Source: Hyphomicrobiales bacterium
GTDB lineage: Bacteria > Pseudomonadota > Alphaproteobacteria > Rhizobiales > Xanthobacteraceae
Direction of reading: 5' to 3'
NCBI GenBank assembly: GCA_021732215.1
Contig: JAKFVL010000001.1
Location: forward strand, 62,001 to 126,000
DNA: 64,000 nucleotides
In this document: piece after piece, positions 1 through 64,000 of the stretch
How positions within the stretch are numbered: position 1 is the stretch's first letter
How the letters are laid out: every line of letters starts with the position of its first letter
The notes under the pieces: generated by a model
The model's input: the letters and a program-made list of their open reading frames with translations, nothing else
What the model was told of the DNA's origin: nothing
Databases searched by the model: none
Made by a program: the position numbers and the translations under genes

Positions 1-52
1 AGTTACCTGCGGCTCCTTTGTCCAGCCAGATCACAGGCGGCGGAGCAGGTCT

Positions 53-2647
53 CTACTCTTTCTCGATTTCGCGCGGCTTCCCCATCAGCGCCGGCTGGAA
101 CAGCACCGCTGCTGCAAGCGTCGTCACCAGCGACAGCGCGAGCAGCTTGCCCATGCTGGAAGTCCCCGGATGGCTCGACAGCCACAGACTTCCGAACGCG
201 GTTGCGGTCGTCATGGCGCTGTAGAAGATCGCGCGGGTGAGGCTCGATTGCAGCAGATCGGTTTTCCCGCCTCGCCACGCGGTGACGTAGTAGATCTTGA
301 ACGCGACGCCGATGCCGAGCAGCAGCGGCAACGCGATGATATTGGCGAAGTTCATCGGCAGACCGATCAGCACGCAAATTTCAAGCGTGACCACTCCGGC
401 GAGCACCAGCGGCAGCAGAGTCAGCAGCACATCGCCGAACCGCCGCAGCACGACCCAGAGCAGAATCGCAATTGAGAGCAGCGCCCACGCTCCGGCCTGA
501 ATGAATGCCTTCACGATGGTATCGCCTGATTCCAGAATCGACACCGGCCCGCCAATTGCGGTCGGCGCGGCGGTTTTGACCGCGGCTGCGAACTTGCGCA
601 GCGTCTCGTTGTCATTCGGATCGCCCTTCGGCAGCACCTCGACACGAACGCGCCCGTCCGGAGTGGTCCAGTCCTTCTGCAAATCTTCCGGCAGCGCCTT
701 GAGGGTGACCGGCTTGGCCTGAAGCAGACCGCCGAGTTGGCCGAGCATCACCTTGAGCGGCAATACGAACACGGCCTCAGTCCTGTCGCGCAGGGGCTTG
801 TCGGCCTTCAGCACACCGTTGATTGCGTCGGCAAGTCGACGGCAAGCAACGGCTCCCGCCGACGATGCATTGCCCGCAGCCTTTCGCAAGCTGGCCATCG
901 TCAGCCGCATGGCCTCGATGTTTTCCGCATCCGTCGCCGGTTTGTCGTCGGGATCCGTCTTCAATGCCGGCAAGAGCTCCCTTGCGGCTCTGGCAATGGC
1001 GCGCAACTTCACCTGCTGGTCTTGCGGCACGAAGCTGTCGAGCGACATCACGCGCGAGACCTCGGGCAACTTGGCAAGTTTGTCCCCGATCTGCCTGGCC
1101 TCGGCCGTATTGGCCGTAATCACTTCGATGGCGTTGGTCGATGTGTTGGGGTCGCTGCGCAGATCGAGATAGGTTGCGATCGACTCCACCTTCGTGCTGC
1201 GCAGGTTGATAGGGTTGAAATCAAATCGCAGGAAATACAGTAGCGGCAATCCCGCGATCGCAACCAGCAGTGTGATGGCGATGACCGGTACGCGCTTCTC
1301 TTCGAGAAAGCGGTCGACTGGCGCCAGAAACTTGTAACCCAGAGGCTCGGCCTCGCCCGGCGGGTTGAGGAGTTTCAACAAGGCCGGAAGCACCGTGACG
1401 CTGGCGAAAAATGCGATGATCATTCCGGCGCCGGCGATCTGGCCGAGTTCGGACACGCCCTTGTAGGCGGTCGGCAGGAACGACAGGAAGCCAGCCGCGG
1501 TAGCCACGGCAGCGAGAGACAGCGGCACGGCCGAGAATTCGGCAGCATTGATGATCGCGGCATCGAGATCGCCCGACTTGAACCGCTCGGATCGATAGCG
1601 AACGCTGTATTGAATGCCGAAATCGACGCCGAGGCCCACAAACAGCACGAAGAAGGCGATCGAAATCAGATTGAGCGCACCAACCATCAGGAGGCCAGCG
1701 GCGGTGGTCAGCGCCAGACCGACGATCAGGGTGAGAAACACCGCAATGATGATCTTCGGAGATTTCAGCGCGAGATACAGGATCACAAGCACGATGAGGA
1801 CGGTCACGGAGTGATTTAGCAAAGCGCCTTCCTGGAGCGTTGCAAATTCCTCGTTGGCGATCGGCACCGGCCCCGTCAGCCGCACCCGGGTCTGGTATTT
1901 GCCGGCGAGGTCGAGCTCTTTCACCGCGGCGCGGATCGAATCGGTCGCGGCACCGCCTGGTTCCAGTGCGTTGTAATCGAGAATGGGGGTAATCTGCAGG
2001 AAGGCGCGCTTGTCGCCCGCCGTGAGCGGCTTCTGGCTGGTGAGTTCCTGCCAGGAAAAAGTGACCGGCTTCCCTGCCAAGGCCTTTTCAATGGTCTCGG
2101 CAGCCGCATTGAACGGCTTGGCGAGGCCGTCGATCGAATATCGGCCCCGGGTGGCTCCCTGGAGACCGAACTCGACGGCACCGGTCAAACCTCGCCAATT
2201 CGGGTCCGAGGCCAAAACCTCGACAATCGGAGCGGCTTCCGCCAGCTGGGTCGTTGTCTGTATAACCTCCTGAGTTGGAAGGAATAAAAGGCCGTTCTGC
2301 TCGAAAAAATCGCCCCCTCCGGCGCGTTTTACCGATTCAAATTCCTTATTCCGGCCCGAAAGTTTTTGTTCAAGGGCCGCGCTGGCGAGACTCGCCAGCT
2401 CCGGAGTTGGCGCTTCAACCACCGCCAGAATCTGCTTGTTGCGGTCCGGGAACCACTTCTCGTATTCAATCTCCCGCTGACGCCATTCTAGGTTGGGCGC
2501 GATCAGCTTTCCGACATCAGTTGTAATTGCGAAGTTTCGGGCCGAGTAATAGCCGGCCGCGACAGTCAGAATGACTGCAATCGCCACAGTGAGTGAGGCA
2601 AAACGTGTGCAAGCATTTACCAGCGAAACAACGAGGCTTTTCAGCAC
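53..2647 (-). CDS. hpnN: HpnN, hopanoid-associated RND (MMPL-type) transporter
   Basis: An 864-residue inner-membrane protein of the RND/MMPL superfamily. It shows the duplicated layout: an N-terminal membrane helix (about residues 13-33), a large periplasmic loop, a block of five to six helices (about 280-450), a second loop and a second helical block to the C terminus. Proteins of this family encoded beside hopanoid genes are called HpnN and move hopanoids from the inner to the outer membrane. The gene sits at the edge of a complete hpn cluster and is divergent from dxs (214-nt gap), so location and family agree. The start is the ATG at 2647; a shortened frame would lose the first membrane helix. 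An unrelated MMPL exporter is the only alternative and the context argues against it. Confidence 0.9.
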   Translation of the reverse strand: MLKSLVVSLVNACTRFASLTVAIAVILTVAAGYYSARNFAITTDVGKLIAPNLEWRQREIEYEKWFPDRNKQILAVVEAPTPELASLASAALEQKLSGRNKEFESVKRAGGGDFFEQNGLLFLPTQEVIQTTTQLAEAAPIVEVLASDPNWRGLTGAVEFGLQGATRGRYSIDGLAKPFNAAAETIEKALAGKPVTFSWQELTSQKPLTAGDKRAFLQITPILDYNALEPGGAATDSIRAAVKELDLAGKYQTRVRLTGPVPIANEEFATLQEGALLNHSVTVLIVLVILYLALKSPKIIIAVFLTLIVGLALTTAAGLLMVGALNLISIAFFVLFVGLGVDFGIQYSVRYRSERFKSGDLDAAIINAAEFSAVPLSLAAVATAAGFLSFLPTAYKGVSELGQIAGAGMIIAFFASVTVLPALLKLLNPPGEAEPLGYKFLAPVDRFLEEKRVPVIAITLLVAIAGLPLLYFLRFDFNPINLRSTKVESIATYLDLRSDPNTSTNAIEVITANTAEARQIGDKLAKLPEVSRVMSLDSFVPQDQQVKLRAIARAARELLPALKTDPDDKPATDAENIEAMRLTMASLRKAAGNASSAGAVACRRLADAINGVLKADKPLRDRTEAVFVLPLKVMLGQLGGLLQAKPVTLKALPEDLQKDWTTPDGRVRVEVLPKGDPNDNETLRKFAAAVKTAAPTAIGGPVSILESGDTIVKAFIQAGAWALLSIAILLWVVLRRFGDVLLTLLPLVLAGVVTLEICVLIGLPMNFANIIALPLLLGIGVAFKIYYVTAWRGGKTDLLQSSLTRAIFYSAMTTATAFGSLWLSSHPGTSSMGKLLALSLVTTLAAAVLFQPALMGKPREIEKE

Positions 2648-2861
2648 AATTGCTCTTTCTATCGGGGAAGCGGCGCCTAGGATCGCGGGATATCGCGGGT
2701 CCGGTTACCTATATCCCGGGCGGCGGGCAAGCTCGTCTTCAAATGCGCGCCAAAATGGCATAAAAAGTGTCAGAGTACTGTTTTCATTCTGAATATCTGC
2801 CATAAAGCGCGGAACAAACAAGGTCCAGACCCCTGTTTCGGCCATATTTGAAAGTTGCGTT
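2648..2861. promoter_or_regulatory. Divergent hpnN/dxs intergenic region
   Basis: This 214-nt gap separates divergent hpnN and dxs and must hold both promoters. An 8-bp inverted repeat, CGGGATAT (2686-2693) and ATATCCCG (2711-2718) with a 17-nt spacer, lies in the presumed hpnN leader and could form a hairpin or bind a protein. The half nearest hpnN also has a short direct repeat of ATCGCGGG. I see no convincing sigma-70 hexamer pair, and the dxs start lacks a strong Shine-Dalgarno sequence. Confidence 0.4.
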
Positions 2862-4778
2862 ATGACATCAAAAACTCCCCTCCTCGACGCCGTCAAATCT
2901 CCAGCCGACCTTCGGGAATTGCCAGAGAGTCAACTGACGCAACTCGCGGAAGAACTTCGCGCAGAGACGATCAATGCCGTTGCCGTCACCGGTGGTCATC
3001 TCGGCGCGGGTCTGGGCGTGGTCGAACTGACTGTCGCATTGCATCATGTCTTCAATACGCCCGACGACCGTTTGATCTGGGACGTCGGCCACCAAGCCTA
3101 TCCGCACAAAATTCTCACCGAGCGGCGCGGGCGCATCCGCACACTGCGTCAGGGCGGTGGCCTTTCCGGTTTCACCAAGCGCGCCGAGAGCGAATACGAT
3201 TGCTTCGGTGCGGCGCATTCGTCGACCTCCATCTCCGCGGGTCTCGGCATGGCGGTCGCGCGCGACCTCGCCGGCAAGAAGAACAGCGTTGTAGCGGTGA
3301 TCGGCGATGGCGCCATTTCTGCAGGGATGGCCTACGAAGCCATGAACAATGCTGGCGCGATGGATTCGCGCCTGATCGTGATCCTTAACGACAACGAGAT
3401 GTCGATCGCGCCGCCGGTCGGCGCCATGTCGGCCTATCTGTCGCGCCTGATCTCGGGCCGCACCTATCGCTCGCTCCGCGAGACGGCGAAGCAGGTCGCA
3501 AAGAAACTGCCGAAGTTCGTCGAGAAGGGCGCGCAGCGCGCCGAGGAATATGCGCGCGGCTTCCTGTCCGGGGGCACGCTGTTCGAGGAACTGGGCTTCT
3601 TCTATGTCGGCCCGATCGACGGCCACAATTTCGATCACCTCCTGCCCGTGCTGCGCAATGTGCGCGATTCCGAACAGGGGCCGATTCTGGTTCACGTCGT
3701 AACCCAGAAGGGCAAGGGCTATGCACCGGCTGAAGCATCAGCCGACAAGTATCATGGTGTCGTCAAATTCGACGTCGCTACCGGCAAGCAGGCCAAGGCG
3801 CAGGCCAATGCGCCGTCCTACACCAAGGTGTTCGGCGAGAGCCTCGTCAAGCATGCCGAAAAGGACGACACGATCGTCGCCATAACAGCCGCGATGCCGG
3901 GCGGAACCGGCGTCGACATCTTCGGCAAGGCTTTCCCCGAACGCACCTTCGACGTCGGCATTGCCGAGCAGCACGGCGTGACGTTCGCAGCCGGTCTCGC
4001 CTCCGAAGGCATGAAGCCTTTCGCGGCGATCTATTCGACGTTCCTGCAACGCGGGTACGATCAGGTGGTGCACGACGTCGCCATCCAGCGGCTGCCTGTG
4101 CGCTTCGCGATCGACCGCGCGGGACTGGTCGGCGCTGACGGCCCGACCCATGCGGGCGCGTTCGACCTCGCGTATCTGTGCTGCCTGCCCGACTTCGTGG
4201 TGATGGCCGCGGCGGATGAAGCCGAACTGCGCCACATGGTGGCGACCGCGGTCGCGATCGACGACCGGCCATCGGCATTTCGTTTCCCGCGCGGCGACGG
4301 CATCGGTGTCGAACTGCCGGAGATCGGCACGCCGCTCGAGATCGGACGCGGCCGGATCGTCAAGGAAGGCTCCAGCGTCGCCCTGCTCTCGCTTGGCACC
4401 CGCTTGGCCGAATGCCTCAAGGCGGCAGACATTCTAAAATCCTACGGCTTGACCACGACGGTCGCCGATGCACGCTTTGCCAAGCCCGTGGACACCAATC
4501 TGATCCTGCAGCTGGCCCGCGAGCACGAAGTGCTGATCACGGTCGAGGAAGGTTCGGTCGGCGGCTTCAGCGCCCAGGTCATGCAGGCGTTGTCCGACAA
4601 CGGCGCGCTCGACAAGGGACTGAGGGTTCGTTGCATGATGCTGCCTGATCTGTTCCAGGATCACGACAGTCCGGCTGCGATGTACGCCCAGGCCGGGCTC
4701 GATGCCCGGGGTATCGTCATGAAGGTGTTCGAAGCGCTCGGCCGCGATGCCGACAAGCGGGCGGTGCAGCTTGCTTGA
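2862..4778 (+). CDS. dxs: 1-deoxy-D-xylulose-5-phosphate synthase
   Basis: This 638-residue thiamine-diphosphate enzyme is full length for the DXS family. It condenses pyruvate and glyceraldehyde 3-phosphate to DXP, the entry step of the MEP isoprenoid pathway, in the cytoplasm. Visible marks are the N-terminal catalytic histidine in GGHLGAGLG (about residue 46), the TPP/Mg motif GDG at 148-150, the central transketolase pyrimidine-binding domain with [10 protein letters not shown], and a C-terminal transketolase domain. ispH starts 10 nt downstream and hpnH follows, so one transcript probably carries precursor synthesis and a hopanoid step. The start ATG lies close to the end of the hpnN/dxs gap and has only a weak ribosome site. 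Confidence 0.97.
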
Positions 4779-4788
4779 TCGCCGTCCG

Positions 4789-5733
4789 ATGGAAGTGATC
4801 CTGGCGCAACCGCGCGGCTTCTGCGCGGGCGTGGTGCGCGCGGTCGAAATCGTCGAGCGCGCGCTGCAGAAGTACGGACCCCCGGTCTATGTCCGCCATG
4901 AGATCGTTCATAACAAATACGTCGTCGAAAGCCTGAAGGCTAAAGGCGCGGTGTTCGTCGAGGACCTGCACGAAGTCCCGGCCAAGGCCGTGACCGTGTT
5001 CAGCGCCCACGGCGTCGCCAAGAGCGTCGAGGAGGAAGCGGCCGCCCGCAATCTTCCCGTGCTCAACGCCACCTGCCCGCTCGTCACGAAAGTCCACAAT
5101 CAGGGCAAGCGTTACGTCGCCAAGGGCCGCGCGCTGATCCTGATCGGCCACGAGGGCCATCCGGAGGTGGTCGGCACCATGGGTCAGGTTCCAGGACCCG
5201 TGACGCTGGTGCAGAGCGTGGACGACGTCGCGGCGCTCGCGATGCCGAACAACACTCCGCTCGCCTACATCACGCAGACCACACTGAGTGTTGATGACAC
5301 CAAGGACATCATTGCCGCGCTGGAACAGCGGTTTCCCGATATTCAGGGCCCGGATACCCGTGACATCTGTTACGCGACACAGAATCGCCAATCGGCCGTG
5401 CGAGACCTCTCCAAGGTCGTCGACGTTATACTGGTCGTCGGCGCGAAAAATTCATCCAACTCGAACAGGCTCCGCGAAATCGGTACCGAAGTCGGTGTTC
5501 CGAGCTACCTCGTTGCCGATGGCAGCGAAGTGAAGTCGGAGTGGTTGAAAGACATAAAAACAGTCGGCATCACGGCCGGCGCTTCGGCTCCCGAGGTGCT
5601 GGTCGATGATGTGATCGAAGCGCTGCGGCGGCTCGGACCGGTCTCGGTCTCCGTGCTTCCGGGGCGGGAGGAAAACATTGAATTCCGTCTGCCGCCTGAG
5701 CTCATGGCAGACCGACCCGTCGTTCACCGCTAA
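4789..5733 (+). CDS. ispH: 4-hydroxy-3-methylbut-2-enyl diphosphate reductase
   Basis: IspH (LytB), 314 residues, is the last MEP-pathway enzyme: an iron-sulfur reductase that makes IPP and DMAPP. The three cluster-binding cysteines are visible at Cys12 (PRGFCAGV), Cys96 (NATCPLV) and Cys194 ([10 protein letters not shown]). The SAHGV and TQTTLS active-site stretches are intact. I chose the ATG at 4789 because the protein then begins [11 protein letters not shown], as in the family; an in-frame ATG at 4747 would overlap the end of dxs and add 14 residues that do not look like IspH. It lies 10 nt after dxs and 18 nt before hpnH, in the same operon. Confidence 0.97.
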
Positions 5734-5751
5734 CGCCGAAAGCTGCAGTTC

Positions 5752-6921
5752 ATGGCAATTCCGTTCTTCAAAGAAATCAAAATCGGCGGCTACCTGATGA
5801 AGCAAAAGCTTCTCGGCCGTAAGCGCTATCCGCTGGTGCTGATGCTCGAACCGCTATTCCGCTGCAACCTCGCTTGCGTCGGCTGCGGCAAGATCGATTA
5901 TCCGGATGCGATCCTCAATCGCCGAATGACCGCGCAGGAGTGCTGGGACGCAGCCGAGGAATGCGGCGCGCCGATGGTGGCGATCCCCGGCGGCGAGCCG
6001 CTGATCCACAAGGACATCGGTGAGATCGTGCGCGGCCTCGTGGCGCGGAAGAAGTTCGTCTCGCTCTGCACCAACGCGCTGCTGCTGGAAAAGAAGCTCG
6101 ATCTGTTCGAGCCGTCGCCGTACCTGTTTTTCTCGGTGCATCTCGACGGCCTCAAGGATCACCACGACAAGGCCGTGTCGCAGAAGGGCGTGTTTGATCG
6201 CGCCGTCTCCGCGATCAAGGCAGCCAAGGCGCGCGGCTTTACCGTCAACGTCAACGCCACGATCTTCGACGGCCACTCGGCTGAAGATATCGCAGCGTTT
6301 CTCGATTACACCACCGAGCTCGGCGTCGGCGTTTCGATGTCGCCCGGCTACGCATACGAGCGCGCGCCGGATCAGGCGCACTTCCTGAACCGCACCAAGA
6401 CCAAGCAGCTGTTCCGTGACGTTTTCGCGCGCGGCAAGGGCAAGAAGTGGAACTTCATGCACTCCGGCCTGTTCCTCGACTTCCTCGCCGGCAATCAGGA
6501 ATATCACTGCACGCCGTGGGGCATGCCGGCGCGCAACATCTTCGGATGGCAGAAGCCCTGCTATCTGCTCGGCGAGGGTTACACCAAGACCTTCAAGGAA
6601 CTGATCGATACGACCGACTGGGACACCTACGGCACCGGCAAGTATGAGAAGTGCGCCGACTGCATGGCGCATTGCGGCTACGAGCCGACTGCGGCGCAGG
6701 CAGCGATCAATCATCCGCTCAAGGCAATGATGGTCGCGCTCCGCGGCATCCGCACGTCGGGTCCGATGGCGCCGGAAATCGATATGAGCAACCAGCGGCC
6801 GGCGCAGTACATCTTCTCGGAACAGGTCGAGAAGAAGCTGTCAGAGATCCGCCATGACGAGGCCGCCGAAAAGGCCGCCAAGGCCGCGGCGAAAGCTGAA
6901 AAGACGTCAACCGCGGCCTGA
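5752..6921 (+). CDS. hpnH: HpnH, hopanoid radical SAM protein (adenosylhopane synthase)
   Basis: This 389-residue radical SAM enzyme has the cluster motif C38-x3-C42-x2-C45 and a following glycine-rich stretch, AIPGGEP, of the SAM-binding barrel. HpnH joins a 5'-deoxyadenosyl group to diploptene (hopene) to give adenosylhopane, the first step of extended C35 hopanoids. Further conserved cysteines near the C terminus (CADCMAHCGYEP) match the SPASM-like tail of the family. The last 30 residues are Lys/Ala-rich and low complexity. It is third in dxs-ispH-hpnH and converges on hpnG, whose product acts on adenosylhopane. A terminator hairpin follows 23 nt downstream. Confidence 0.95.
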   Translation: MAIPFFKEIKIGGYLMKQKLLGRKRYPLVLMLEPLFRCNLACVGCGKIDYPDAILNRRMTAQECWDAAEECGAPMVAIPGGEPLIHKDIGEIVRGLVARKKFVSLCTNALLLEKKLDLFEPSPYLFFSVHLDGLKDHHDKAVSQKGVFDRAVSAIKAAKARGFTVNVNATIFDGHSAEDIAAFLDYTTELGVGVSMSPGYAYERAPDQAHFLNRTKTKQLFRDVFARGKGKKWNFMHSGLFLDFLAGNQEYHCTPWGMPARNIFGWQKPCYLLGEGYTKTFKELIDTTDWDTYGTGKYEKCADCMAHCGYEPTAAQAAINHPLKAMMVALRGIRTSGPMAPEIDMSNQRPAQYIFSEQVEKKLSEIRHDEAAEKAAKAAAKAEKTSTAA

Positions 6922-6944
6922 CCGCAAGCTGCGATCCCAAGCAG

Positions 6945-6979
6945 AAAAGCCCTTACCAGCTCGCTGGTAAGGGCTTTTT
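6945..6979. terminator. Bidirectional rho-independent terminator between hpnH and hpnG
   Basis: The 16-nt arm at 6945-6960 (AAAAGCCCTTACCAGC) is exactly complementary to 6963-6978, giving a long GC-rich hairpin with a very short loop. The A-tract on the left arm and T-tract on the right make it symmetric, so it can stop hpnH transcripts reading right and hpnG transcripts (stop at 7034) reading left. Confidence 0.9.
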
Positions 6980-7033
6980 CTTTGATATGTCCAAGTGGTG
7001 TCTGGAGAGAGCCGGAGCTTTAGCGACGGCGAT

Positions 7034-7765
7034 TCAAATTTCCGCTGGAATGAGGCCGCTAAAAAAGCTCCCAAGCAGAAGGCCGCGGCAGCCGCGCAGG
7101 CCTTCTATGGCGCGGTTGAAATCTCGCGCCGTCGACATCAGCGAAGGGATTGCCGTCGGGTTGCGCGCGATTCCCTTCATCACCTTCCACGGATCGATAT
7201 TGCCGCACGGCTTCAGCGCATCGACCGCAAGGGCCGGCAACGCGCGCGAGGCCGGATCGCTGATCACGCGCAGCGCCGCGAACGGCAGGCCCTTGTCTTC
7301 CGCGTAGTGCGCGGCGATGTGGCTTTCCATATCGACGGCGGCGGCGCCGGTGGCGGCACGCAGCGCGGCCTTGCCGTGCGGCCCGACCACGACTTCCTCG
7401 ACGCCTGCCAGAATACCGCGCGCCACCTGACGGCGGCCTATGTCGGCATGGGTCACCAGATCGCCGGTGAAGCGGGTTTCCGCCTGCCAGCGCGACGGGC
7501 CGGACACGACCTCGGTCGCGACAACGATGTCGCCGGAGCGCAGCGCCGGATCGAGCCCACCTGCCACGCCGAACGAGATGATGCCCCGAATGCTGGAATG
7601 GTCGAAGCCACTCAGAATCGAGCGCAAATGATGCGGGTTGCTGCTGCTGCAAATCACCGACATGCCAGGACCAGCGGCGATGCGCGCCTCCTGGGCAAGT
7701 CCCGTCACGATCAGCACCGGAAGCCCTTCTCCGGCGCCGGTCGTCCCCAAAGCCCCAATCGTCAC
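7034..7765 (-). CDS. hpnG: HpnG, hopanoid-associated phosphorylase
   Basis: This 243-residue protein belongs to the nucleoside phosphorylase (PNP/MTAP-like) superfamily. In hopanoid synthesis HpnG removes adenine from adenosylhopane to give ribosylhopane. Visible family marks are the early FGVAGGLDP phosphate-site stretch and the purine/ribose-site segment AVDMESHIAA. The start is a GTG at 7765, set by a 4-nt overlap (GTGA) with the stop of shc upstream. It is the last gene of the hpnB-hpnG operon and reads toward hpnH, whose product is its substrate. Confidence 0.93.
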   Translation of the reverse strand: MTIGALGTTGAGEGLPVLIVTGLAQEARIAAGPGMSVICSSSNPHHLRSILSGFDHSSIRGIISFGVAGGLDPALRSGDIVVATEVVSGPSRWQAETRFTGDLVTHADIGRRQVARGILAGVEEVVVGPHGKAALRAATGAAAVDMESHIAAHYAEDKGLPFAALRVISDPASRALPALAVDALKPCGNIDPWKVMKGIARNPTAIPSLMSTARDFNRAIEGLRGCRGLLLGSFFSGLIPAEI

Positions 7766-9717
7766 ATTCCAACCCCTACCGTTCGGGAATTACTATTATT
7801 GAGATTCCTGTACCGCGCCAATGCCCAAACCGGAAAGAACTTCGGGTATCCGTGATAGCGCAGGTAAAAGACGCGCGGAAAACCGGTGGCGGTGTAGCGC
7901 GCCTCATCCCACAGGCTGTCCCTGCCCTGTGTTTTCATCAGATAGTCGATGCCCCGGGCGACGGACGGGTTTCCGACCTCGCCTGCCGCCATTAATGCAA
8001 GCAAAGACCATGCCGTCTGGGACGCCGTGCTGGGCGCTTTCTCCAGGCCACGGTAGTCGAGCCGGTAACTGCTGCCATCCTCGCCCCAGCCGCCGTCGGC
8101 ATTCTGGATCGAGACGAGCCAGTCCACCGCCTTGCGCATCGTCGGATCGCCATGGGAAACGCCAACGGCGTTCAGCGCGCACAACACCGACCAGGTGCCG
8201 TAGATGTAGTTCATGCCCCAGCGGCCGTACCAGGAACCGTCGGCCAGCTGGGTGTCCCGCAGATACTTCACGCCCGCCGCGACGGCCGGACTGTCCTGCG
8301 TCTCGCCAAGCTGCGCCAGCATCGAGATGCAGCGCGCGGTGACATCCTCGGTCGGCGGATCGAGCAACGCGCCGTGATCCGAGAACGGAATGTTGTTCAG
8401 ATAGTATTCCAGATTATCGGCATCGAAGGCAGCCCACCCGCCATCGCGGCTTTGCAGTCCTTCGATCCATTCACGCCCGCGCACAATCTGGTCCGTGTAT
8501 TCGCCGATCCGTCTTTCCCGCTGGATTCTGTCCATCGCCATCACCACGACCGCAGTGTCGTCGAGGTCCGGATAGTGCGCGTTGTTGTACTGGAACGCCC
8601 AGCCGCCGGGACGCACGTCTGGACGTTTGGCAGCCCAGTCACCCTTCACGTCCAGCACCTGTAGCGGCTTCAGCCAGTCGAGACCGGCCTTCGATCTGGA
8701 AACAGCTTCGTCGCCACCCGCTTCCAGCAAGGCGTGGCAGGCGAGCGCCGTATCCCACACCGGCGAGACGCACGGCTGGCAATAGGCCTCGTCGTCCTTG
8801 ATCACCAGCAGCTTGTCGATCGACTTGCGTGCGATCGCAGGCAGCGGATGATCCGCCGGATAACCGAGCACCCGATACATCATCAGACTGTTGACCATCG
8901 CCGGGAAGATCGCGCCGAGGCCGTCTTCGCCATTGAGGCGCTCGGTGACAAACTCAACCGCACGATCGATCGAACGCTGTCGCATCGCCTTTGGAAAATA
9001 GGGTTCGACAATGCGCAGCAGGCTGTCGACGCCGGCAAAGAAGTAGAACCAGCCGGCCTTCTGGTGCGGCGCCTTCGGCGCCATGCCGATGGTCTCGGGC
9101 GGCCGCGTGAACAACTCCGGAATCGAAATACCGAGCGGATTCTTCGCGCGCGGCTTCAGCGTCATCAGAACGAACAGCGGCACCATCACCGTCCGCGCCC
9201 AGTATGATATTTTGGTGAGGTGAAACGGAAACCAGCGCGGCAGCAGCATGATCTCCACCGGCATCACCGGCACGGCTTTCCATGTCAGCACACCGAACAG
9301 CGCCAGCAGAATGCGCGTAAAGACGTTGCTGCGCTCCGCTCCACCACGGGCGAGGATCGCCTCGCGGGCGCGCACCATGTGCGGCGCATCGACCGAATGA
9401 CCGATCATCTTCAGCGCGAAATAAGCCTTCACGCTGGCGCTCATGTCGAAGTCGCCGTCGGCAAAAAGCGGCCAGCCGCCATGCGCGCCCTGAATGCGGC
9501 ACAGGTAAACGGCGATCTTGCGTTCAAGTTCGGCGTCCACGGCTTCCGCGAAGTAATGGCGCATCAGAACGTATTCGGCCGGAATCGTGGCGTCGGCTTC
9601 CAGCTCGAACACCCAATGGCCGTCCGGCTGCCGGTGCTTGAGCAGCGACTGCGTTGCCGAAACAATGCTGCTCTCCAGCGCGGGGCCGGAAATCGTGGTC
9701 TGCTCTGCCATGCTCAT
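7762..9717 (-). CDS. shc: Squalene-hopene cyclase
   Basis: Squalene-hopene cyclase (HpnF), 651 residues, cyclises squalene to hopene and diplopterol on the inner membrane. The catalytic DxDD motif is seen as DLDDTA at residues 384-389, and QW-type repeats (for example DGGWGEDG and ADGSWYGRW) recur through the two alpha-alpha barrels. The frame extends upstream into hpnE, but the ATG at 9717 lies 22 nt after the hpnE stop and gives a family-like N terminus; an ATG two codons later (9711) is nearly as good. The stop overlaps the GTG start of hpnG by 4 nt. Confidence 0.96.
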   Translation of the reverse strand: MSMAEQTTISGPALESSIVSATQSLLKHRQPDGHWVFELEADATIPAEYVLMRHYFAEAVDAELERKIAVYLCRIQGAHGGWPLFADGDFDMSASVKAYFALKMIGHSVDAPHMVRAREAILARGGAERSNVFTRILLALFGVLTWKAVPVMPVEIMLLPRWFPFHLTKISYWARTVMVPLFVLMTLKPRAKNPLGISIPELFTRPPETIGMAPKAPHQKAGWFYFFAGVDSLLRIVEPYFPKAMRQRSIDRAVEFVTERLNGEDGLGAIFPAMVNSLMMYRVLGYPADHPLPAIARKSIDKLLVIKDDEAYCQPCVSPVWDTALACHALLEAGGDEAVSRSKAGLDWLKPLQVLDVKGDWAAKRPDVRPGGWAFQYNNAHYPDLDDTAVVVMAMDRIQRERRIGEYTDQIVRGREWIEGLQSRDGGWAAFDADNLEYYLNNIPFSDHGALLDPPTEDVTARCISMLAQLGETQDSPAVAAGVKYLRDTQLADGSWYGRWGMNYIYGTWSVLCALNAVGVSHGDPTMRKAVDWLVSIQNADGGWGEDGSSYRLDYRGLEKAPSTASQTAWSLLALMAAGEVGNPSVARGIDYLMKTQGRDSLWDEARYTATGFPRVFYLRYHGYPKFFPVWALARYRNLNNSNSRTVGVGM

Positions 9718-9739
9718 ATCGCGTGAGGCGGCGAACAAA

Positions 9740-10990
9740 TCAGCCCGCCTGTTGTACCAGGTCCGCTGCGCGGTGCCCGGATCGGATCGATCCTTCAATC
9801 GTCGCTGGCAACCCCGTATCAGTCCAGTCGCCGGCAAGAAACAGGTTTTTCATGCCGGAATGGGGGCCCGGCCTCAGCGCATGCTGTTCCGGAGTGGCCT
9901 CGAACGTCGCCCGCCGCTCCCGGACGATCTGCCATTTGGGCAGTTCCGGCGTCCCCAATCCGGACGCCTTGCAGACGTCGTCCCAGATCGCCTGCGCGAG
10001 CTCCTGACGTGGTTTGTCCACGAGACGGTCAGCATCGCTGATCGTGACCGAAAGCCGCTGAGGGAAGGCAAAAAGCCACTCCACCAGCCCTCCCACCACC
10101 CCCAGGATCGGGGGCTGGCCGGGGGGCGGATCGTATCGGAAATGGGCATTCACAATCGCGCGGAACCGGGTCGGAGCCGACAAGCCCGGAAGCAAGGCTG
10201 CGGCAGGGCGGCCGGGAACCGCCAGCACCACGGAATCCCTTTCACCGAGCGTGATCTTGTCGCTGCCGAAATCCAGCGCTGCCGCATGGTCGCCGTTGCG
10301 TTCAATACCCCGCAATTCGCTCATGAAATGGACGCCCATGCCCCGCGCCTTGAGTTGCTCGACGGCTGGTTCGACGAGCACAGCGCTGAGACCCTTGGCA
10401 GCGATCAGCGGACGGCACGCCTGCCCGCCCGCCAGCAGCGTCTCGCGCACGATGGCGCCCGCAAGCCCGGCCGAACCGAGCGGCGGATCGACATTGAGCG
10501 CAGCCAGCAGCAACGGCTGCACGAGGCGGTGATAGAGTGTGCCCTCGCATGGGACCGCGTCGCCGACGAAACGAGACACCGGCGACCAGATCAGCGGCGC
10601 GAGCTTGATGTAGTCCATTAGCGTCGTGTCCGGCACGCGGCGGTTCTTGTCGAATACCCATGTCGGCAGCCGGCCGTTGCCGAGTTGCAGCAGCCACTTT
10701 TTGCCGCTCTTCAAATCCATGAACGGAAACTCGGCCTGCTCCGGGCCTTCCAGACCCGCCTCGGTGCCGATCGAACGCGCATAGGCGCGCGCGTGATGAT
10801 TGCCGGACAGCAGCAGATGATTGCCGTTGTCGATCACAAGGTCGGTTGCCGCATCGTAATAAGAACGGCAGCGCCCGCCCGCAGTCGTCGTCGCTTCGTG
10901 CACCTCGATGCGATAGCCGGCGTTGGCCAGCTTGATCGCAGCGGACAGACCGGACACGCCGGCGCCGATGATGTGAACCGTTTTGGTCAT
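9740..10990 (-). CDS. hpnE: HpnE, hydroxysqualene dehydroxylase
   Basis: This 416-residue FAD-dependent amine-oxidase/desaturase-like protein has the N-terminal dinucleotide motif GAGVSG (residues 9-14) followed by an acidic residue and GGRCRS. At the C terminus, FLAGDWTDTGLPATIEGS is the second FAD contact typical of phytoene desaturase relatives. Next to hpnC and hpnD it is the HpnE enzyme that reduces hydroxysqualene to squalene. Its ATG shares one base with the hpnD stop (TGATG), which implies translational coupling. A carotenoid desaturase would be longer and lie beside crt genes. Confidence 0.93.
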   Translation of the reverse strand: MTKTVHIIGAGVSGLSAAIKLANAGYRIEVHEATTTAGGRCRSYYDAATDLVIDNGNHLLLSGNHHARAYARSIGTEAGLEGPEQAEFPFMDLKSGKKWLLQLGNGRLPTWVFDKNRRVPDTTLMDYIKLAPLIWSPVSRFVGDAVPCEGTLYHRLVQPLLLAALNVDPPLGSAGLAGAIVRETLLAGGQACRPLIAAKGLSAVLVEPAVEQLKARGMGVHFMSELRGIERNGDHAAALDFGSDKITLGERDSVVLAVPGRPAAALLPGLSAPTRFRAIVNAHFRYDPPPGQPPILGVVGGLVEWLFAFPQRLSVTISDADRLVDKPRQELAQAIWDDVCKASGLGTPELPKWQIVRERRATFEATPEQHALRPGPHSGMKNLFLAGDWTDTGLPATIEGSIRSGHRAADLVQQAG

Positions 10991-11832
10991 CAGATAATCG
11001 CGTAACGCAGGAGAATGCCGATCTTGGCAGCCTTGCCGAGTTTCACGGGCTCACGCGGCAGCGCGAAGCCGCGGGCAATCACCAGATCGAGAATCGCATG
11101 ATAGTATTTCGACATGATGCGCGGCGCACGCACGATCCTGCGTGGGTGCCGTGCCATGATCTCGTCAGCGGCAACAAAGTAAGCCTGCGCCTTGTCGACC
11201 AGCGGCGCGCAGGCTTGAGGGATGCTCGGATGCGCGGCAACGGCCAGCGGATCGGTCGATGTAATGCCAGCCTCAAGCAGCACTTCGCGCGGCAGATAGA
11301 GCCGGCCGATCGAAGCGTCTTCGTCGATATCGCGCAGGATGTTGGAGAGCTGCAGCGCGCGCCCGAGGTGATGCGCCAGAGCGATACCGTCGTCTTCCGG
11401 CAGCCCGAAAACACGAACCGATAGCCGGCCGACTGCGCTCGCAACGCGGTCGCAATACAGATCGAGCGTCGCCATGTCAGGGGCGCGGATATCCTGCGGC
11501 ACGTCCATTTCCATGCCATCGATGATGGCGAGGAAATCTTCCTTGCGCATGCCGAACCGCTTCACCGATTCAACGTAGCCCGTGAGCTTCGCGGGCGGCG
11601 CACCGGCGTAAAGCGCGTCGATATCCTTTCGCCATTGCGCAAGTTCGGCGAGACGCTCCGCGCGCGGCGCGGTCGAGTCGGCGATATCATCGACCTGACG
11701 GCAGAACTGATAGATCAGAAACATCGCCTCGCGCTGCGCCTGCGGCAGGATGCGCATGGCCGCATAGAACGAACTGCCGGATGCAGAGCCCTGCGGCGTC
11801 GCTTCTTCGGCGTGATGCGGGATTGCGGTCAT
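10990..11832 (-). CDS. hpnD: HpnD, presqualene diphosphate synthase
   Basis: This 280-residue trans-isoprenyl synthase (squalene/phytoene synthase fold) carries both aspartate-rich motifs, DDIAD at residues 48-52 and DIDED at 168-172. HpnD condenses two farnesyl diphosphates to presqualene diphosphate. Its start overlaps the hpnC stop by 4 nt and its stop shares a base with the hpnE start, so C-D-E are coupled in pathway order. A phytoene synthase is ruled out mainly by this context. Confidence 0.94.
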   Translation of the reverse strand: MTAIPHHAEEATPQGSASGSSFYAAMRILPQAQREAMFLIYQFCRQVDDIADSTAPRAERLAELAQWRKDIDALYAGAPPAKLTGYVESVKRFGMRKEDFLAIIDGMEMDVPQDIRAPDMATLDLYCDRVASAVGRLSVRVFGLPEDDGIALAHHLGRALQLSNILRDIDEDASIGRLYLPREVLLEAGITSTDPLAVAAHPSIPQACAPLVDKAQAYFVAADEIMARHPRRIVRAPRIMSKYYHAILDLVIARGFALPREPVKLGKAAKIGILLRYAII

Positions 11833-12716
11833 TGCCGTTCAGACCCTGATGCCGGCCTGGACATGCTGGCGCGATTACCGCCACGGCGCATCAGACCCGA
11901 CAAAATGCCGCCGATGCTGAGCCCGATCAGTTCGATCTTCGACAAATGAACGCGGTCGGCAAGCGGGTCGCGCTGTTGCAGCATTCGTACGATCCGCAGC
12001 GCATAGGCCTGAATCACGGACACCTCGCAAGCGAGGCGGGTATCGGTGATGCCAGGCGCAAAACCATCGCTCTCATGCAACAACGCTTCGGTGCGCTTCG
12101 CCAGATCGTGGATCACCGAGAGCAGCGCTGGCGGCGAGCGCTCGTTGTTCAGCATCTCGACCGTGACATCGTTGGCCGTCATCGCATCCTGCGGAATATA
12201 GACCCGATCGAGATCGCGATAGTCGTTCCTGCAATCCTGCAGATGATTGTTGATCTGAAGCGCCGCGCACAGCGCGTCCGACGCCGCCCAGGTCGATGTG
12301 CTCTCGCCGTGCACATCGAGCATAAAACGGCCTACCGGCATTGCGGAGTATGTGCAGTAATGAATCAGTTCGTCCCAATTGGCGTAACGCAGCTTGGTCA
12401 CATCCATCCGGAATGCGGTGAGCACATCGAGCGCGTGCCGCGGGGCCATGCCGCGCTCAGCCAGCGCGTGACGCAGGCTCAGTGCTTCCGGCTGGCCGCC
12501 ACCGGTACCGACGAGTTCAGCGCCAAACTGATCGAGCAACGCGAGCTTCTCGTCCGGCTTCAGCGTGGCGTGATCGGCGATGTCGTCAGCAGTACGCACG
12601 AAATTATAGAATGCGAGAATGAGCGCGCGATGACGCGGATGAATCAGCCGCGACGCGACCGGAAAATTCTCGTCCTTGTACCCCTTGCCGGAGCGTAGAT
12701 CGGCAGCGACGCTCAT
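11829..12716 (-). CDS. hpnC: HpnC, hydroxysqualene synthase
   Basis: This 295-residue isoprenyl synthase is homologous to HpnD but more divergent. The first metal motif is DDIAD (44-48) and the second is DCRND (161-165). HpnC converts presqualene diphosphate to hydroxysqualene, which HpnE then reduces. The frame stays open to 12755, but the ATG at 12716 makes a 4-nt ATGA overlap with the hpnB stop and begins MSVAADLRSGKGY, leading straight into DENFPVASRLI; I take that as the start. Confidence 0.94.
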   Translation of the reverse strand: MSVAADLRSGKGYKDENFPVASRLIHPRHRALILAFYNFVRTADDIADHATLKPDEKLALLDQFGAELVGTGGGQPEALSLRHALAERGMAPRHALDVLTAFRMDVTKLRYANWDELIHYCTYSAMPVGRFMLDVHGESTSTWAASDALCAALQINNHLQDCRNDYRDLDRVYIPQDAMTANDVTVEMLNNERSPPALLSVIHDLAKRTEALLHESDGFAPGITDTRLACEVSVIQAYALRIVRMLQQRDPLADRVHLSKIELIGLSIGGILSGLMRRGGNRASMSRPASGSERQ

Positions 12717-13873
12717 CGCGATGCCGATATGTTTGCCTGCGCGCGACCCTTCCACATGCCGCCGCGTCCGCGAAGATGTTGATAGGCCGAGTTCAGCGTA
12801 AAGATCATGTAAGCCGATGCGATGATTGGAAGTGCGGCGCCCCAGAGCGGCGACTGACCGTAGTAGCGCAGCGTGGGCTGAAAGGCGAGCGCCATAAGTA
12901 CCCAGCTACCTGCCGCCAGAAGCCGCGTCAACGGATCGGCGGCGAACACAAGCGCCACGGGAGCAACAAATATCACTGCCATGGCAATGGTCATTCCGGC
13001 GACCACCAGCAATGAATAACGAAGCTGCGCATAGGCGGTGCGCGAAATCATCCGGCCGATGTCGGAGATGCGCTCGGACACGCGGATGCTTCTGACGTCC
13101 TGCGAGAAGCCAAGCCAGATCGGTCCGACCGATTTCAGCTTTGCGCCCAGCGCACAATCGTCGATCAGGGCGCCACGAATGGAGTCGATGCCGCCGATCG
13201 CCTGCAGCGCGCCCCAGCGCGCCAGAATGCAGCCGCCCGCCGCCGCAGCCATCCGGCGGCGTGGCGTGTTTACCCAGCCGAACGGATAGAGCATGCCGAA
13301 GAAGAGCACGAACGCTGGAATCAGAAAACGTTCGGCGAAGCTCACGCAATTCAGCCGCGCCATGATGGAGACCATCACCAGATTCCCAGACCGCAGCCGC
13401 GTGGCGAGTCGAGCGATGACATCGCCCGAGTAGACAATATCCGCATCGGTCAAAAGCACGGCGTCAGGACTGAACTGTACGGCATGATTGAGGCCCTGCT
13501 TCACCGCCCATAGCTTGCCCGTCCAACCCGCCGGCAGCGGCTGGCCTCGCAACACCGTTAACCGGTCGGACGCGCCGATCGCAGCGGCAGCGCGCGCGGC
13601 AAGCTCGGCCGTTCCGTCTGTGCTCTGGTCGTCGATCACGATCATCGATAGCGATCCGGGATACGGCTGCTGCAAGATCGACTTGACGCTGCGCTCGATA
13701 TTGGCCGCTTCGTCACGCGCCGGGACCACGGCGACGATACGCGGCCAGCTCTGACCCGAGGGGGCGGGCAAGTCGTCGAATTTCGATGTGCGCCAGAAAT
13801 CGCCGTGCAGAGCGATCAGATAAATCCAGGCTGCAAGGGCCAAGGCAGCGACAAGGGTGATCAGGGGCAGCAT
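12713..13873 (-). CDS. hpnB: HpnB, hopene-associated glycosyltransferase
   Basis: This 386-residue membrane-anchored family 2 glycosyltransferase has an N-terminal helix (about 1-22), a GT-A domain with DDQS (81-84) and the metal motif DAD (143-145), and three C-terminal helices from about residue 285. hpnB is a standard member of hopanoid clusters, but its exact acceptor is not established; a role in sugar modification of hopanoids is inferred. It is the first gene of hpnB-C-D-E-shc-hpnG, so the operon promoter should lie in the 125 nt upstream. Confidence 0.88.
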   Translation of the reverse strand: MLPLITLVAALALAAWIYLIALHGDFWRTSKFDDLPAPSGQSWPRIVAVVPARDEAANIERSVKSILQQPYPGSLSMIVIDDQSTDGTAELAARAAAAIGASDRLTVLRGQPLPAGWTGKLWAVKQGLNHAVQFSPDAVLLTDADIVYSGDVIARLATRLRSGNLVMVSIMARLNCVSFAERFLIPAFVLFFGMLYPFGWVNTPRRRMAAAAGGCILARWGALQAIGGIDSIRGALIDDCALGAKLKSVGPIWLGFSQDVRSIRVSERISDIGRMISRTAYAQLRYSLLVVAGMTIAMAVIFVAPVALVFAADPLTRLLAAGSWVLMALAFQPTLRYYGQSPLWGAALPIIASAYMIFTLNSAYQHLRGRGGMWKGRAQANISASR

Positions 13874-13998
13874 CGCAAGCGCCGGATTGAACTCGAGTGA
13901 ACCAATTGCATCGCTGCGGTTCTACGACCGACAGGCACAGTTTTCCAACTGATTCTGTGCCGCTCCGATCAACATGCCGCCAATATACCGCTGATCGG
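13874..13998. promoter_or_regulatory. Probable hpnB operon promoter region with hairpin
   Basis: These 125 nt separate the end of a polysaccharide-type membrane gene from hpnB. A 7-bp inverted repeat, GGCACAG (13934-13940) and CTGTGCC (13955-13961), is present. On the minus strand an inner CAGTT-GGAA-AACTG stem competes with it. There is no T-run on either side, so it is not a clear terminator; it may be an operator or a leader structure. No convincing promoter hexamers were found. Confidence 0.3.
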
Positions 13999-15855
13999 TC
14001 AGGGCTTTGCGTCCCAGACCGAGACCTGGGCGCCGTAGGACGGCACCACATATCCGGCGGTCTTGCCGTAGCGCTGCTGAACCTCGAGGGCATCCAGAAT
14101 GCCGGCGAGCTTGTTGTATTGCCAACCCAGAATATCCGGTGCCGGGCTGTCCGGTACATCGAACACAACGATACGATCCGCCGCGCTGCGCCCGATATAG
14201 TCGAGCATCGCGTCCCTGACGCCATCCCGCGACGTGGCGATACCAGGATTGAACTGGGCAACTTGCCGGCGGCACTTGCAATGTTCCTGCGCCGTCCAGT
14301 GGAGCAGCGGCGTTATGCCAAATGTCGCCGCCATCCCGATCGTTCGCGCCTTGCGAACGTCTTCAAGAATCGGACGGACCAGATCGAGGTTCGACGGGCC
14401 GGATGTGGTCCGAATCGCATACGCGGCTGCATTGGCGGACGGAGGTTGCCGAACGAGTGCTGTCGTCAAGATAGCGACAGCCGTCACTGCGCCTGCCCAG
14501 CGCACCGCCTGCGCGCGCAACGGCGCGACCAGACCGAGCAGCACGCCCGCGCCCGCGCCAGCACCGATCCAGACGGAGAAGACCCACGAGCCGAGAAACC
14601 GCCCTTGCCTCTGCGGATGGATCAGCACTGCTGCCAGGGATACCGCTGCGAAAATGAAGACGATCCAGGCGCTGCGCGGAAAGCTGCGTATCCGCAACAG
14701 CGCAATCGCAAACAGCACCAGAGCCAGGGCCGCGACCCAAGACGCCGCGCTAAAGCCGATGGAAAAACTATCCCAGTACAGATTGAAGCCGCCGGTCAGG
14801 CTGTAGCTGGCCTTTGACGGATCGTTGGCGGGGCCCACAAACCAGAGGAACGTCGAGAGCCGCTTCGGCAATAGAAACGACACCGCGATCGGCATGGCAT
14901 GCCACAACAACATCTGACGTCCGGCCGCACCGAGTTCGGGTTCGATGGCGGCGCGATGACGCCGCCACCACAGCGTCAGCCGCAGGAACAGCAAGGCATA
15001 AGCCGCCGTCGTCAGATTGGCCGGCGGATACAACTGGACGGGTTTACCGAAGATGGCGATCGACGTCGGCCCGCGCAGCGCGATCGCTAACGCCGCAAGC
15101 GCAACCAGAACGCATGCGATCAGCAGCGGATCGCGAATCATTGCCCGCACTCCGTCCTTGACCCAGAACCGGGACTGCAGGTCGCGCACCGCGACAATCA
15201 GCCTGCGGAAATCCGCGCTCACCCAGGCAATCGCCATCGAGGCGATCAGCAAACCCCAGTAGTTGCCCTTGTGAAAAAACAGCAGCGTCAGGGCGACGGC
15301 GAGAAAGCGCCATCGCGACGCCGATTGCGGCTGTTCGTGCGCAACTATCCAGGCCCAGATGGCAATGGCTGTCAGCCCTGCACCCAGTCCTTCCAGCATC
15401 ACGTCCGAGCCGAGCAGCCGAAACGCCGGACTCGCCATCACGAGAGCGGCAGCGCATGCGGATGCAATGGCGCGTTGCGCCGGATCGGAAAAGAAGCGCC
15501 GTGCGATCAGCGCCGCGAACGTCACCGTGACGGTCCAGCCGATCAGACTGGGGACGATGGCGATTCGGTAATCGATGCCGCCGAACAGCAGCACGAGACT
15601 GAGCACAAGGCCGTGAAACGGACCCCACACCCGCGATCGCTCGATCTGTGCAAAAAAATCGACTGGGTTCAGCTCACGCAGCGCCAGCGCCAGCGTCAGG
15701 CCGAAATCGAAGTGGCCGTTGCGGTCGTGATAGAGATCGCGCCACAGTCCGTCTGGCGCGCTGTAATAGTCTCCCAGCATTCCGATGGCGAGCGACAGTG
15801 CAACCGCGACAATGCCTGCGAGCACGATCCGGTCGGACAACCCTCCGCGCTGCAT
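13999..15855 (-). CDS. Polytopic membrane protein, possibly a GT-C type glycosyltransferase
   Basis: This 618-residue protein has about twelve hydrophobic segments and one longer soluble tail (about 490-618). I do not recognise a named family. The early loop after the first helix carries acidic and aromatic residues, as in dolichol-phosphate-type GT-C enzymes, so a lipid-linked sugar transferase is a reasonable guess and no more. The ATG at 15855 is 2 nt after the galE stop, and the preceding in-frame codons lie inside galE. It is therefore co-transcribed with galE and probably serves surface-glycan synthesis. Confidence 0.75.
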   Translation of the reverse strand: MQRGGLSDRIVLAGIVAVALSLAIGMLGDYYSAPDGLWRDLYHDRNGHFDFGLTLALALRELNPVDFFAQIERSRVWGPFHGLVLSLVLLFGGIDYRIAIVPSLIGWTVTVTFAALIARRFFSDPAQRAIASACAAALVMASPAFRLLGSDVMLEGLGAGLTAIAIWAWIVAHEQPQSASRWRFLAVALTLLFFHKGNYWGLLIASMAIAWVSADFRRLIVAVRDLQSRFWVKDGVRAMIRDPLLIACVLVALAALAIALRGPTSIAIFGKPVQLYPPANLTTAAYALLFLRLTLWWRRHRAAIEPELGAAGRQMLLWHAMPIAVSFLLPKRLSTFLWFVGPANDPSKASYSLTGGFNLYWDSFSIGFSAASWVAALALVLFAIALLRIRSFPRSAWIVFIFAAVSLAAVLIHPQRQGRFLGSWVFSVWIGAGAGAGVLLGLVAPLRAQAVRWAGAVTAVAILTTALVRQPPSANAAAYAIRTTSGPSNLDLVRPILEDVRKARTIGMAATFGITPLLHWTAQEHCKCRRQVAQFNPGIATSRDGVRDAMLDYIGRSAADRIVVFDVPDSPAPDILGWQYNKLAGILDALEVQQRYGKTAGYVVPSYGAQVSVWDAKP

Positions 15856-15857
15856 TC

Positions 15858-16856
15858 TCAGACCGCCGAGACCGTCTGCGCCGCAAGCAGCTTGCGTTCC
15901 CAAGCCAGCGCATGGGCGACGATCGTGCGCAGATCATCGTGTTTCGGCTGCCAGCCAAGACGCTCGCGAAGCAGGCGCGAGTCCGCCACTACACGCGCCG
16001 GATCGCCCGCACGGCGGGGCGATTCGATGACGGGAAAATCGCTTCCGGACACCGCCTTTACCATTCCAATGACATCGCGCACCGAGAAGCCGCGCCCATA
16101 CCCACAATTCAGAATGGCCGATGGTCGGCCGCTTCGCAGATACAGCAGCGCATCGACGTGCGCAGCCGCGACATCAGCGACATGAATGTAATCGCGCACG
16201 CAGCTGCCATCCGGCGTCGCATAGTCAGTGCCGAAAATCTCCAGCTTCGGACGAATGCCGAGCGCCGCCTGTACGGCTGCCTTCACGAGGTGTGTCGCCG
16301 CGACAGTGGATTGCCCGGTGCGCATCGCGGGGTCGGCGCCAGCAACATTGAAGTAGCGCAGGACAACATAGTTTAGGTCATGTGCGGCAGCCGCGTCGCG
16401 CAGCATCACCTCGGTCATCAGCTTCGACCATCCATAGGGTGACACCGGCACAGTCGGCATCGCCTCGGTAACGACCTCACTGTCCAGCTGCCCGTAGACC
16501 GCAGCCGTCGAGGAAAAAACGAACTGCTTGACGCCGTTCTCGATCGCGGTTTCGAACAGCGCCCGCGAGGCGACCGTATTGTTGGCATAATAGCCGAGCG
16601 GATCGCGAACCGAATCCGGAACGACCGTCGAGGCCGCGAAATGCACCACAGTCTTGAGGCCATGCTCGCGCAACACGCGCCCGACCAGAGCCTTGTCGGC
16701 GACGCTGCCTTGATAGAAAGGTATGTTCCCGGGCACAGACTCGCGAAAGCCGGTCTGCAGGTTGTCGATGACGACGACAGGCTCGCCCATGTCGGCCAGC
16801 CGATACATCATATGGCTTCCGATGTACCCGGCCCCGCCGGTGACCAGAACGGTCAT
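15858..16856 (-). CDS. galE: UDP-glucose 4-epimerase
   Basis: This 332-residue extended short-chain dehydrogenase interconverts UDP-glucose and UDP-galactose. The NAD motif GGAGYIG is at residues 7-13, and the YxxxK catalytic pair is in YGWSK. The length is normal for GalE. The frame is open far upstream, but the protein should begin MTVLVTGGAGYIG at 16856. It supplies UDP-galactose to the neighbouring glycosyltransferases and is followed by a tightly linked membrane protein gene. Confidence 0.94.
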   Translation of the reverse strand: MTVLVTGGAGYIGSHMMYRLADMGEPVVVIDNLQTGFRESVPGNIPFYQGSVADKALVGRVLREHGLKTVVHFAASTVVPDSVRDPLGYYANNTVASRALFETAIENGVKQFVFSSTAAVYGQLDSEVVTEAMPTVPVSPYGWSKLMTEVMLRDAAAAHDLNYVVLRYFNVAGADPAMRTGQSTVAATHLVKAAVQAALGIRPKLEIFGTDYATPDGSCVRDYIHVADVAAAHVDALLYLRSGRPSAILNCGYGRGFSVRDVIGMVKAVSGSDFPVIESPRRAGDPARVVADSRLLRERLGWQPKHDDLRTIVAHALAWERKLLAAQTVSAV

Positions 16857-16999
16857 GACTTGCTCCGCCGCATCGAGCCGCCGCGACGCGGTTTGTTGAG
16901 GTTGCAATATGATGCAAGGCCGGGCAATGGTGCCTCGGCATGCGCGGGTGCTTAACAGGATTTTTCGGGCAAATCGAGCGGGATTCCAGAGGTTTGTGA
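16857..16999. promoter_or_regulatory. Divergent galE/glycosyltransferase intergenic region
   Basis: This 143-nt gap lies between divergent galE and a family 4 glycosyltransferase gene. An inverted repeat TTGCA-N6-TGCAA occupies 16902-16917 and is placed to act as a shared operator. I cannot name a regulator or define promoter hexamers. Confidence 0.35.
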
Positions 17000-18289
17000 A
17001 TGCCGGACACGACCCCGCGCATCTGGATGGATCTGACCACGAGCCTGCGCGCGAGCGGCGGCCAGACCAATGGCACGCTGCGCGTCGAGCGCAGTTTTGC
17101 CCTACAACTGCGGACGCTGTTGGGCGAGCAACTTTCATTCTGCCGGTACGACTCCTCGCGACAGCGCTTCGACCCTGTCGATGCAGCCGCCCTTGCGAGT
17201 GCTACCCGATCATCCGTGACCTCGCCGCATCGCGGACCCGGCGCCAGCAACGCACGCGCCGATCGCCTTGGACGCCGGATCGAGCGAAGCGTGCGGCGTG
17301 CGGTTCGCAGCACGATCAAACGCATTCACGTCGCGCTGCGTGGCAGCGACGCGGCTGCGCATTTCCCTGAAGCAAAGTCCGGCAGCTTGCTGCTGCTCGC
17401 GGGCGAAACCTGGGCGGCCCGTTACGATTTCGACGTGATCGCCCGGCTGCGCGCCGAGCACGGCATCAAGGTCGTGGCCGTCTGTCAGGACCTGATCCCC
17501 GTCACTCATCCGCAATTCTTCGAGAGCGGAGAGTTCGTTGTCCAGTATAACCGCTACGTCGAACTCCTGTCGCGGCACGTCGATCTCGTGATTGCGATTT
17601 CGAGCGCGACCGCAAATGAAATGGACAAAGCCGCACAAAGCTACGGTGGCATGAGCGGCAAGATCGCTGTCATTGAACCTGGGTCCGACGTCGCATCCGC
17701 CGCGGAGCCACGACCGCCGCAGACCGAACGGGCTTTGCAGCCCGGCCAGTTCGTCATCAGCGTCAGCACGATCCAGTCGCGCAAGAACTTCGACCTGCTC
17801 CACCGCCTCTGGCGTCGTTTCGCGCATGACAAGCGCACAGACATTCCGCGGCTGGTCATTGTCGGGCAGCGAGGGTTTGGCAGCGATGCGCTGCTGGCAC
17901 AGATCGCACAGGACGAGACAGTCCGTGACAATCTCACCATTCTGCACCGGACAACCGATGCCGAACTGACCTGGCTCTATCGCAATTGCGCCTACACGCT
18001 CTACCCCTCGTTCGTCGAAGGGTGGGGATTGCCGGTGTCCGAGAGCCTCGCCTACGGCAAGCTGTGTCTTGCGTCGGATACCTCGTCGCTGCCGGAAGCC
18101 GGCGCGGGGCTGGCTCTGCACTTCGGTCCCAACGACGATGCCGCATGGTATGAGGCCATTACCAGTTTGGCCAGCGATCCCGAAAGGCTCCTTGAGACGG
18201 AAGCGCGCATTCGCGCGAACTACAGAATACGCACCTGGCAGGAAGCCGGAAGCGACCTCGCGAACCATCTCAAAGCAATGGTTCGGTGA
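17000..18289 (+). CDS. Family 4 glycosyltransferase
   Basis: This 429-residue GT-B glycosyltransferase has the C-terminal donor-site motif of GT4 enzymes: an E-x7-E element in PSFVEGWGLPVSESLAYG, followed by LPEAGAG. The N-terminal half begins with a DLTT segment and contains a linker rich in Arg and Ser (about 75-115). A second enzyme in this window (23854-25338) shares both the opening and the overall layout, so the two look paralogous. It should transfer a nucleotide-sugar residue onto a lipid-linked surface glycan. The sugar is unknown. Confidence 0.88.
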   Translation: MPDTTPRIWMDLTTSLRASGGQTNGTLRVERSFALQLRTLLGEQLSFCRYDSSRQRFDPVDAAALASATRSSVTSPHRGPGASNARADRLGRRIERSVRRAVRSTIKRIHVALRGSDAAAHFPEAKSGSLLLLAGETWAARYDFDVIARLRAEHGIKVVAVCQDLIPVTHPQFFESGEFVVQYNRYVELLSRHVDLVIAISSATANEMDKAAQSYGGMSGKIAVIEPGSDVASAAEPRPPQTERALQPGQFVISVSTIQSRKNFDLLHRLWRRFAHDKRTDIPRLVIVGQRGFGSDALLAQIAQDETVRDNLTILHRTTDAELTWLYRNCAYTLYPSFVEGWGLPVSESLAYGKLCLASDTSSLPEAGAGLALHFGPNDDAAWYEAITSLASDPERLLETEARIRANYRIRTWQEAGSDLANHLKAMVR

Positions 18290-18385
18290 TAGGATGAACT
18301 CTCACGACCGACGGATCTGATCGCCATTCGCATTGCCCTTGCCATCGTCAATCTGTTTCCGAGCGGCGGCCTGCAACGCGATTGC

Positions 18386-19435
18386 GTGGGCATCGCCCGG
18401 CGGCTGATGGCGCGCGGGCACGAGGCTACGATCTTCTGCCGCAGCAGCTACGGCGCCTTCCCCGATTTCAGAGTGATCGAATTGCCGAACCGCGCGCTGA
18501 CCAACCACGGCCGCACAGCAGGTTTCGCCACAGACCTCGCTGCAGCCACGCACGGGCGCTTCGACGTTGTCGCCGGTTTCAACAAAATGGCGGGACTGGA
18601 CATTCTCTATTGCGCCGATCCCCCGGTCCGGCAGCCGCAATCGCTGATCGATCGGCTCAACCCGCGCACCGGCGCGATGCTGACGCTGGAGGCCGCATGT
18701 TTCGGTCCCCAATCATGCACGCGGCTTTTGCTGCTCGCTGAACCGCAACGGCAGGATTTTCAGCGCATCTGGGGCATGGAGGGATCGCGCGCTGCAGTGT
18801 TGCCGCCGACCATCGAGCGCACCCGGGCAAAACCGCATTTGCGCAACGGCGAAACGCGGATTGAGATGCGCGCAACACTCGGACTGGCGTCATCGACGCT
18901 GGCGTGGCTGTTCGTGGCCGGATTTCCTCAGACCAAGGGTTTTGACCGGATCATCGCGGTGCTGCCGGCTTTCCCGCATGTCAAAGTCCTGTGCGCCGGT
19001 TTCGATCTGGCCGATGCAAAATTCAGCCGCCTTGCGGCCCTGGCCAGAAAGCTAGGCGTCGGAAAGCAGATCGTGCCGCTCGGCCGCCGCGACGACATTC
19101 CCTCCCTAATGGCGGCCGCCGATCTTCTGGTGCATCCTTCGCGGCTCGATATCACCGGCACGGTGATCCTCGAAGCCATGGCCAATGCCCTGCCGGTCGT
19201 CACCACATCGGTCTGTGGATATGCCCTCCATGTCGCCGCGGCGGATGCCGGAGTCGTGGTCAGCGAACCTTTCGATCAATCGGCTTTCACCGCAGCGCTG
19301 GTGCGCGCGAACGATGCCGCGCAACGTGCACAGTGGAGCGCACGCGCTGCCCAGTATGCAGCGTCAACCGATCTCTATTCGGGGCTCGATCGCGCAGCGG
19401 ATGCTATCGAGAGCGCCGCGAAAAAATCAAGCTGA
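18386..19435 (+). CDS. Family 4 glycosyltransferase, 5' end uncertain
   Basis: A glycosyltransferase of the GT-B fold: the C-terminal half has LGRRDDIPSLMAAADLLVHPS and a donor-site stretch around GTVILEAMANALPVV. The first usable start codon in frame is GTG at 18386. However, upstream codons from about 18326 encode RIALAIVNLFPSGGLQRD, the normal N-terminal strand and glycine loop of this family, with no ATG, GTG or TTG before the TAG at 18290. An ATG at 18294 opens another frame that stops after eight codons (18318-18320). The true N terminus is therefore either an unusual start (CTG at 18317 or ATT at 18326) or damaged by a frameshift. The 3' end overlaps the convergent gene by 9 nt. Confidence 0.8.
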   Translation: MGIARRLMARGHEATIFCRSSYGAFPDFRVIELPNRALTNHGRTAGFATDLAAATHGRFDVVAGFNKMAGLDILYCADPPVRQPQSLIDRLNPRTGAMLTLEAACFGPQSCTRLLLLAEPQRQDFQRIWGMEGSRAAVLPPTIERTRAKPHLRNGETRIEMRATLGLASSTLAWLFVAGFPQTKGFDRIIAVLPAFPHVKVLCAGFDLADAKFSRLAALARKLGVGKQIVPLGRRDDIPSLMAAADLLVHPSRLDITGTVILEAMANALPVVTTSVCGYALHVAAADAGVVVSEPFDQSAFTAALVRANDAAQRAQWSARAAQYAASTDLYSGLDRAADAIESAAKKSS

Positions 19436-20341
19436 CGCAGCGCCCGTCTCGACCCCTGCCCTGGCGAGGTGCGGTGCGAGGATTTTCGCGACGGCGCGGC
19501 GCTTGTCGTCGGCGAATTCAAGCCGCCCCATCAGCCCGACTTCATGCAGCCACGGCCCGCACCATTGAAACGGCGCATCCGTCATCTGCAAGCCCTCGCG
19601 GAACGGCACGAACACCGTCTCCTGTTCGCGAATGCCCGCGCGATCCACATGCCGGTAGAGAACATCCCAGTTGCCGCCACCGGTATCCAGACCGAGAAAC
19701 CAGTCTTGCGAGAAATCGAGCGGCTTGTCGCGCACACCCGCAAAGCGAAACATGCTGAAGCCCGCCCACAAAAACCAGCGGCCGGCGGCATCGACAGTTG
19801 CAGTCGAAACGCCGGGACGGACCACACCGAAAAAATCCTGATCGCCGAGCGCCCAGAACGGATCGTGTGGCGCGGTCGGAAACATATCATCGTCGAGGAA
19901 GCCGAACGCCTTCGGCTGTCCGGGTCGAATGACGTTGTGCCAGATCCAGTTCAGCGCGAGTCCATGCGAGCGGCTCGGCACGTTGGTCGGATTGGCCGGC
20001 AGCCGCAGATAAGGGACCGAGAATCGCGCGGCAACATCGGCAATCGCCGCCGCCTGACCGTCGTCCGGCGTATTGTCGGCAACGATATAGATTGCGTCGG
20101 GAACGTAGAGCTTCACCAACGGCGCTTGCCACGCGATGGTCTGCGGATCGGTGAACGCAACCGAAACAAGAATCTTGCATCCCTTCAGCGCAGGCACCAG
20201 TGAAGCAATATTGCCCGCCCGCGCTGGCATTGCGCGAAACGCACGTTCGTGCGCGCGATAACGCCGCGTCTTCAGGGCGTGGAGCAGCGGACGCAGCCGC
20301 AACCAGTCGGCGGGCTTATAGTCGTGGAGACGAGGCGGCAT
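19427..20341 (-). CDS. Putative glycosyltransferase (GT-A like)
   Basis: This 304-residue soluble protein contains the metal-type motif FLDDDMFP at mid-length and an earlier strand KILVSVAFTDPQTI, consistent with a GT-A nucleotide-sugar transferase fold. I do not recognise a specific family or sugar. The frame is open to 20488, but that would overlap the upstream gene; the ATG at 20341 lies 65 nt after that gene's stop and is preferred. It is the last of five left-reading glycan genes that start at 25338. Confidence 0.7.
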   Translation of the reverse strand: MPPRLHDYKPADWLRLRPLLHALKTRRYRAHERAFRAMPARAGNIASLVPALKGCKILVSVAFTDPQTIAWQAPLVKLYVPDAIYIVADNTPDDGQAAAIADVAARFSVPYLRLPANPTNVPSRSHGLALNWIWHNVIRPGQPKAFGFLDDDMFPTAPHDPFWALGDQDFFGVVRPGVSTATVDAAGRWFLWAGFSMFRFAGVRDKPLDFSQDWFLGLDTGGGNWDVLYRHVDRAGIREQETVFVPFREGLQMTDAPFQWCGPWLHEVGLMGRLEFADDKRRAVAKILAPHLARAGVETGAASA

Positions 20342-20406
20342 TCGGCGAGTCCATTGAGCCGCACGCCTTAGCGTGTTTTTCGTTCTAACGGAACGGCTTT
20401 TGCGGA

Positions 20407-21441
20407 CTATTGCTTGCCCAAAAGAAGCGTCATCGCGCGCAGCGGATGCAAAGCGAAAAGGGTCCAGATCAGTTTCGGGGCTGACCATGCAGCCGGCCTG
20501 TCTTTACGGCGCAACAGATGAACGATGGCGATTTGTGCGAGCTTGCGCTCGCGATGATTGAGATCGGCAGTGGTCGCGACATCCAAATCGTCCGCAGACA
20601 GTTTCGCCACTTTCGCAACGTCGGGATCGGCCAGTTCGAGGAAGCGGAAGATGCGCGCGTCCGTTGCAAAAAAACTGCTGCCAACGTCGGTACGCCAGTC
20701 TGGCGGCGCGGCGAGACTGTCCGCGGGATCGACACCGATACTGAGTCGAGAGGCAGCCGCCCGAGATGCAAGGCGCGCCGAAAACATCTGGCGCGCCGCC
20801 TTGCGGACGGTGACATTGCCGCCATGCTCGCGATAGAGAACCAGCGGCTCCGGTATGATGGCGATATCGCCGTGCTCGGACAACCGGAGCCACAGATCGT
20901 AATCTTCCGCCGCCTCGAATGCCGCTCGATAGCCGCCGGCCCGCCGTGCAGCCTCGGTCCGCAGCATCACAGACGAATGAACAAAGGGGTTGGTCCGCGC
21001 CAGCGTATCGCGCAACTCCTGCCGATCAGACGGAGGTGTGAGCGCGCCTGCCGGCTTGCCTTCGGCGTCGATCTTTTCGGCCCAACTTCCGATCAGGTTG
21101 AGGCGCGGATTCGCGTCCATTGCCGCCACCTGCCGCGCCAGCCGCTCCGGCCTTGCCAGATCGTCTGCGTCGAGGCGCGCGATCAGATCGCCCTGCGCTT
21201 CGCGCAATCCCCGGTTCAGCGCAGCAACGAGACCCAGCGCATCCTGCCTGACGAGCCGAACCCGCGCGTCGCGTACCGCATGGTCCGCGGCGATCTCCGG
21301 AGAGCGATCGGACGAGCCGTCATCAATCACGAGCAATTCAAAATCGGCAAAGGTTTGCGCCAGGACGCTATCGATCGCCAGAGCGAGCCACTGCGCCCCG
21401 TCGCGCACCGGCATCAGCACACTGACGCGCGGCGCGTTCAC
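20407..21441 (-). CDS. Family 2 glycosyltransferase
   Basis: This 344-residue GT-A enzyme has a typical GT2 N terminus: VSVLMPVRDG, then LLVIDDGSSDRS and the metal motif RLDADDLARP. The C-terminal third is a variable acceptor part. It would add a sugar to a surface glycan in the cytoplasm. It starts with GTG at 21441, sharing 4 nt (GTGA) with the stop of the upstream gene, so the two are translationally coupled. Confidence 0.9.
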   Translation of the reverse strand: MNAPRVSVLMPVRDGAQWLALAIDSVLAQTFADFELLVIDDGSSDRSPEIAADHAVRDARVRLVRQDALGLVAALNRGLREAQGDLIARLDADDLARPERLARQVAAMDANPRLNLIGSWAEKIDAEGKPAGALTPPSDRQELRDTLARTNPFVHSSVMLRTEAARRAGGYRAAFEAAEDYDLWLRLSEHGDIAIIPEPLVLYREHGGNVTVRKAARQMFSARLASRAAASRLSIGVDPADSLAAPPDWRTDVGSSFFATDARIFRFLELADPDVAKVAKLSADDLDVATTADLNHRERKLAQIAIVHLLRRKDRPAAWSAPKLIWTLFALHPLRAMTLLLGKQ

Positions 21442-22511
21442 CGCTTCCCACCCGCAGCCATTAGCGCTTCCTCGACAATGTAAGATGCAATGGCTCTGGG
21501 TGTGTGGTTCTCAAGCACGAATGCACGAGCTGCCACAGCCATGCCGGCGAGCCGCTGCTTGTCGGCCAGCGCCGCGACGACGGCCTGCGTCAGCCCGCCG
21601 GGCTCAACCGGATAGAACACCGCATGCTCGCCGTCGCGCATCGGCCGATGCCGTTCCAGCGGCGGCAGATTGCATACCGGCACCGATCCACAGACCGGTG
21701 CCTCGTAATGCCGGAAACACTCCCAGCCATATCCCTCGGGCGACCACGTCAGCCATGCCGAGGCGCACCGCCGATAGAATTCCTCCGGCGGCAACGGCGT
21801 GTCGGGGATATCGACCTTGATGCCGCGGTCGCCGAGGGCGCGCAGCTCCTCGATGCCGGTCCGCCGTACCCACGACGAGCCGTCGACACGACCCGCAAAG
21901 AAGATATCGGATGTCTTCGGCAAATCGTACGGCATGCTGGAGATATCCCGTCCCATCGGCAAACCGAGCGACAGCGGCCTGATCTTCGCAAGCCGTTCTG
22001 TGTAACGATCCTGCAGGCGAAACCGGTGCGAAGGCAGATTGGCATGCGCCGTCTTGAGGAACACGCGCCAGCGATCCGCGGGAAGTTCGCGCTTGAAGTA
22101 TGCGGTGCACCGATCGAGCAGGAAAAGGTTGCTGCGATTGATCAGGGGGAAGTCGTCCTGATCCACCACCGCGATCGGAGCGCCAACATCACCGCGCAAA
22201 AGCTGGGGACCGAACGCGCGCACCAGCGGAATATGACCTCGCAGTGTGCGGCGATTGAACAGCGCGCGCGATATCCAGCGCCAGTGCCAGGGCGAAAAAA
22301 AAGTCGGATGGCATACGATCAGCGAGGTCTCGCGATCCTGCAATACACGGCGCAACAACGGCATGGTTGCAACCGACACGACATGGAAGCCGTTATCCGG
22401 ATCGGCAGGCGGTGGAACGAAAGCGGTCGAAAAATAGGTGGTTTCATCCGGCAATGCGCTCTTCACGAACGGCTTGTCGCCGATTTCGATAATCTTGAGT
22501 GCGCTCGTCAT
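21438..22511 (-). CDS. Putative glycosyltransferase (GT-B like)
   Basis: This 357-residue protein resembles spore-coat/CgeB-type glycosyltransferases in its C-terminal half, where FFAGRVDGSSWVRR is followed by SPEGYGWECFRHYEAPVCGSVPV, the region that holds the donor nucleotide in related enzymes. The N-terminal half has no motif I can name. It overlaps the downstream GT2 gene by 4 nt and follows the O-antigen ligase/polymerase gene by 18 nt, so a role in the same glycan is likely. The sugar is unknown. Confidence 0.7.
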   Translation of the reverse strand: MTSALKIIEIGDKPFVKSALPDETTYFSTAFVPPPADPDNGFHVVSVATMPLLRRVLQDRETSLIVCHPTFFSPWHWRWISRALFNRRTLRGHIPLVRAFGPQLLRGDVGAPIAVVDQDDFPLINRSNLFLLDRCTAYFKRELPADRWRVFLKTAHANLPSHRFRLQDRYTERLAKIRPLSLGLPMGRDISSMPYDLPKTSDIFFAGRVDGSSWVRRTGIEELRALGDRGIKVDIPDTPLPPEEFYRRCASAWLTWSPEGYGWECFRHYEAPVCGSVPVCNLPPLERHRPMRDGEHAVFYPVEPGGLTQAVVAALADKQRLAGMAVAARAFVLENHTPRAIASYIVEEALMAAGGKR

Positions 22512-22529
22512 TGATGTCCGGATTTTCGC

Positions 22530-23825
22530 CTATGCGGGCGACGTGCTGTTTCGCTTCACGGCGATCTCGGCACCTGCACAGATTGCAAACGGCAGCCAGA
22601 ATGTCACCCACGGCCAAGTGATCGGGGTGACCAGCAGATTATAGTCGAACATGCCGGCCGTGGCGAGTGTGGCGATCATCGACAGTGGAATGACTTCGGC
22701 ACGCAATCGAAGAAAGCAGATCGACCAATACACGGAGCCGAGCAGCATCGTGATCATCGCCAGCGCGCAGAATATGCCGCCGCGTATCTGTGCGGAGAGA
22801 ATGAGATTGTGCGGTTGATCGATGTCGATGTTGCCTCGAATCCGGATACCGATATCGGACAATCCTCCATAGCCCAGCAGCGGCTTCTGGAGGGCCATGC
22901 TGGCATAGACCGACCAGATCTCCGGACGATAGCTTTCCCCTCGAGTGGTAATGATCGCGCGGGTAGGCGCGTTCGACATGACCGCGGCAGCGCCGAGCAG
23001 AACTCCGGCGATAAAACACGCGATTGCCGCACGGCGAAATGCCTGCGGCGCGGTCCACAGCACAACCATCAATCCGACGATGACTGCCAGATAGGCACTG
23101 CGCGATTGCGTCAGCAGGATAGCGGCGAGCAATACCAGACCGACAGGCACGAGCCAGTATCGCATGAAGCGCGGCAGGCGGACGTCCACGATCACCGCCA
23201 CGCTAGCGACGAATAGCAAAGCGTAGGTGATGCTGATGTTGGTCGAATTGGTATAGCCCGGCATACCAAGCGAATTGACCAGTCTTATCGCCGCGAGATT
23301 GTCGCCTATTGTCACACCGGACAGATAGACAATCATGTTGTAGAGCGCGCTTGCGGCCACGATCGAAGACAGGACGGTCACGAAGCGTGGCAGGAAATCC
23401 TTCCAAGCTGCCACAGCGACAGCAAACGAGAGCAAAAAAACCAGAATTTTCCCGGCGTAGACCCATTCACGATCGATCACTCTAGCAACTGAGCCTGGTT
23501 GCAACCAGCTCGATACGTTGAGCGCCAGCAGATAGAAGAAGGCCGCTGCGAGGATCACAGAGACGATCAGGACAAGGCGCGTTGAGAGCTCAAGAACCGG
23601 CGGCGCCCGCCGTTGAAACCGAAGCGACACCCACGGCAATGCCGCGGCGAGAAAGAAAATCCGGTCAAATATCTTGGGTGCAAGTAAATAGTTGTTCGAG
23701 AAAAAAAGCGGGGCAATCGAGACAACGGCAGCCACCAGAAAGACGTCACCTGTTTGCAAACGGCGCTCAATCCACTCCAATGTCTTCGATAATCCAATTC
23801 CGGCCGACGTTTCCTGTTGCCCCAT
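22530..23825 (-). CDS. O-antigen ligase/polymerase family membrane protein
   Basis: This 431-residue protein has about ten to twelve membrane helices and a large periplasmic loop (about 295-350) with RGESYRPEIWSVYASM and LGYGGL, as expected of the Wzy/WaaL O-antigen ligase family. Such proteins either polymerise O-units (Wzy) or ligate polymer to lipid A core (WaaL); sequence alone does not decide. It lies between glycosyltransferase genes on one transcript, which fits either role. Confidence 0.85.
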   Translation of the reverse strand: MGQQETSAGIGLSKTLEWIERRLQTGDVFLVAAVVSIAPLFFSNNYLLAPKIFDRIFFLAAALPWVSLRFQRRAPPVLELSTRLVLIVSVILAAAFFYLLALNVSSWLQPGSVARVIDREWVYAGKILVFLLSFAVAVAAWKDFLPRFVTVLSSIVAASALYNMIVYLSGVTIGDNLAAIRLVNSLGMPGYTNSTNISITYALLFVASVAVIVDVRLPRFMRYWLVPVGLVLLAAILLTQSRSAYLAVIVGLMVVLWTAPQAFRRAAIACFIAGVLLGAAAVMSNAPTRAIITTRGESYRPEIWSVYASMALQKPLLGYGGLSDIGIRIRGNIDIDQPHNLILSAQIRGGIFCALAMITMLLGSVYWSICFLRLRAEVIPLSMIATLATAGMFDYNLLVTPITWPWVTFWLPFAICAGAEIAVKRNSTSPA

Positions 23826-23853
23826 TCGTTATCGTCTCCTCGACGATCCAAGG

Positions 23854-25338
23854 TCAGTGAGAGCTTCTGGCGGAATTCGCAGAACCGAGAGCTCGATTGA
23901 TCAGATCGAAAAATTCTTTTGCCACGTCTTGCCAGTCGCGTGGCCTGAAACCGGTTTGAATCGCGCGCTCGAAACCTGAGCGCGCATCGGGACGCTCGAT
24001 CCAACTCACCATCGCATCGTACCAGGCGTTTTCGTCGAGCGGATCGAGGCACGGCGAGAAGCCGCCCACGGTTTCCAGCAACGCCCCGCCGCTGGAGGCA
24101 ATGACAGCTTTTCCATAGCGGAAGGCTTCGATTACTGGCAAGCCGAAACCCTCATAGCGCGAAGGATAGAGACAGAACGCCGAATCCGAATAGAGCCGCT
24201 GCAGCGTCGCATCATCGACGTTGGACAGCATGATCAAGGATTGGCCAGTGCTTTCATGTGCGTTCAGTTCATTGACCAGATCATCGACCAGCCAGCCCTT
24301 GCGCCCGACAAAGACCAGCTTGAAATCGTTCCGTTGCGGGATTTCTGCAGCCAGCAAGCGCTTCCAGACCTCAAATAGCAATCGATGCCCCTTGCGCGGC
24401 TCGATCGTGCTGACGAACAGCGCATAGCGTCCTGAGGTCAACCCTCCCGGCAGCGCCATGTCGCCGGGTTTCTGAACCGGATCGAAGTTCGCTCCAAGAT
24501 AAACGATCTCAGATCTCCCGAGCTCGATACCCGATTTCTCGCAGTACGATCGGGCGTCGGCCATGATCTGCTTTGCCGTAAACACGATCAAGTCTGCGGA
24601 GGGAAAGACTTCGTGAAAACAGGCGCGGAATGCTTCGGCATTCTTCCGGATAAAAAAGTCCGGGAACAGCAGAGGGATGATATCGTAACACAGCACGACG
24701 GTGCGGGGCTGATTGAGCTTTTCGGTAGCCGAAAGCTGCTGATACATGGCCAGCCAATCCGAACCGGCGAGGATCAGAACATCGTCGCGAGACAGCGCGG
24801 GCGGCTCGGTCAGGGCCATATCGAACGGAACCAATGCGCGCCTTGCCCCACCTGGCGCCACCAGCTCTCGGGTGTACTTTTCGTTGAGCAGATGAGTTTG
24901 AATCCGCTCCGCCGAGCGCGCAAATCGCCCTTGTTGCAGCCGCAAACGCTCGAGCTTGAGATAAGCCTGCCGGCGTGGCCGTTGAATCCACAGCATCGCG
25001 CGCTTGAGCGGCTCCGGAAGCCGCTCGCGAAAACGCTGCCTGGCGCTCAAGCGATCGGGGAAGTACGAAGTGTCGATCTTGGCAGAGCCCTCGATGACGC
25101 GATGGGCCCATTCCCGCTTCACAATGCGCGGCGCATCGATACCCAGATCGTACAATACGAAGACGATCTCCGGCACGTTAACCATCGCATAACGTGCCAG
25201 CTCCCGCAGCGTGCGGACGATACCGTCGGCATGACCGGAAGCCCGCGCAAGGGTCGTGATATCGAGCAGAATACGCCTTGTCACAGGGACCAACTCCCAA
25301 GCGAACGCCGTTCTGACGTGTCTCCCGGCATCAGACAT
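23854..25338 (-). CDS. Family 4 glycosyltransferase
   Basis: This 494-residue GT-B enzyme ends with a GT4 donor site: YPSRYEGFGLPVIEAFRYG and a following GGALLETVGG. The N-terminal domain opens RRILLDITTLARASG and closely matches the layout of the enzyme at 17000-18289. The ATG at 25338 is used here; a GTG at 25284, directly before TRRILLDI, would give a more compact protein and is a fair alternative. It is the first gene of a five-gene left-reading glycan operon, divergent from the UDP-xylose synthase-like gene. Confidence 0.88.
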   Translation of the reverse strand: MSDAGRHVRTAFAWELVPVTRRILLDITTLARASGHADGIVRTLRELARYAMVNVPEIVFVLYDLGIDAPRIVKREWAHRVIEGSAKIDTSYFPDRLSARQRFRERLPEPLKRAMLWIQRPRRQAYLKLERLRLQQGRFARSAERIQTHLLNEKYTRELVAPGGARRALVPFDMALTEPPALSRDDVLILAGSDWLAMYQQLSATEKLNQPRTVVLCYDIIPLLFPDFFIRKNAEAFRACFHEVFPSADLIVFTAKQIMADARSYCEKSGIELGRSEIVYLGANFDPVQKPGDMALPGGLTSGRYALFVSTIEPRKGHRLLFEVWKRLLAAEIPQRNDFKLVFVGRKGWLVDDLVNELNAHESTGQSLIMLSNVDDATLQRLYSDSAFCLYPSRYEGFGLPVIEAFRYGKAVIASSGGALLETVGGFSPCLDPLDENAWYDAMVSWIERPDARSGFERAIQTGFRPRDWQDVAKEFFDLINRALGSANSARSSH

Positions 25339-25490
25339 GAGTCAAGGCCGGCTGACCGCGCCTGCAACCGCAACCCATGCCGGCAGGCCGATACGGCTAC
25401 TTTCCCAGCCGCATTCGTTGGCTTCATTTCCAAGCCATGCTAGGAGCCTTTCGGCATCGCCTTCACCTCACGCGAGATATCAGATCACCG

Positions 25491-26447
25491 ATGGCTGGAA
25501 CGCTCGACCACGAACGTATCGTCGTTACCGGCGGTGCCGGCTTCATCGGCTCACATCTGTGCAGCCATCTGATCGCTGCCGGACACGAGGTGCTGTGTGT
25601 CGACAACTACTACACCGGCGGACGGCGCAATATCGCACATCTCATCAAGCACGAACGGTTCGAAGCCATCCGCCACGACGTGACGTTTCCGCTCTATGTC
25701 GAGACCGATACGATCTACAATCTGGCCTGCCCCGCCTCGCCGATTCACTATCAGTTCGATCCGGTGCAGACGCTGAAGACCAGCGTCCATGGCGCCATCA
25801 ATATGCTCGGCCTCGCCAAACGCACCAAGGCGAAGATTTTTCAGGCATCGACCAGCGAGGTCTATGGCGATCCGACGGTCCATCCGCAACCGGAAAGCTA
25901 CTGGGGCAACGTCAATCCGCTCGGTCCGAGGGCTTGCTATGACGAAGGCAAGCGCGCCGCCGAGACCTTGTTCTTCGACTATCATCGCCAGCACAAGGTG
26001 CGGGTGAAGATTGCGCGCATCTTCAATACATATGGCCCGAACATGCATCCTGACGACGGCCGCGTGGTGTCGAATTTCATCGTTGCCGCGCTGAAAGGCG
26101 AACCGCTGACGCTTTACGGCAAGGGCGAACAGACCCGCTCGTTCTGCTACGTGTCGGATCTTGTCGAAGGCATCGTGCGGTTGATGGCGACGCCGGACGA
26201 TGTGGTCGGTCCGGTCAATCTCGGCAACACCAACGAATTTTCGATCCGCGAACTCGCCGAGAAAGTTCTGGAACTGACCGGTTCGGCATCGAAGATCGTT
26301 TACGGCCCTCTTCCGACCGACGACCCGCAGCAACGCAAGCCCGACATCGCCTTGGCGCGCAAGGCTCTTAAATGGGAGCCGAAGGTCGAACTGGCGGAAG
26401 GGTTGCGCGAGACAATCGCGTATTTCAAGACACTGCTCGCGTCCTGA
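25491..26447 (+). CDS. UDP-glucuronate decarboxylase (UDP-xylose synthase)-like epimerase
   Basis: This 318-residue extended short-chain dehydrogenase has GGAGFIG at residues 14-20 and the catalytic pair Tyr150/Lys154 in YDEGK. The segment [20 protein letters not shown] and the RIFNTYGP region match UDP-glucuronic acid decarboxylases, which make UDP-xylose. I chose the ATG at 25491 because it gives the family N terminus; upstream in-frame codons look non-coding. Its stop lies directly against the stop of the convergent reductase gene. A dTDP-glucose dehydratase is less likely from the motif pattern. Confidence 0.88.
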
Positions 26448-28405
<1,958 letters not shown>

Positions 28406-28485
28406 TCAGCTTTCAGGTCGATGTCTTACGCGCTGTTCTATCAGGCAGCGGGCGCGCCTTCGCAAGCAGCTTCTTTCAGCTACAG

Positions 28486-28513
28486 TTGTGAAATAAAATC
28501 AAGAGGATATGGT
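28486..28513 (+). promoter_or_regulatory. Possible promoter of the glutathione S-transferase gene
   Basis: TTGTGA (28486-28491) and TATGGT (28508-28513) are separated by 16 nt, in the 154-nt gap between gmd and the GST gene and about 43 nt before its ATG. This is a pattern match only. Confidence 0.3.
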
Positions 28514-28556
28514 GCATTGATGCGAGTCCCACACCCTCGACAGGCAGGATTTGACC

Positions 28557-29207
28557 ATGCTCACGCTCTATCACTGTTCGAACGCCAGGTCATTTCGTCC
28601 GCTGTGGACACTTGAGGAAATGGGGCTGCCCTACGACCTCAAGATGCTGCCGTTTCCGCCTCGCGTGCTCTCGCGCGAATACCTAACGCTCAACCCGCTC
28701 GGCACCATTCCTTTGCTGATCGATGGCGTCACGCGCATGACGGAATCGGCCGCGATCTGCCAGTATCTCGTCAGCCGCCACGGCCCCTCGCCGCTGGCGG
28801 TGAATATCGATGAGCCCGACTACGGCTTCTACCTGAACTGGCTGCATTTCGGCGAAGCCACGCTCACATTCCCGCAGACGCTGGTTTTGCGCTATTCCGA
28901 ACTGGAGCCGCCTGAGAGGCGCAACCCGCAGGTGGTCGAGGACTATGCCCGATGGTTCCTTGCGCGGCTGCGTGGCATCGACAAGGTCGTGTCGGTCCGC
29001 GAGACGCTGTGCGAGGGGCGCTTCACTGCCGCCGATATCTCGGTCGGCTATGCCCTGATGCTGGCGACGCGGCTGAAACTCAATCCACAGTTTCCACCTG
29101 CCGTCGCAGCCTATTGGGCGCGGCTTCAGCAGCGCGACGGCTTCAGACGCGCACTTGCCGCACAGGACAAAGCCAGCGACGAACAGGACGTCGCGAAACG
29201 CGCGTGA
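28557..29207 (+). CDS. Glutathione S-transferase family protein
   Basis: This 216-residue protein has a thioredoxin-fold N-terminal domain (about 1-78: YHCSNARSFRPLWTLEEM, then LNPLGTIPLLID and the Glu-Ser pair in MTESAAICQYL that binds the glutathione gamma-glutamyl group) and an all-helical C-terminal domain. It should conjugate glutathione to an electrophile or reduce a peroxide; the substrate is unknown. The ATG at 28557 is preferred over a TTG two codons before it. It is a lone right-reading gene among left-reading glycan genes. Confidence 0.9.
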   Translation: MLTLYHCSNARSFRPLWTLEEMGLPYDLKMLPFPPRVLSREYLTLNPLGTIPLLIDGVTRMTESAAICQYLVSRHGPSPLAVNIDEPDYGFYLNWLHFGEATLTFPQTLVLRYSELEPPERRNPQVVEDYARWFLARLRGIDKVVSVRETLCEGRFTAADISVGYALMLATRLKLNPQFPPAVAAYWARLQQRDGFRRALAAQDKASDEQDVAKRA

Positions 29208-29210
29208 GCG

Positions 29211-30290
29211 TCAGGTTGCTTGGCCAACGGCCGCCGACCACGACCTGTCGGCGGAAATCCAGTCGGACACCAACGCCGCCTCGAAACGCTCGGCATACTC
29301 GGGCCAGGACAACCCTTGTTGCAGGCGCAATGCGGCTTCGTGCTGCTTCCGCCATAGCGCATCGTCATTGAGCAGCGAGAGCGCAGCAGCGGCAAACCCG
29401 TGCTCGTCGCCTCGCACAAAACCGGTTACACCGTCGACTACACGCTCCGGCAGCACGGCAACCGGCGCGACGACACAAGGTACGCCTAGCGCCTGAGCCT
29501 CGGCCAGCGACAAACAGAACGCCTCAGTCTTGTGGCCGAGATAGATCATCGCTCGCGAGTTACGGATGTCCTGCATCATCTCTTCGCGCGGCACAGCGGT
29601 CCGAATCCCGATCGCCGCCTTTGCCTGCGGCGACAGATCCTGAGGTACAAGTCCGCCCCACGCCGTCCATGGATCGGCGGCAGACGTCACCGCACCAAAC
29701 ACTTTCAACCTGGCATCGGGCCGCACAGACAGAATCCGGTCGACAAAAATCCGCATCACACCGAAAAGATTGCGCGCGGGATTCGATGCGAACACCAGTT
29801 CGGGCGGTGGCGGCGCGATGAGCGGCGGCAAACCGCGGATATCATCCGGCAATGCCAGCGGAATGATCAGTTGCGGATCGCGGCGTGGCAGCCACGGCGA
29901 ATATTGCGCCACCTGAAACAGGCTCATCAGAATCGGCACCGGCCGATGCCACCACATGCGTGGCAGCTGCTTATAGTGTTTCAGGTTGTTGGGACGCCAC
30001 AACACCCACAGCGCCGTGCGGCGCGCGCGAACCAGCCCCAGCAATTTTGGATGCTGGATCGGAACATAGAGATCGCAATCGTTCGGCACGTCGGCGCCAA
30101 ACGGCTGCCAGCGCACGCCGTTGTCCTCGATGACGCCTTCGCAATTGGAGATAACCGTGACGCGGTGACCACGCCGCACCAGCTCTCGCGCAAGCCGGAT
30201 CACCGACGACTCGGTTCCACCGAGCGCCCGGCGCTCGAGGTCGCGACCATCATAGCGGCCCGTGGTGTCGGCAAAAACGATTGAAACCAT
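29211..30290 (-). CDS. Family 4-like glycosyltransferase
   Basis: This 359-residue protein starts MVSIVFADTTGRYDG and contains ALGGTESSVIRLARELVRRGH, the glycine loop of a GT-B N-terminal domain. Near the C terminus, YLGHKTEAFCLSLAEAQALGVPCVV is the donor-site element. The ATG at 30290 is chosen because the upstream in-frame codons run into low-homology sequence. It follows the polytopic membrane gene by 40 nt and may share its transcript. The sugar and acceptor are unknown. Confidence 0.82.
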   Translation of the reverse strand: MVSIVFADTTGRYDGRDLERRALGGTESSVIRLARELVRRGHRVTVISNCEGVIEDNGVRWQPFGADVPNDCDLYVPIQHPKLLGLVRARRTALWVLWRPNNLKHYKQLPRMWWHRPVPILMSLFQVAQYSPWLPRRDPQLIIPLALPDDIRGLPPLIAPPPPELVFASNPARNLFGVMRIFVDRILSVRPDARLKVFGAVTSAADPWTAWGGLVPQDLSPQAKAAIGIRTAVPREEMMQDIRNSRAMIYLGHKTEAFCLSLAEAQALGVPCVVAPVAVLPERVVDGVTGFVRGDEHGFAAAALSLLNDDALWRKQHEAALRLQQGLSWPEYAERFEAALVSDWISADRSWSAAVGQAT

Positions 30291-30330
30291 GGGTGGAATG
30301 ATTTCCGGCGGCGTGAAACGCCTGTTTGGT

Positions 30331-31779
30331 CTACCGCGATTTTTCCGGCAGGAACAGGCTGACCGTCCCGCCGAAAACCTGCGGCGGGCCATAGCCCGCT
30401 GCCAGCGCGGCGGCAAGTCCCGGCAACCGGCGATCCTGCACCGGCGCCGAGTTACCGAACAGGACTATGGCGCCATAGTTGCCTTCGGCGATCCGTTTCA
30501 ACAGTGCCGCCGTATCCATGAACGGCCCGAGGGTAGTTTCGAAATGCAGCTTCCAGAGATCGGCTTCATTGCGATGACCGGCCCAGATGCAAGCCGACAG
30601 GGTTTCGCAGGCGACCGGACCGCTTACGACTTTGAGCCGGTCGCGCAGCGTTTCAAGCGCGGATGATTGCTCCTCAAGCAGCGCGCGTTCGCGGCTGTCC
30701 AGAGCAAACGCGACGTTCGCGTAGGGAACGCCAATCGCTACCCGGACAAGGATCGCAGCGGCGATCAGAAGTCGCCAGCCATTTTCCTTGGCGGGGCCGA
30801 CAACCACGCTGATCCGATCCCACGCCAGACCGAGCCCGATCGATGCGGCGATAACCAGATCGAACACAATATTGATGCTGACGCCGAGCGCGCCACCGAA
30901 CAGCAGCAGAGTTGCGAAACCCGCAAGGATAGCAAAGCCTGCGAAAGCCATGGCTTCATCGCGCTCGCGCCTCAGCCGCCACGCTACGATTCCATAGACG
31001 GCGAGCGGAACGACAGCCTTGGAGATGAGAGCGAGATTTTTACCGAATGCGGAGAGCGACAGCACGCGCGGAAACAGCATGTTGGCGATGAAGTTTTGAC
31101 CGTAAAGCGAGAACAGCGCGAGAAACGCGCCGGCTCCCGCCACAGCGCCCGTAGCGAGCCACGGGATCAGCAATTTGCGGCGATAGATCACAAGCCACAG
31201 CAGCGATGCCAGCGGAAGAGCGATCACAACCTGCTTGGTCAGCAAACCAAGCGCCGTGAGTATGGCGGCTGCAATCGCGTCGTTCGCGCTTTCGGCCCGT
31301 ACAAGCATAGCTGCGCCGAAAGCGACGAGCGCGTGAGCCATCATCTGCGGCTCGGACAGCCCGACATAACTTGAAAGCAAGCCGGCCAGGATCAAGACAA
31401 AGCATAGCGCGGCTGCGCAAGCCGCAAGAATGCTTGCTCCAAGCCCGCGAACGATCAGGTAGATCGCCCCGGCGGTTGCACCGAACGAGATGAATGCGAC
31501 CACCCGCCCGGCAAAGACCGGATCGCCGCCGACGCGCGCCAAGGCGCCGGACAGGTAGAACGACAACGGAGGATAGTTGTTGATGAAAAAACTGTCGCGC
31601 GATGGGTAGAGCGACGCGGTGAATGCGTTCATCGCATGCGTCGCGTTCCAGCCCTCGTTCGGCTGCTCGATCCAGAACCCCATGCGATAGAGCGGCGCAA
31701 CCAAGAGCCAAAGCGCACAAGCTGCAAGAAGTGCGAGCGCCATTCGCACGGCGCTGGACCCGGATGTGACCGTTGTCAT
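30331..31779 (-). CDS. Polytopic membrane protein, GT-C/PMT-like
   Basis: This 482-residue protein has about eleven membrane helices. After the first helix a periplasmic loop includes NEGWNATHAMNAF and later SFFINNYPPLSFYLSG, a pattern of acidic and aromatic residues like that of ArnT/PMT-family lipid-linked sugar transferases. The C-terminal soluble tail (about 390-482) is short. I infer transfer of a sugar from polyprenyl phosphate to a surface acceptor; no family assignment is certain. The ATG at 31779 is 19 nt after the amidase stop, which suggests a shared transcript. Confidence 0.72.
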   Translation of the reverse strand: MTTVTSGSSAVRMALALLAACALWLLVAPLYRMGFWIEQPNEGWNATHAMNAFTASLYPSRDSFFINNYPPLSFYLSGALARVGGDPVFAGRVVAFISFGATAGAIYLIVRGLGASILAACAAALCFVLILAGLLSSYVGLSEPQMMAHALVAFGAAMLVRAESANDAIAAAILTALGLLTKQVVIALPLASLLWLVIYRRKLLIPWLATGAVAGAGAFLALFSLYGQNFIANMLFPRVLSLSAFGKNLALISKAVVPLAVYGIVAWRLRRERDEAMAFAGFAILAGFATLLLFGGALGVSINIVFDLVIAASIGLGLAWDRISVVVGPAKENGWRLLIAAAILVRVAIGVPYANVAFALDSRERALLEEQSSALETLRDRLKVVSGPVACETLSACIWAGHRNEADLWKLHFETTLGPFMDTAALLKRIAEGNYGAIVLFGNSAPVQDRRLPGLAAALAAGYGPPQVFGGTVSLFLPEKSR

Positions 31780-31798
31780 GGTTGGCCGGCCGCCACTG

Positions 31799-33199
31799 TC
31801 AATCAGCCGGATCGATCGGCGACACAGGCGTCCCGCCTGCCTCGATCGCTTCGCCCGCGAGCAGACACAGGTCTTCGCGATAACGCCCCGAAACGATCTG
31901 TACCCCGACAGGAATTCTACCGACAAGACCTGTCGACACCGTCATCGCGGGCATGCCGACGAACGGAATGCCGATCTGTGGCATCTGCGCCCGCCAGGCC
32001 CGCACGTAAGACGCATCGTCGCGGACGTCGAGTCCGTTCGGAAACGGCAACTCGCCGCACACCGGCAACAGCAACACCGGCCATGTCTCGAAGAAAAGCT
32101 GCCACTCCCGCGTCAGCGCAGCGCGGCGGGTCAGCGCCTTTGAGAAACCCCCGAGATCGAGGCTGAGCCCCATCGCCCGATGGCCGCGTAACGCGGCAAT
32201 TGCGCCGGGGTCGCCTTCCTTTTCCGCCATCGCAACTTGCGCCTCATAGCCGTCGCCCATCCAGAGCTTGACCTGATGCTCGGCCGCCTCGGCGAGCGGC
32301 GGCGTTTTTGCAATCTCTTCGACAATCCAGCCGGCGTGTTCCAGCCGCTTTGCGGCATCGCGCAGCGCCGCTTCGATTTCCGGTGCAATCTCCAGCCCAT
32401 CCGGCCGCAGGCAAAGTGCGGCACGTTTCGGCTTCGCGGCCCCTTCCAGCGGCGCGGGCACCCACCAGGGATCGCGGCTATCGGCCTGCGACATGGCCGC
32501 GAGCGCCAGCCGAAGATCGTTGACAGTTCGCGCCAGCGGGCCGGACACCGCCGTGATCTGCGGTCCGACAGGACGTTCCGGCGACGACGCATTGAACGCA
32601 GGAATTCGGCCTATGGTCGGCCGCAATCCGTGCACGCCGCAGGCATAGGCCGGATAGCGGATCGAGCCTGCGATATCGGTGCCATGAGCAATGTGACCGA
32701 TACCGGATGTGACAGCGGACGCAGCTCCGCCGGACGAACCGCCCGGCGTAATCGAGCGATCGCGCGGGTTGAAGGTGTCGCCGTGCAGCAAATTGGTCGT
32801 GAACCAGCGATAAGAAAACGCGGGTGTATTGGTACGGCCGAGAATGACGGCGCCCGCGTTACGCAAATTGTCAACGACAGGGCTGTTGGTCTTTGCGATC
32901 AGATCGCGTTGCAGCTTCAGCCCGTTCGTCGTGGCAAATCCGATCTGATCGATATTGACCTTCACGGTGACCGGCACGCCGCCAAGCACGCCGGCATCCT
33001 CACCGGCCGCGATCCTTGCATCGATCGCATCGGCTTGCTGCAAAACATCATCGGGACGGTGATCGATCACCGCATTGATCTTTGCATTGACCGCATCGAG
33101 CCGGTCGAGACCAGCCTGCGCGGCCTCGCGCGCAGATATCTTGCGAGCGCGAATGAGCGAAGCGAGTTCGGTGGCCGACAGGCGCCAGATGTCTTTCAT
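31799..33199 (-). CDS. Amidase (amidase-signature family)
   Basis: This 466-residue amidase-signature hydrolase has the full Ser-cisSer-Lys triad: Lys80, Ser155 in GGSSGG and nucleophile Ser179 in DIAGSIRYP. Their spacings (75 and 24 residues) match the family exactly. It cleaves a carboxamide in the cytoplasm; the substrate cannot be told. It stands first in a left-reading group with two glycan-type genes, an odd pairing. GatA is unlikely because gatB and gatC are absent and the active-site surroundings differ. Confidence 0.9.
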   Translation of the reverse strand: MKDIWRLSATELASLIRARKISAREAAQAGLDRLDAVNAKINAVIDHRPDDVLQQADAIDARIAAGEDAGVLGGVPVTVKVNIDQIGFATTNGLKLQRDLIAKTNSPVVDNLRNAGAVILGRTNTPAFSYRWFTTNLLHGDTFNPRDRSITPGGSSGGAASAVTSGIGHIAHGTDIAGSIRYPAYACGVHGLRPTIGRIPAFNASSPERPVGPQITAVSGPLARTVNDLRLALAAMSQADSRDPWWVPAPLEGAAKPKRAALCLRPDGLEIAPEIEAALRDAAKRLEHAGWIVEEIAKTPPLAEAAEHQVKLWMGDGYEAQVAMAEKEGDPGAIAALRGHRAMGLSLDLGGFSKALTRRAALTREWQLFFETWPVLLLPVCGELPFPNGLDVRDDASYVRAWRAQMPQIGIPFVGMPAMTVSTGLVGRIPVGVQIVSGRYREDLCLLAGEAIEAGGTPVSPIDPAD

Positions 33200-33271
33200 C
33201 GCGACAGAGAAGCGATACCCGCGCAGCTAGTCAAGCGATCAGGACTGGGCTGGTCCTTTGAGCCCGACGGC

Positions 33272-34462
33272 CTAGCGTTCGCTGGTCTTTGTTTTCGGCG
33301 GCGATTGTTCACCGGCATTGCCGGCGACACGGACCTGATCGCCGTCAACCACGCCATCCGGAGGTGTCGTGATCACCCGATCGTCGGCCGTCAGACCGGT
33401 CGCGATCTCGATCTCTCGCCCGAGATCGCGCGCGATCGTCACCGTCTTGAACCGGATTCGGTCCTGGGCATCGACGGTCGCGACCCGCAAGCCGTTGCGG
33501 TCGAAAATCAGCGCGCTCGACGGAATAGCGAGCGGCGGATTATCGCGGATCAGCGACAGCGATACGGTCGCGTAGCCGCCCGGCTTCAGCTCCGTCTTGC
33601 TGTTGTCCAGCGCCAGCAAGATGCGGGTGGTTCCGGTGGCCACATCGACTGATTGGGACGAAGCCTCGGTGGTCGCCGCGAAACTTCGGCCGACAAATTC
33701 CGGAACGGTAATTGTGGCCTTGCCGCCGATCGCGATGGCAGAGGCGTAGCTTTGCGGCACGTTGACGTAGACACGCAGCTTTTTCATTTCGGAAACGACG
33801 AACATCGGCGCCCCGCTGCCCGCGCCTCCGCTGATCAGTGCGCCCACATCCGTATTGCGCTCGGTCACAACGCCATCGAACGGTGCTGTGACGCTCTTGA
33901 ATCCGGCCAGCGCCTGAAGGCGATCGACATTCGCCTGCTGGGCCTTGACCTGAGCTTGCTTGCTGGCGAAATCCGCCGAGCGCTCATCGATCTCCTGCTG
34001 CGAGACGAAATTGGAGGACAGCAAGGTCTGCCGGCGCTTGAGAGTGGCGGCGGAGAGCGTGGCGGCGGCCTGCGAGTTCGCAAGATCGGCGCGTCCCTGC
34101 AGAAGCTGCTGATCCAGGTCCGGAGCCTCGATCTCGGCCAGCAGATCGCCGGCCTTCACCGAAGCGCCGATATCGGAATTCCAGGACTTCAGATAACCGC
34201 TGACCCGCGCGAAAATCGCTGCCCGGGAATAGGCTTCGAGGCGGCCAGGCAAGGTCAGCGTCAGTTCGGCAGGCTTCAGATTGGGTTTGGACACGGCGAC
34301 CGTCGGGATCGCCTGAGCGTCCGTCCATTCGCGCAGCTTCGCATCGCTGCTCTGCCTCGAGACAATGCCGGATACGACCACGCCGACGATCACAACTCCG
34401 AGCACCAGAGCCGACCACCGCAAGGCACGTCTCGAGACGTTACCTGTCTGCTCAGGTGGCAT
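33272..34462 (-). CDS. RND efflux pump periplasmic adaptor (membrane fusion protein)
   Basis: This 396-residue HlyD/AcrA-type protein has an N-terminal membrane anchor (about 13-35), a biotinyl-lipoyl domain, a coiled-coil hairpin (about 110-185, Gln/Ala/Arg rich), a beta-barrel and a membrane-proximal domain. It links the inner-membrane pump to an outer-membrane channel, not encoded here. The ATG at 34462 gives the overlap with the pump gene; upstream frame would lie inside that gene. Pump and adaptor genes overlap by 11 nt. Confidence 0.92.
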   Translation of the reverse strand: MPPEQTGNVSRRALRWSALVLGVVIVGVVVSGIVSRQSSDAKLREWTDAQAIPTVAVSKPNLKPAELTLTLPGRLEAYSRAAIFARVSGYLKSWNSDIGASVKAGDLLAEIEAPDLDQQLLQGRADLANSQAAATLSAATLKRRQTLLSSNFVSQQEIDERSADFASKQAQVKAQQANVDRLQALAGFKSVTAPFDGVVTERNTDVGALISGGAGSGAPMFVVSEMKKLRVYVNVPQSYASAIAIGGKATITVPEFVGRSFAATTEASSQSVDVATGTTRILLALDNSKTELKPGGYATVSLSLIRDNPPLAIPSSALIFDRNGLRVATVDAQDRIRFKTVTIARDLGREIEIATGLTADDRVITTPPDGVVDGDQVRVAGNAGEQSPPKTKTSER

Positions 34463-37400
34463 GCACAGTCTCCATCGGGGCAGCTTTGGGGGACATCTTC
34501 TTATGGACCATGCTGAACACCACCGGCACAAACACCAGAGTAGCGACAGTCGCAAGGATTAGTCCGCCGATGACGGCGCGGCCCAGTGGCGCATTCTGCT
34601 CGCCGCCCTCGCCCAGACCGAAAGCCATCGGTGTCATGCCGATCACCATGGCAAGCGCTGTCATGAGCACCGGCCGACATCGGACAAAACCTGCCTCGAG
34701 CGCGGCAGCGACCGGATCGCCGAGTTCGTCGTACTTCTCACGTGCAAAACTGATAACCAGCACGCTGTTCGCGGTCGCAACGCCCATACACATGATCGCG
34801 CCGGTGAGCGCCGGAACCGATAGCGTCGTCTGCGTCGTGAACAGCATCCAGATGATGCCGGCAATCGCGGCCGGCAGCGCCGAGATGATGACGAACGGAT
34901 CGGACCATGACTGGAAATTGACGACAATCAGAAGATAGATCAGCACGATCGCGCCGAGCAATCCGAACAGCAACCCCGAGAACGCGCTGTTCATCGTCTG
35001 CACCTGGCCCAACACTGCCACCGAACTACCTTTCGGCACATCCTTGGCGGTATTGTCGAGCACCTTCTGGATATCGCGCGAAACGGAACCCAGATCGCGG
35101 CCGTTCGGCACCGCATAAATCTGCACGATGGATTGAATGTCGTACTGAGTGACGACGGCATTGACGGCGGACCGCGATATGTCCGCTATGCCGCCCAGGA
35201 TCGGCAATGTGGATGCCCCGGCGGCGTTGATCGGCAGCGTCTGCAGCTTGTTCAGCGAGTCGATCTGGTATTGCGGCGTCTGCATCACCACCGAGTAGGA
35301 CACGCCATTGTCCGGATTGAGATAGAACGTCGGCGCAACCTGCGAGCTGCCGGCGAGATTGACGACCATGCTGTTGGTGACGTCGCGCTCGGTCACACCG
35401 ACAAACTGGGCGCGCGACCGATCGACATCGACATTGAATGCGGGCGCATTCGGCGATTGATGAATTCGCGCATCGGCGACACCGGGAATCTTGCGCAATT
35501 CCCGTAACACTTTGTTTGCGTAGATGAAATTGGCTGGCACGTTAGCGCCACGGATCTGGATATCGATCGGCGCGGGCGACCCGAAATTCAGAATCTGGCT
35601 GACAATATCAGCCGGCAGGAACGCGAACGTCATGCCGGGAAACTGGCGCGGCAACTGCTCGCGCAGTTTCTGCACATACCCTTCCGTCGGCTGATGATCT
35701 TCCTTCAGCTTGATCTGGATATCGCCATCCTGCGGACCGATCACGCCGGTGTTGTTATAGGTCAGATTGATGCCGCTGATCGGCATACCGATGTTGTCGG
35801 CCATGGTTTCGATCTGATCCGGCGGAATGATCTGTCGGATCGCCTTCTGGACGTCGGCGAGCCGGCCCGCTGTTTCCTCTACCCGCGTACCGACCGGGCC
35901 CCGGACATGGATCAAAATCTGCCCTGTATCGATGCTGGGGAAAAAGTTGCGTCCGAGCATCGGCACCAGAAGGAACGACGCTGCGACAAAAACCAGAAAG
36001 CCCGTGACGAACACGGCGCGATGGCTCAGCGCCAGCGCCAGCAGGTCGCGATAATCTGCACGGAAACGCTCAAAACGTGCTTCGAATCCGCGCTGAAACC
36101 GCACCAGCGGATTTCGTGATGGCGGCTTGTCGTGGCCGCCATGCTCATGCTTCTTCAGTAGATATTTCGCCATGGTCGGCACCAGCGTGCGCGACAAAAT
36201 GAACGACCATATCATGGCGAATACGACGGCCTCGGCCATCGGCACAAACAGAAACCGCGACACGCCGCTCAGAAAGAACATCGGCACGAACACAATACAG
36301 ATACACAGCATCGACACGAACGCTGGCGTCACGATCTGGTTGGCGCCATCCAGGATAGCAGGCTCGACGTCCTTGCCCTGCTCCAGATGCCAGTTGATGT
36401 TTTCGATCGTGACAGTCGCGTCGTCGACGAGAATACCGACCGCCAGAGCCAATCCGCCGAGCGTCATGATATTGAGCGTCTCGCCGATCGCCGACAGCAT
36501 GATGATCGAGCCCAGCACCGAAAGCGGGATCGAAATTGCGATGATGATGGTCGAGCGCCAGCTGCCCAGAAATAGCAGGATCATCAGGCTGGTCAGTACG
36601 GCGGCCAGCACGCCTTCCTTGGCGACACCGCTGATGGCGCCGCGCACGAAAATCGATTGATCGCCGAGCAGGCCGACCCTCAGCGACTCGGGCAAAGCCG
36701 GCTTGACCTCGATGAGCTTCTGCTTGATGCCGGCGATGATATCGAGCGTCGAGATCGCGCCTGCTTTCAGCACCATCATCAGCACGGAGCGATTGCCGTC
36801 GACATGTACGATGTTGGTTTGCGGCGGATTGCCGTCGCGGACGTTGGCGACATCGCGGATATGGACCATCGCGCCATTGACGACCTTGATCGGGAGGTCG
36901 CCGAGCTCGTTGATGCGCAGCGGCGAGTTGTTGAGCTGGATGGTGTATTCGATACTTCCGATTTTCTGCGTCCCGACCGGCGTAATCAGATTCTGCGCGG
37001 CCAGAGCCGTGGCGACATCTTGCCCCGAGAGGCCCAGCGCCTGAAGCGCCGTGGAATTGAGGTCGATCTGGATCTGGCGCTGCTTGCCGCCGAACGGAAA
37101 CGGGATTGCGGCGCCCGGCACGGTGACCAGCGGGGTCCGCAACTGATTGATGCCGAGGTCTGCGAGATTCTGTTCGGTCAATCCATCGCCGGACAGCGCA
37201 AGCTGGATGATCGGCACGGTCGAGGCGCTATAGTTGAGAATAAGCGGCGGCGTCGCACCCGGCGGCATTTGTCTGAGCAGGGTCTGCGAGATCGCAGTGA
37301 CCTGCGCGTTGGCGGTGCGGATATCGACATTCGGCTGGAAGAAAATCTTGACGATGCCGAAGCTGGTGTAGGAATTCGCCGAGATGTGCTCGATGTCGTT

Positions 37401-37628
37401 AACAGTCGTCGTCAGCGCACGCTGGAACGGCGTCGTGATACGGCCAGCCATTTGATCCGGCGGCAAGCCGGTATACTGCCAGACAACGCCGATGACCGGG
37501 ATACGAATCTCAGGGAAAATATCGGTCGGGGTGCGGAACGCCGCCAGCGGGCCGATGATCACAAGCAGAAGTGCCAGAACAACAAACGTGTATGGCCGCG
37601 ACAGAGCAATGCGGACAAGTGAGATCAT
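34452..37628 (-). CDS. RND efflux transporter permease (AcrB/MexB type)
   Basis: This 1058-residue proton-driven efflux pump has twelve membrane helices, with helices after residue 10 and after about 540, and two large periplasmic loops. Helix 4 carries the Asp-Asp pair in VGILVDDATVTIENI required for proton relay. Length and layout match HAE-type multidrug exporters. The substrate is not predictable. It is first in the pump-adaptor operon; the promoter should lie in the 171 nt before 37628. Confidence 0.94.
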   Translation of the reverse strand: MISLVRIALSRPYTFVVLALLLVIIGPLAAFRTPTDIFPEIRIPVIGVVWQYTGLPPDQMAGRITTPFQRALTTTVNDIEHISANSYTSFGIVKIFFQPNVDIRTANAQVTAISQTLLRQMPPGATPPLILNYSASTVPIIQLALSGDGLTEQNLADLGINQLRTPLVTVPGAAIPFPFGGKQRQIQIDLNSTALQALGLSGQDVATALAAQNLITPVGTQKIGSIEYTIQLNNSPLRINELGDLPIKVVNGAMVHIRDVANVRDGNPPQTNIVHVDGNRSVLMMVLKAGAISTLDIIAGIKQKLIEVKPALPESLRVGLLGDQSIFVRGAISGVAKEGVLAAVLTSLMILLFLGSWRSTIIIAISIPLSVLGSIIMLSAIGETLNIMTLGGLALAVGILVDDATVTIENINWHLEQGKDVEPAILDGANQIVTPAFVSMLCICIVFVPMFFLSGVSRFLFVPMAEAVVFAMIWSFILSRTLVPTMAKYLLKKHEHGGHDKPPSRNPLVRFQRGFEARFERFRADYRDLLALALSHRAVFVTGFLVFVAASFLLVPMLGRNFFPSIDTGQILIHVRGPVGTRVEETAGRLADVQKAIRQIIPPDQIETMADNIGMPISGINLTYNNTGVIGPQDGDIQIKLKEDHQPTEGYVQKLREQLPRQFPGMTFAFLPADIVSQILNFGSPAPIDIQIRGANVPANFIYANKVLRELRKIPGVADARIHQSPNAPAFNVDVDRSRAQFVGVTERDVTNSMVVNLAGSSQVAPTFYLNPDNGVSYSVVMQTPQYQIDSLNKLQTLPINAAGASTLPILGGIADISRSAVNAVVTQYDIQSIVQIYAVPNGRDLGSVSRDIQKVLDNTAKDVPKGSSVAVLGQVQTMNSAFSGLLFGLLGAIVLIYLLIVVNFQSWSDPFVIISALPAAIAGIIWMLFTTQTTLSVPALTGAIMCMGVATANSVLVISFAREKYDELGDPVAAALEAGFVRCRPVLMTALAMVIGMTPMAFGLGEGGEQNAPLGRAVIGGLILATVATLVFVPVVFSMVHKKMSPKAAPMETVHAT

Positions 37629-37799
37629 GCGGACAGTCTTTGTGCGGATTCAGGCAATGCTGCCTGTTCCTTTTGTTGTCGAGCTTCCAGTTATCTAGCC
37701 GAGATGGTGGCGGCGCAGCAATCGCCGCGTGGTCACAGTCACTTGTTCGCGGCCTCACATGTGCGGATTAGGCGTGGATTCCCGGTTAAAGCGTCCAGG

Positions 37800-38726
37800 T
37801 TACCCGGCACCCGTCGTGATCGCACCGCTCCCGGCTTGCGTGCGTACGATGCGCGACGGCGGTGCCAGAGCCGAACTGGCAAAATGCCGCACGATAAAGT
37901 CGCCCAGCGCTTCGGCTGCGAGATTCCGGCGTCGTCCCGAGCGATAAAGTACAAGGTTCACCTTTGGCAGCGGTGGAAAGCTCTCGCTGCGGCCAAGTAT
38001 CCGCATTCCCGGCAGAACCGAACTCTTGCAGACGACACCGACGGCAATGCCAGCGAATACTGCCGCCTGCAATCCGCTCAGGCTTTCACTGACACAGGCG
38101 AAGCGCCACGTCCGGCCGATACTTTCCAAGGCCGCAAGCCCGTAATCGCGGAAGATGTTGCCGGGCGGCAGCATTGCGAGCGGTACGGGATTCTCCAGAT
38201 GAATCGAACTGCTTTCAGCCGTCACCCAAACCAGTGGTTCCTGTGCGACCACTTCCCCCTCACGAAACGCCGGCATCCCCGTGACAAGCGCCAGATCGAT
38301 TTCCGCACGCTCCACCGCGGCCATCAGCTTGCTGGAGAGAGCGCAAGTCAAATCCACGTCGACCTTGGGATGGGCGCGCCTGAAGCCCGACAAGACGGCT
38401 GGGAGCAGATACGCTGCGTAAAGGTCAGGAGTACCCAGAATGACCGGCCCATCGAGATTGGGAGCCGCGAGGCGGGCCTGCAGCTCATCCTGCAAGCCCA
38501 TAATCGTGCGTGCATAACCTAAAATAAGCTCGCCGTGATCCGTCAGAACCAGTTTCCGTCCGACCTTCGTGAACAGCGGCGCGCCCGTTGCTTCTTCGAG
38601 GCGCTGCAACTGCAGGCTGACGGCCGGTTGCGTCCGCCCCAAACGACGCGACGTTTCCGAGAAACTGCCGGTCTGGACCAAAACAATGAAGGCCTGAAGC
38701 AGGCGCAAATCGAGGGGTGCGTGCAT
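37800..38726 (-). CDS. LysR-family transcriptional regulator
   Basis: This 308-residue LTTR has a winged helix-turn-helix at about 5-65 (LLQAFIVLVQTGSFSETSRRLG, then QPAVSLQLQRLEEATG) and a two-lobe periplasmic-binding-protein-like effector domain. It is divergent from the ABC importer operon across 108 nt that contain two palindromes, so it most likely controls that operon and itself in response to the imported compound. Confidence 0.92.
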   Translation of the reverse strand: MHAPLDLRLLQAFIVLVQTGSFSETSRRLGRTQPAVSLQLQRLEEATGAPLFTKVGRKLVLTDHGELILGYARTIMGLQDELQARLAAPNLDGPVILGTPDLYAAYLLPAVLSGFRRAHPKVDVDLTCALSSKLMAAVERAEIDLALVTGMPAFREGEVVAQEPLVWVTAESSSIHLENPVPLAMLPPGNIFRDYGLAALESIGRTWRFACVSESLSGLQAAVFAGIAVGVVCKSSVLPGMRILGRSESFPPLPKVNLVLYRSGRRRNLAAEALGDFIVRHFASSALAPPSRIVRTQAGSGAITTGAG

Positions 38727-38735
38727 CTCCCGACT

Positions 38736-38755
38736 ATATCATCAGCTTATGATAT
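38736..38755. promoter_or_regulatory. Probable LysR-type operator
   Basis: A perfect inverted repeat ATATCAT-N6-ATGATAT lies 9 nt upstream of the LysR start codon, in the divergent gap to the ABC operon. Symmetry, AT content and position are typical of an LTTR recognition site that also autoregulates. The regulator is inferred from adjacency. Confidence 0.6.
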
Positions 38756-38782
38756 CGATTTATACAATAAATTTTGGCAATT

Positions 38783-38795
38783 TTTGCATTGCAAA
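38783..38795. promoter_or_regulatory. Second palindrome in the LysR/ABC gap
   Basis: TTTGCATTGCAAA is a perfect 6-1-6 palindrome 28 nt downstream of the first operator and about 40 nt before the ABC binding-protein start. It could be an activation half-site or a site for another factor. Confidence 0.45.
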
Positions 38796-38834
38796 TAGGC
38801 TGTGGCTGCCGGTTCAGATTTTCAGAGGGACGTC

Positions 38835-39791
38835 ATGCACAACAGCTCTCGCCGAGATTTTCTCCGCCTGGCTACCATCGCCACGGCGCTCGCCTCCACC
38901 AGTATGACTGCCCTTGCTCAAGACCGCGTCATCAAGGTCGGAACACTCAAGCTCATTCACGGCATCACGCCGTACTTCTACGAAAAATTTCTCCCCGCAG
39001 GAATGAAGGTTGAAGTCATCCCGTTTGAAAGCCCGACCGACGGCAAGAATGCGGTTGCCACCGGGTCTGTCGATTTCGGAATCTACGGTCTTGCCGCAGC
39101 AACGCTCGGCGGCGCCAACGGCGAGCCCATCGTCGTGATCGGTGCAGCTTGCAATCGCGGCATGGCCGTCGTCGCGGGCAAGGATGCGCCTATCAACTCA
39201 ATCAAAGACCTCAAAGGCAAAAAGGTCGCGATCTGGCCGGGTTCGACGCAGGAAGTCGTGATCCTCGATCGCCTCTCCGCGGAAGGTATGACGATCAACG
39301 ACATCCAGTCGGTGCGCGTGTCGTTCAGCGATATGGCGCCGGCGCTCGCGCGCGGCGACATCGATGCTTATGTCGGCGCAGAACCGGGTCCCGGCATCAG
39401 CCTCGCCAACGGCGTCGGCAAGATCATCGAATACCCTTACACCACACCGACAGGTTCGCTGAACATGGTGCTGACCACGCGCCGGGAGATGATCGCGAAA
39501 GATCCCGAACTGATCCGCACGCTGCTCAAAATCCATCGCAAGGCCAGCGAGTACGCCATGAGCGACCGCGAGGCCTTCGTCGCGATGGCGGCACAAAAAC
39601 TAGGACAACAAAAGCCGTCGATCGAGAAAGCCGCGCCCAACGTCGAACTGACGTGGAAGATCGACGACCTGTTCCTCAAGCAGGCCGAGTATTACGGCTC
39701 GCAAATGCTGAGCAAGAAACAAATCAGGCAGTTGCCCGACTACAAGACGTTCATCGATCCGAGCTTCGTGAAATCCGTAGAGGGCACCTGA
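38835..39791 (+). CDS. ABC transporter substrate-binding protein (NMT1/SsuA-like), Tat signal
   Basis: This 318-residue periplasmic binding protein has a twin-arginine signal, SRRDFLRLA followed by a hydrophobic stretch, with cleavage after about residue 29 (TALAQ). The mature part has the two-lobe NMT1/THI5/SsuA fold: KVGTLKLIHG at the start and IKDLKGKKVAIWPGS at mid-length. It captures a small organic ligand, unidentified, for the permease and ATPase that follow. The ATG at 38835 is chosen over a GTG at 38802 because it gives a proper Tat signal. Confidence 0.9.
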   Translation: MHNSSRRDFLRLATIATALASTSMTALAQDRVIKVGTLKLIHGITPYFYEKFLPAGMKVEVIPFESPTDGKNAVATGSVDFGIYGLAAATLGGANGEPIVVIGAACNRGMAVVAGKDAPINSIKDLKGKKVAIWPGSTQEVVILDRLSAEGMTINDIQSVRVSFSDMAPALARGDIDAYVGAEPGPGISLANGVGKIIEYPYTTPTGSLNMVLTTRREMIAKDPELIRTLLKIHRKASEYAMSDREAFVAMAAQKLGQQKPSIEKAAPNVELTWKIDDLFLKQAEYYGSQMLSKKQIRQLPDYKTFIDPSFVKSVEGT

Positions 39792-39798
39792 CCGAACG

Positions 39799-40662
39799 AT
39801 GAGCATTCAGACGACGATGGCCGAGCCGCCGGCGAAGACTTCGGCGGACGCAACAACAGCTCAGAAGCCGTCAGGCGAGTTGAAACGCCTGCGGCAACTG
39901 GCGCTTGCGGCCATTGTCCCGGTCACCATGCTGGTGGTCTGGGATGTGATGGTGAGATGGACCGGCACGCGCCTCGTGCCGTCGCCATCGGGCGTCGCCG
40001 TGATGATGTGGGACTTTGCCTTCGGCGGCATCTATGACGACGCATACAGCAAGAGTCTGCCGATTCATTTCTGGAAATCGGTGCAGCGCGTATACGGTGG
40101 CTTTCTCCTCGCCGCCGCCGCCGGCATTCCTCTCGGTCTGATGATCGGCCGGATTCCACTATTGCGCGCATTGCTCGATCCGACATTATCGCTGCTGCGA
40201 CCGATTCCGGTAACCGCATGGCTGCCGCTGTCGATGATTTTCTTCGGGCTAGGTCCGAAATCGGCGATCTTTCTCGTTTTCCTCGGGGCTTTCTATCCGA
40301 TCCTGCTCAACACCATTTTCGGTGTGAGATCGGTCGATCCGCGATTGTTCGAAGCTGCCGAAATGCTGGGATGCAATGGCTCGCGGCTGTTTCGCTCCGT
40401 TGTCTTTCCCGCAGCACTGCCCAGCATCTTCAACGGCTTGCGACTCGGCGCCGGCTTCGCGTGGATTCTGATCGTGGTCGGCGAAATGACCGGCGTGCCC
40501 GAAGGTCTGGGCGCGGTAATCATGGATGGACGCACGCTGTCGCGCACTGACCTCGTCATCACCGGCATGATCATCATTGGAATCACCGGCTTCGTCTCTG
40601 ACCGCATTCTGCTGTGGATCAACAACTACTTCCTCCGCTGGAGTCCGCAGCATCATGCTTGA
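39799..40662 (+). CDS. ABC transporter permease (SsuC/TauC type)
   Basis: This 287-residue inner-membrane protein has about six helices. The cytoplasmic coupling loop is EAAEMLGCNGSRLFRSVVFPAALP, the EAA motif of importers. It belongs to the nitrate/taurine/sulfonate/thiamine-precursor permease group. It starts 7 nt after the binding-protein stop and overlaps the ATPase start by 8 nt. Confidence 0.93.
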   Translation: MSIQTTMAEPPAKTSADATTAQKPSGELKRLRQLALAAIVPVTMLVVWDVMVRWTGTRLVPSPSGVAVMMWDFAFGGIYDDAYSKSLPIHFWKSVQRVYGGFLLAAAAGIPLGLMIGRIPLLRALLDPTLSLLRPIPVTAWLPLSMIFFGLGPKSAIFLVFLGAFYPILLNTIFGVRSVDPRLFEAAEMLGCNGSRLFRSVVFPAALPSIFNGLRLGAGFAWILIVVGEMTGVPEGLGAVIMDGRTLSRTDLVITGMIIIGITGFVSDRILLWINNYFLRWSPQHHA

Positions 40663-41464
40663 CACGCGCGCCACTGCTTCGCCGATTTTACGCATCAACG
40701 ATTTGCACAAATCCTTTGTCGCCTCCAATGGCACGGTCGAGGCGCTGCGCGGGATCAACCTCACCATCAGCAAGGGCGAATTCGTCTGCCTGCTCGGCGC
40801 ATCCGGTTGCGGCAAGTCGACATTGCTGCGGATTGTCGCCGGCTTCGAGCACGCCACGCGCGGATCGGTCGCGGTCTATGGCTTCGATGTCGACAAGCCG
40901 GGTCCTGACCGAGGCATGGTGTTTCAGGATTACGCCCTGTTTCCATGGCTGACGGTGCGGGAAAACATCAGCTTTGGCCCCAGGCATCAGGGCCGATCCA
41001 AGAAAGACGCGGCCGAGGTGACCGAGCGCTTTCTCTCGATGGTAGGACTGACAGCATTCGCGGAACGGTATCCACATCAATTGTCCGGAGGCATGAAACA
41101 GCGCGTGGCGATCGCGCGCGTTCTCGCCAATGATACCGACATCTTGTTGATGGACGAACCGTTCGGCGCGCTTGACGCGCTGACGCGCAGTAAACTTCAG
41201 GAAGAACTGATCGATATCTGGCGGACCACGAAACTGACGGTGATCTTCGTTACCCATTCGGTCGAGGAAGCCGTTCTGCTTGCAGATCGGGTCGTGGTGA
41301 TGTCGGCCGGCCCAGGGCGCGTCGACAGCGAGATTAAAATCGATCTGGAAAGGCCACGCGACGTATCGTCTCCAGAATTCAATGCGCTGCGCCGCGACGT
41401 GACCCGCCGGCTGACAAGCCATATTGTCCAGGGTCGATCGGACAAACCAGCGGCGGATTCCTGA
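40655..41464 (+). CDS. ABC transporter ATP-binding protein
   Basis: This 269-residue ATPase has Walker A GASGCGKST (48-56), the signature LSGGMKQR (143-150), and Walker B with the catalytic Glu in LLMDEPFGALD (from about 164). It powers the importer with the preceding permease. The ATG at 40655 overlaps the permease stop by 8 nt; longer in-frame starts lie inside the permease gene and are not family-like. The hydrolase gene starts 1 nt after its stop. Confidence 0.94.
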   Translation: MLDTRATASPILRINDLHKSFVASNGTVEALRGINLTISKGEFVCLLGASGCGKSTLLRIVAGFEHATRGSVAVYGFDVDKPGPDRGMVFQDYALFPWLTVRENISFGPRHQGRSKKDAAEVTERFLSMVGLTAFAERYPHQLSGGMKQRVAIARVLANDTDILLMDEPFGALDALTRSKLQEELIDIWRTTKLTVIFVTHSVEEAVLLADRVVVMSAGPGRVDSEIKIDLERPRDVSSPEFNALRRDVTRRLTSHIVQGRSDKPAADS

Positions 41465-41465
41465 C

Positions 41466-42335
41466 ATGACCGATATCGCTCAAGCCGCGACCCGCGAAAC
41501 ATCCGTCTATCGTGGAATGAATCAGGCCGAACTCGACACGTCCTATAACAATGCTGCTGCAGTTGATAACAACCTGCCGTGGCTGGATCGATGGCGCGAG
41601 CTCAGTGCGATCGTTCGTGCGGGCAACAAAGTCCGGTTGGATATTCCTTACGGGCCTAAACAACGCACCGGGTTCGACTACTTTCCCTCAGGCGCTGCCA
41701 ATGCCCCGTTGTTCGTTTTTATTCACGGCGGCTACTGGCAGCGCAACGCCAAGGAGCTTTTCTCGTTCGTGGCGAAAGGACCCCTCGCCCACGGCATCGA
41801 TGTCGCGGTGGTCGGCTACACGCTGGCACCGCAAGCAAGGCTCACGGAGATCGTTGCCGAAATCCGGCAAGGGGTCCGGTTTCTGCGGCAGAATGCCGGC
41901 CGTTTCGGGTTCGATCCCGAAAATATCAACGTCGGCGGTTGGTCCGCCGGCGGGCATCTGACCGCCATGGTCAGCAGCGAGCCAGCCGTCAAAGGGGCTC
42001 TCGCAATCAGCGGGATTTTCGATCTGGAGCCCATTGCGCTGAGTTACATCAATGCGCCTCTTCAGCTCGATTCAGCTGAGATCGAAACGCTCAGTCCGCT
42101 GCGGATCTTGCAGCCCGGTGCCGCGCGGCAGTGCATCGTCGTCGGGGGCGGCGAACTCGCGGAACTGCAGCGCCAATCGAAAGAATACGCCGAGATGGCG
42201 CGTCAACACGGTTTGCCAGTAACGCTACGAACGTTGGCCGGGCATCATCATTTCTCCATTCTGGACGAACTGGCCGATCCGGAAGGATCATTGACCGGCG
42301 AATTGCTGAACCTCGTCGCTGGCCGTCCGGTTTAG
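41466..42335 (+). CDS. Alpha/beta hydrolase (formamidase/esterase-like)
   Basis: This 289-residue alpha/beta hydrolase has the oxyanion motif HGGYW (87-91) and the nucleophile elbow GWSAG with Ser160. A likely catalytic histidine is in GHHHFS near residue 260. The HGGYW form is shared with bacterial kynurenine formamidase-like and other small-molecule esterases. It is translated right after the importer ATPase, and an acetamidase/formamidase gene follows, so it probably acts on the imported compound. The bond cleaved (ester or formamide) is unknown. Confidence 0.85.
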   Translation: MTDIAQAATRETSVYRGMNQAELDTSYNNAAAVDNNLPWLDRWRELSAIVRAGNKVRLDIPYGPKQRTGFDYFPSGAANAPLFVFIHGGYWQRNAKELFSFVAKGPLAHGIDVAVVGYTLAPQARLTEIVAEIRQGVRFLRQNAGRFGFDPENINVGGWSAGGHLTAMVSSEPAVKGALAISGIFDLEPIALSYINAPLQLDSAEIETLSPLRILQPGAARQCIVVGGGELAELQRQSKEYAEMARQHGLPVTLRTLAGHHHFSILDELADPEGSLTGELLNLVAGRPV

Positions 42336-42423
42336 TTTTCCTGATAAGCGCGCCACTTTGCTTTTGCCGATGGCTGAGCAATGCTGACCGTTATTCCGTC
42401 GTCGCGAGAAACAAAGCACCGTC

Positions 42424-43380
42424 ATGCCACATCATCATCTCCGCGCCAGCTCCAAAACCTGTCACTGGGGCTTCTTCGAAGCAAAGCTCAAGCCGGTTCT
42501 AACAATTGCCAGCGGCGACGAGGTGACGATCGACACGATCAGCGGCGGCCCGGACGTCCTGCCCGACCCGGCAAAGTTTTTCATCCCGCCCGAGATGAAG
42601 GATGTGCATGCTCATAACGAGCGCATGCTTCCCGGACATATCCTGACGGGCCCGATTGCGATCGACGGCGCCGAGCCTGGCGACGTGCTGGAGATCGACA
42701 TTCTCGACATTCAGCTCAGGCAGGACTGGGGCTGGAATCTCATTCGCCCGCTGAGTGGGACGCTGCCGGACGACTTTCACGAAACGCGCCTGCTCAACAT
42801 CCCGCTCGACCGCAAGCGTATGGTCGGGCAACTGCCGTGGGGTCTCGATCTGCCGCTGGCGCCCTTCTTCGGCGTGATGGGTGTTGCTCCGCCACCCGCA
42901 TGGGGCCGTATCACTTCTCTTATCCCGCGCGCGATGGGCGGCAACCTCGACAACAAGGAACTGATCGCAGGCGCGAAACTGTTCCTGCCGGTGTTCGTTC
43001 CCGGCGCACTGTTTTCGTGCGGCGACGGCCACGGCGTGCAAGGCGACGGCGAGGTCTGCGTCACCGCCATCGAGACCGCGCTGCAGGGCCGGTTCGCATT
43101 CACGTTGCGCAAGGATTTGCGTTTCACCTATCCGCGGGCCGAGACGCAGACCCACTACATCACGATGGCGATGGATCCCGACCTCGATCAGTGTGTCGTG
43201 CGAGCCTTGCGCGACATGATCGTCCTGCTCGGCGAGCAGGCCAAGCTGTCCCGGGAAGATGCGTATACGCTCTGCAGCCTCGCCGCAGACCTGCGGGTAA
43301 CCCAGACAGTCAACGGCTCCAAGGGCATTCACTGCATGATCGCAAAAGCGATCGTTCATGGTGGAGCAGCATCGCGCTAG
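42424..43380 (+). CDS. Acetamidase/formamidase family protein
   Basis: This 318-residue protein belongs to the FmdA/AmdA family: the early VHAHNERMLPGHILTGPIAIDGAEPGD segment and the central FVPGALFSCGDGHGVQGDGEV are the family's metal/substrate-site stretches. These enzymes split short amides to acid and ammonia in the cytoplasm. It lies 88 nt after the hydrolase and before a strong terminator, so it closes the importer operon. The substrate could be formamide, acetamide or a larger amide. Confidence 0.9.
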   Translation: MPHHHLRASSKTCHWGFFEAKLKPVLTIASGDEVTIDTISGGPDVLPDPAKFFIPPEMKDVHAHNERMLPGHILTGPIAIDGAEPGDVLEIDILDIQLRQDWGWNLIRPLSGTLPDDFHETRLLNIPLDRKRMVGQLPWGLDLPLAPFFGVMGVAPPPAWGRITSLIPRAMGGNLDNKELIAGAKLFLPVFVPGALFSCGDGHGVQGDGEVCVTAIETALQGRFAFTLRKDLRFTYPRAETQTHYITMAMDPDLDQCVVRALRDMIVLLGEQAKLSREDAYTLCSLAADLRVTQTVNGSKGIHCMIAKAIVHGGAASR

Positions 43381-43393
43381 GCGACTGTTGGAG

Positions 43394-43423
43394 GATGGCT
43401 GGCATTCGCACAGCCATCTTTTC
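43394..43423 (+). terminator. Rho-independent terminator of the ABC/amidase operon
   Basis: An 8-bp stem GATGGCTG (43394-43401) / CAGCCATC (43411-43418) with a 9-nt loop is followed directly by TTTT. It sits 13 nt after the acetamidase stop codon. Confidence 0.85.
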
Positions 43424-43473
43424 ACGCCGGCGCATTTGCTTTAGCAACACCCGTCCCTTTGCCGGAGCGCCGC

Positions 43474-44580
43474 ATGTCCCTGTTCTCGCCCCTCAAGCTC
43501 GGCCCCTACACGCTGTCGCACCGCGTCGTGATGGCGCCATTGACCCGCATGCGCGCCAGCGAGACGGAGCGCGCGCCGGAAGACCTCAACGCTGAATATT
43601 ACGGACAGCGCGCATCGAAGGGAGGCCTCATCATCGCCGAGGCGTCACAGGTGATGGCGTCCGGCCGCGGCATGCCGCGCACGCCCGGAATTCACACCCA
43701 GGCTCAGGTCGCAGGCTGGAAGAAGGTCACGGACGCCGTCCATGCCAAGGGGGGCATCATTTTCCTGCAGCTCTGGCACGTCGGCCGTATCTCGCACTCC
43801 TCGCATCAGCCGGACGGCGGCAAGCCGACCGCGCCGTCTGCTGTGCAGCCCACTGGCCAGGCATTCACCTCGACCTTCCAGCGCGAGCCGTTCGAGACGC
43901 CTCGCGCACTGGAGACATCCGAAATTCCCGGCATCGTTGCGAGCTACGCTGAAGCCGCGCGTCTCGCAAACGCCGCCGGGTTTGATGGCGTCGAAATTCA
44001 CGGCGCCAACGGATACCTGCTCGAACAGTTCCTGCAATCGCGCACCAACCATCGCACCGATGCCTACGGTGGCTCGATCGAGAACCGGGCGAGGCTGTTG
44101 CTCGAAGTTGCAAAGGCGGTCGTCGATGTCTGGGGGCCTGAGCGCGTCGGCGTAAGGCTGTCGCCGTTTGGCGTGGCCAATGACAGCGGCGAAGCCGAGC
44201 CGATTCCGCTTTATACCTATGTGATCAACAACCTCGCGGAATTGAAGCTATGCTATCTGCACTTTATCGAGCCGCGCGCCAGTGGCGCAGGCCAGGCCGA
44301 GGTCGATCACAAGAATGTCCCGTCAGCGGCCGAACTGTTCCGTCCGCTTTGGCCCGGCACGCTGATCGCTGCGGGCAACTTCCGGGGCGACTCGGCGACC
44401 GCTGCCATCGCCAACGGGCACGCCGATGCGATCGCATTCGGACGATTGTTCATTTCCAATCCGGATCTGCCCGAGCGGATACGCGCCAATCTGCCGCTGA
44501 CGCCCTACGATCGCGCCACGTTCTATTCCAGCGGACCGAAGGGCTACACCGACTATCCGCTGCACGCCTTAGCCGAATGA
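43474..44580 (+). CDS. Old Yellow Enzyme family alkene reductase
   Basis: This 368-residue FMN-dependent TIM-barrel oxidoreductase reduces activated C=C bonds with NAD(P)H. His176 and Asn179 (EIHGANGY) bind the substrate carbonyl or nitro oxygen, and Tyr198 (TDAYGGS) is the proton donor. FMN contacts such as the MAPLTRMRA segment and FGRLFISNPDL are present. The natural substrate is unknown; xenobiotic or nitrate-ester detoxification is typical. It stands alone after the terminator and converges on the EamA transporter gene. Confidence 0.95.
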   Translation: MSLFSPLKLGPYTLSHRVVMAPLTRMRASETERAPEDLNAEYYGQRASKGGLIIAEASQVMASGRGMPRTPGIHTQAQVAGWKKVTDAVHAKGGIIFLQLWHVGRISHSSHQPDGGKPTAPSAVQPTGQAFTSTFQREPFETPRALETSEIPGIVASYAEAARLANAAGFDGVEIHGANGYLLEQFLQSRTNHRTDAYGGSIENRARLLLEVAKAVVDVWGPERVGVRLSPFGVANDSGEAEPIPLYTYVINNLAELKLCYLHFIEPRASGAGQAEVDHKNVPSAAELFRPLWPGTLIAAGNFRGDSATAAIANGHADAIAFGRLFISNPDLPERIRANLPLTPYDRATFYSSGPKGYTDYPLHALAE

Positions 44581-44584
44581 GCCA

Positions 44585-45469
44585 TTACGCCGGGACCGAC
44601 GCGCGCCTTAGATTGAGCAGATTGCCGAACAGGATCAGCACGACGCCGATCGCGGTAAAGGCATCGAGCTGCTCCGAGTAGACCAGCCAGCCAACGAACG
44701 CGCTGAGCGGCATGCGCAGGAAATCCATCGGCACGACCACTGTCGCATCGGCATAGCGCATCGCCTGCGTCATGCAGTAGTGCGAATACGTGCCGCAGAA
44801 CGCCACCACCACAAGCCACGGCCACAGTTGCAACGGAGGCCACGTCCACACATAGATCGCCGGTATCAGGCCGATCGCCGACTGAATCATCAGCATCCAG
44901 AAAATGATGGTCACCACGCTATCGGTCCGGGTCAGCGATTTCATGAACACAATCGACGCACCGAATCCGATGGCGGCGACCAGCATGATAAGCTGTCCGT
45001 TGTTGGCTGCGCTGAAGCTCGGACGCACGATGACAAGCACACCCGCCAGCCCGAACGCAATGGCCAGCGCTTTCCACTGCGTGATCCGCTCGCCGAGAAA
45101 GGCCGCGGCAAAGATCGCGGTCCAGATCGGCATCGTGAATTCGATGGAGACAACCTGCGCGATCGGGATAAGCGTTAGCGCCACAAACCACAAATATTGC
45201 GCCAGATAATGCACCGAGTTGCGGGCCAGATGCTGCAACGGATTGCCCGTCCGCAATGATGCAAACCCGCCGTTGCGATGGATCAGCGGATAGAGAAGCG
45301 CCAGCCCGATGATGGAGCGTATTTCCATCACTTCGAACACGTTTAACTCACGGGCCGTCGCCCTGCCCGCGACCAGCAGCATCAGCATGGCCGCTAGCCA
45401 GCCGCACATCCACAGCGCGGCCTTCATGGTCGATTGTTCGGGCAGTCTCAATGCACTCAAGGCAGTCAC
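44585..45469 (-). CDS. EamA/DMT-family transporter
   Basis: This 294-residue protein has ten membrane helices in two repeats of five, as in the drug/metabolite transporter (EamA) family. The first repeat ends about residue 150 and the second starts with QLIMLVAAIGFGASIVFMKSL. Export of an amino acid-like or other metabolite is usual for the family. It starts with GTG at 45469 here; the ATG at 45427 would remove 14 residues before the first helix and is possible. It follows the photosynthesis operon on the same strand, past a probable terminator. Confidence 0.87.
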   Translation of the reverse strand: MTALSALRLPEQSTMKAALWMCGWLAAMLMLLVAGRATARELNVFEVMEIRSIIGLALLYPLIHRNGGFASLRTGNPLQHLARNSVHYLAQYLWFVALTLIPIAQVVSIEFTMPIWTAIFAAAFLGERITQWKALAIAFGLAGVLVIVRPSFSAANNGQLIMLVAAIGFGASIVFMKSLTRTDSVVTIIFWMLMIQSAIGLIPAIYVWTWPPLQLWPWLVVVAFCGTYSHYCMTQAMRYADATVVVPMDFLRMPLSAFVGWLVYSEQLDAFTAIGVVLILFGNLLNLRRASVPA

Positions 45470-45527
45470 TCGGGCGGACGAAGACGTTTATCGCGGTAGC
45501 GATCGCGCCTCCGCTGCCTGACTACCC

Positions 45528-45562
45528 AAACGACGAACTCGACTCAAGAGCGGGCTTCGTCG
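45528..45562 (-). terminator. Probable terminator of the photosynthesis operon
   Basis: The inverted repeat CGACGAA (45531-45537) / TTCGTCG (45556-45562), with an inner CTC/GAG pairing, lies directly after the hemA stop (45564-45566). On the minus strand it is followed by TTT. The stem is imperfect and the T-run short. Confidence 0.45.
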
Positions 45563-45563
45563 G

Positions 45564-46775
45564 CTAAGCCGCCTTCGCGAGGCCGACCTCCGCCCAGATT
45601 TCGGCGAGCGCATTCACCAGGTGCTCGATATCAGCATCGGTGTGATGCGGTGACGGAGTAATCCGCAGACGCTCGGTCCCGCGCGGCACAGTCGGATAGT
45701 TGATCGGTTGAACGTAGATTCCGTAGCGATCGATCAGTACGTCACTGATCTGCTTGCAAAGCACCGGGTCGCAGACCATGACGGGAACGATATGGCTGGG
45801 ATTGCGCAAATGCGAAACTCCGGCCTCGTCGAGACGGGAGCGTAGCAACGCCACGCGATCCTGATGCCGTTCGCGCTCGGCCGAGCTCGACTTCAGATGA
45901 CGGATGCTGGTGAGAGCGCCGGCAGCGACCGCGGGCGGAAGCGACGTGGTGAAAATAAAGCCCGACGCAAAGCTGCGGATAAAATCGCAGATCGTGGCCG
46001 ATGCGGCGACATAGCCGCCGATAACGCCAAATGCCTTGGCCAGCGTTCCTTCAATCACGGTCAGCCGATGGCTCAGACCCTCGCGATCGGCGACGCCTCC
46101 ACCCTTCGGGCCGTAGAGCCCGACGCCATGAACCTCATCCAGATACGTCATGGCGTTGTGCGCGTCGGCGACGTCGCACAATTCGGCAATCGGGGCGATG
46201 TCACCATCCATCGAATAAACCGACTCAAACGCGACGAGCTTCGGTGAATGCGGATCGAGGTCGGACAGCTTGCGTTCGAGATCGCGCGGATCGTTGTGCG
46301 CAAAAATCCGCGTTTCGCTGCGGCTGTGCCGGATGCCTTCGATCATCGAGGCATGATTTAGTTCGTCCGACAGGATAACGCATCCGGGCATCCGCGATGC
46401 AAGCGTGCTCAGCGATGCCATGTTGGAGACATAGCCGGACGTGAAGAGCAAGGCCGCTTCCTTGCCGTGAAGACTGGCCAACTCCTGCTCAAGCAGGACA
46501 TGATAGTGATTGGTCCCGGCAATATTGCGCGTTCCCCCGGCGCCCGCTCCGCATTTGTCCAGTGCCTCATGCATCGCCGCAAGAACCGCAGGATGTTGTC
46601 CCATGCCGAGATAATCGTTCGAACACCAGACTGTCACTTCTCCCGTGCCGCGATTGTTGTGATGCCGGGCACGCGGAAATTCGCCCGCCTTGCGCTCAAG
46701 ATCGGCGAACACGCGATAACGCCCTTCGCGGTGAAGGCCCTCAAGCTGACGCCGAAAATAGGCTTCGTAGTTCAT
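45564..46775 (-). CDS. hemA: 5-aminolevulinate synthase
   Basis: This 403-residue PLP enzyme of the Shemin pathway joins glycine and succinyl-CoA to 5-aminolevulinate, the first tetrapyrrole precursor. The PLP lysine is Lys247 in TLAKAFG; the [10 protein letters not shown] loop and [11 protein letters not shown] (cofactor Asp) are intact. It is full length. It closes the fourteen-gene photosynthesis operon, with its ATG sharing a base with the puhE stop (TAATG), so precursor supply rises with bacteriochlorophyll synthesis. Another copy elsewhere in the genome is common in this group. Confidence 0.97.
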
Positions 46776-47845
46776 TACGATCTCCCGTTGAAATTCGTGA
46801 CCGACTCCACGCCGACATTCAGTCGGGGCGTCGTCAGGTCTGCGCGTCGGTTTTTCTCAAGAAAAGTCTGCCGAAACTCGTCTTCTAGGCGCTGTCGCGC
46901 GCAGGCTGCAGCCGATCTGGAAGGCTTCGGGTCGTTGCGAACGACTGCCAGTTCGACAACCTGGGAAAGCGCTTTCGCTTCGGGCAGCGTCGGGGGTGCG
47001 TTGCCGAGCTGCGGCACCATGCAAGGGGTTGATGCTGTCGCAGCATTCCGGCTCGCTGCTGTCTGCGCCGCAGGCTCGTTGGACAACGGAGAGGAGCGCA
47101 CGCCCCAGCCCCACAACGTCATCGCCGGCAGCGGAAGCAGCATGAACCAGTGCTCGAGAACACCGAGCGCAAAGAGCGTCGATATCAATGCCCAGCTCGC
47201 GACCTCAAACGGGTTCGCAGCAACTTCAACGATGCGCTGAACCAGAACCACGAGCACAGCCGTCGCCAGGGTGACTGACACCGGGAAAAACACGCTGACG
47301 GATCGGCGCGCAAAGAACGTCTTCAAGAACTTCACCGTATCTGGCATCAACTCATCGTTGGTGACAGGCACGCCGAGAAACAGATTGATCTTCGCGCTTT
47401 GACGCAGAACCCAGAGCGCAACAAAGGTCCAGATCGCGACCTGATTGTCGTTTTGCCAAGTCAATGCCAGGATCGCGAGGCCAGACGCGATCAGCGCCAG
47501 CTCGTGATACAGAATGGCCTGCAAGGCAAAACTCAGGCGGCGCCAGCCTTTGGCGCCATCAGGACAGGGCTCTGGACGGGGGCCGGTGATCCATCCCGCG
47601 AGGAACGCAATTTCCTGAGCACCCCAGACCAGGATTGCGAACGTGAACGCGGCATAAGCGGCGGTGACGGTGGTATCGCCCGCCGTCACCCCTATTCCAA
47701 ACAATGCGCCGCCGAACAGAAGGATAGCAGCGGAGATTCTCAGCGGATCGAAACGGCTCGATAGACCCACGAGCAAGAGCACGGCCCCGGTGCTGAACCA
47801 CCATATGAACGCTGCGTAGATCGGTGGAACCACGTATGAGGCCAT
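46775..47845 (-). CDS. puhE: PuhE, photosynthetic complex assembly protein, with long C-terminal tail
   Basis: This 356-residue protein has about seven membrane helices in residues 1-265. The family (DUF3623) acts in reaction-centre/light-harvesting assembly and bacteriochlorophyll control; its mechanism is not known. From about residue 265 there is an unusual soluble tail: first Ala/Ser/Pro-rich, then a charged stretch with [18 protein letters not shown]. The ATG at 47845 lies 13 nt after the acsF stop and gives the family start [11 protein letters not shown]; upstream frame lies within acsF. Its stop is fused to the hemA start. Confidence 0.88.
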
Positions 47846-47858
47846 AACTCCGCTCCCA

Positions 47859-48947
47859 TCACCACGCGGGTTGAAGGCAGATTTCGCGCGGCAGAACGTT
47901 CTTCTTCGCCGGCAGCACGAACAGCCGCGCAAACGTCAACGCAGCCGCACCGGCGAGGCCCACACGCTTGAGGCCGCCGACGATGCCCCCTCGCGTCTTC
48001 GCATCAGCAATCGCCTCGGATATCGAGTGAAGGCGCCTGAGGCCAGCCATGAACCGCGGGTCGTCGATATCCAGCACGACCGGGAACACCTGCTTCGAGA
48101 TCTCCGACGTAATGCGGAAGACCTGCATGTCGTAGTCGCTCGGGTCCATCCCGATCGCGTCGTGGAAGGCGGGCCGCATGTGGTCGCGGACATACATCGT
48201 CGCGAACACCGCGAGCAGGAAGAAGCGGATCCAGAGCTTGTTCATCCCGCTCAGCAGCGAAGGATCGGCCCGCATCAGCAGGGCGAACGCTTCGCCATGG
48301 CGGAACTCGTCGTTGCACCACTTCTCGAACCACCGGAAAATCGGATGAAATTGCCGATCCGGATGGCGCTCGAGCTGCCGGTAGATGGTGATGTACCGGG
48401 CATAGCCGATCTTCTCGGACAGATACGTCGCGTAGAAGATGAACTTCGGCTTGAAGTACGTGTACTTCTTGGCGCGCGTGAGAAAACTCAGATCGACGCC
48501 GATGCCGTGATCCTTCAGGATTTCGTTGATAAAGCCGGCATGGCGCGCTTCATCCCGGCTCATGTAGGAAAACAGTTCCTGAATATCGGGATTTTTAATG
48601 CGCTTTTTGATCTCGGCATAGAGAACGCAGCCCGAGAATTCAGCGGTAAGCGAACTGACCAGGAAGTCCTTGAACTCCTTGCGCAGTTCAGGCGGCAGGT
48701 TTTCGAGATCGGTATTGAATTCGTCGGTCTTGACGAAATGCGACTTGTTGTGGTCCGCCCGCAATTCCTTGATGACGGCGTTCCATTCCGATCGCACCAG
48801 ACTGACATCAAGCCGATCCATCGCCTCGAAATCCGTCGTATAGAAGCGAGGGCTGAGGATTGTGTCCTCGCGCGCCATCTCGGTGCTTTCAGCATTGCCC
48901 TTGTTGATACGCAGGCTGCCCTGAGTTCCACCTTCCATCGGGATCAT
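47859..48947 (-). CDS. acsF: AcsF, aerobic Mg-protoporphyrin IX monomethyl ester cyclase
   Basis: This 362-residue di-iron enzyme closes ring E of bacteriochlorophyll using oxygen. Metal-binding Glu/His residues are visible in [23 protein letters not shown] and [10 protein letters not shown] (E-x2-H motifs). The anaerobic BchE is not in this window. The ATG at 48947 overlaps the upstream small gene by 4 nt and has a good ribosome site (GGGAGGG) 6 nt before it. It is membrane-associated in the photosynthetic operon. Confidence 0.96.
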
Positions 48948-49264
48948 GTTGCCCTCCCGTCCGAGAAACTGACTTCGTAGAGTTCGGTGAGTTCGAGATA
49001 CCCCTCGAGCCGGGCCTTCATGCGATCGAGCGGCCCGGCTCGCACGACGGTCGCGGTGCGTCGCACCACCAGCCGTTCGCCGAAGTTCACATGCGACGGC
49101 GCGTCATGCACCGTCACTTCATCGCCCGGCTGAATCTCGATGCCGTCGTCCAATACAACATGCGCATGCAACGTTTCGGACGTCTGCTCGATCTCCACCG
49201 TGCACGGCACGTTGAATATCTTCGGACCTCCGAACCATGACTTGCTTGTTTGAGCCTCGCTCAT
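48944..49264 (-). CDS. Small photosynthesis-cluster protein of unknown function
   Basis: This 106-residue soluble protein has no signal or membrane segment. The sequence alternates short beta-like stretches ([45 protein letters not shown]) and ends with a charged helix and a strand, suggesting a small beta-barrel. It overlaps puhC by 4 nt and acsF by 4 nt, so it is translated with them. Its place between puhC and acsF argues for a role in complex assembly or in the cyclase step. I cannot assign a function. Confidence 0.82.
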
Positions 49265-49719
49265 TTGATTCCCCCTGGTGCGTTCATCAACCGTTCGAAC
49301 GCGGCCGCATTGCTCGATCCAAATGCGGCAAGATCGATGCGCTTGCCCGTCGACGTGTCCTGGAGCGTGAGCTGGCCATTCTCGAACCGGTTGAGCGTGA
49401 ATGGCGGCGCCGATCCGATCTCGTTCATTCTGCGTTCGCGGGCGAGGCCGCGAAGCACGACACGGACGAATCCGTTCGATCCGGGCGCAAGCACATCGAC
49501 CAGACTGCGGTCGCGTGCATCGAAGACCAGAACCGCGCCGTCTTTTCCGTCCTCGAATTGCAGATCGCGGCTCTCGACCACCCTCGGCAGCGTCATCTGT
49601 GTGCCGCCGACACCGGTCAGGCGCGAGGCGGTCACCGCCGCGAGCGAGAACAGCAACAGGCCAGCAACCGCGAGCAACGCACCCTTCGGTATTGTGGTCT
49701 CATGAACGGCCTCGCTCAT
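49261..49719 (-). CDS. puhC: PuhC, photosynthetic complex assembly protein
   Basis: This 152-residue protein has one N-terminal membrane helix (about 12-32) and a periplasmic beta-rich domain (about 45-150) containing LQFEDGKDGAVLVFD and GFVRVVLRGLARERR. PuhC helps organise the reaction centre-LH1 core complex. The ATG at 49719 lies 13 nt after the puhB stop; a longer open frame upstream overlaps puhB and is not coding. Its stop overlaps the next small gene by 4 nt. Confidence 0.92.
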   Translation of the reverse strand: MSEAVHETTIPKGALLAVAGLLLFSLAAVTASRLTGVGGTQMTLPRVVESRDLQFEDGKDGAVLVFDARDRSLVDVLAPGSNGFVRVVLRGLARERRMNEIGSAPPFTLNRFENGQLTLQDTSTGKRIDLAAFGSSNAAAFERLMNAPGGIK

Positions 49720-49732
49720 CGCTCGTCTCCAT

Positions 49733-50395
49733 TCAAGCTGCGACAGTTGTTTCCGGACCCGGCACCACGCCCGATGACCGGTTGTTGTTGACAAACGGAG
49801 TGATGGAAACCGCGACCGGACCGGGCCGTCCGGAGAGCGCTTCCGCCAGTTTCGCTGCAACCTGTTCCGCATCGGGAATCGAACGAAGCATCGGCTCGGC
49901 AAGGCGAAGCCGCCAGGGCCGGATATGCGGCCACAGCAGAAGGAACGAAGCCTTGCCGCCATCAGTGAGCTTGAGAGGAATGTCGCCACTGCCATCCGCA
50001 TAGGATCGCAAGGCGGCATTCGTGATCTGGGCCAGCGGGATATTCATCGTCATCGGAAGCGCCACGCCGAACTGCAGCAGGACGCGCTTGCTGGTAATGG
50101 TGTATTGCGACGCCCGGCGGAAAAGCCACGCGAGACCCGCCAGAATTGCGATGCCGCTGAGCGCGGGCACGATCAGCCACAATGCCGAAACCATGGCATC
50201 CGCGAACGATGCGCCGCTCGACCAGTTCGACCAGAGCCTCCACATCAGGATGAGGCCGAAATAAGCCGCGACCTCCCTGATGTGAAAGGCTCTGAGCGCG
50301 AGCCCCTTGAACGTCGGCCGTCCTTGCCAGATCAGCCGTTCTCCGGCCGGTAACGGCGAGGGAAGATCATGAAACTGATCCGGATCGTGTTTCAC
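49733..50395 (-). CDS. puhB: PuhB, reaction-centre assembly protein (bacterial PH domain)
   Basis: This 220-residue membrane protein has two to three helices in residues 40-95 (AAYFGLILMWRLWSNW, then SALWLIVPALSGIAILAGLAWLF) followed by a PH-like domain starting YTITSKRVLLQFG. PuhB aids reaction-centre assembly. It starts with GTG at 50395, overlapping the puhA stop by 4 nt (GTGA), which links its translation to puhA. Confidence 0.93.
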   Translation of the reverse strand: MKHDPDQFHDLPSPLPAGERLIWQGRPTFKGLALRAFHIREVAAYFGLILMWRLWSNWSSGASFADAMVSALWLIVPALSGIAILAGLAWLFRRASQYTITSKRVLLQFGVALPMTMNIPLAQITNAALRSYADGSGDIPLKLTDGGKASFLLLWPHIRPWRLRLAEPMLRSIPDAEQVAAKLAEALSGRPGPVAVSITPFVNNNRSSGVVPGPETTVAA

Positions 50396-51153
50396 AGCAT
50401 CGGCTCCTGTCGTTGCGGCGTCGCATAGAGGGTACCGGCGCCGTAGTAACCGACGATCTTGTCTTCCTCGAGCTTCGTCACCTGATCGGGGCTCTTGGTT
50501 GCTGGCACATTGGCGAACTGGCCGCCCAGAAGAGCATCCACGCTCACCCGGCCACGCGGACGGTCGACAAGTGCGAACGGCAACGGAAGCAAGACGTGCT
50601 TGCCGCTCCCCGCCACCTCGACCTCGAGATAGCGGATCAGGGCTTCGGCACGATCGACCCAGACATCGACGACCTTGCCCGCGATTTCGCGGTCGGCGCC
50701 GATGACGTTCATGCCGCGCGGATCGGGATCGCGCGGCTCAAGGAAGATGTCCGTCGCGACGCGCAACGGAACGATGCAAGGAATATTGTCCATCGACAGC
50801 TCCGGAACATCTTCACGATCCGCATATGATCCGGGTCCGACGCCATCGAGCATCGGATTGCCGGTCGGCTCATGCGGCGCGCCGGGCCATGGTGCGATGG
50901 GAGCGACCGGAGCGTTCGGCCGATCCGCGCGGTGATTGGGAAGCGTCGCGGTGTGACCGCCCCGGAGTTTGTAGGTCTTGGGGTCGGGCATTCGGGGGAT
51001 GCCGTGGGCAACGCCGCCACCGCCCGTGTCGGACTCAAGCGGATAGCCTTCCCGCTTGTCTTCACGGCGCAAGTAATAGATCAGCCCCGCAAAGAAGATC
51101 CAGAAAACGTAAAGTGTGACTTGTGCAACGTCCATATAGGCGCCGGCTTGCAT
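50392..51153 (-). CDS. puhA: Photosynthetic reaction-centre H subunit
   Basis: This 253-residue protein has one N-terminal membrane helix (VTLYVFWIFFAGLIYYL, about 12-28), then a Gly/Pro-rich linker and a cytoplasmic beta-barrel domain ending with DKIVGYYGAGTLYATP. The H subunit caps the L/M reaction centre on the cytoplasmic side and shapes proton entry to QB. The ATG at 51153 is chosen over longer frame upstream: it has an ideal ribosome site (AGAGGAGG, 7 nt before the ATG) and lies 20 nt after the lhaA stop. It is one of the few genes in the operon with its own strong start signal. Confidence 0.96.
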   Translation of the reverse strand: MQAGAYMDVAQVTLYVFWIFFAGLIYYLRREDKREGYPLESDTGGGGVAHGIPRMPDPKTYKLRGGHTATLPNHRADRPNAPVAPIAPWPGAPHEPTGNPMLDGVGPGSYADREDVPELSMDNIPCIVPLRVATDIFLEPRDPDPRGMNVIGADREIAGKVVDVWVDRAEALIRYLEVEVAGSGKHVLLPLPFALVDRPRGRVSVDALLGGQFANVPATKSPDQVTKLEEDKIVGYYGAGTLYATPQRQEPML

Positions 51154-51160
51154 GAGACGA

Positions 51161-51168
51161 CCTCCTCT
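51161..51168 (-). promoter_or_regulatory. Strong ribosome-binding site of puhA
   Basis: AGAGGAGG on the minus strand lies 7 nt before the puhA ATG. Most neighbours start inside the preceding gene, so this separate strong site probably raises H-subunit yield relative to the pigment enzymes. Confidence 0.8.
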
Positions 51169-51173
51169 GTTGA

Positions 51174-52607
51174 CTAACCTGGAAATTCGGCAAGGCCGAA
51201 CCTCGATGACGGTTGAAGGGACCGGTTGCGAGAGGTCCGAACCAGAGGACCGATCGCAACCAGCGTAGCGAAGAGCAGCGCAATCTCGATGTGATAGACA
51301 AAGCTGTACCCGGTCGAAGGGCCGGTCAGGGCCGGACCGAGCATTCCATTTGCAGCGAGCGACGACACCGCGTCGCGAATACCGCCGCCAAGTGCGATAC
51401 CAACACCGGCCGCGGTCGCCTGAACCGCACCCCATGTCCCGAGCGCCAGTCCGCTTTCGCCGTCTCTCGCAAGAGCCATCGCGGCGGTTAGCGTACCGGC
51501 AGCGAACAAACCGCCGCCAAACCCGATCAGCGTTGCGCCGATCCGGAACAGCAAAACCGAGTTGAGCGGGGCTGCGAAGATCACGGCGGAGAAAGCGAAC
51601 ACGCCGGCGACAGCGCCAAAACCGGCGACGCGATAGGCATCGGCGCCTTTTCCGAGCGTTCTGGCGGCGATGCCGAAACCGACCAGCGTTCCTGTTGCAA
51701 AGAATGCAGTGAGCGCGGTGGTTTGGCCAACCGATAGCTTCAGAATTTCCGCGCCATAAGGCTCGAGCAGAATATCCTGCATCGAGAACGCCGCGGTTCC
51801 CAAAGCCAATGCGATCAAGACCCGGATCGACCCGCCGGACTTCCGGAACTTCGCCCATGATTCATGGAACACTGGCCGGTTGCGGTCAGGCGACGTTCGC
51901 GACGGATCGCGCGCTTCCTGCTTCCACAGCGCGGCAATGTTGAGAAGCAACTGCACGACTGCGACGCCTTGAATGATCTGGATCAGGCGAATCTCATTGA
52001 AGTCCGCGAGCAACTGGCTGAATATGAATGCGCTCCCGACCATCCCGAACAGCAGCATGACGTAAAGGAATGCGACGACCCGCGGTCGCGAGTCCGGCGG
52101 AGCGAGATCGGTCGCAAGGGCAAGGCCGGCCGTCTGTGTGGTGTGAAGACCTGCACCGACCAGCAGGAAGGCCAGCGCAGCTCCCACCTGCCCTGTCCAC
52201 ACCGGCCCTTCGCCGGTTCCAGACAATACCAGCAGTGCGAACGGCATGATCGCGAAGCCGCCGAACTGAAGGAGTGTCCCCATCCAGATGTACGGCACAC
52301 GCCGCCAGCCCAGCACCGAGCGATGATTGTCCGACTTGAAGCCGATCAACACGCGGAACGGCGCGAACACCAGCGGCAACGACACCATCAATGAGACCAG
52401 CAGCGTCGAAACGCCAAGCTCCACGATCATCACCCGGTTGAGAGTGCCGTTCAGAAGCACGATGGAAATACCGACAGACATCTGAAACAGCGACAACCGC
52501 ATCAGGCGGCCGAGCGGAAGCTCTTTCGTCGCGGCATCCGCAAACGGAAGGAATTGCGACCCGAGCCGCATCCAGCCTTTTGCCAATGCTGTCGAGATTT
52601 GTGTCAT
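51174..52607 (-). CDS. lhaA: LhaA, PucC-family light-harvesting 1 assembly protein
   Basis: This 477-residue protein has twelve membrane helices of the major facilitator type and belongs to the PucC/LhaA family that assembles LH1. Conserved cytoplasmic loops are seen in FKSDNHRSVLGWRRVPYIWMGTL and ATDLAPPDSRPRVVAF. The ATG at 52607 forms a 4-nt overlap with the bchM stop and begins at MTQISTALAKGW. Earlier in-frame codons read into bchM. It sits between bchM and puhA, the usual place in purple alphaproteobacteria. Confidence 0.95.
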   Translation of the reverse strand: MTQISTALAKGWMRLGSQFLPFADAATKELPLGRLMRLSLFQMSVGISIVLLNGTLNRVMIVELGVSTLLVSLMVSLPLVFAPFRVLIGFKSDNHRSVLGWRRVPYIWMGTLLQFGGFAIMPFALLVLSGTGEGPVWTGQVGAALAFLLVGAGLHTTQTAGLALATDLAPPDSRPRVVAFLYVMLLFGMVGSAFIFSQLLADFNEIRLIQIIQGVAVVQLLLNIAALWKQEARDPSRTSPDRNRPVFHESWAKFRKSGGSIRVLIALALGTAAFSMQDILLEPYGAEILKLSVGQTTALTAFFATGTLVGFGIAARTLGKGADAYRVAGFGAVAGVFAFSAVIFAAPLNSVLLFRIGATLIGFGGGLFAAGTLTAAMALARDGESGLALGTWGAVQATAAGVGIALGGGIRDAVSSLAANGMLGPALTGPSTGYSFVYHIEIALLFATLVAIGPLVRTSRNRSLQPSSRFGLAEFPG

Positions 52608-53304
52608 CGCGGCACCAACTCCAGTGCTTGCGATTTGTAGAATCCGCTCGTGATCCGATGGCTTCGACCAATCGTCCAGTCGCTCAGACCGTTCTCCGAC
52701 CCGATCAAGCGCGCAAACTTGCGCTCGCTTACGGGTTCGATCGCGGGCGCCCGGTCCGATCGCGGGAACAGCCGTCCGACCGCGTGCATGACGGCAAGAG
52801 CCGGCGTCTTCGGCGCGAAAGTCATGAGCAGAGAGCACGACGTGCGGGCAGCAAGGCCCGAGAGAACACCGCACGTATCTTGCGGTCGATAGTGAATGAG
52901 CGAGTCCATCGCAACGACGAAGTCGAATTTCCCAAGGCCCGGATCGAGCATGTCGCCCGACTTGAATGTGATCGAGGCCGGATCAATATCTGCGGGAAGC
53001 CGCTCGCGCGCGACCGCGACCAGAGTTGGGGACAGATCGACCGCGACGACGCTCGCGCCGCGACGCGCCGCCTCGATCGACAGCGCGCCGGTGCCGCAAC
53101 CCGCATCCAGCAGACGCGCGCCGGCCATATTTGCCGGGAGCCACGACAGCAAGGTGCTGCGCATGTTGTCGCGCCCGGCACGAACGGTCGCACGAATGCG
53201 TCCCACCGGGGCATCGGATGTCAGCCGCGCCCACGTATCGGCCGCAGTGCGGTCAAAATACGTCTTCAGTTCTCCACGCCGTTCCAGGTAGGTGGCAACA
53301 GACA

Positions 53305-53305
<1 letters not shown>
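52604..53305 (-). CDS. bchM: Mg-protoporphyrin IX O-methyltransferase
   Basis: This 233-residue SAM-dependent methyltransferase esterifies the ring C propionate of Mg-protoporphyrin IX. The SAM motif DAGCGTGAL is at 67-75 and VVAVDLSP follows. The length is normal. Its ATG shares one base with the bchL stop (TGATG), and its stop overlaps lhaA by 4 nt. Confidence 0.96.
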
Positions 53306-57936
<4,631 letters not shown>

Positions 57937-57962
<26 letters not shown>

Positions 57963-59508
57963 CGTAAAGCGTCTCGATGGTTATTGTTGCAACGCCGTTC
58001 TCATTGGCAAAACGTTCGGTATTCCTGCGTGCCTTGCCACGGACAAAAAACGGGATTTTCTTAAGTTCGTTTTCTGCATCGGCGGCCCAGATCGCCGCGG
58101 GAACAGAAATCACGTTTTCGATGGTCGTCTCTGGCGCGGGCTGCTTTTGCGGCACCGCGTGTCCAGCACCAAGATGCGAGGGTTGAGCTCCGTCCTTGAA
58201 TTCGAAGTCATCCTTGAACATCGCAAGCAGATGTTCTTCGAGGCCCATCATCAGCGGATGCACCCAGGTGTCGAAGATCACGTTGGAGCCTTCGAAACCC
58301 ATCTGCGGTGCGTAGCGCGCGGGGAAATCCTGAACATGGACCGGAGCCGAGATCACCGCGCAGGGAATGCCGAAGCGCTTTGCGATATGGCGCTCCATCT
58401 GCGTTCCCAGAACGAGTTCCGGCTGAAGCTCCTGCACCTTGGCCTCGACCTCAAGATAGTCATCGGTGATCAGCGGCTCGACACCGTAGAGCTCCGCGGC
58501 CGCGCGGATGTCGCGGGCGAATTCCCGGCTATAGGTGCCGAGACCGACGACCTTGAACCCGAGTTCGTCCGAAGCGACGCGCGCCGCCGCGACCGCGTGA
58601 GACGCATCGCCAAAAATAAAAACCCGCTTGCCGGTCAGGTATGTGGAGTCAACAGACCGCGAGTACCACGGCAACCGCGACGCCGACGCCTTCAGTACCG
58701 CCGCCGGATCGATGCCCGCCAGAACCGCGACCTCCTCGATGAACTGTCGCGTTGCCGAAACGCCGATCGGAACCGTCTTCGTGAACGGCTGGCCGAACGA
58801 GCGCTGGAGCCAGCTTGCGGCCTGCGCGGCGACCTCGGGATAAAGCACAACGTTGAAATCCGCCTCACCCAGACGCGCGATGTCCGCCGGCGTCGCCGTC
58901 ATCGGCGCTGTGACGTTGACGTCGATGCCGAGCTTCGCAAGCAGTGCCGTGATTTCGATGATGTCGTCGCGGTGGCGGAAGCCGAGTGCGGTGGGCCCGA
59001 GCAGATTACACGTCGGACGGACGCCCGTGCTTCGTTCCGGCCTCCTCTTTCCGGGCGCCGGAGCGGAAGGGCCAGCCAGCGCGCGCACCAGTTGATAGAA
59101 CGTCTCGGCAGCGCCCCAGTTTTCCTTGCGCTGGTACGCCGGCAAATCGACCGTGATGACGGGAATCGGAAGACCGAGCGACCGCGCGAGACCCCCCGGA
59201 TCGTCCTGAATGAGAGACCCGGTACAGGACGCGCCGACAATCATCGCTTCAGGCTTGAAACGATCGTACGCATCCTTTGCCGCGTTCTTGAACAGCTCTG
59301 CCGTATCGCCGCCAAGATCGCGCGCGGAAAATGTCGTGTAAGTGACGGGCGGCCGCTTGTCGCGGCGCTCGATCATCGTGAACAATAGATCGGCATAGGT
59401 GTCGCCCTGCGGCGCATGCAGGACATAGTGCAGCCCGTCCATGCCGGTGGCGACTCGCATCGCGCCGACGTGGGGAGGTCCTTCATATGTCCAGACTGTC
59501 AGTTGCAT
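57937..59508 (-). CDS. bchB: Dark-operative protochlorophyllide reductase, subunit B
   Basis: This 523-residue NifK-like subunit, with BchN, reduces the C17=C18 bond of protochlorophyllide without light. Asp36 ([10 protein letters not shown]), the unusual aspartate ligand of the intersubunit iron-sulfur cluster, is present. The C-terminal region (about 470-523: [20 protein letters not shown]) folds over the substrate in the family. It starts 2 nt after the bchN stop, and its stop lies inside bchH. Confidence 0.97.
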
Positions 59509-59510
59509 GA

Positions 59511-61282
<1,772 letters not shown>

Positions 61283-61380
61283 CAGCTTAAGTGTTTGCCG
61301 GGTCTTGCAGTCCTCTAAATCGCATCTTGAATGTAATGCAGGCGTGTTCGCATCTGCAGCGATCAAGTTGTCATCAGTAT

Positions 61381-61398
61381 TGTAAAGACTGTTTGACA
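61381..61398. promoter_or_regulatory. PpsR/CrtJ binding site (exact consensus)
   Basis: TGTAAAGACTGTTTGACA fits the TGT-N12-ACA consensus of the aerobic photosynthesis repressor PpsR/CrtJ exactly. It lies 99 nt upstream of the bchF start. Its right half includes TTGACA (61393-61398), usable as a -35 element for rightward transcription with a weak TGCGAT (61416-61421) 17 nt on. Confidence 0.75.
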
Positions 61399-61539
61399 GT
61401 CGCGCGGGGCGGTGATGCGATGGTGATGGGGAGCAAAGGGAAACAGGCGGCGATCTTTCACCGTGACCGGCCTGATTTTGATCTGCCAAAGCCCCGTACT
61501 GCACAGCCCAACTCCCTTTTGCGGGCTCTTATGAGAAGG

Positions 61540-61568
61540 AGGCTAATCTCGGTTCTGAGGACTGTCAA
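61540..61568 (-). promoter_or_regulatory. Possible bchF operon promoter overlapping a PpsR-like site
   Basis: On the minus strand, TTGACA (61568-61563) is followed after 17 nt by TAGCCT (61545-61540), matching the TAnnnT core of a -10 element. The -35 hexamer is the outer half of TGTCAATCTAACTATACG (61563-61580), a one-base deviation from the PpsR consensus. If used, the bchF leader is about 250 nt. Pattern match only. Confidence 0.4.
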
Positions 61569-61636
61569 TCTAACTATACGTAAATCAAACTTGACGGTCG
61601 CTATTGAGCAGGACTTAATGTTGGGGGGAAGAAAAA

Positions 61637-62554
61637 ATGCCCGATATAAACGAGCAATCATTTGCAGCCGGACCTGACGCGAACACCGCAAAAACAAGGC
61701 CTGCAAGACCTTGGCGAGATCGAATCGCGGCGCCTGTCTGGCGTTTCAAACCTGCGCTGCCGCCCGCAAACGTCGTGCGGGCGCTGAAAGCTGACATTAT
61801 CCCGAGAATTTTTCACGCCTTCCGGCCTGCGCCTCCGCAGCCCCCGAGTGCACCTGCTCCGGTCCAGGAGACGACCCAGGTTCAGGCGTTCGCGGCGCTC
61901 GTCCTTGGACACGATGACAAAGCCGCGTTTGTCTATGTGGAACAACTGCGCGCTCGAGGAGAATCGGTCGAATCCATCTTTCTTGATTTACTTGCACCGA
62001 CTGCACGCCGTCTCGGCGAACTCTGGGAAACAGATGAGTCCGACTTTGCGAGCGTGACGCTCGCCGTCGGGCGGCTGCAAAGCATACTGCGGCATCTGGG
62101 CGACGCTTTCGTACGCGAATCTTCTCCATATGAGTGCGGTGAATCGGCTTTGTTGACCGTCGTTCCCGGCGAACAGCACAGCTTCGGACTATCGATGGCG
62201 GCAGAGTTCTTCCGCCGTGCCGGCTGGAATCTTTGCACCGGTCCTTTTACGTCGCACCACGAGCTGACGTCCCTCGCCCAGAACCACTGGTTCGATATCG
62301 TCGGCTTCTCGGTGAGCAGCGACCGCCGCCTGGATGAACTCAAACGTGGAATTCAGGATATCCGCCGCGACTCCCGCAACAGACATATTGGAGTTATTCT
62401 TGGCGGTCCGATGATCATCGCGCATCCAGAACTTGTCGCTGCCATCGGAGCCGATATGATGTCTCCTGATGCAATAACCGCACCGCGAGAGGCGCACGAG
62501 CTGATCGAACGAATGACGGGCCGCGGTCGAAATCAGCAAGGTGGCGATCCCTAG
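61637..62554 (+). CDS. aerR: AerR/PpaA-type cobalamin-binding antirepressor
   Basis: This 305-residue protein has a Pro/Arg-rich N-terminal extension (about 1-78), a helical domain (about 80-165) with LGELWETD around Trp130, and a B12-binding Rossmann domain. His181 in PGEQHSFG is the E-x-H-x-x-G signature. AerR/PpaA proteins bind cobalamin and relieve PpsR/CrtJ repression of photosynthesis genes in response to light and redox. The ATG at 61637 has a good ribosome site (GGGGGGA, 7 nt before). It is divergent from bchF, and the heme oxygenase gene follows after 26 nt. PpsR itself is not in the window. Confidence 0.88.
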   Translation: MPDINEQSFAAGPDANTAKTRPARPWRDRIAAPVWRFKPALPPANVVRALKADIIPRIFHAFRPAPPQPPSAPAPVQETTQVQAFAALVLGHDDKAAFVYVEQLRARGESVESIFLDLLAPTARRLGELWETDESDFASVTLAVGRLQSILRHLGDAFVRESSPYECGESALLTVVPGEQHSFGLSMAAEFFRRAGWNLCTGPFTSHHELTSLAQNHWFDIVGFSVSSDRRLDELKRGIQDIRRDSRNRHIGVILGGPMIIAHPELVAAIGADMMSPDAITAPREAHELIERMTGRGRNQQGGDP

Positions 62555-62580
62555 TGCGGGGTTAGCCTGGGGAAGAATAA

Positions 62581-63269
62581 TGAACGTCGCGGTAGTCGAC
62601 CAATCGCCTCCCGCCGGAGTCGTGACCGATCTCTACGTCCGCACCAAGACTCTTCACCTCGAGGCAGAGCGTTCGGGCATCGTCAACGATATCCTGCGCG
62701 GACAGGCGAGCCGCGAAGGCTACACGCTTTTCCTGAGAAACCTGCTGCCGGCCTACCATGCGCTGGAAAGCGCTCTTGAGCGGCTGAGCGATTCTCTCAT
62801 CTTGTCGGCTTTGTCGAACTACAAGCTGGACCGAGCACCCGCGATCGAGAAAGATCTACTGGCGCTGTCCGGGCCGGATTGGGCCAATCAGATTCCCCTC
62901 CTCCCGGAAGGAAAATCGTATCAACAGCGCATTGCCCTTGCCGCCGGCGAGGATGATGGCGAGCGATTGATTGCTCATGCCTATACCCGCTATCTCGGCG
63001 ATCTCAGCGGCGGTTTGATCATGAAACGATTGCTTGCTCGTTCGCTGGCACTGAGCCAAGAGCAACTCGCGTTCTACGATTTTGCGGGATTTTCGGATCT
63101 GGCTGCGCTGAAAAGGGATTACCGGAGCGCGCTCGACCGGGCCGGCGCCGCGGCTTCAATTCCAGCCGCCATCGTCGAAGAAGGCGCGATCGCCTTTGCT
63201 CTCAATATCGATCTGTCGCTGGCGGTGCAAAGAAGTCTGCAAAAATCAGCGGTAGGCGCGCAGCAATAA
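62581..63269 (+). CDS. hmuO: Heme oxygenase (biliverdin-producing)
   Basis: This 229-residue helical protein of the heme oxygenase family has the proximal heme ligand His26 in LHLEAE and the distal glycine-rich helix in YTRYLGDLSGGLIMK. It opens heme to biliverdin, the bacteriophytochrome chromophore. It follows aerR after 26 nt (ribosome site GGGGAAG) and converges on the bacteriophytochrome gene. The 3' end carries an 18-bp tandem duplication across the stop codon. A role in iron acquisition is less likely in this context. Confidence 0.92.
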
Positions 63270-63295
63270 GGCCCTTGGCAGCAATAAGGCCCCTC
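63260..63295. repeat. 18-bp tandem duplication at the hmuO stop
   Basis: Units 63260-63277 and 63278-63295 both begin GCAGCAATAAGGCCC and differ at two of eighteen positions. The first unit contains the hmuO stop (TAA, 63267-63269); the second holds a copy of the stop. Confidence 0.85.
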
Positions 63296-63310
63296 AAAGT
63301 CAGAATGCGA

Positions 63311-64000
63311 TCAGTTGCTGCCGTTTCCGGACGTGCGCGACGAATGCCAGATCAGATGTTCAAGAACCTCAGCCGTTCGTAACGTTGAATTGCGGACGCT
63401 TTCGAGCATTTCGGCAATCCTGCCAGTCTCTACACCGTAAGTGATTTCGAGCGCCGCAAGCTGCGCGTTCTCGACGACCGACGACAACAAGTTCTGATAG
63501 ACAAGATCGGCCTTGGAATCGAGACGAACCCCGGTGACACGGTGACTCTCGATGATGCCTTCCTGAAAGCGGCTGCGTGCCGCGTCCGCGGCCTTGCGAT
63601 CGGTCAGATCCGTGAAAATCAGCACGAAGCCAAGCACGCGATCGCGCGAAGGTTGAACCGGATCGGCCCGCAGCAGCAACGGCTTTTCCCGATTGCCTTC
63701 ACTCAGCAACATCACCTCACCCCGCCACGGCCTGCGATTGTCGAGAAGCTCGGCAATATTGGCCGTGAACTTTTCCGGCTGTTGAAACACCGCCGAAAGA
63801 TCGGAGAGACAATTCTGCCTTGTGCCAGTAGCGGGAAGAAAGGCCTGAAAGGCCTCATTCATAAGCAGAATTTTGCCTGCGGTATCCGCAATGATGACCG
63901 GCTGATCGGAAATCCTCACGTGCCGGCTGAACTGTTCCAGTTGATCCTGCGCGATGAGCGTACGAACAGCGCGGAATTGCAGAACGATGTCAGAAACAGA
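63311..64000 (-). CDS. bphP: Bacteriophytochrome, C-terminal part (runs off the window)
   Basis: The frame is open from the window edge, giving 229 residues plus stop. The first part, SDIVLQFRAVRTLIAQDQLEQ, looks like the end of the PHY-domain signalling helix. A PAS domain follows (about 28-135: VIIADTAGKILLMNEAFQ, then LGFVLIFTDLTDRKAA), and then a helical tail (VYQNLLSSVVENAQLAALEI, VRNSTLRTAEVLEHLIW). There is no HATPase domain or kinase H-box, so this is a PAS-helix output like that of Rhodopseudomonas BphP1 and photosynthetic Bradyrhizobium BphP, which antagonise PpsR under far-red light. A GTG at 63919 is only internal. The chromophore-binding half lies beyond the window. Confidence 0.82.
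   Translation of the reverse strand, partial: SVSDIVLQFRAVRTLIAQDQLEQFSRHVRISDQPVIIADTAGKILLMNEAFQAFLPATGTRQNCLSDLSAVFQQPEKFTANIAELLDNRRPWRGEVMLLSEGNREKPLLLRADPVQPSRDRVLGFVLIFTDLTDRKAADAARSRFQEGIIESHRVTGVRLDSKADLVYQNLLSSVVENAQLAALEITYGVETGRIAEMLESVRNSTLRTAEVLEHLIWHSSRTSGNGSN

Follow-up and report, generated by a model that had tools for sequence, protein, structure and literature searches.

A putative PpsR-controlled bchF/aerR promoter region and an inversion-derived aerR-hmuO pair facing a bacteriophytochrome gene in a PGC2-type photosynthesis cluster

The window analysed here, by which we mean the whole stretch of 64,000 nucleotides, is taken from contig 4 of a 4.2-Mb genome, where it spans bases 62001-126000. 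Its right end carries bchN to bchF on the minus strand, aerR and hmuO on the plus strand, and the 3' end of bphP on the minus strand. A sequence-only reading of this stretch had proposed that a B12 antirepressor, biliverdin synthesis and a bacteriophytochrome are joined here under PpsR control, and had suggested reading the genes past position 64000; doing so recovered ppsR2, ppsR1 and the remaining part of bphP, with the order beyond bphP being ppsR2, cycA, tspO, bchP, an MFS gene, bchG, ppsR1 and pufML (coordinates in this extended sequence, L002, plus 60000 give window coordinates). An Rfam scan of the whole window returned no matches. The features of the region are as follows.

60797-61504, minus strand: bchF (PF07284, TIGR02020), heading bchFNBHLM
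61381-61398, no strand assigned: exact PpsR box TGTAAAGACTGTTTGACA, in bchF codons 36-42, exact in 21 of 22 loci
61540-61568, minus strand: putative bchF promoter TTGACA-N17-TAGCCT, hexamers kept in the alignment
61563-61580, no strand assigned: left promoter-proximal PpsR-like box TGTCAATCTAACTATACG, conserved, holding the putative bchF -35 element
61579-61596, no strand assigned: right promoter-proximal PpsR-like box CGTAAATCAAACTTGACG, a genome motif match, holding the putative aerR -35 element
61591-61619, plus strand: putative aerR(-hmuO) promoter TTGACG-N17-CTTAAT, as read from the sequence
61637-62554, plus strand: aerR/ppaA (PF02607, PF02310; GEQH(181)SFG; match to 7te2)
62555-62579, plus strand: aerR-hmuO gap of 25 nt with Shine-Dalgarno sequence GGGGAAG
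62580-63269, plus strand: hmuO, heme oxygenase (PF01126)
63311-64000, minus strand: 3' part of bphP, type 3, RpBphP1-like (complete gene from 63311 to ~65554 in the genome)

The earlier suggestion that an exact PpsR box serves as operator of the aerR promoter is only partly upheld: a conserved box of the PpsR/CrtJ operator form TGTN12ACA does exist, but it is intragenic, lying within bchF some 240 nt upstream of aerR. The bchF start (GTG 61504, with a Shine-Dalgarno sequence) is kept in 22/22 loci and precedes a 75-codon N-terminal tail ahead of the catalytic domain; from the start to that domain every gap run in the alignment is a multiple of three (55/55), and on the non-coding side of the start the runs are mostly 1, 2 and 4, from which it follows that the exact box falls in bchF codons 36-42. 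The same observations rule out a location upstream of a shorter bchF. Conservation of the box for the sake of its peptide is likewise ruled out, by the invariance of its synonymous sites (TCA, CTT, TAC). As the TGTN12ACA form occurs in the window no more often than expected by chance (9 found, 5.7 expected from shuffles), the weight of this box derives from its conservation: of 211 six-codon windows in bchF, the one containing it ranks lowest both in synonymous difference (0.038 against a median of 0.416) and in third-position divergence (0.044 against a median of 0.44). Judged from these comparisons, the exact box is under selection at the DNA level, within a protein tail whose remaining sequence is hardly constrained. 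The same tail contains another invariant DNA block, GGTGATGCGAT, at 61400-61425, ~10 nt beyond the box; its synonymous sites are conserved as well (TCG at codon 29 is invariant), and it is not a PpsR half-site. In one Rhodopseudomonas genome (G088) and in R. faecalis (L055) the box inside bchF has degenerated to CGTAAAGTTTGTTTGACA.

PpsR-type boxes are nevertheless present at the aerR promoter itself, although the two found there are non-exact. The true bchF-aerR spacer measures 132 nt, and its conserved core, ACTGTCAATCTAACTATACGTAAATCAAACTTGACG, includes two 18-mers of PpsR-box geometry, TGTCAATCTAACTATACG and CGTAAATCAAACTTGACG, which overlap by two bases and read TGTN12ACG and CGTN12ACG, so that one or both outer half-sites deviate; degenerate TGa and cGT half-sites have been described in Rubrivivax (PMC4452267). 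The left box covers TTGACA of the putative bchF promoter and the right box TTGACG of the putative aerR promoter, and because both putative -35 elements are covered, occupation by PpsR would block both promoters. The putative aerR -10 element would imply a very short leader of ~11 nt, which we count against our preferred reading. The right box and the box inside bchF occur together in 22/22 loci, spaced 184-198 nt apart; sites in R. capsulatus are 76-240 bp apart (PMC4452267), and LAerR stretches the contact of CrtJ across several hundred bp (PMC6199135).

A strict motif, YGTMAAN6TTKACR, which was drawn up after the alignment had been inspected, is matched at five sites of the genome (61381, 61579, the ppsR2-cycA spacer at 67019, and two unrelated places), three of which fall in this regulatory region, and occurs in shuffled sequence about 0.01 times per 64 kb. 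Support for the motif comes from sites outside its design set, namely those of the ppsR2-cycA spacer, of Bradyrhizobium loci of the PGC1 type and of Pseudorhodoplanes, all of which carry boxes. In 10 of 13 PGC1 genomes the tandem appears as TGTCAATCAAAATTGACG and CGTCAAATAATATTGACG, or near variants, 16 nt apart; the left-box site fits the strict motif in 10/13, the bchF box is found in all 13, and Pseudorhodoplanes carries the right-hand box together with the one in bchF. Binding of PpsR at these boxes is what we infer from their form and conservation, and some of them may have been noticed earlier in the literature on PpsR sites in Bradyrhizobium or R. palustris. At the bchF/ppaA region of D. 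shibae there are four PpsR sites, and mutating two of them derepresses bchF (PMC10890935).

The product of aerR belongs to the B12-binding antirepressor family: it matches PF02607 and PF02310, contains the lower-ligand His motif GEQH(181)SFG, and has AerR 7te2 as its best PDB match (E=2.3e-17). Among the 12 AerRs that were aligned, a set without the N-terminus of LAerR, no His is conserved over the first 80 residues. Several Rhodopseudomonas-group genomes contain second, distant AerR-like proteins with 28-33% identity (L128-L137), the genes for which sit away from the photosynthesis cluster. HmuO matches PF01126 (E=2.7e-49), and its proximal His (H26) and distal GDxSGG motif (G140-D141..G144-G145) are invariant. 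The hmuO frame starts at ATG 62580, preceded by GGGGAAG and in a position that agrees with relatives, and stops at 63269; an alternative start, GTG 62541, would overlap aerR. The two genes do stand close together, as claimed previously, with a gap of 25 nt (62555-62579) in place of the 26 nt first given. They share a strand, the gap contains no convincing promoter or terminator, and a search of the window for a promoter belonging to hmuO yielded a single weak match, within aerR and at chance level. In all PGC2 loci the gap is 25-79 nt long and free of intervening genes, and a single aerR-hmuO transcript is plausible on this arrangement.

The stop codon of bphP (63311) lies 41 nt past that of hmuO, the two genes converge, and no terminator was found between them. 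Complete bphP extends on the minus strand to ~65554 and encodes 747 aa. The earlier reading would have been undermined by a BphP without a chromophore cysteine or a PAS-GAF-PHY core; both are present, the cysteine lying within DLSNCEREEIHLAGSIQPHG and aligning to C20 of RpBphP1, and the match to the RpBphP1 crystal sequence (4gw9) covering residues 13-657 with E=0. The non-kinase output proposed for the protein also agrees with what we find, a C-terminal PAS match and no Pfam histidine-kinase domain, and by sequence BphP would be a type-3, RpBphP1-like phytochrome of the PAS9-HOS type. Directly upstream lies ppsR2 (a match to the PpsR equivalog); if bphP starts at its ATG, the two genes share 68 nt, and a TTG immediately after the ppsR2 stop corresponds to the start of RpBphP1.

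PpsR2 (L002:5490-6857) contains no cysteine, and PpsR1 (L002:11927-13525) a single one, located outside the C-terminal HTH; given this cysteine content, a CrtJ-like redox switch through an HTH cysteine looks absent from both. The PpsR2 of wild R. palustris lacks the HTH cysteine, and far-red light is described as the sole signal to which it responds (PMC6899989); a passage in PMC10734443 cites Bradyrhizobium PpsR2 as constitutively expressed, which weighs against our preferred reading. The ppsR2-cycA spacer contains a PpsR-type box, CGTCAAACAGGCTTTACA, at 67019-67036 (L002:7019-7036), whose position is kept in 19/19 loci compared, and close to the start of cycA there are two further TGTN12ACA boxes that overlap (L002:7135, 7141). 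PpsR itself may control the ppsR2-bphP transcript or cycA.

HmuO requires O2. The genome encodes one PF01126 protein, the product of hmuO, and one BphP at E<=1e-40. Among 149 genomes of the family, hmuO is present in 16/16 that have a type-3 BphP and in 7/133 of the others (Fisher p=2e-16, in a test that treats species as independent, which they are not), and BphP occurs in 22/23 of the hmuO-bearing genomes in this sample. One large genus, taken as Bradyrhizobium because a locus of it (L156) agrees in gene coordinates and contig number with a named Bradyrhizobium locus (L031), was covered by 265 genomes; aerR and hmuO are found in the same 26 of them, and hmuO occurs there only alongside the photosynthesis cluster. 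G088, a Rhodopseudomonas genome (L117, L146) that lacks bphP and ppsR2, retains a short remnant of hmuO behind an intact aerR. These three lines of evidence (one of each protein, their co-occurrence, and the remnant in a bphP-less genome) agree with the proposal that HmuO supplies the BphP chromophore, and its dedication to BphP as a source of biliverdin is well supported, if not proven, by gene content. R. faecalis (L055), in which bphP-ppsR2 are likewise not adjacent, has an intact hmuO frame, and this counts against our main reading. Near relatives of hmuO occur in Tardiphaga and other Bradyrhizobiaceae (L032, L033, L036-L039, L041, L046), in neighbourhoods without aerR, type-3 bphP or ppsR2.

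The position of hmuO behind aerR is best understood by comparison with other gene orders. Rhodoplanes (L143) shows the order bchF<, aerR>, ppsR1>, MFS>, bchP>, ppsR2>, bphP>, hmuO<, pufM<, and the corresponding order of the window is bchF<, aerR>, hmuO>, bphP<, ppsR2<, bchP<, MFS<, bchG<, ppsR1<, pufM<. The two are interconverted by one inversion of ~11 kb with breakpoints at aerR/ppsR1 and hmuO/pufM; on gene order, it is a single inversion that turns aerR-ppsR1 and pufM-hmuO into aerR-hmuO and pufM-ppsR1. Within Bradyrhizobium, pufM-hmuO and aerR-ppsR1 are found in 13/13 PGC1 genomes (for 12 of them the short flank that was read shows bphP facing hmuO), and aerR-hmuO facing bphP in 13/13 PGC2 genomes, counts that overstate the number of independent events since the loci are related. 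We infer that the PGC2 order is derived, the direction being taken from the wider spread of aerR-ppsR. The operators, being present in both PGC1 and PGC2, predate the inversion. No PpsR box was detected in 11 of 12 ancestral pufM-hmuO gaps scanned, the sole match being a GC-rich TGTN12ACA in L076. A published account of the PGC1/PGC2 inversion lists bphP, ppsR2, cycA, bchP, MFS, bchG and ppsR1 in the inverted block, and a search of its text gave no hit for aerR, ppaA or heme oxygenase (PMC10569730); the present comparison assigns hmuO to the block and resolves the breakpoints to aerR/ppsR1 and hmuO/pufM. Since hmuO follows pufM in PGC1 and aerR in PGC2, its placement links it to bphP and the transcripts of the photosystem, and not specifically to the B12 antirepressor. 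In both states hmuO stands close behind a photosystem gene and faces bphP, pairing with aerR being one of the two.

This history bears directly on the idea that the aerR transcript acquired hmuO as a means of coupling B12/blue-light with far-red input, with strong biliverdin feedback. The PpsR-type boxes at the aerR promoter and the maintenance of the aerR-hmuO linkage across PGC2 genomes speak for it, yet PGC1 sisters with the same promoter have ppsR1 behind aerR and hmuO behind pufM, and as they do without the pairing, it must be dispensable for BphP function. This weakens the notion that B12 and far-red signals were brought together here by design, and we consider the full model rather doubtful; joint tuning by B12 and far-red light is not needed to explain the locus. 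Conversely, the inversion may have brought hmuO behind aerR by chance, with hmuO expressed from its own promoter independently of PpsR and AerR. That the pairing is a breakpoint product fits such an explanation, as does an element in most Rhodopseudomonas loci (L048-L061), CTCTGCTATAAGG or a near variant, which lies just past the aerR stop in gaps of 59-68 nt and resembles an extended -10; the conserved TGCTATAAG there could be a separate, lineage-specific hmuO promoter. However, this element is absent from the 25-nt gap of the window, where the only nearby promoter match is at chance level, and all PGC2 loci keep the gap short and free of other genes, so that we judge adjacency without shared control unlikely.

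A role for HmuO in heme-iron turnover, with its orientation towards bphP a matter of history only, would accord with the relatives in Tardiphaga and other Bradyrhizobiaceae that lack aerR, type-3 bphP and ppsR2 nearby, and with the retention of hmuO in R. faecalis without adjacent bphP-ppsR2. Against this stand the presence of BphP in nearly all hmuO-bearing genomes of the family sample, the restriction of hmuO to genomes with a photosynthesis cluster in the Bradyrhizobium sample, and its reduction to a remnant in G088, and we regard this role as very improbable. The reading we prefer, and hold to be probable, is that the locus is a regulatory hinge of a PGC2 photosynthesis cluster, in which a PpsR-controlled bchF/aerR promoter region also drives a co-transcribed hmuO, the product of which makes biliverdin for the facing BphP, in an arrangement derived by inversion.

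Under the preferred reading, PpsR would bind the two overlapping boxes over both -35 elements and repress bchFNBHLM and aerR-hmuO, assisted by the third box ~193 nt away inside bchF, probably through cooperative or looped binding. Lying 25 nt behind aerR, hmuO would be read on the aerR transcript, and HmuO would provide biliverdin for the single RpBphP1-type BphP. Far-red-lit BphP would relieve repression by PpsR2, as AerR would also relieve PpsR repression, and derepression of the photosystem would then yield more chromophore, a mild positive feedback. The sequence itself establishes the gene content, the conservation of the boxes and the place of one of them within bchF, the inversion and the co-occurrence of hmuO with bphP; PpsR binding, looping, co-transcription and a biliverdin feedback loop would be plausible. 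More tentatively, and short of an even chance, a three-site PpsR/AerR operator, with one site in bchF under DNA-level selection, might switch the bacteriochlorophyll operon and, since the inversion, biliverdin synthesis, such that far-red relief of PpsR2 would boost the chromophore of its own sensor, with PGC1 wiring the same feedback via the puf transcript.

Several elements of this arrangement are familiar from other systems. Rhodopseudomonas and PGC2 Bradyrhizobium loci have the same genes in the order bchF<, aerR>, hmuO>, bphP<, ppsR2<, and the window BphP appears to be of the same PAS9-HOS type as those of the RpBphP1/PpsR2 system of R. palustris and the BrBphP/PpsR1/PpsR2 system of Bradyrhizobium, a type that binds PpsR2 in far-red light (PMC6899989). 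In comparison with those systems, the present genome has only one BphP and one heme oxygenase, and a shorter aerR-hmuO gap. D. shibae likewise has divergent bchF and aerR/ppaA, several PpsR sites and a covered bchF promoter (PMC10890935), whereas the window has a box in the bchF coding region, two overlapping promoter-proximal boxes, and hmuO rather than ppsR behind aerR. With aerR-crtJ of R. capsulatus (PMC5362033, PMC6199135) the locus shares a protein of the AerR family in which the lower-ligand His for B12 is present, and CrtJ/PpsR sites that can be far apart, but ppsR1 no longer follows aerR, and for His10, the N-terminal ligand of LAerR, no conserved equivalent is apparent among the 12 aligned AerRs. 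The inverted block, from bphP to ppsR1, is that of the Bradyrhizobium PGC1/PGC2 inversion (PMC10569730). A heme oxygenase gene also adjoins the phytochrome gene in bphO-bphP pairs elsewhere; unlike in those pairs, the genes of the window are convergent and the oxygenase gene stands behind that of a photosystem regulator.

An odd gene order is thus accounted for by the breakpoints of an inversion already known, in which hmuO and ppsR1 exchanged places behind aerR and pufM, and candidate operator sites can be named precisely at which far-red light, B12 and PpsR could meet at one promoter. Moreover, as two natural cluster types within one genus place the chromophore enzyme on different transcripts, the idea of feedback becomes testable by comparison.
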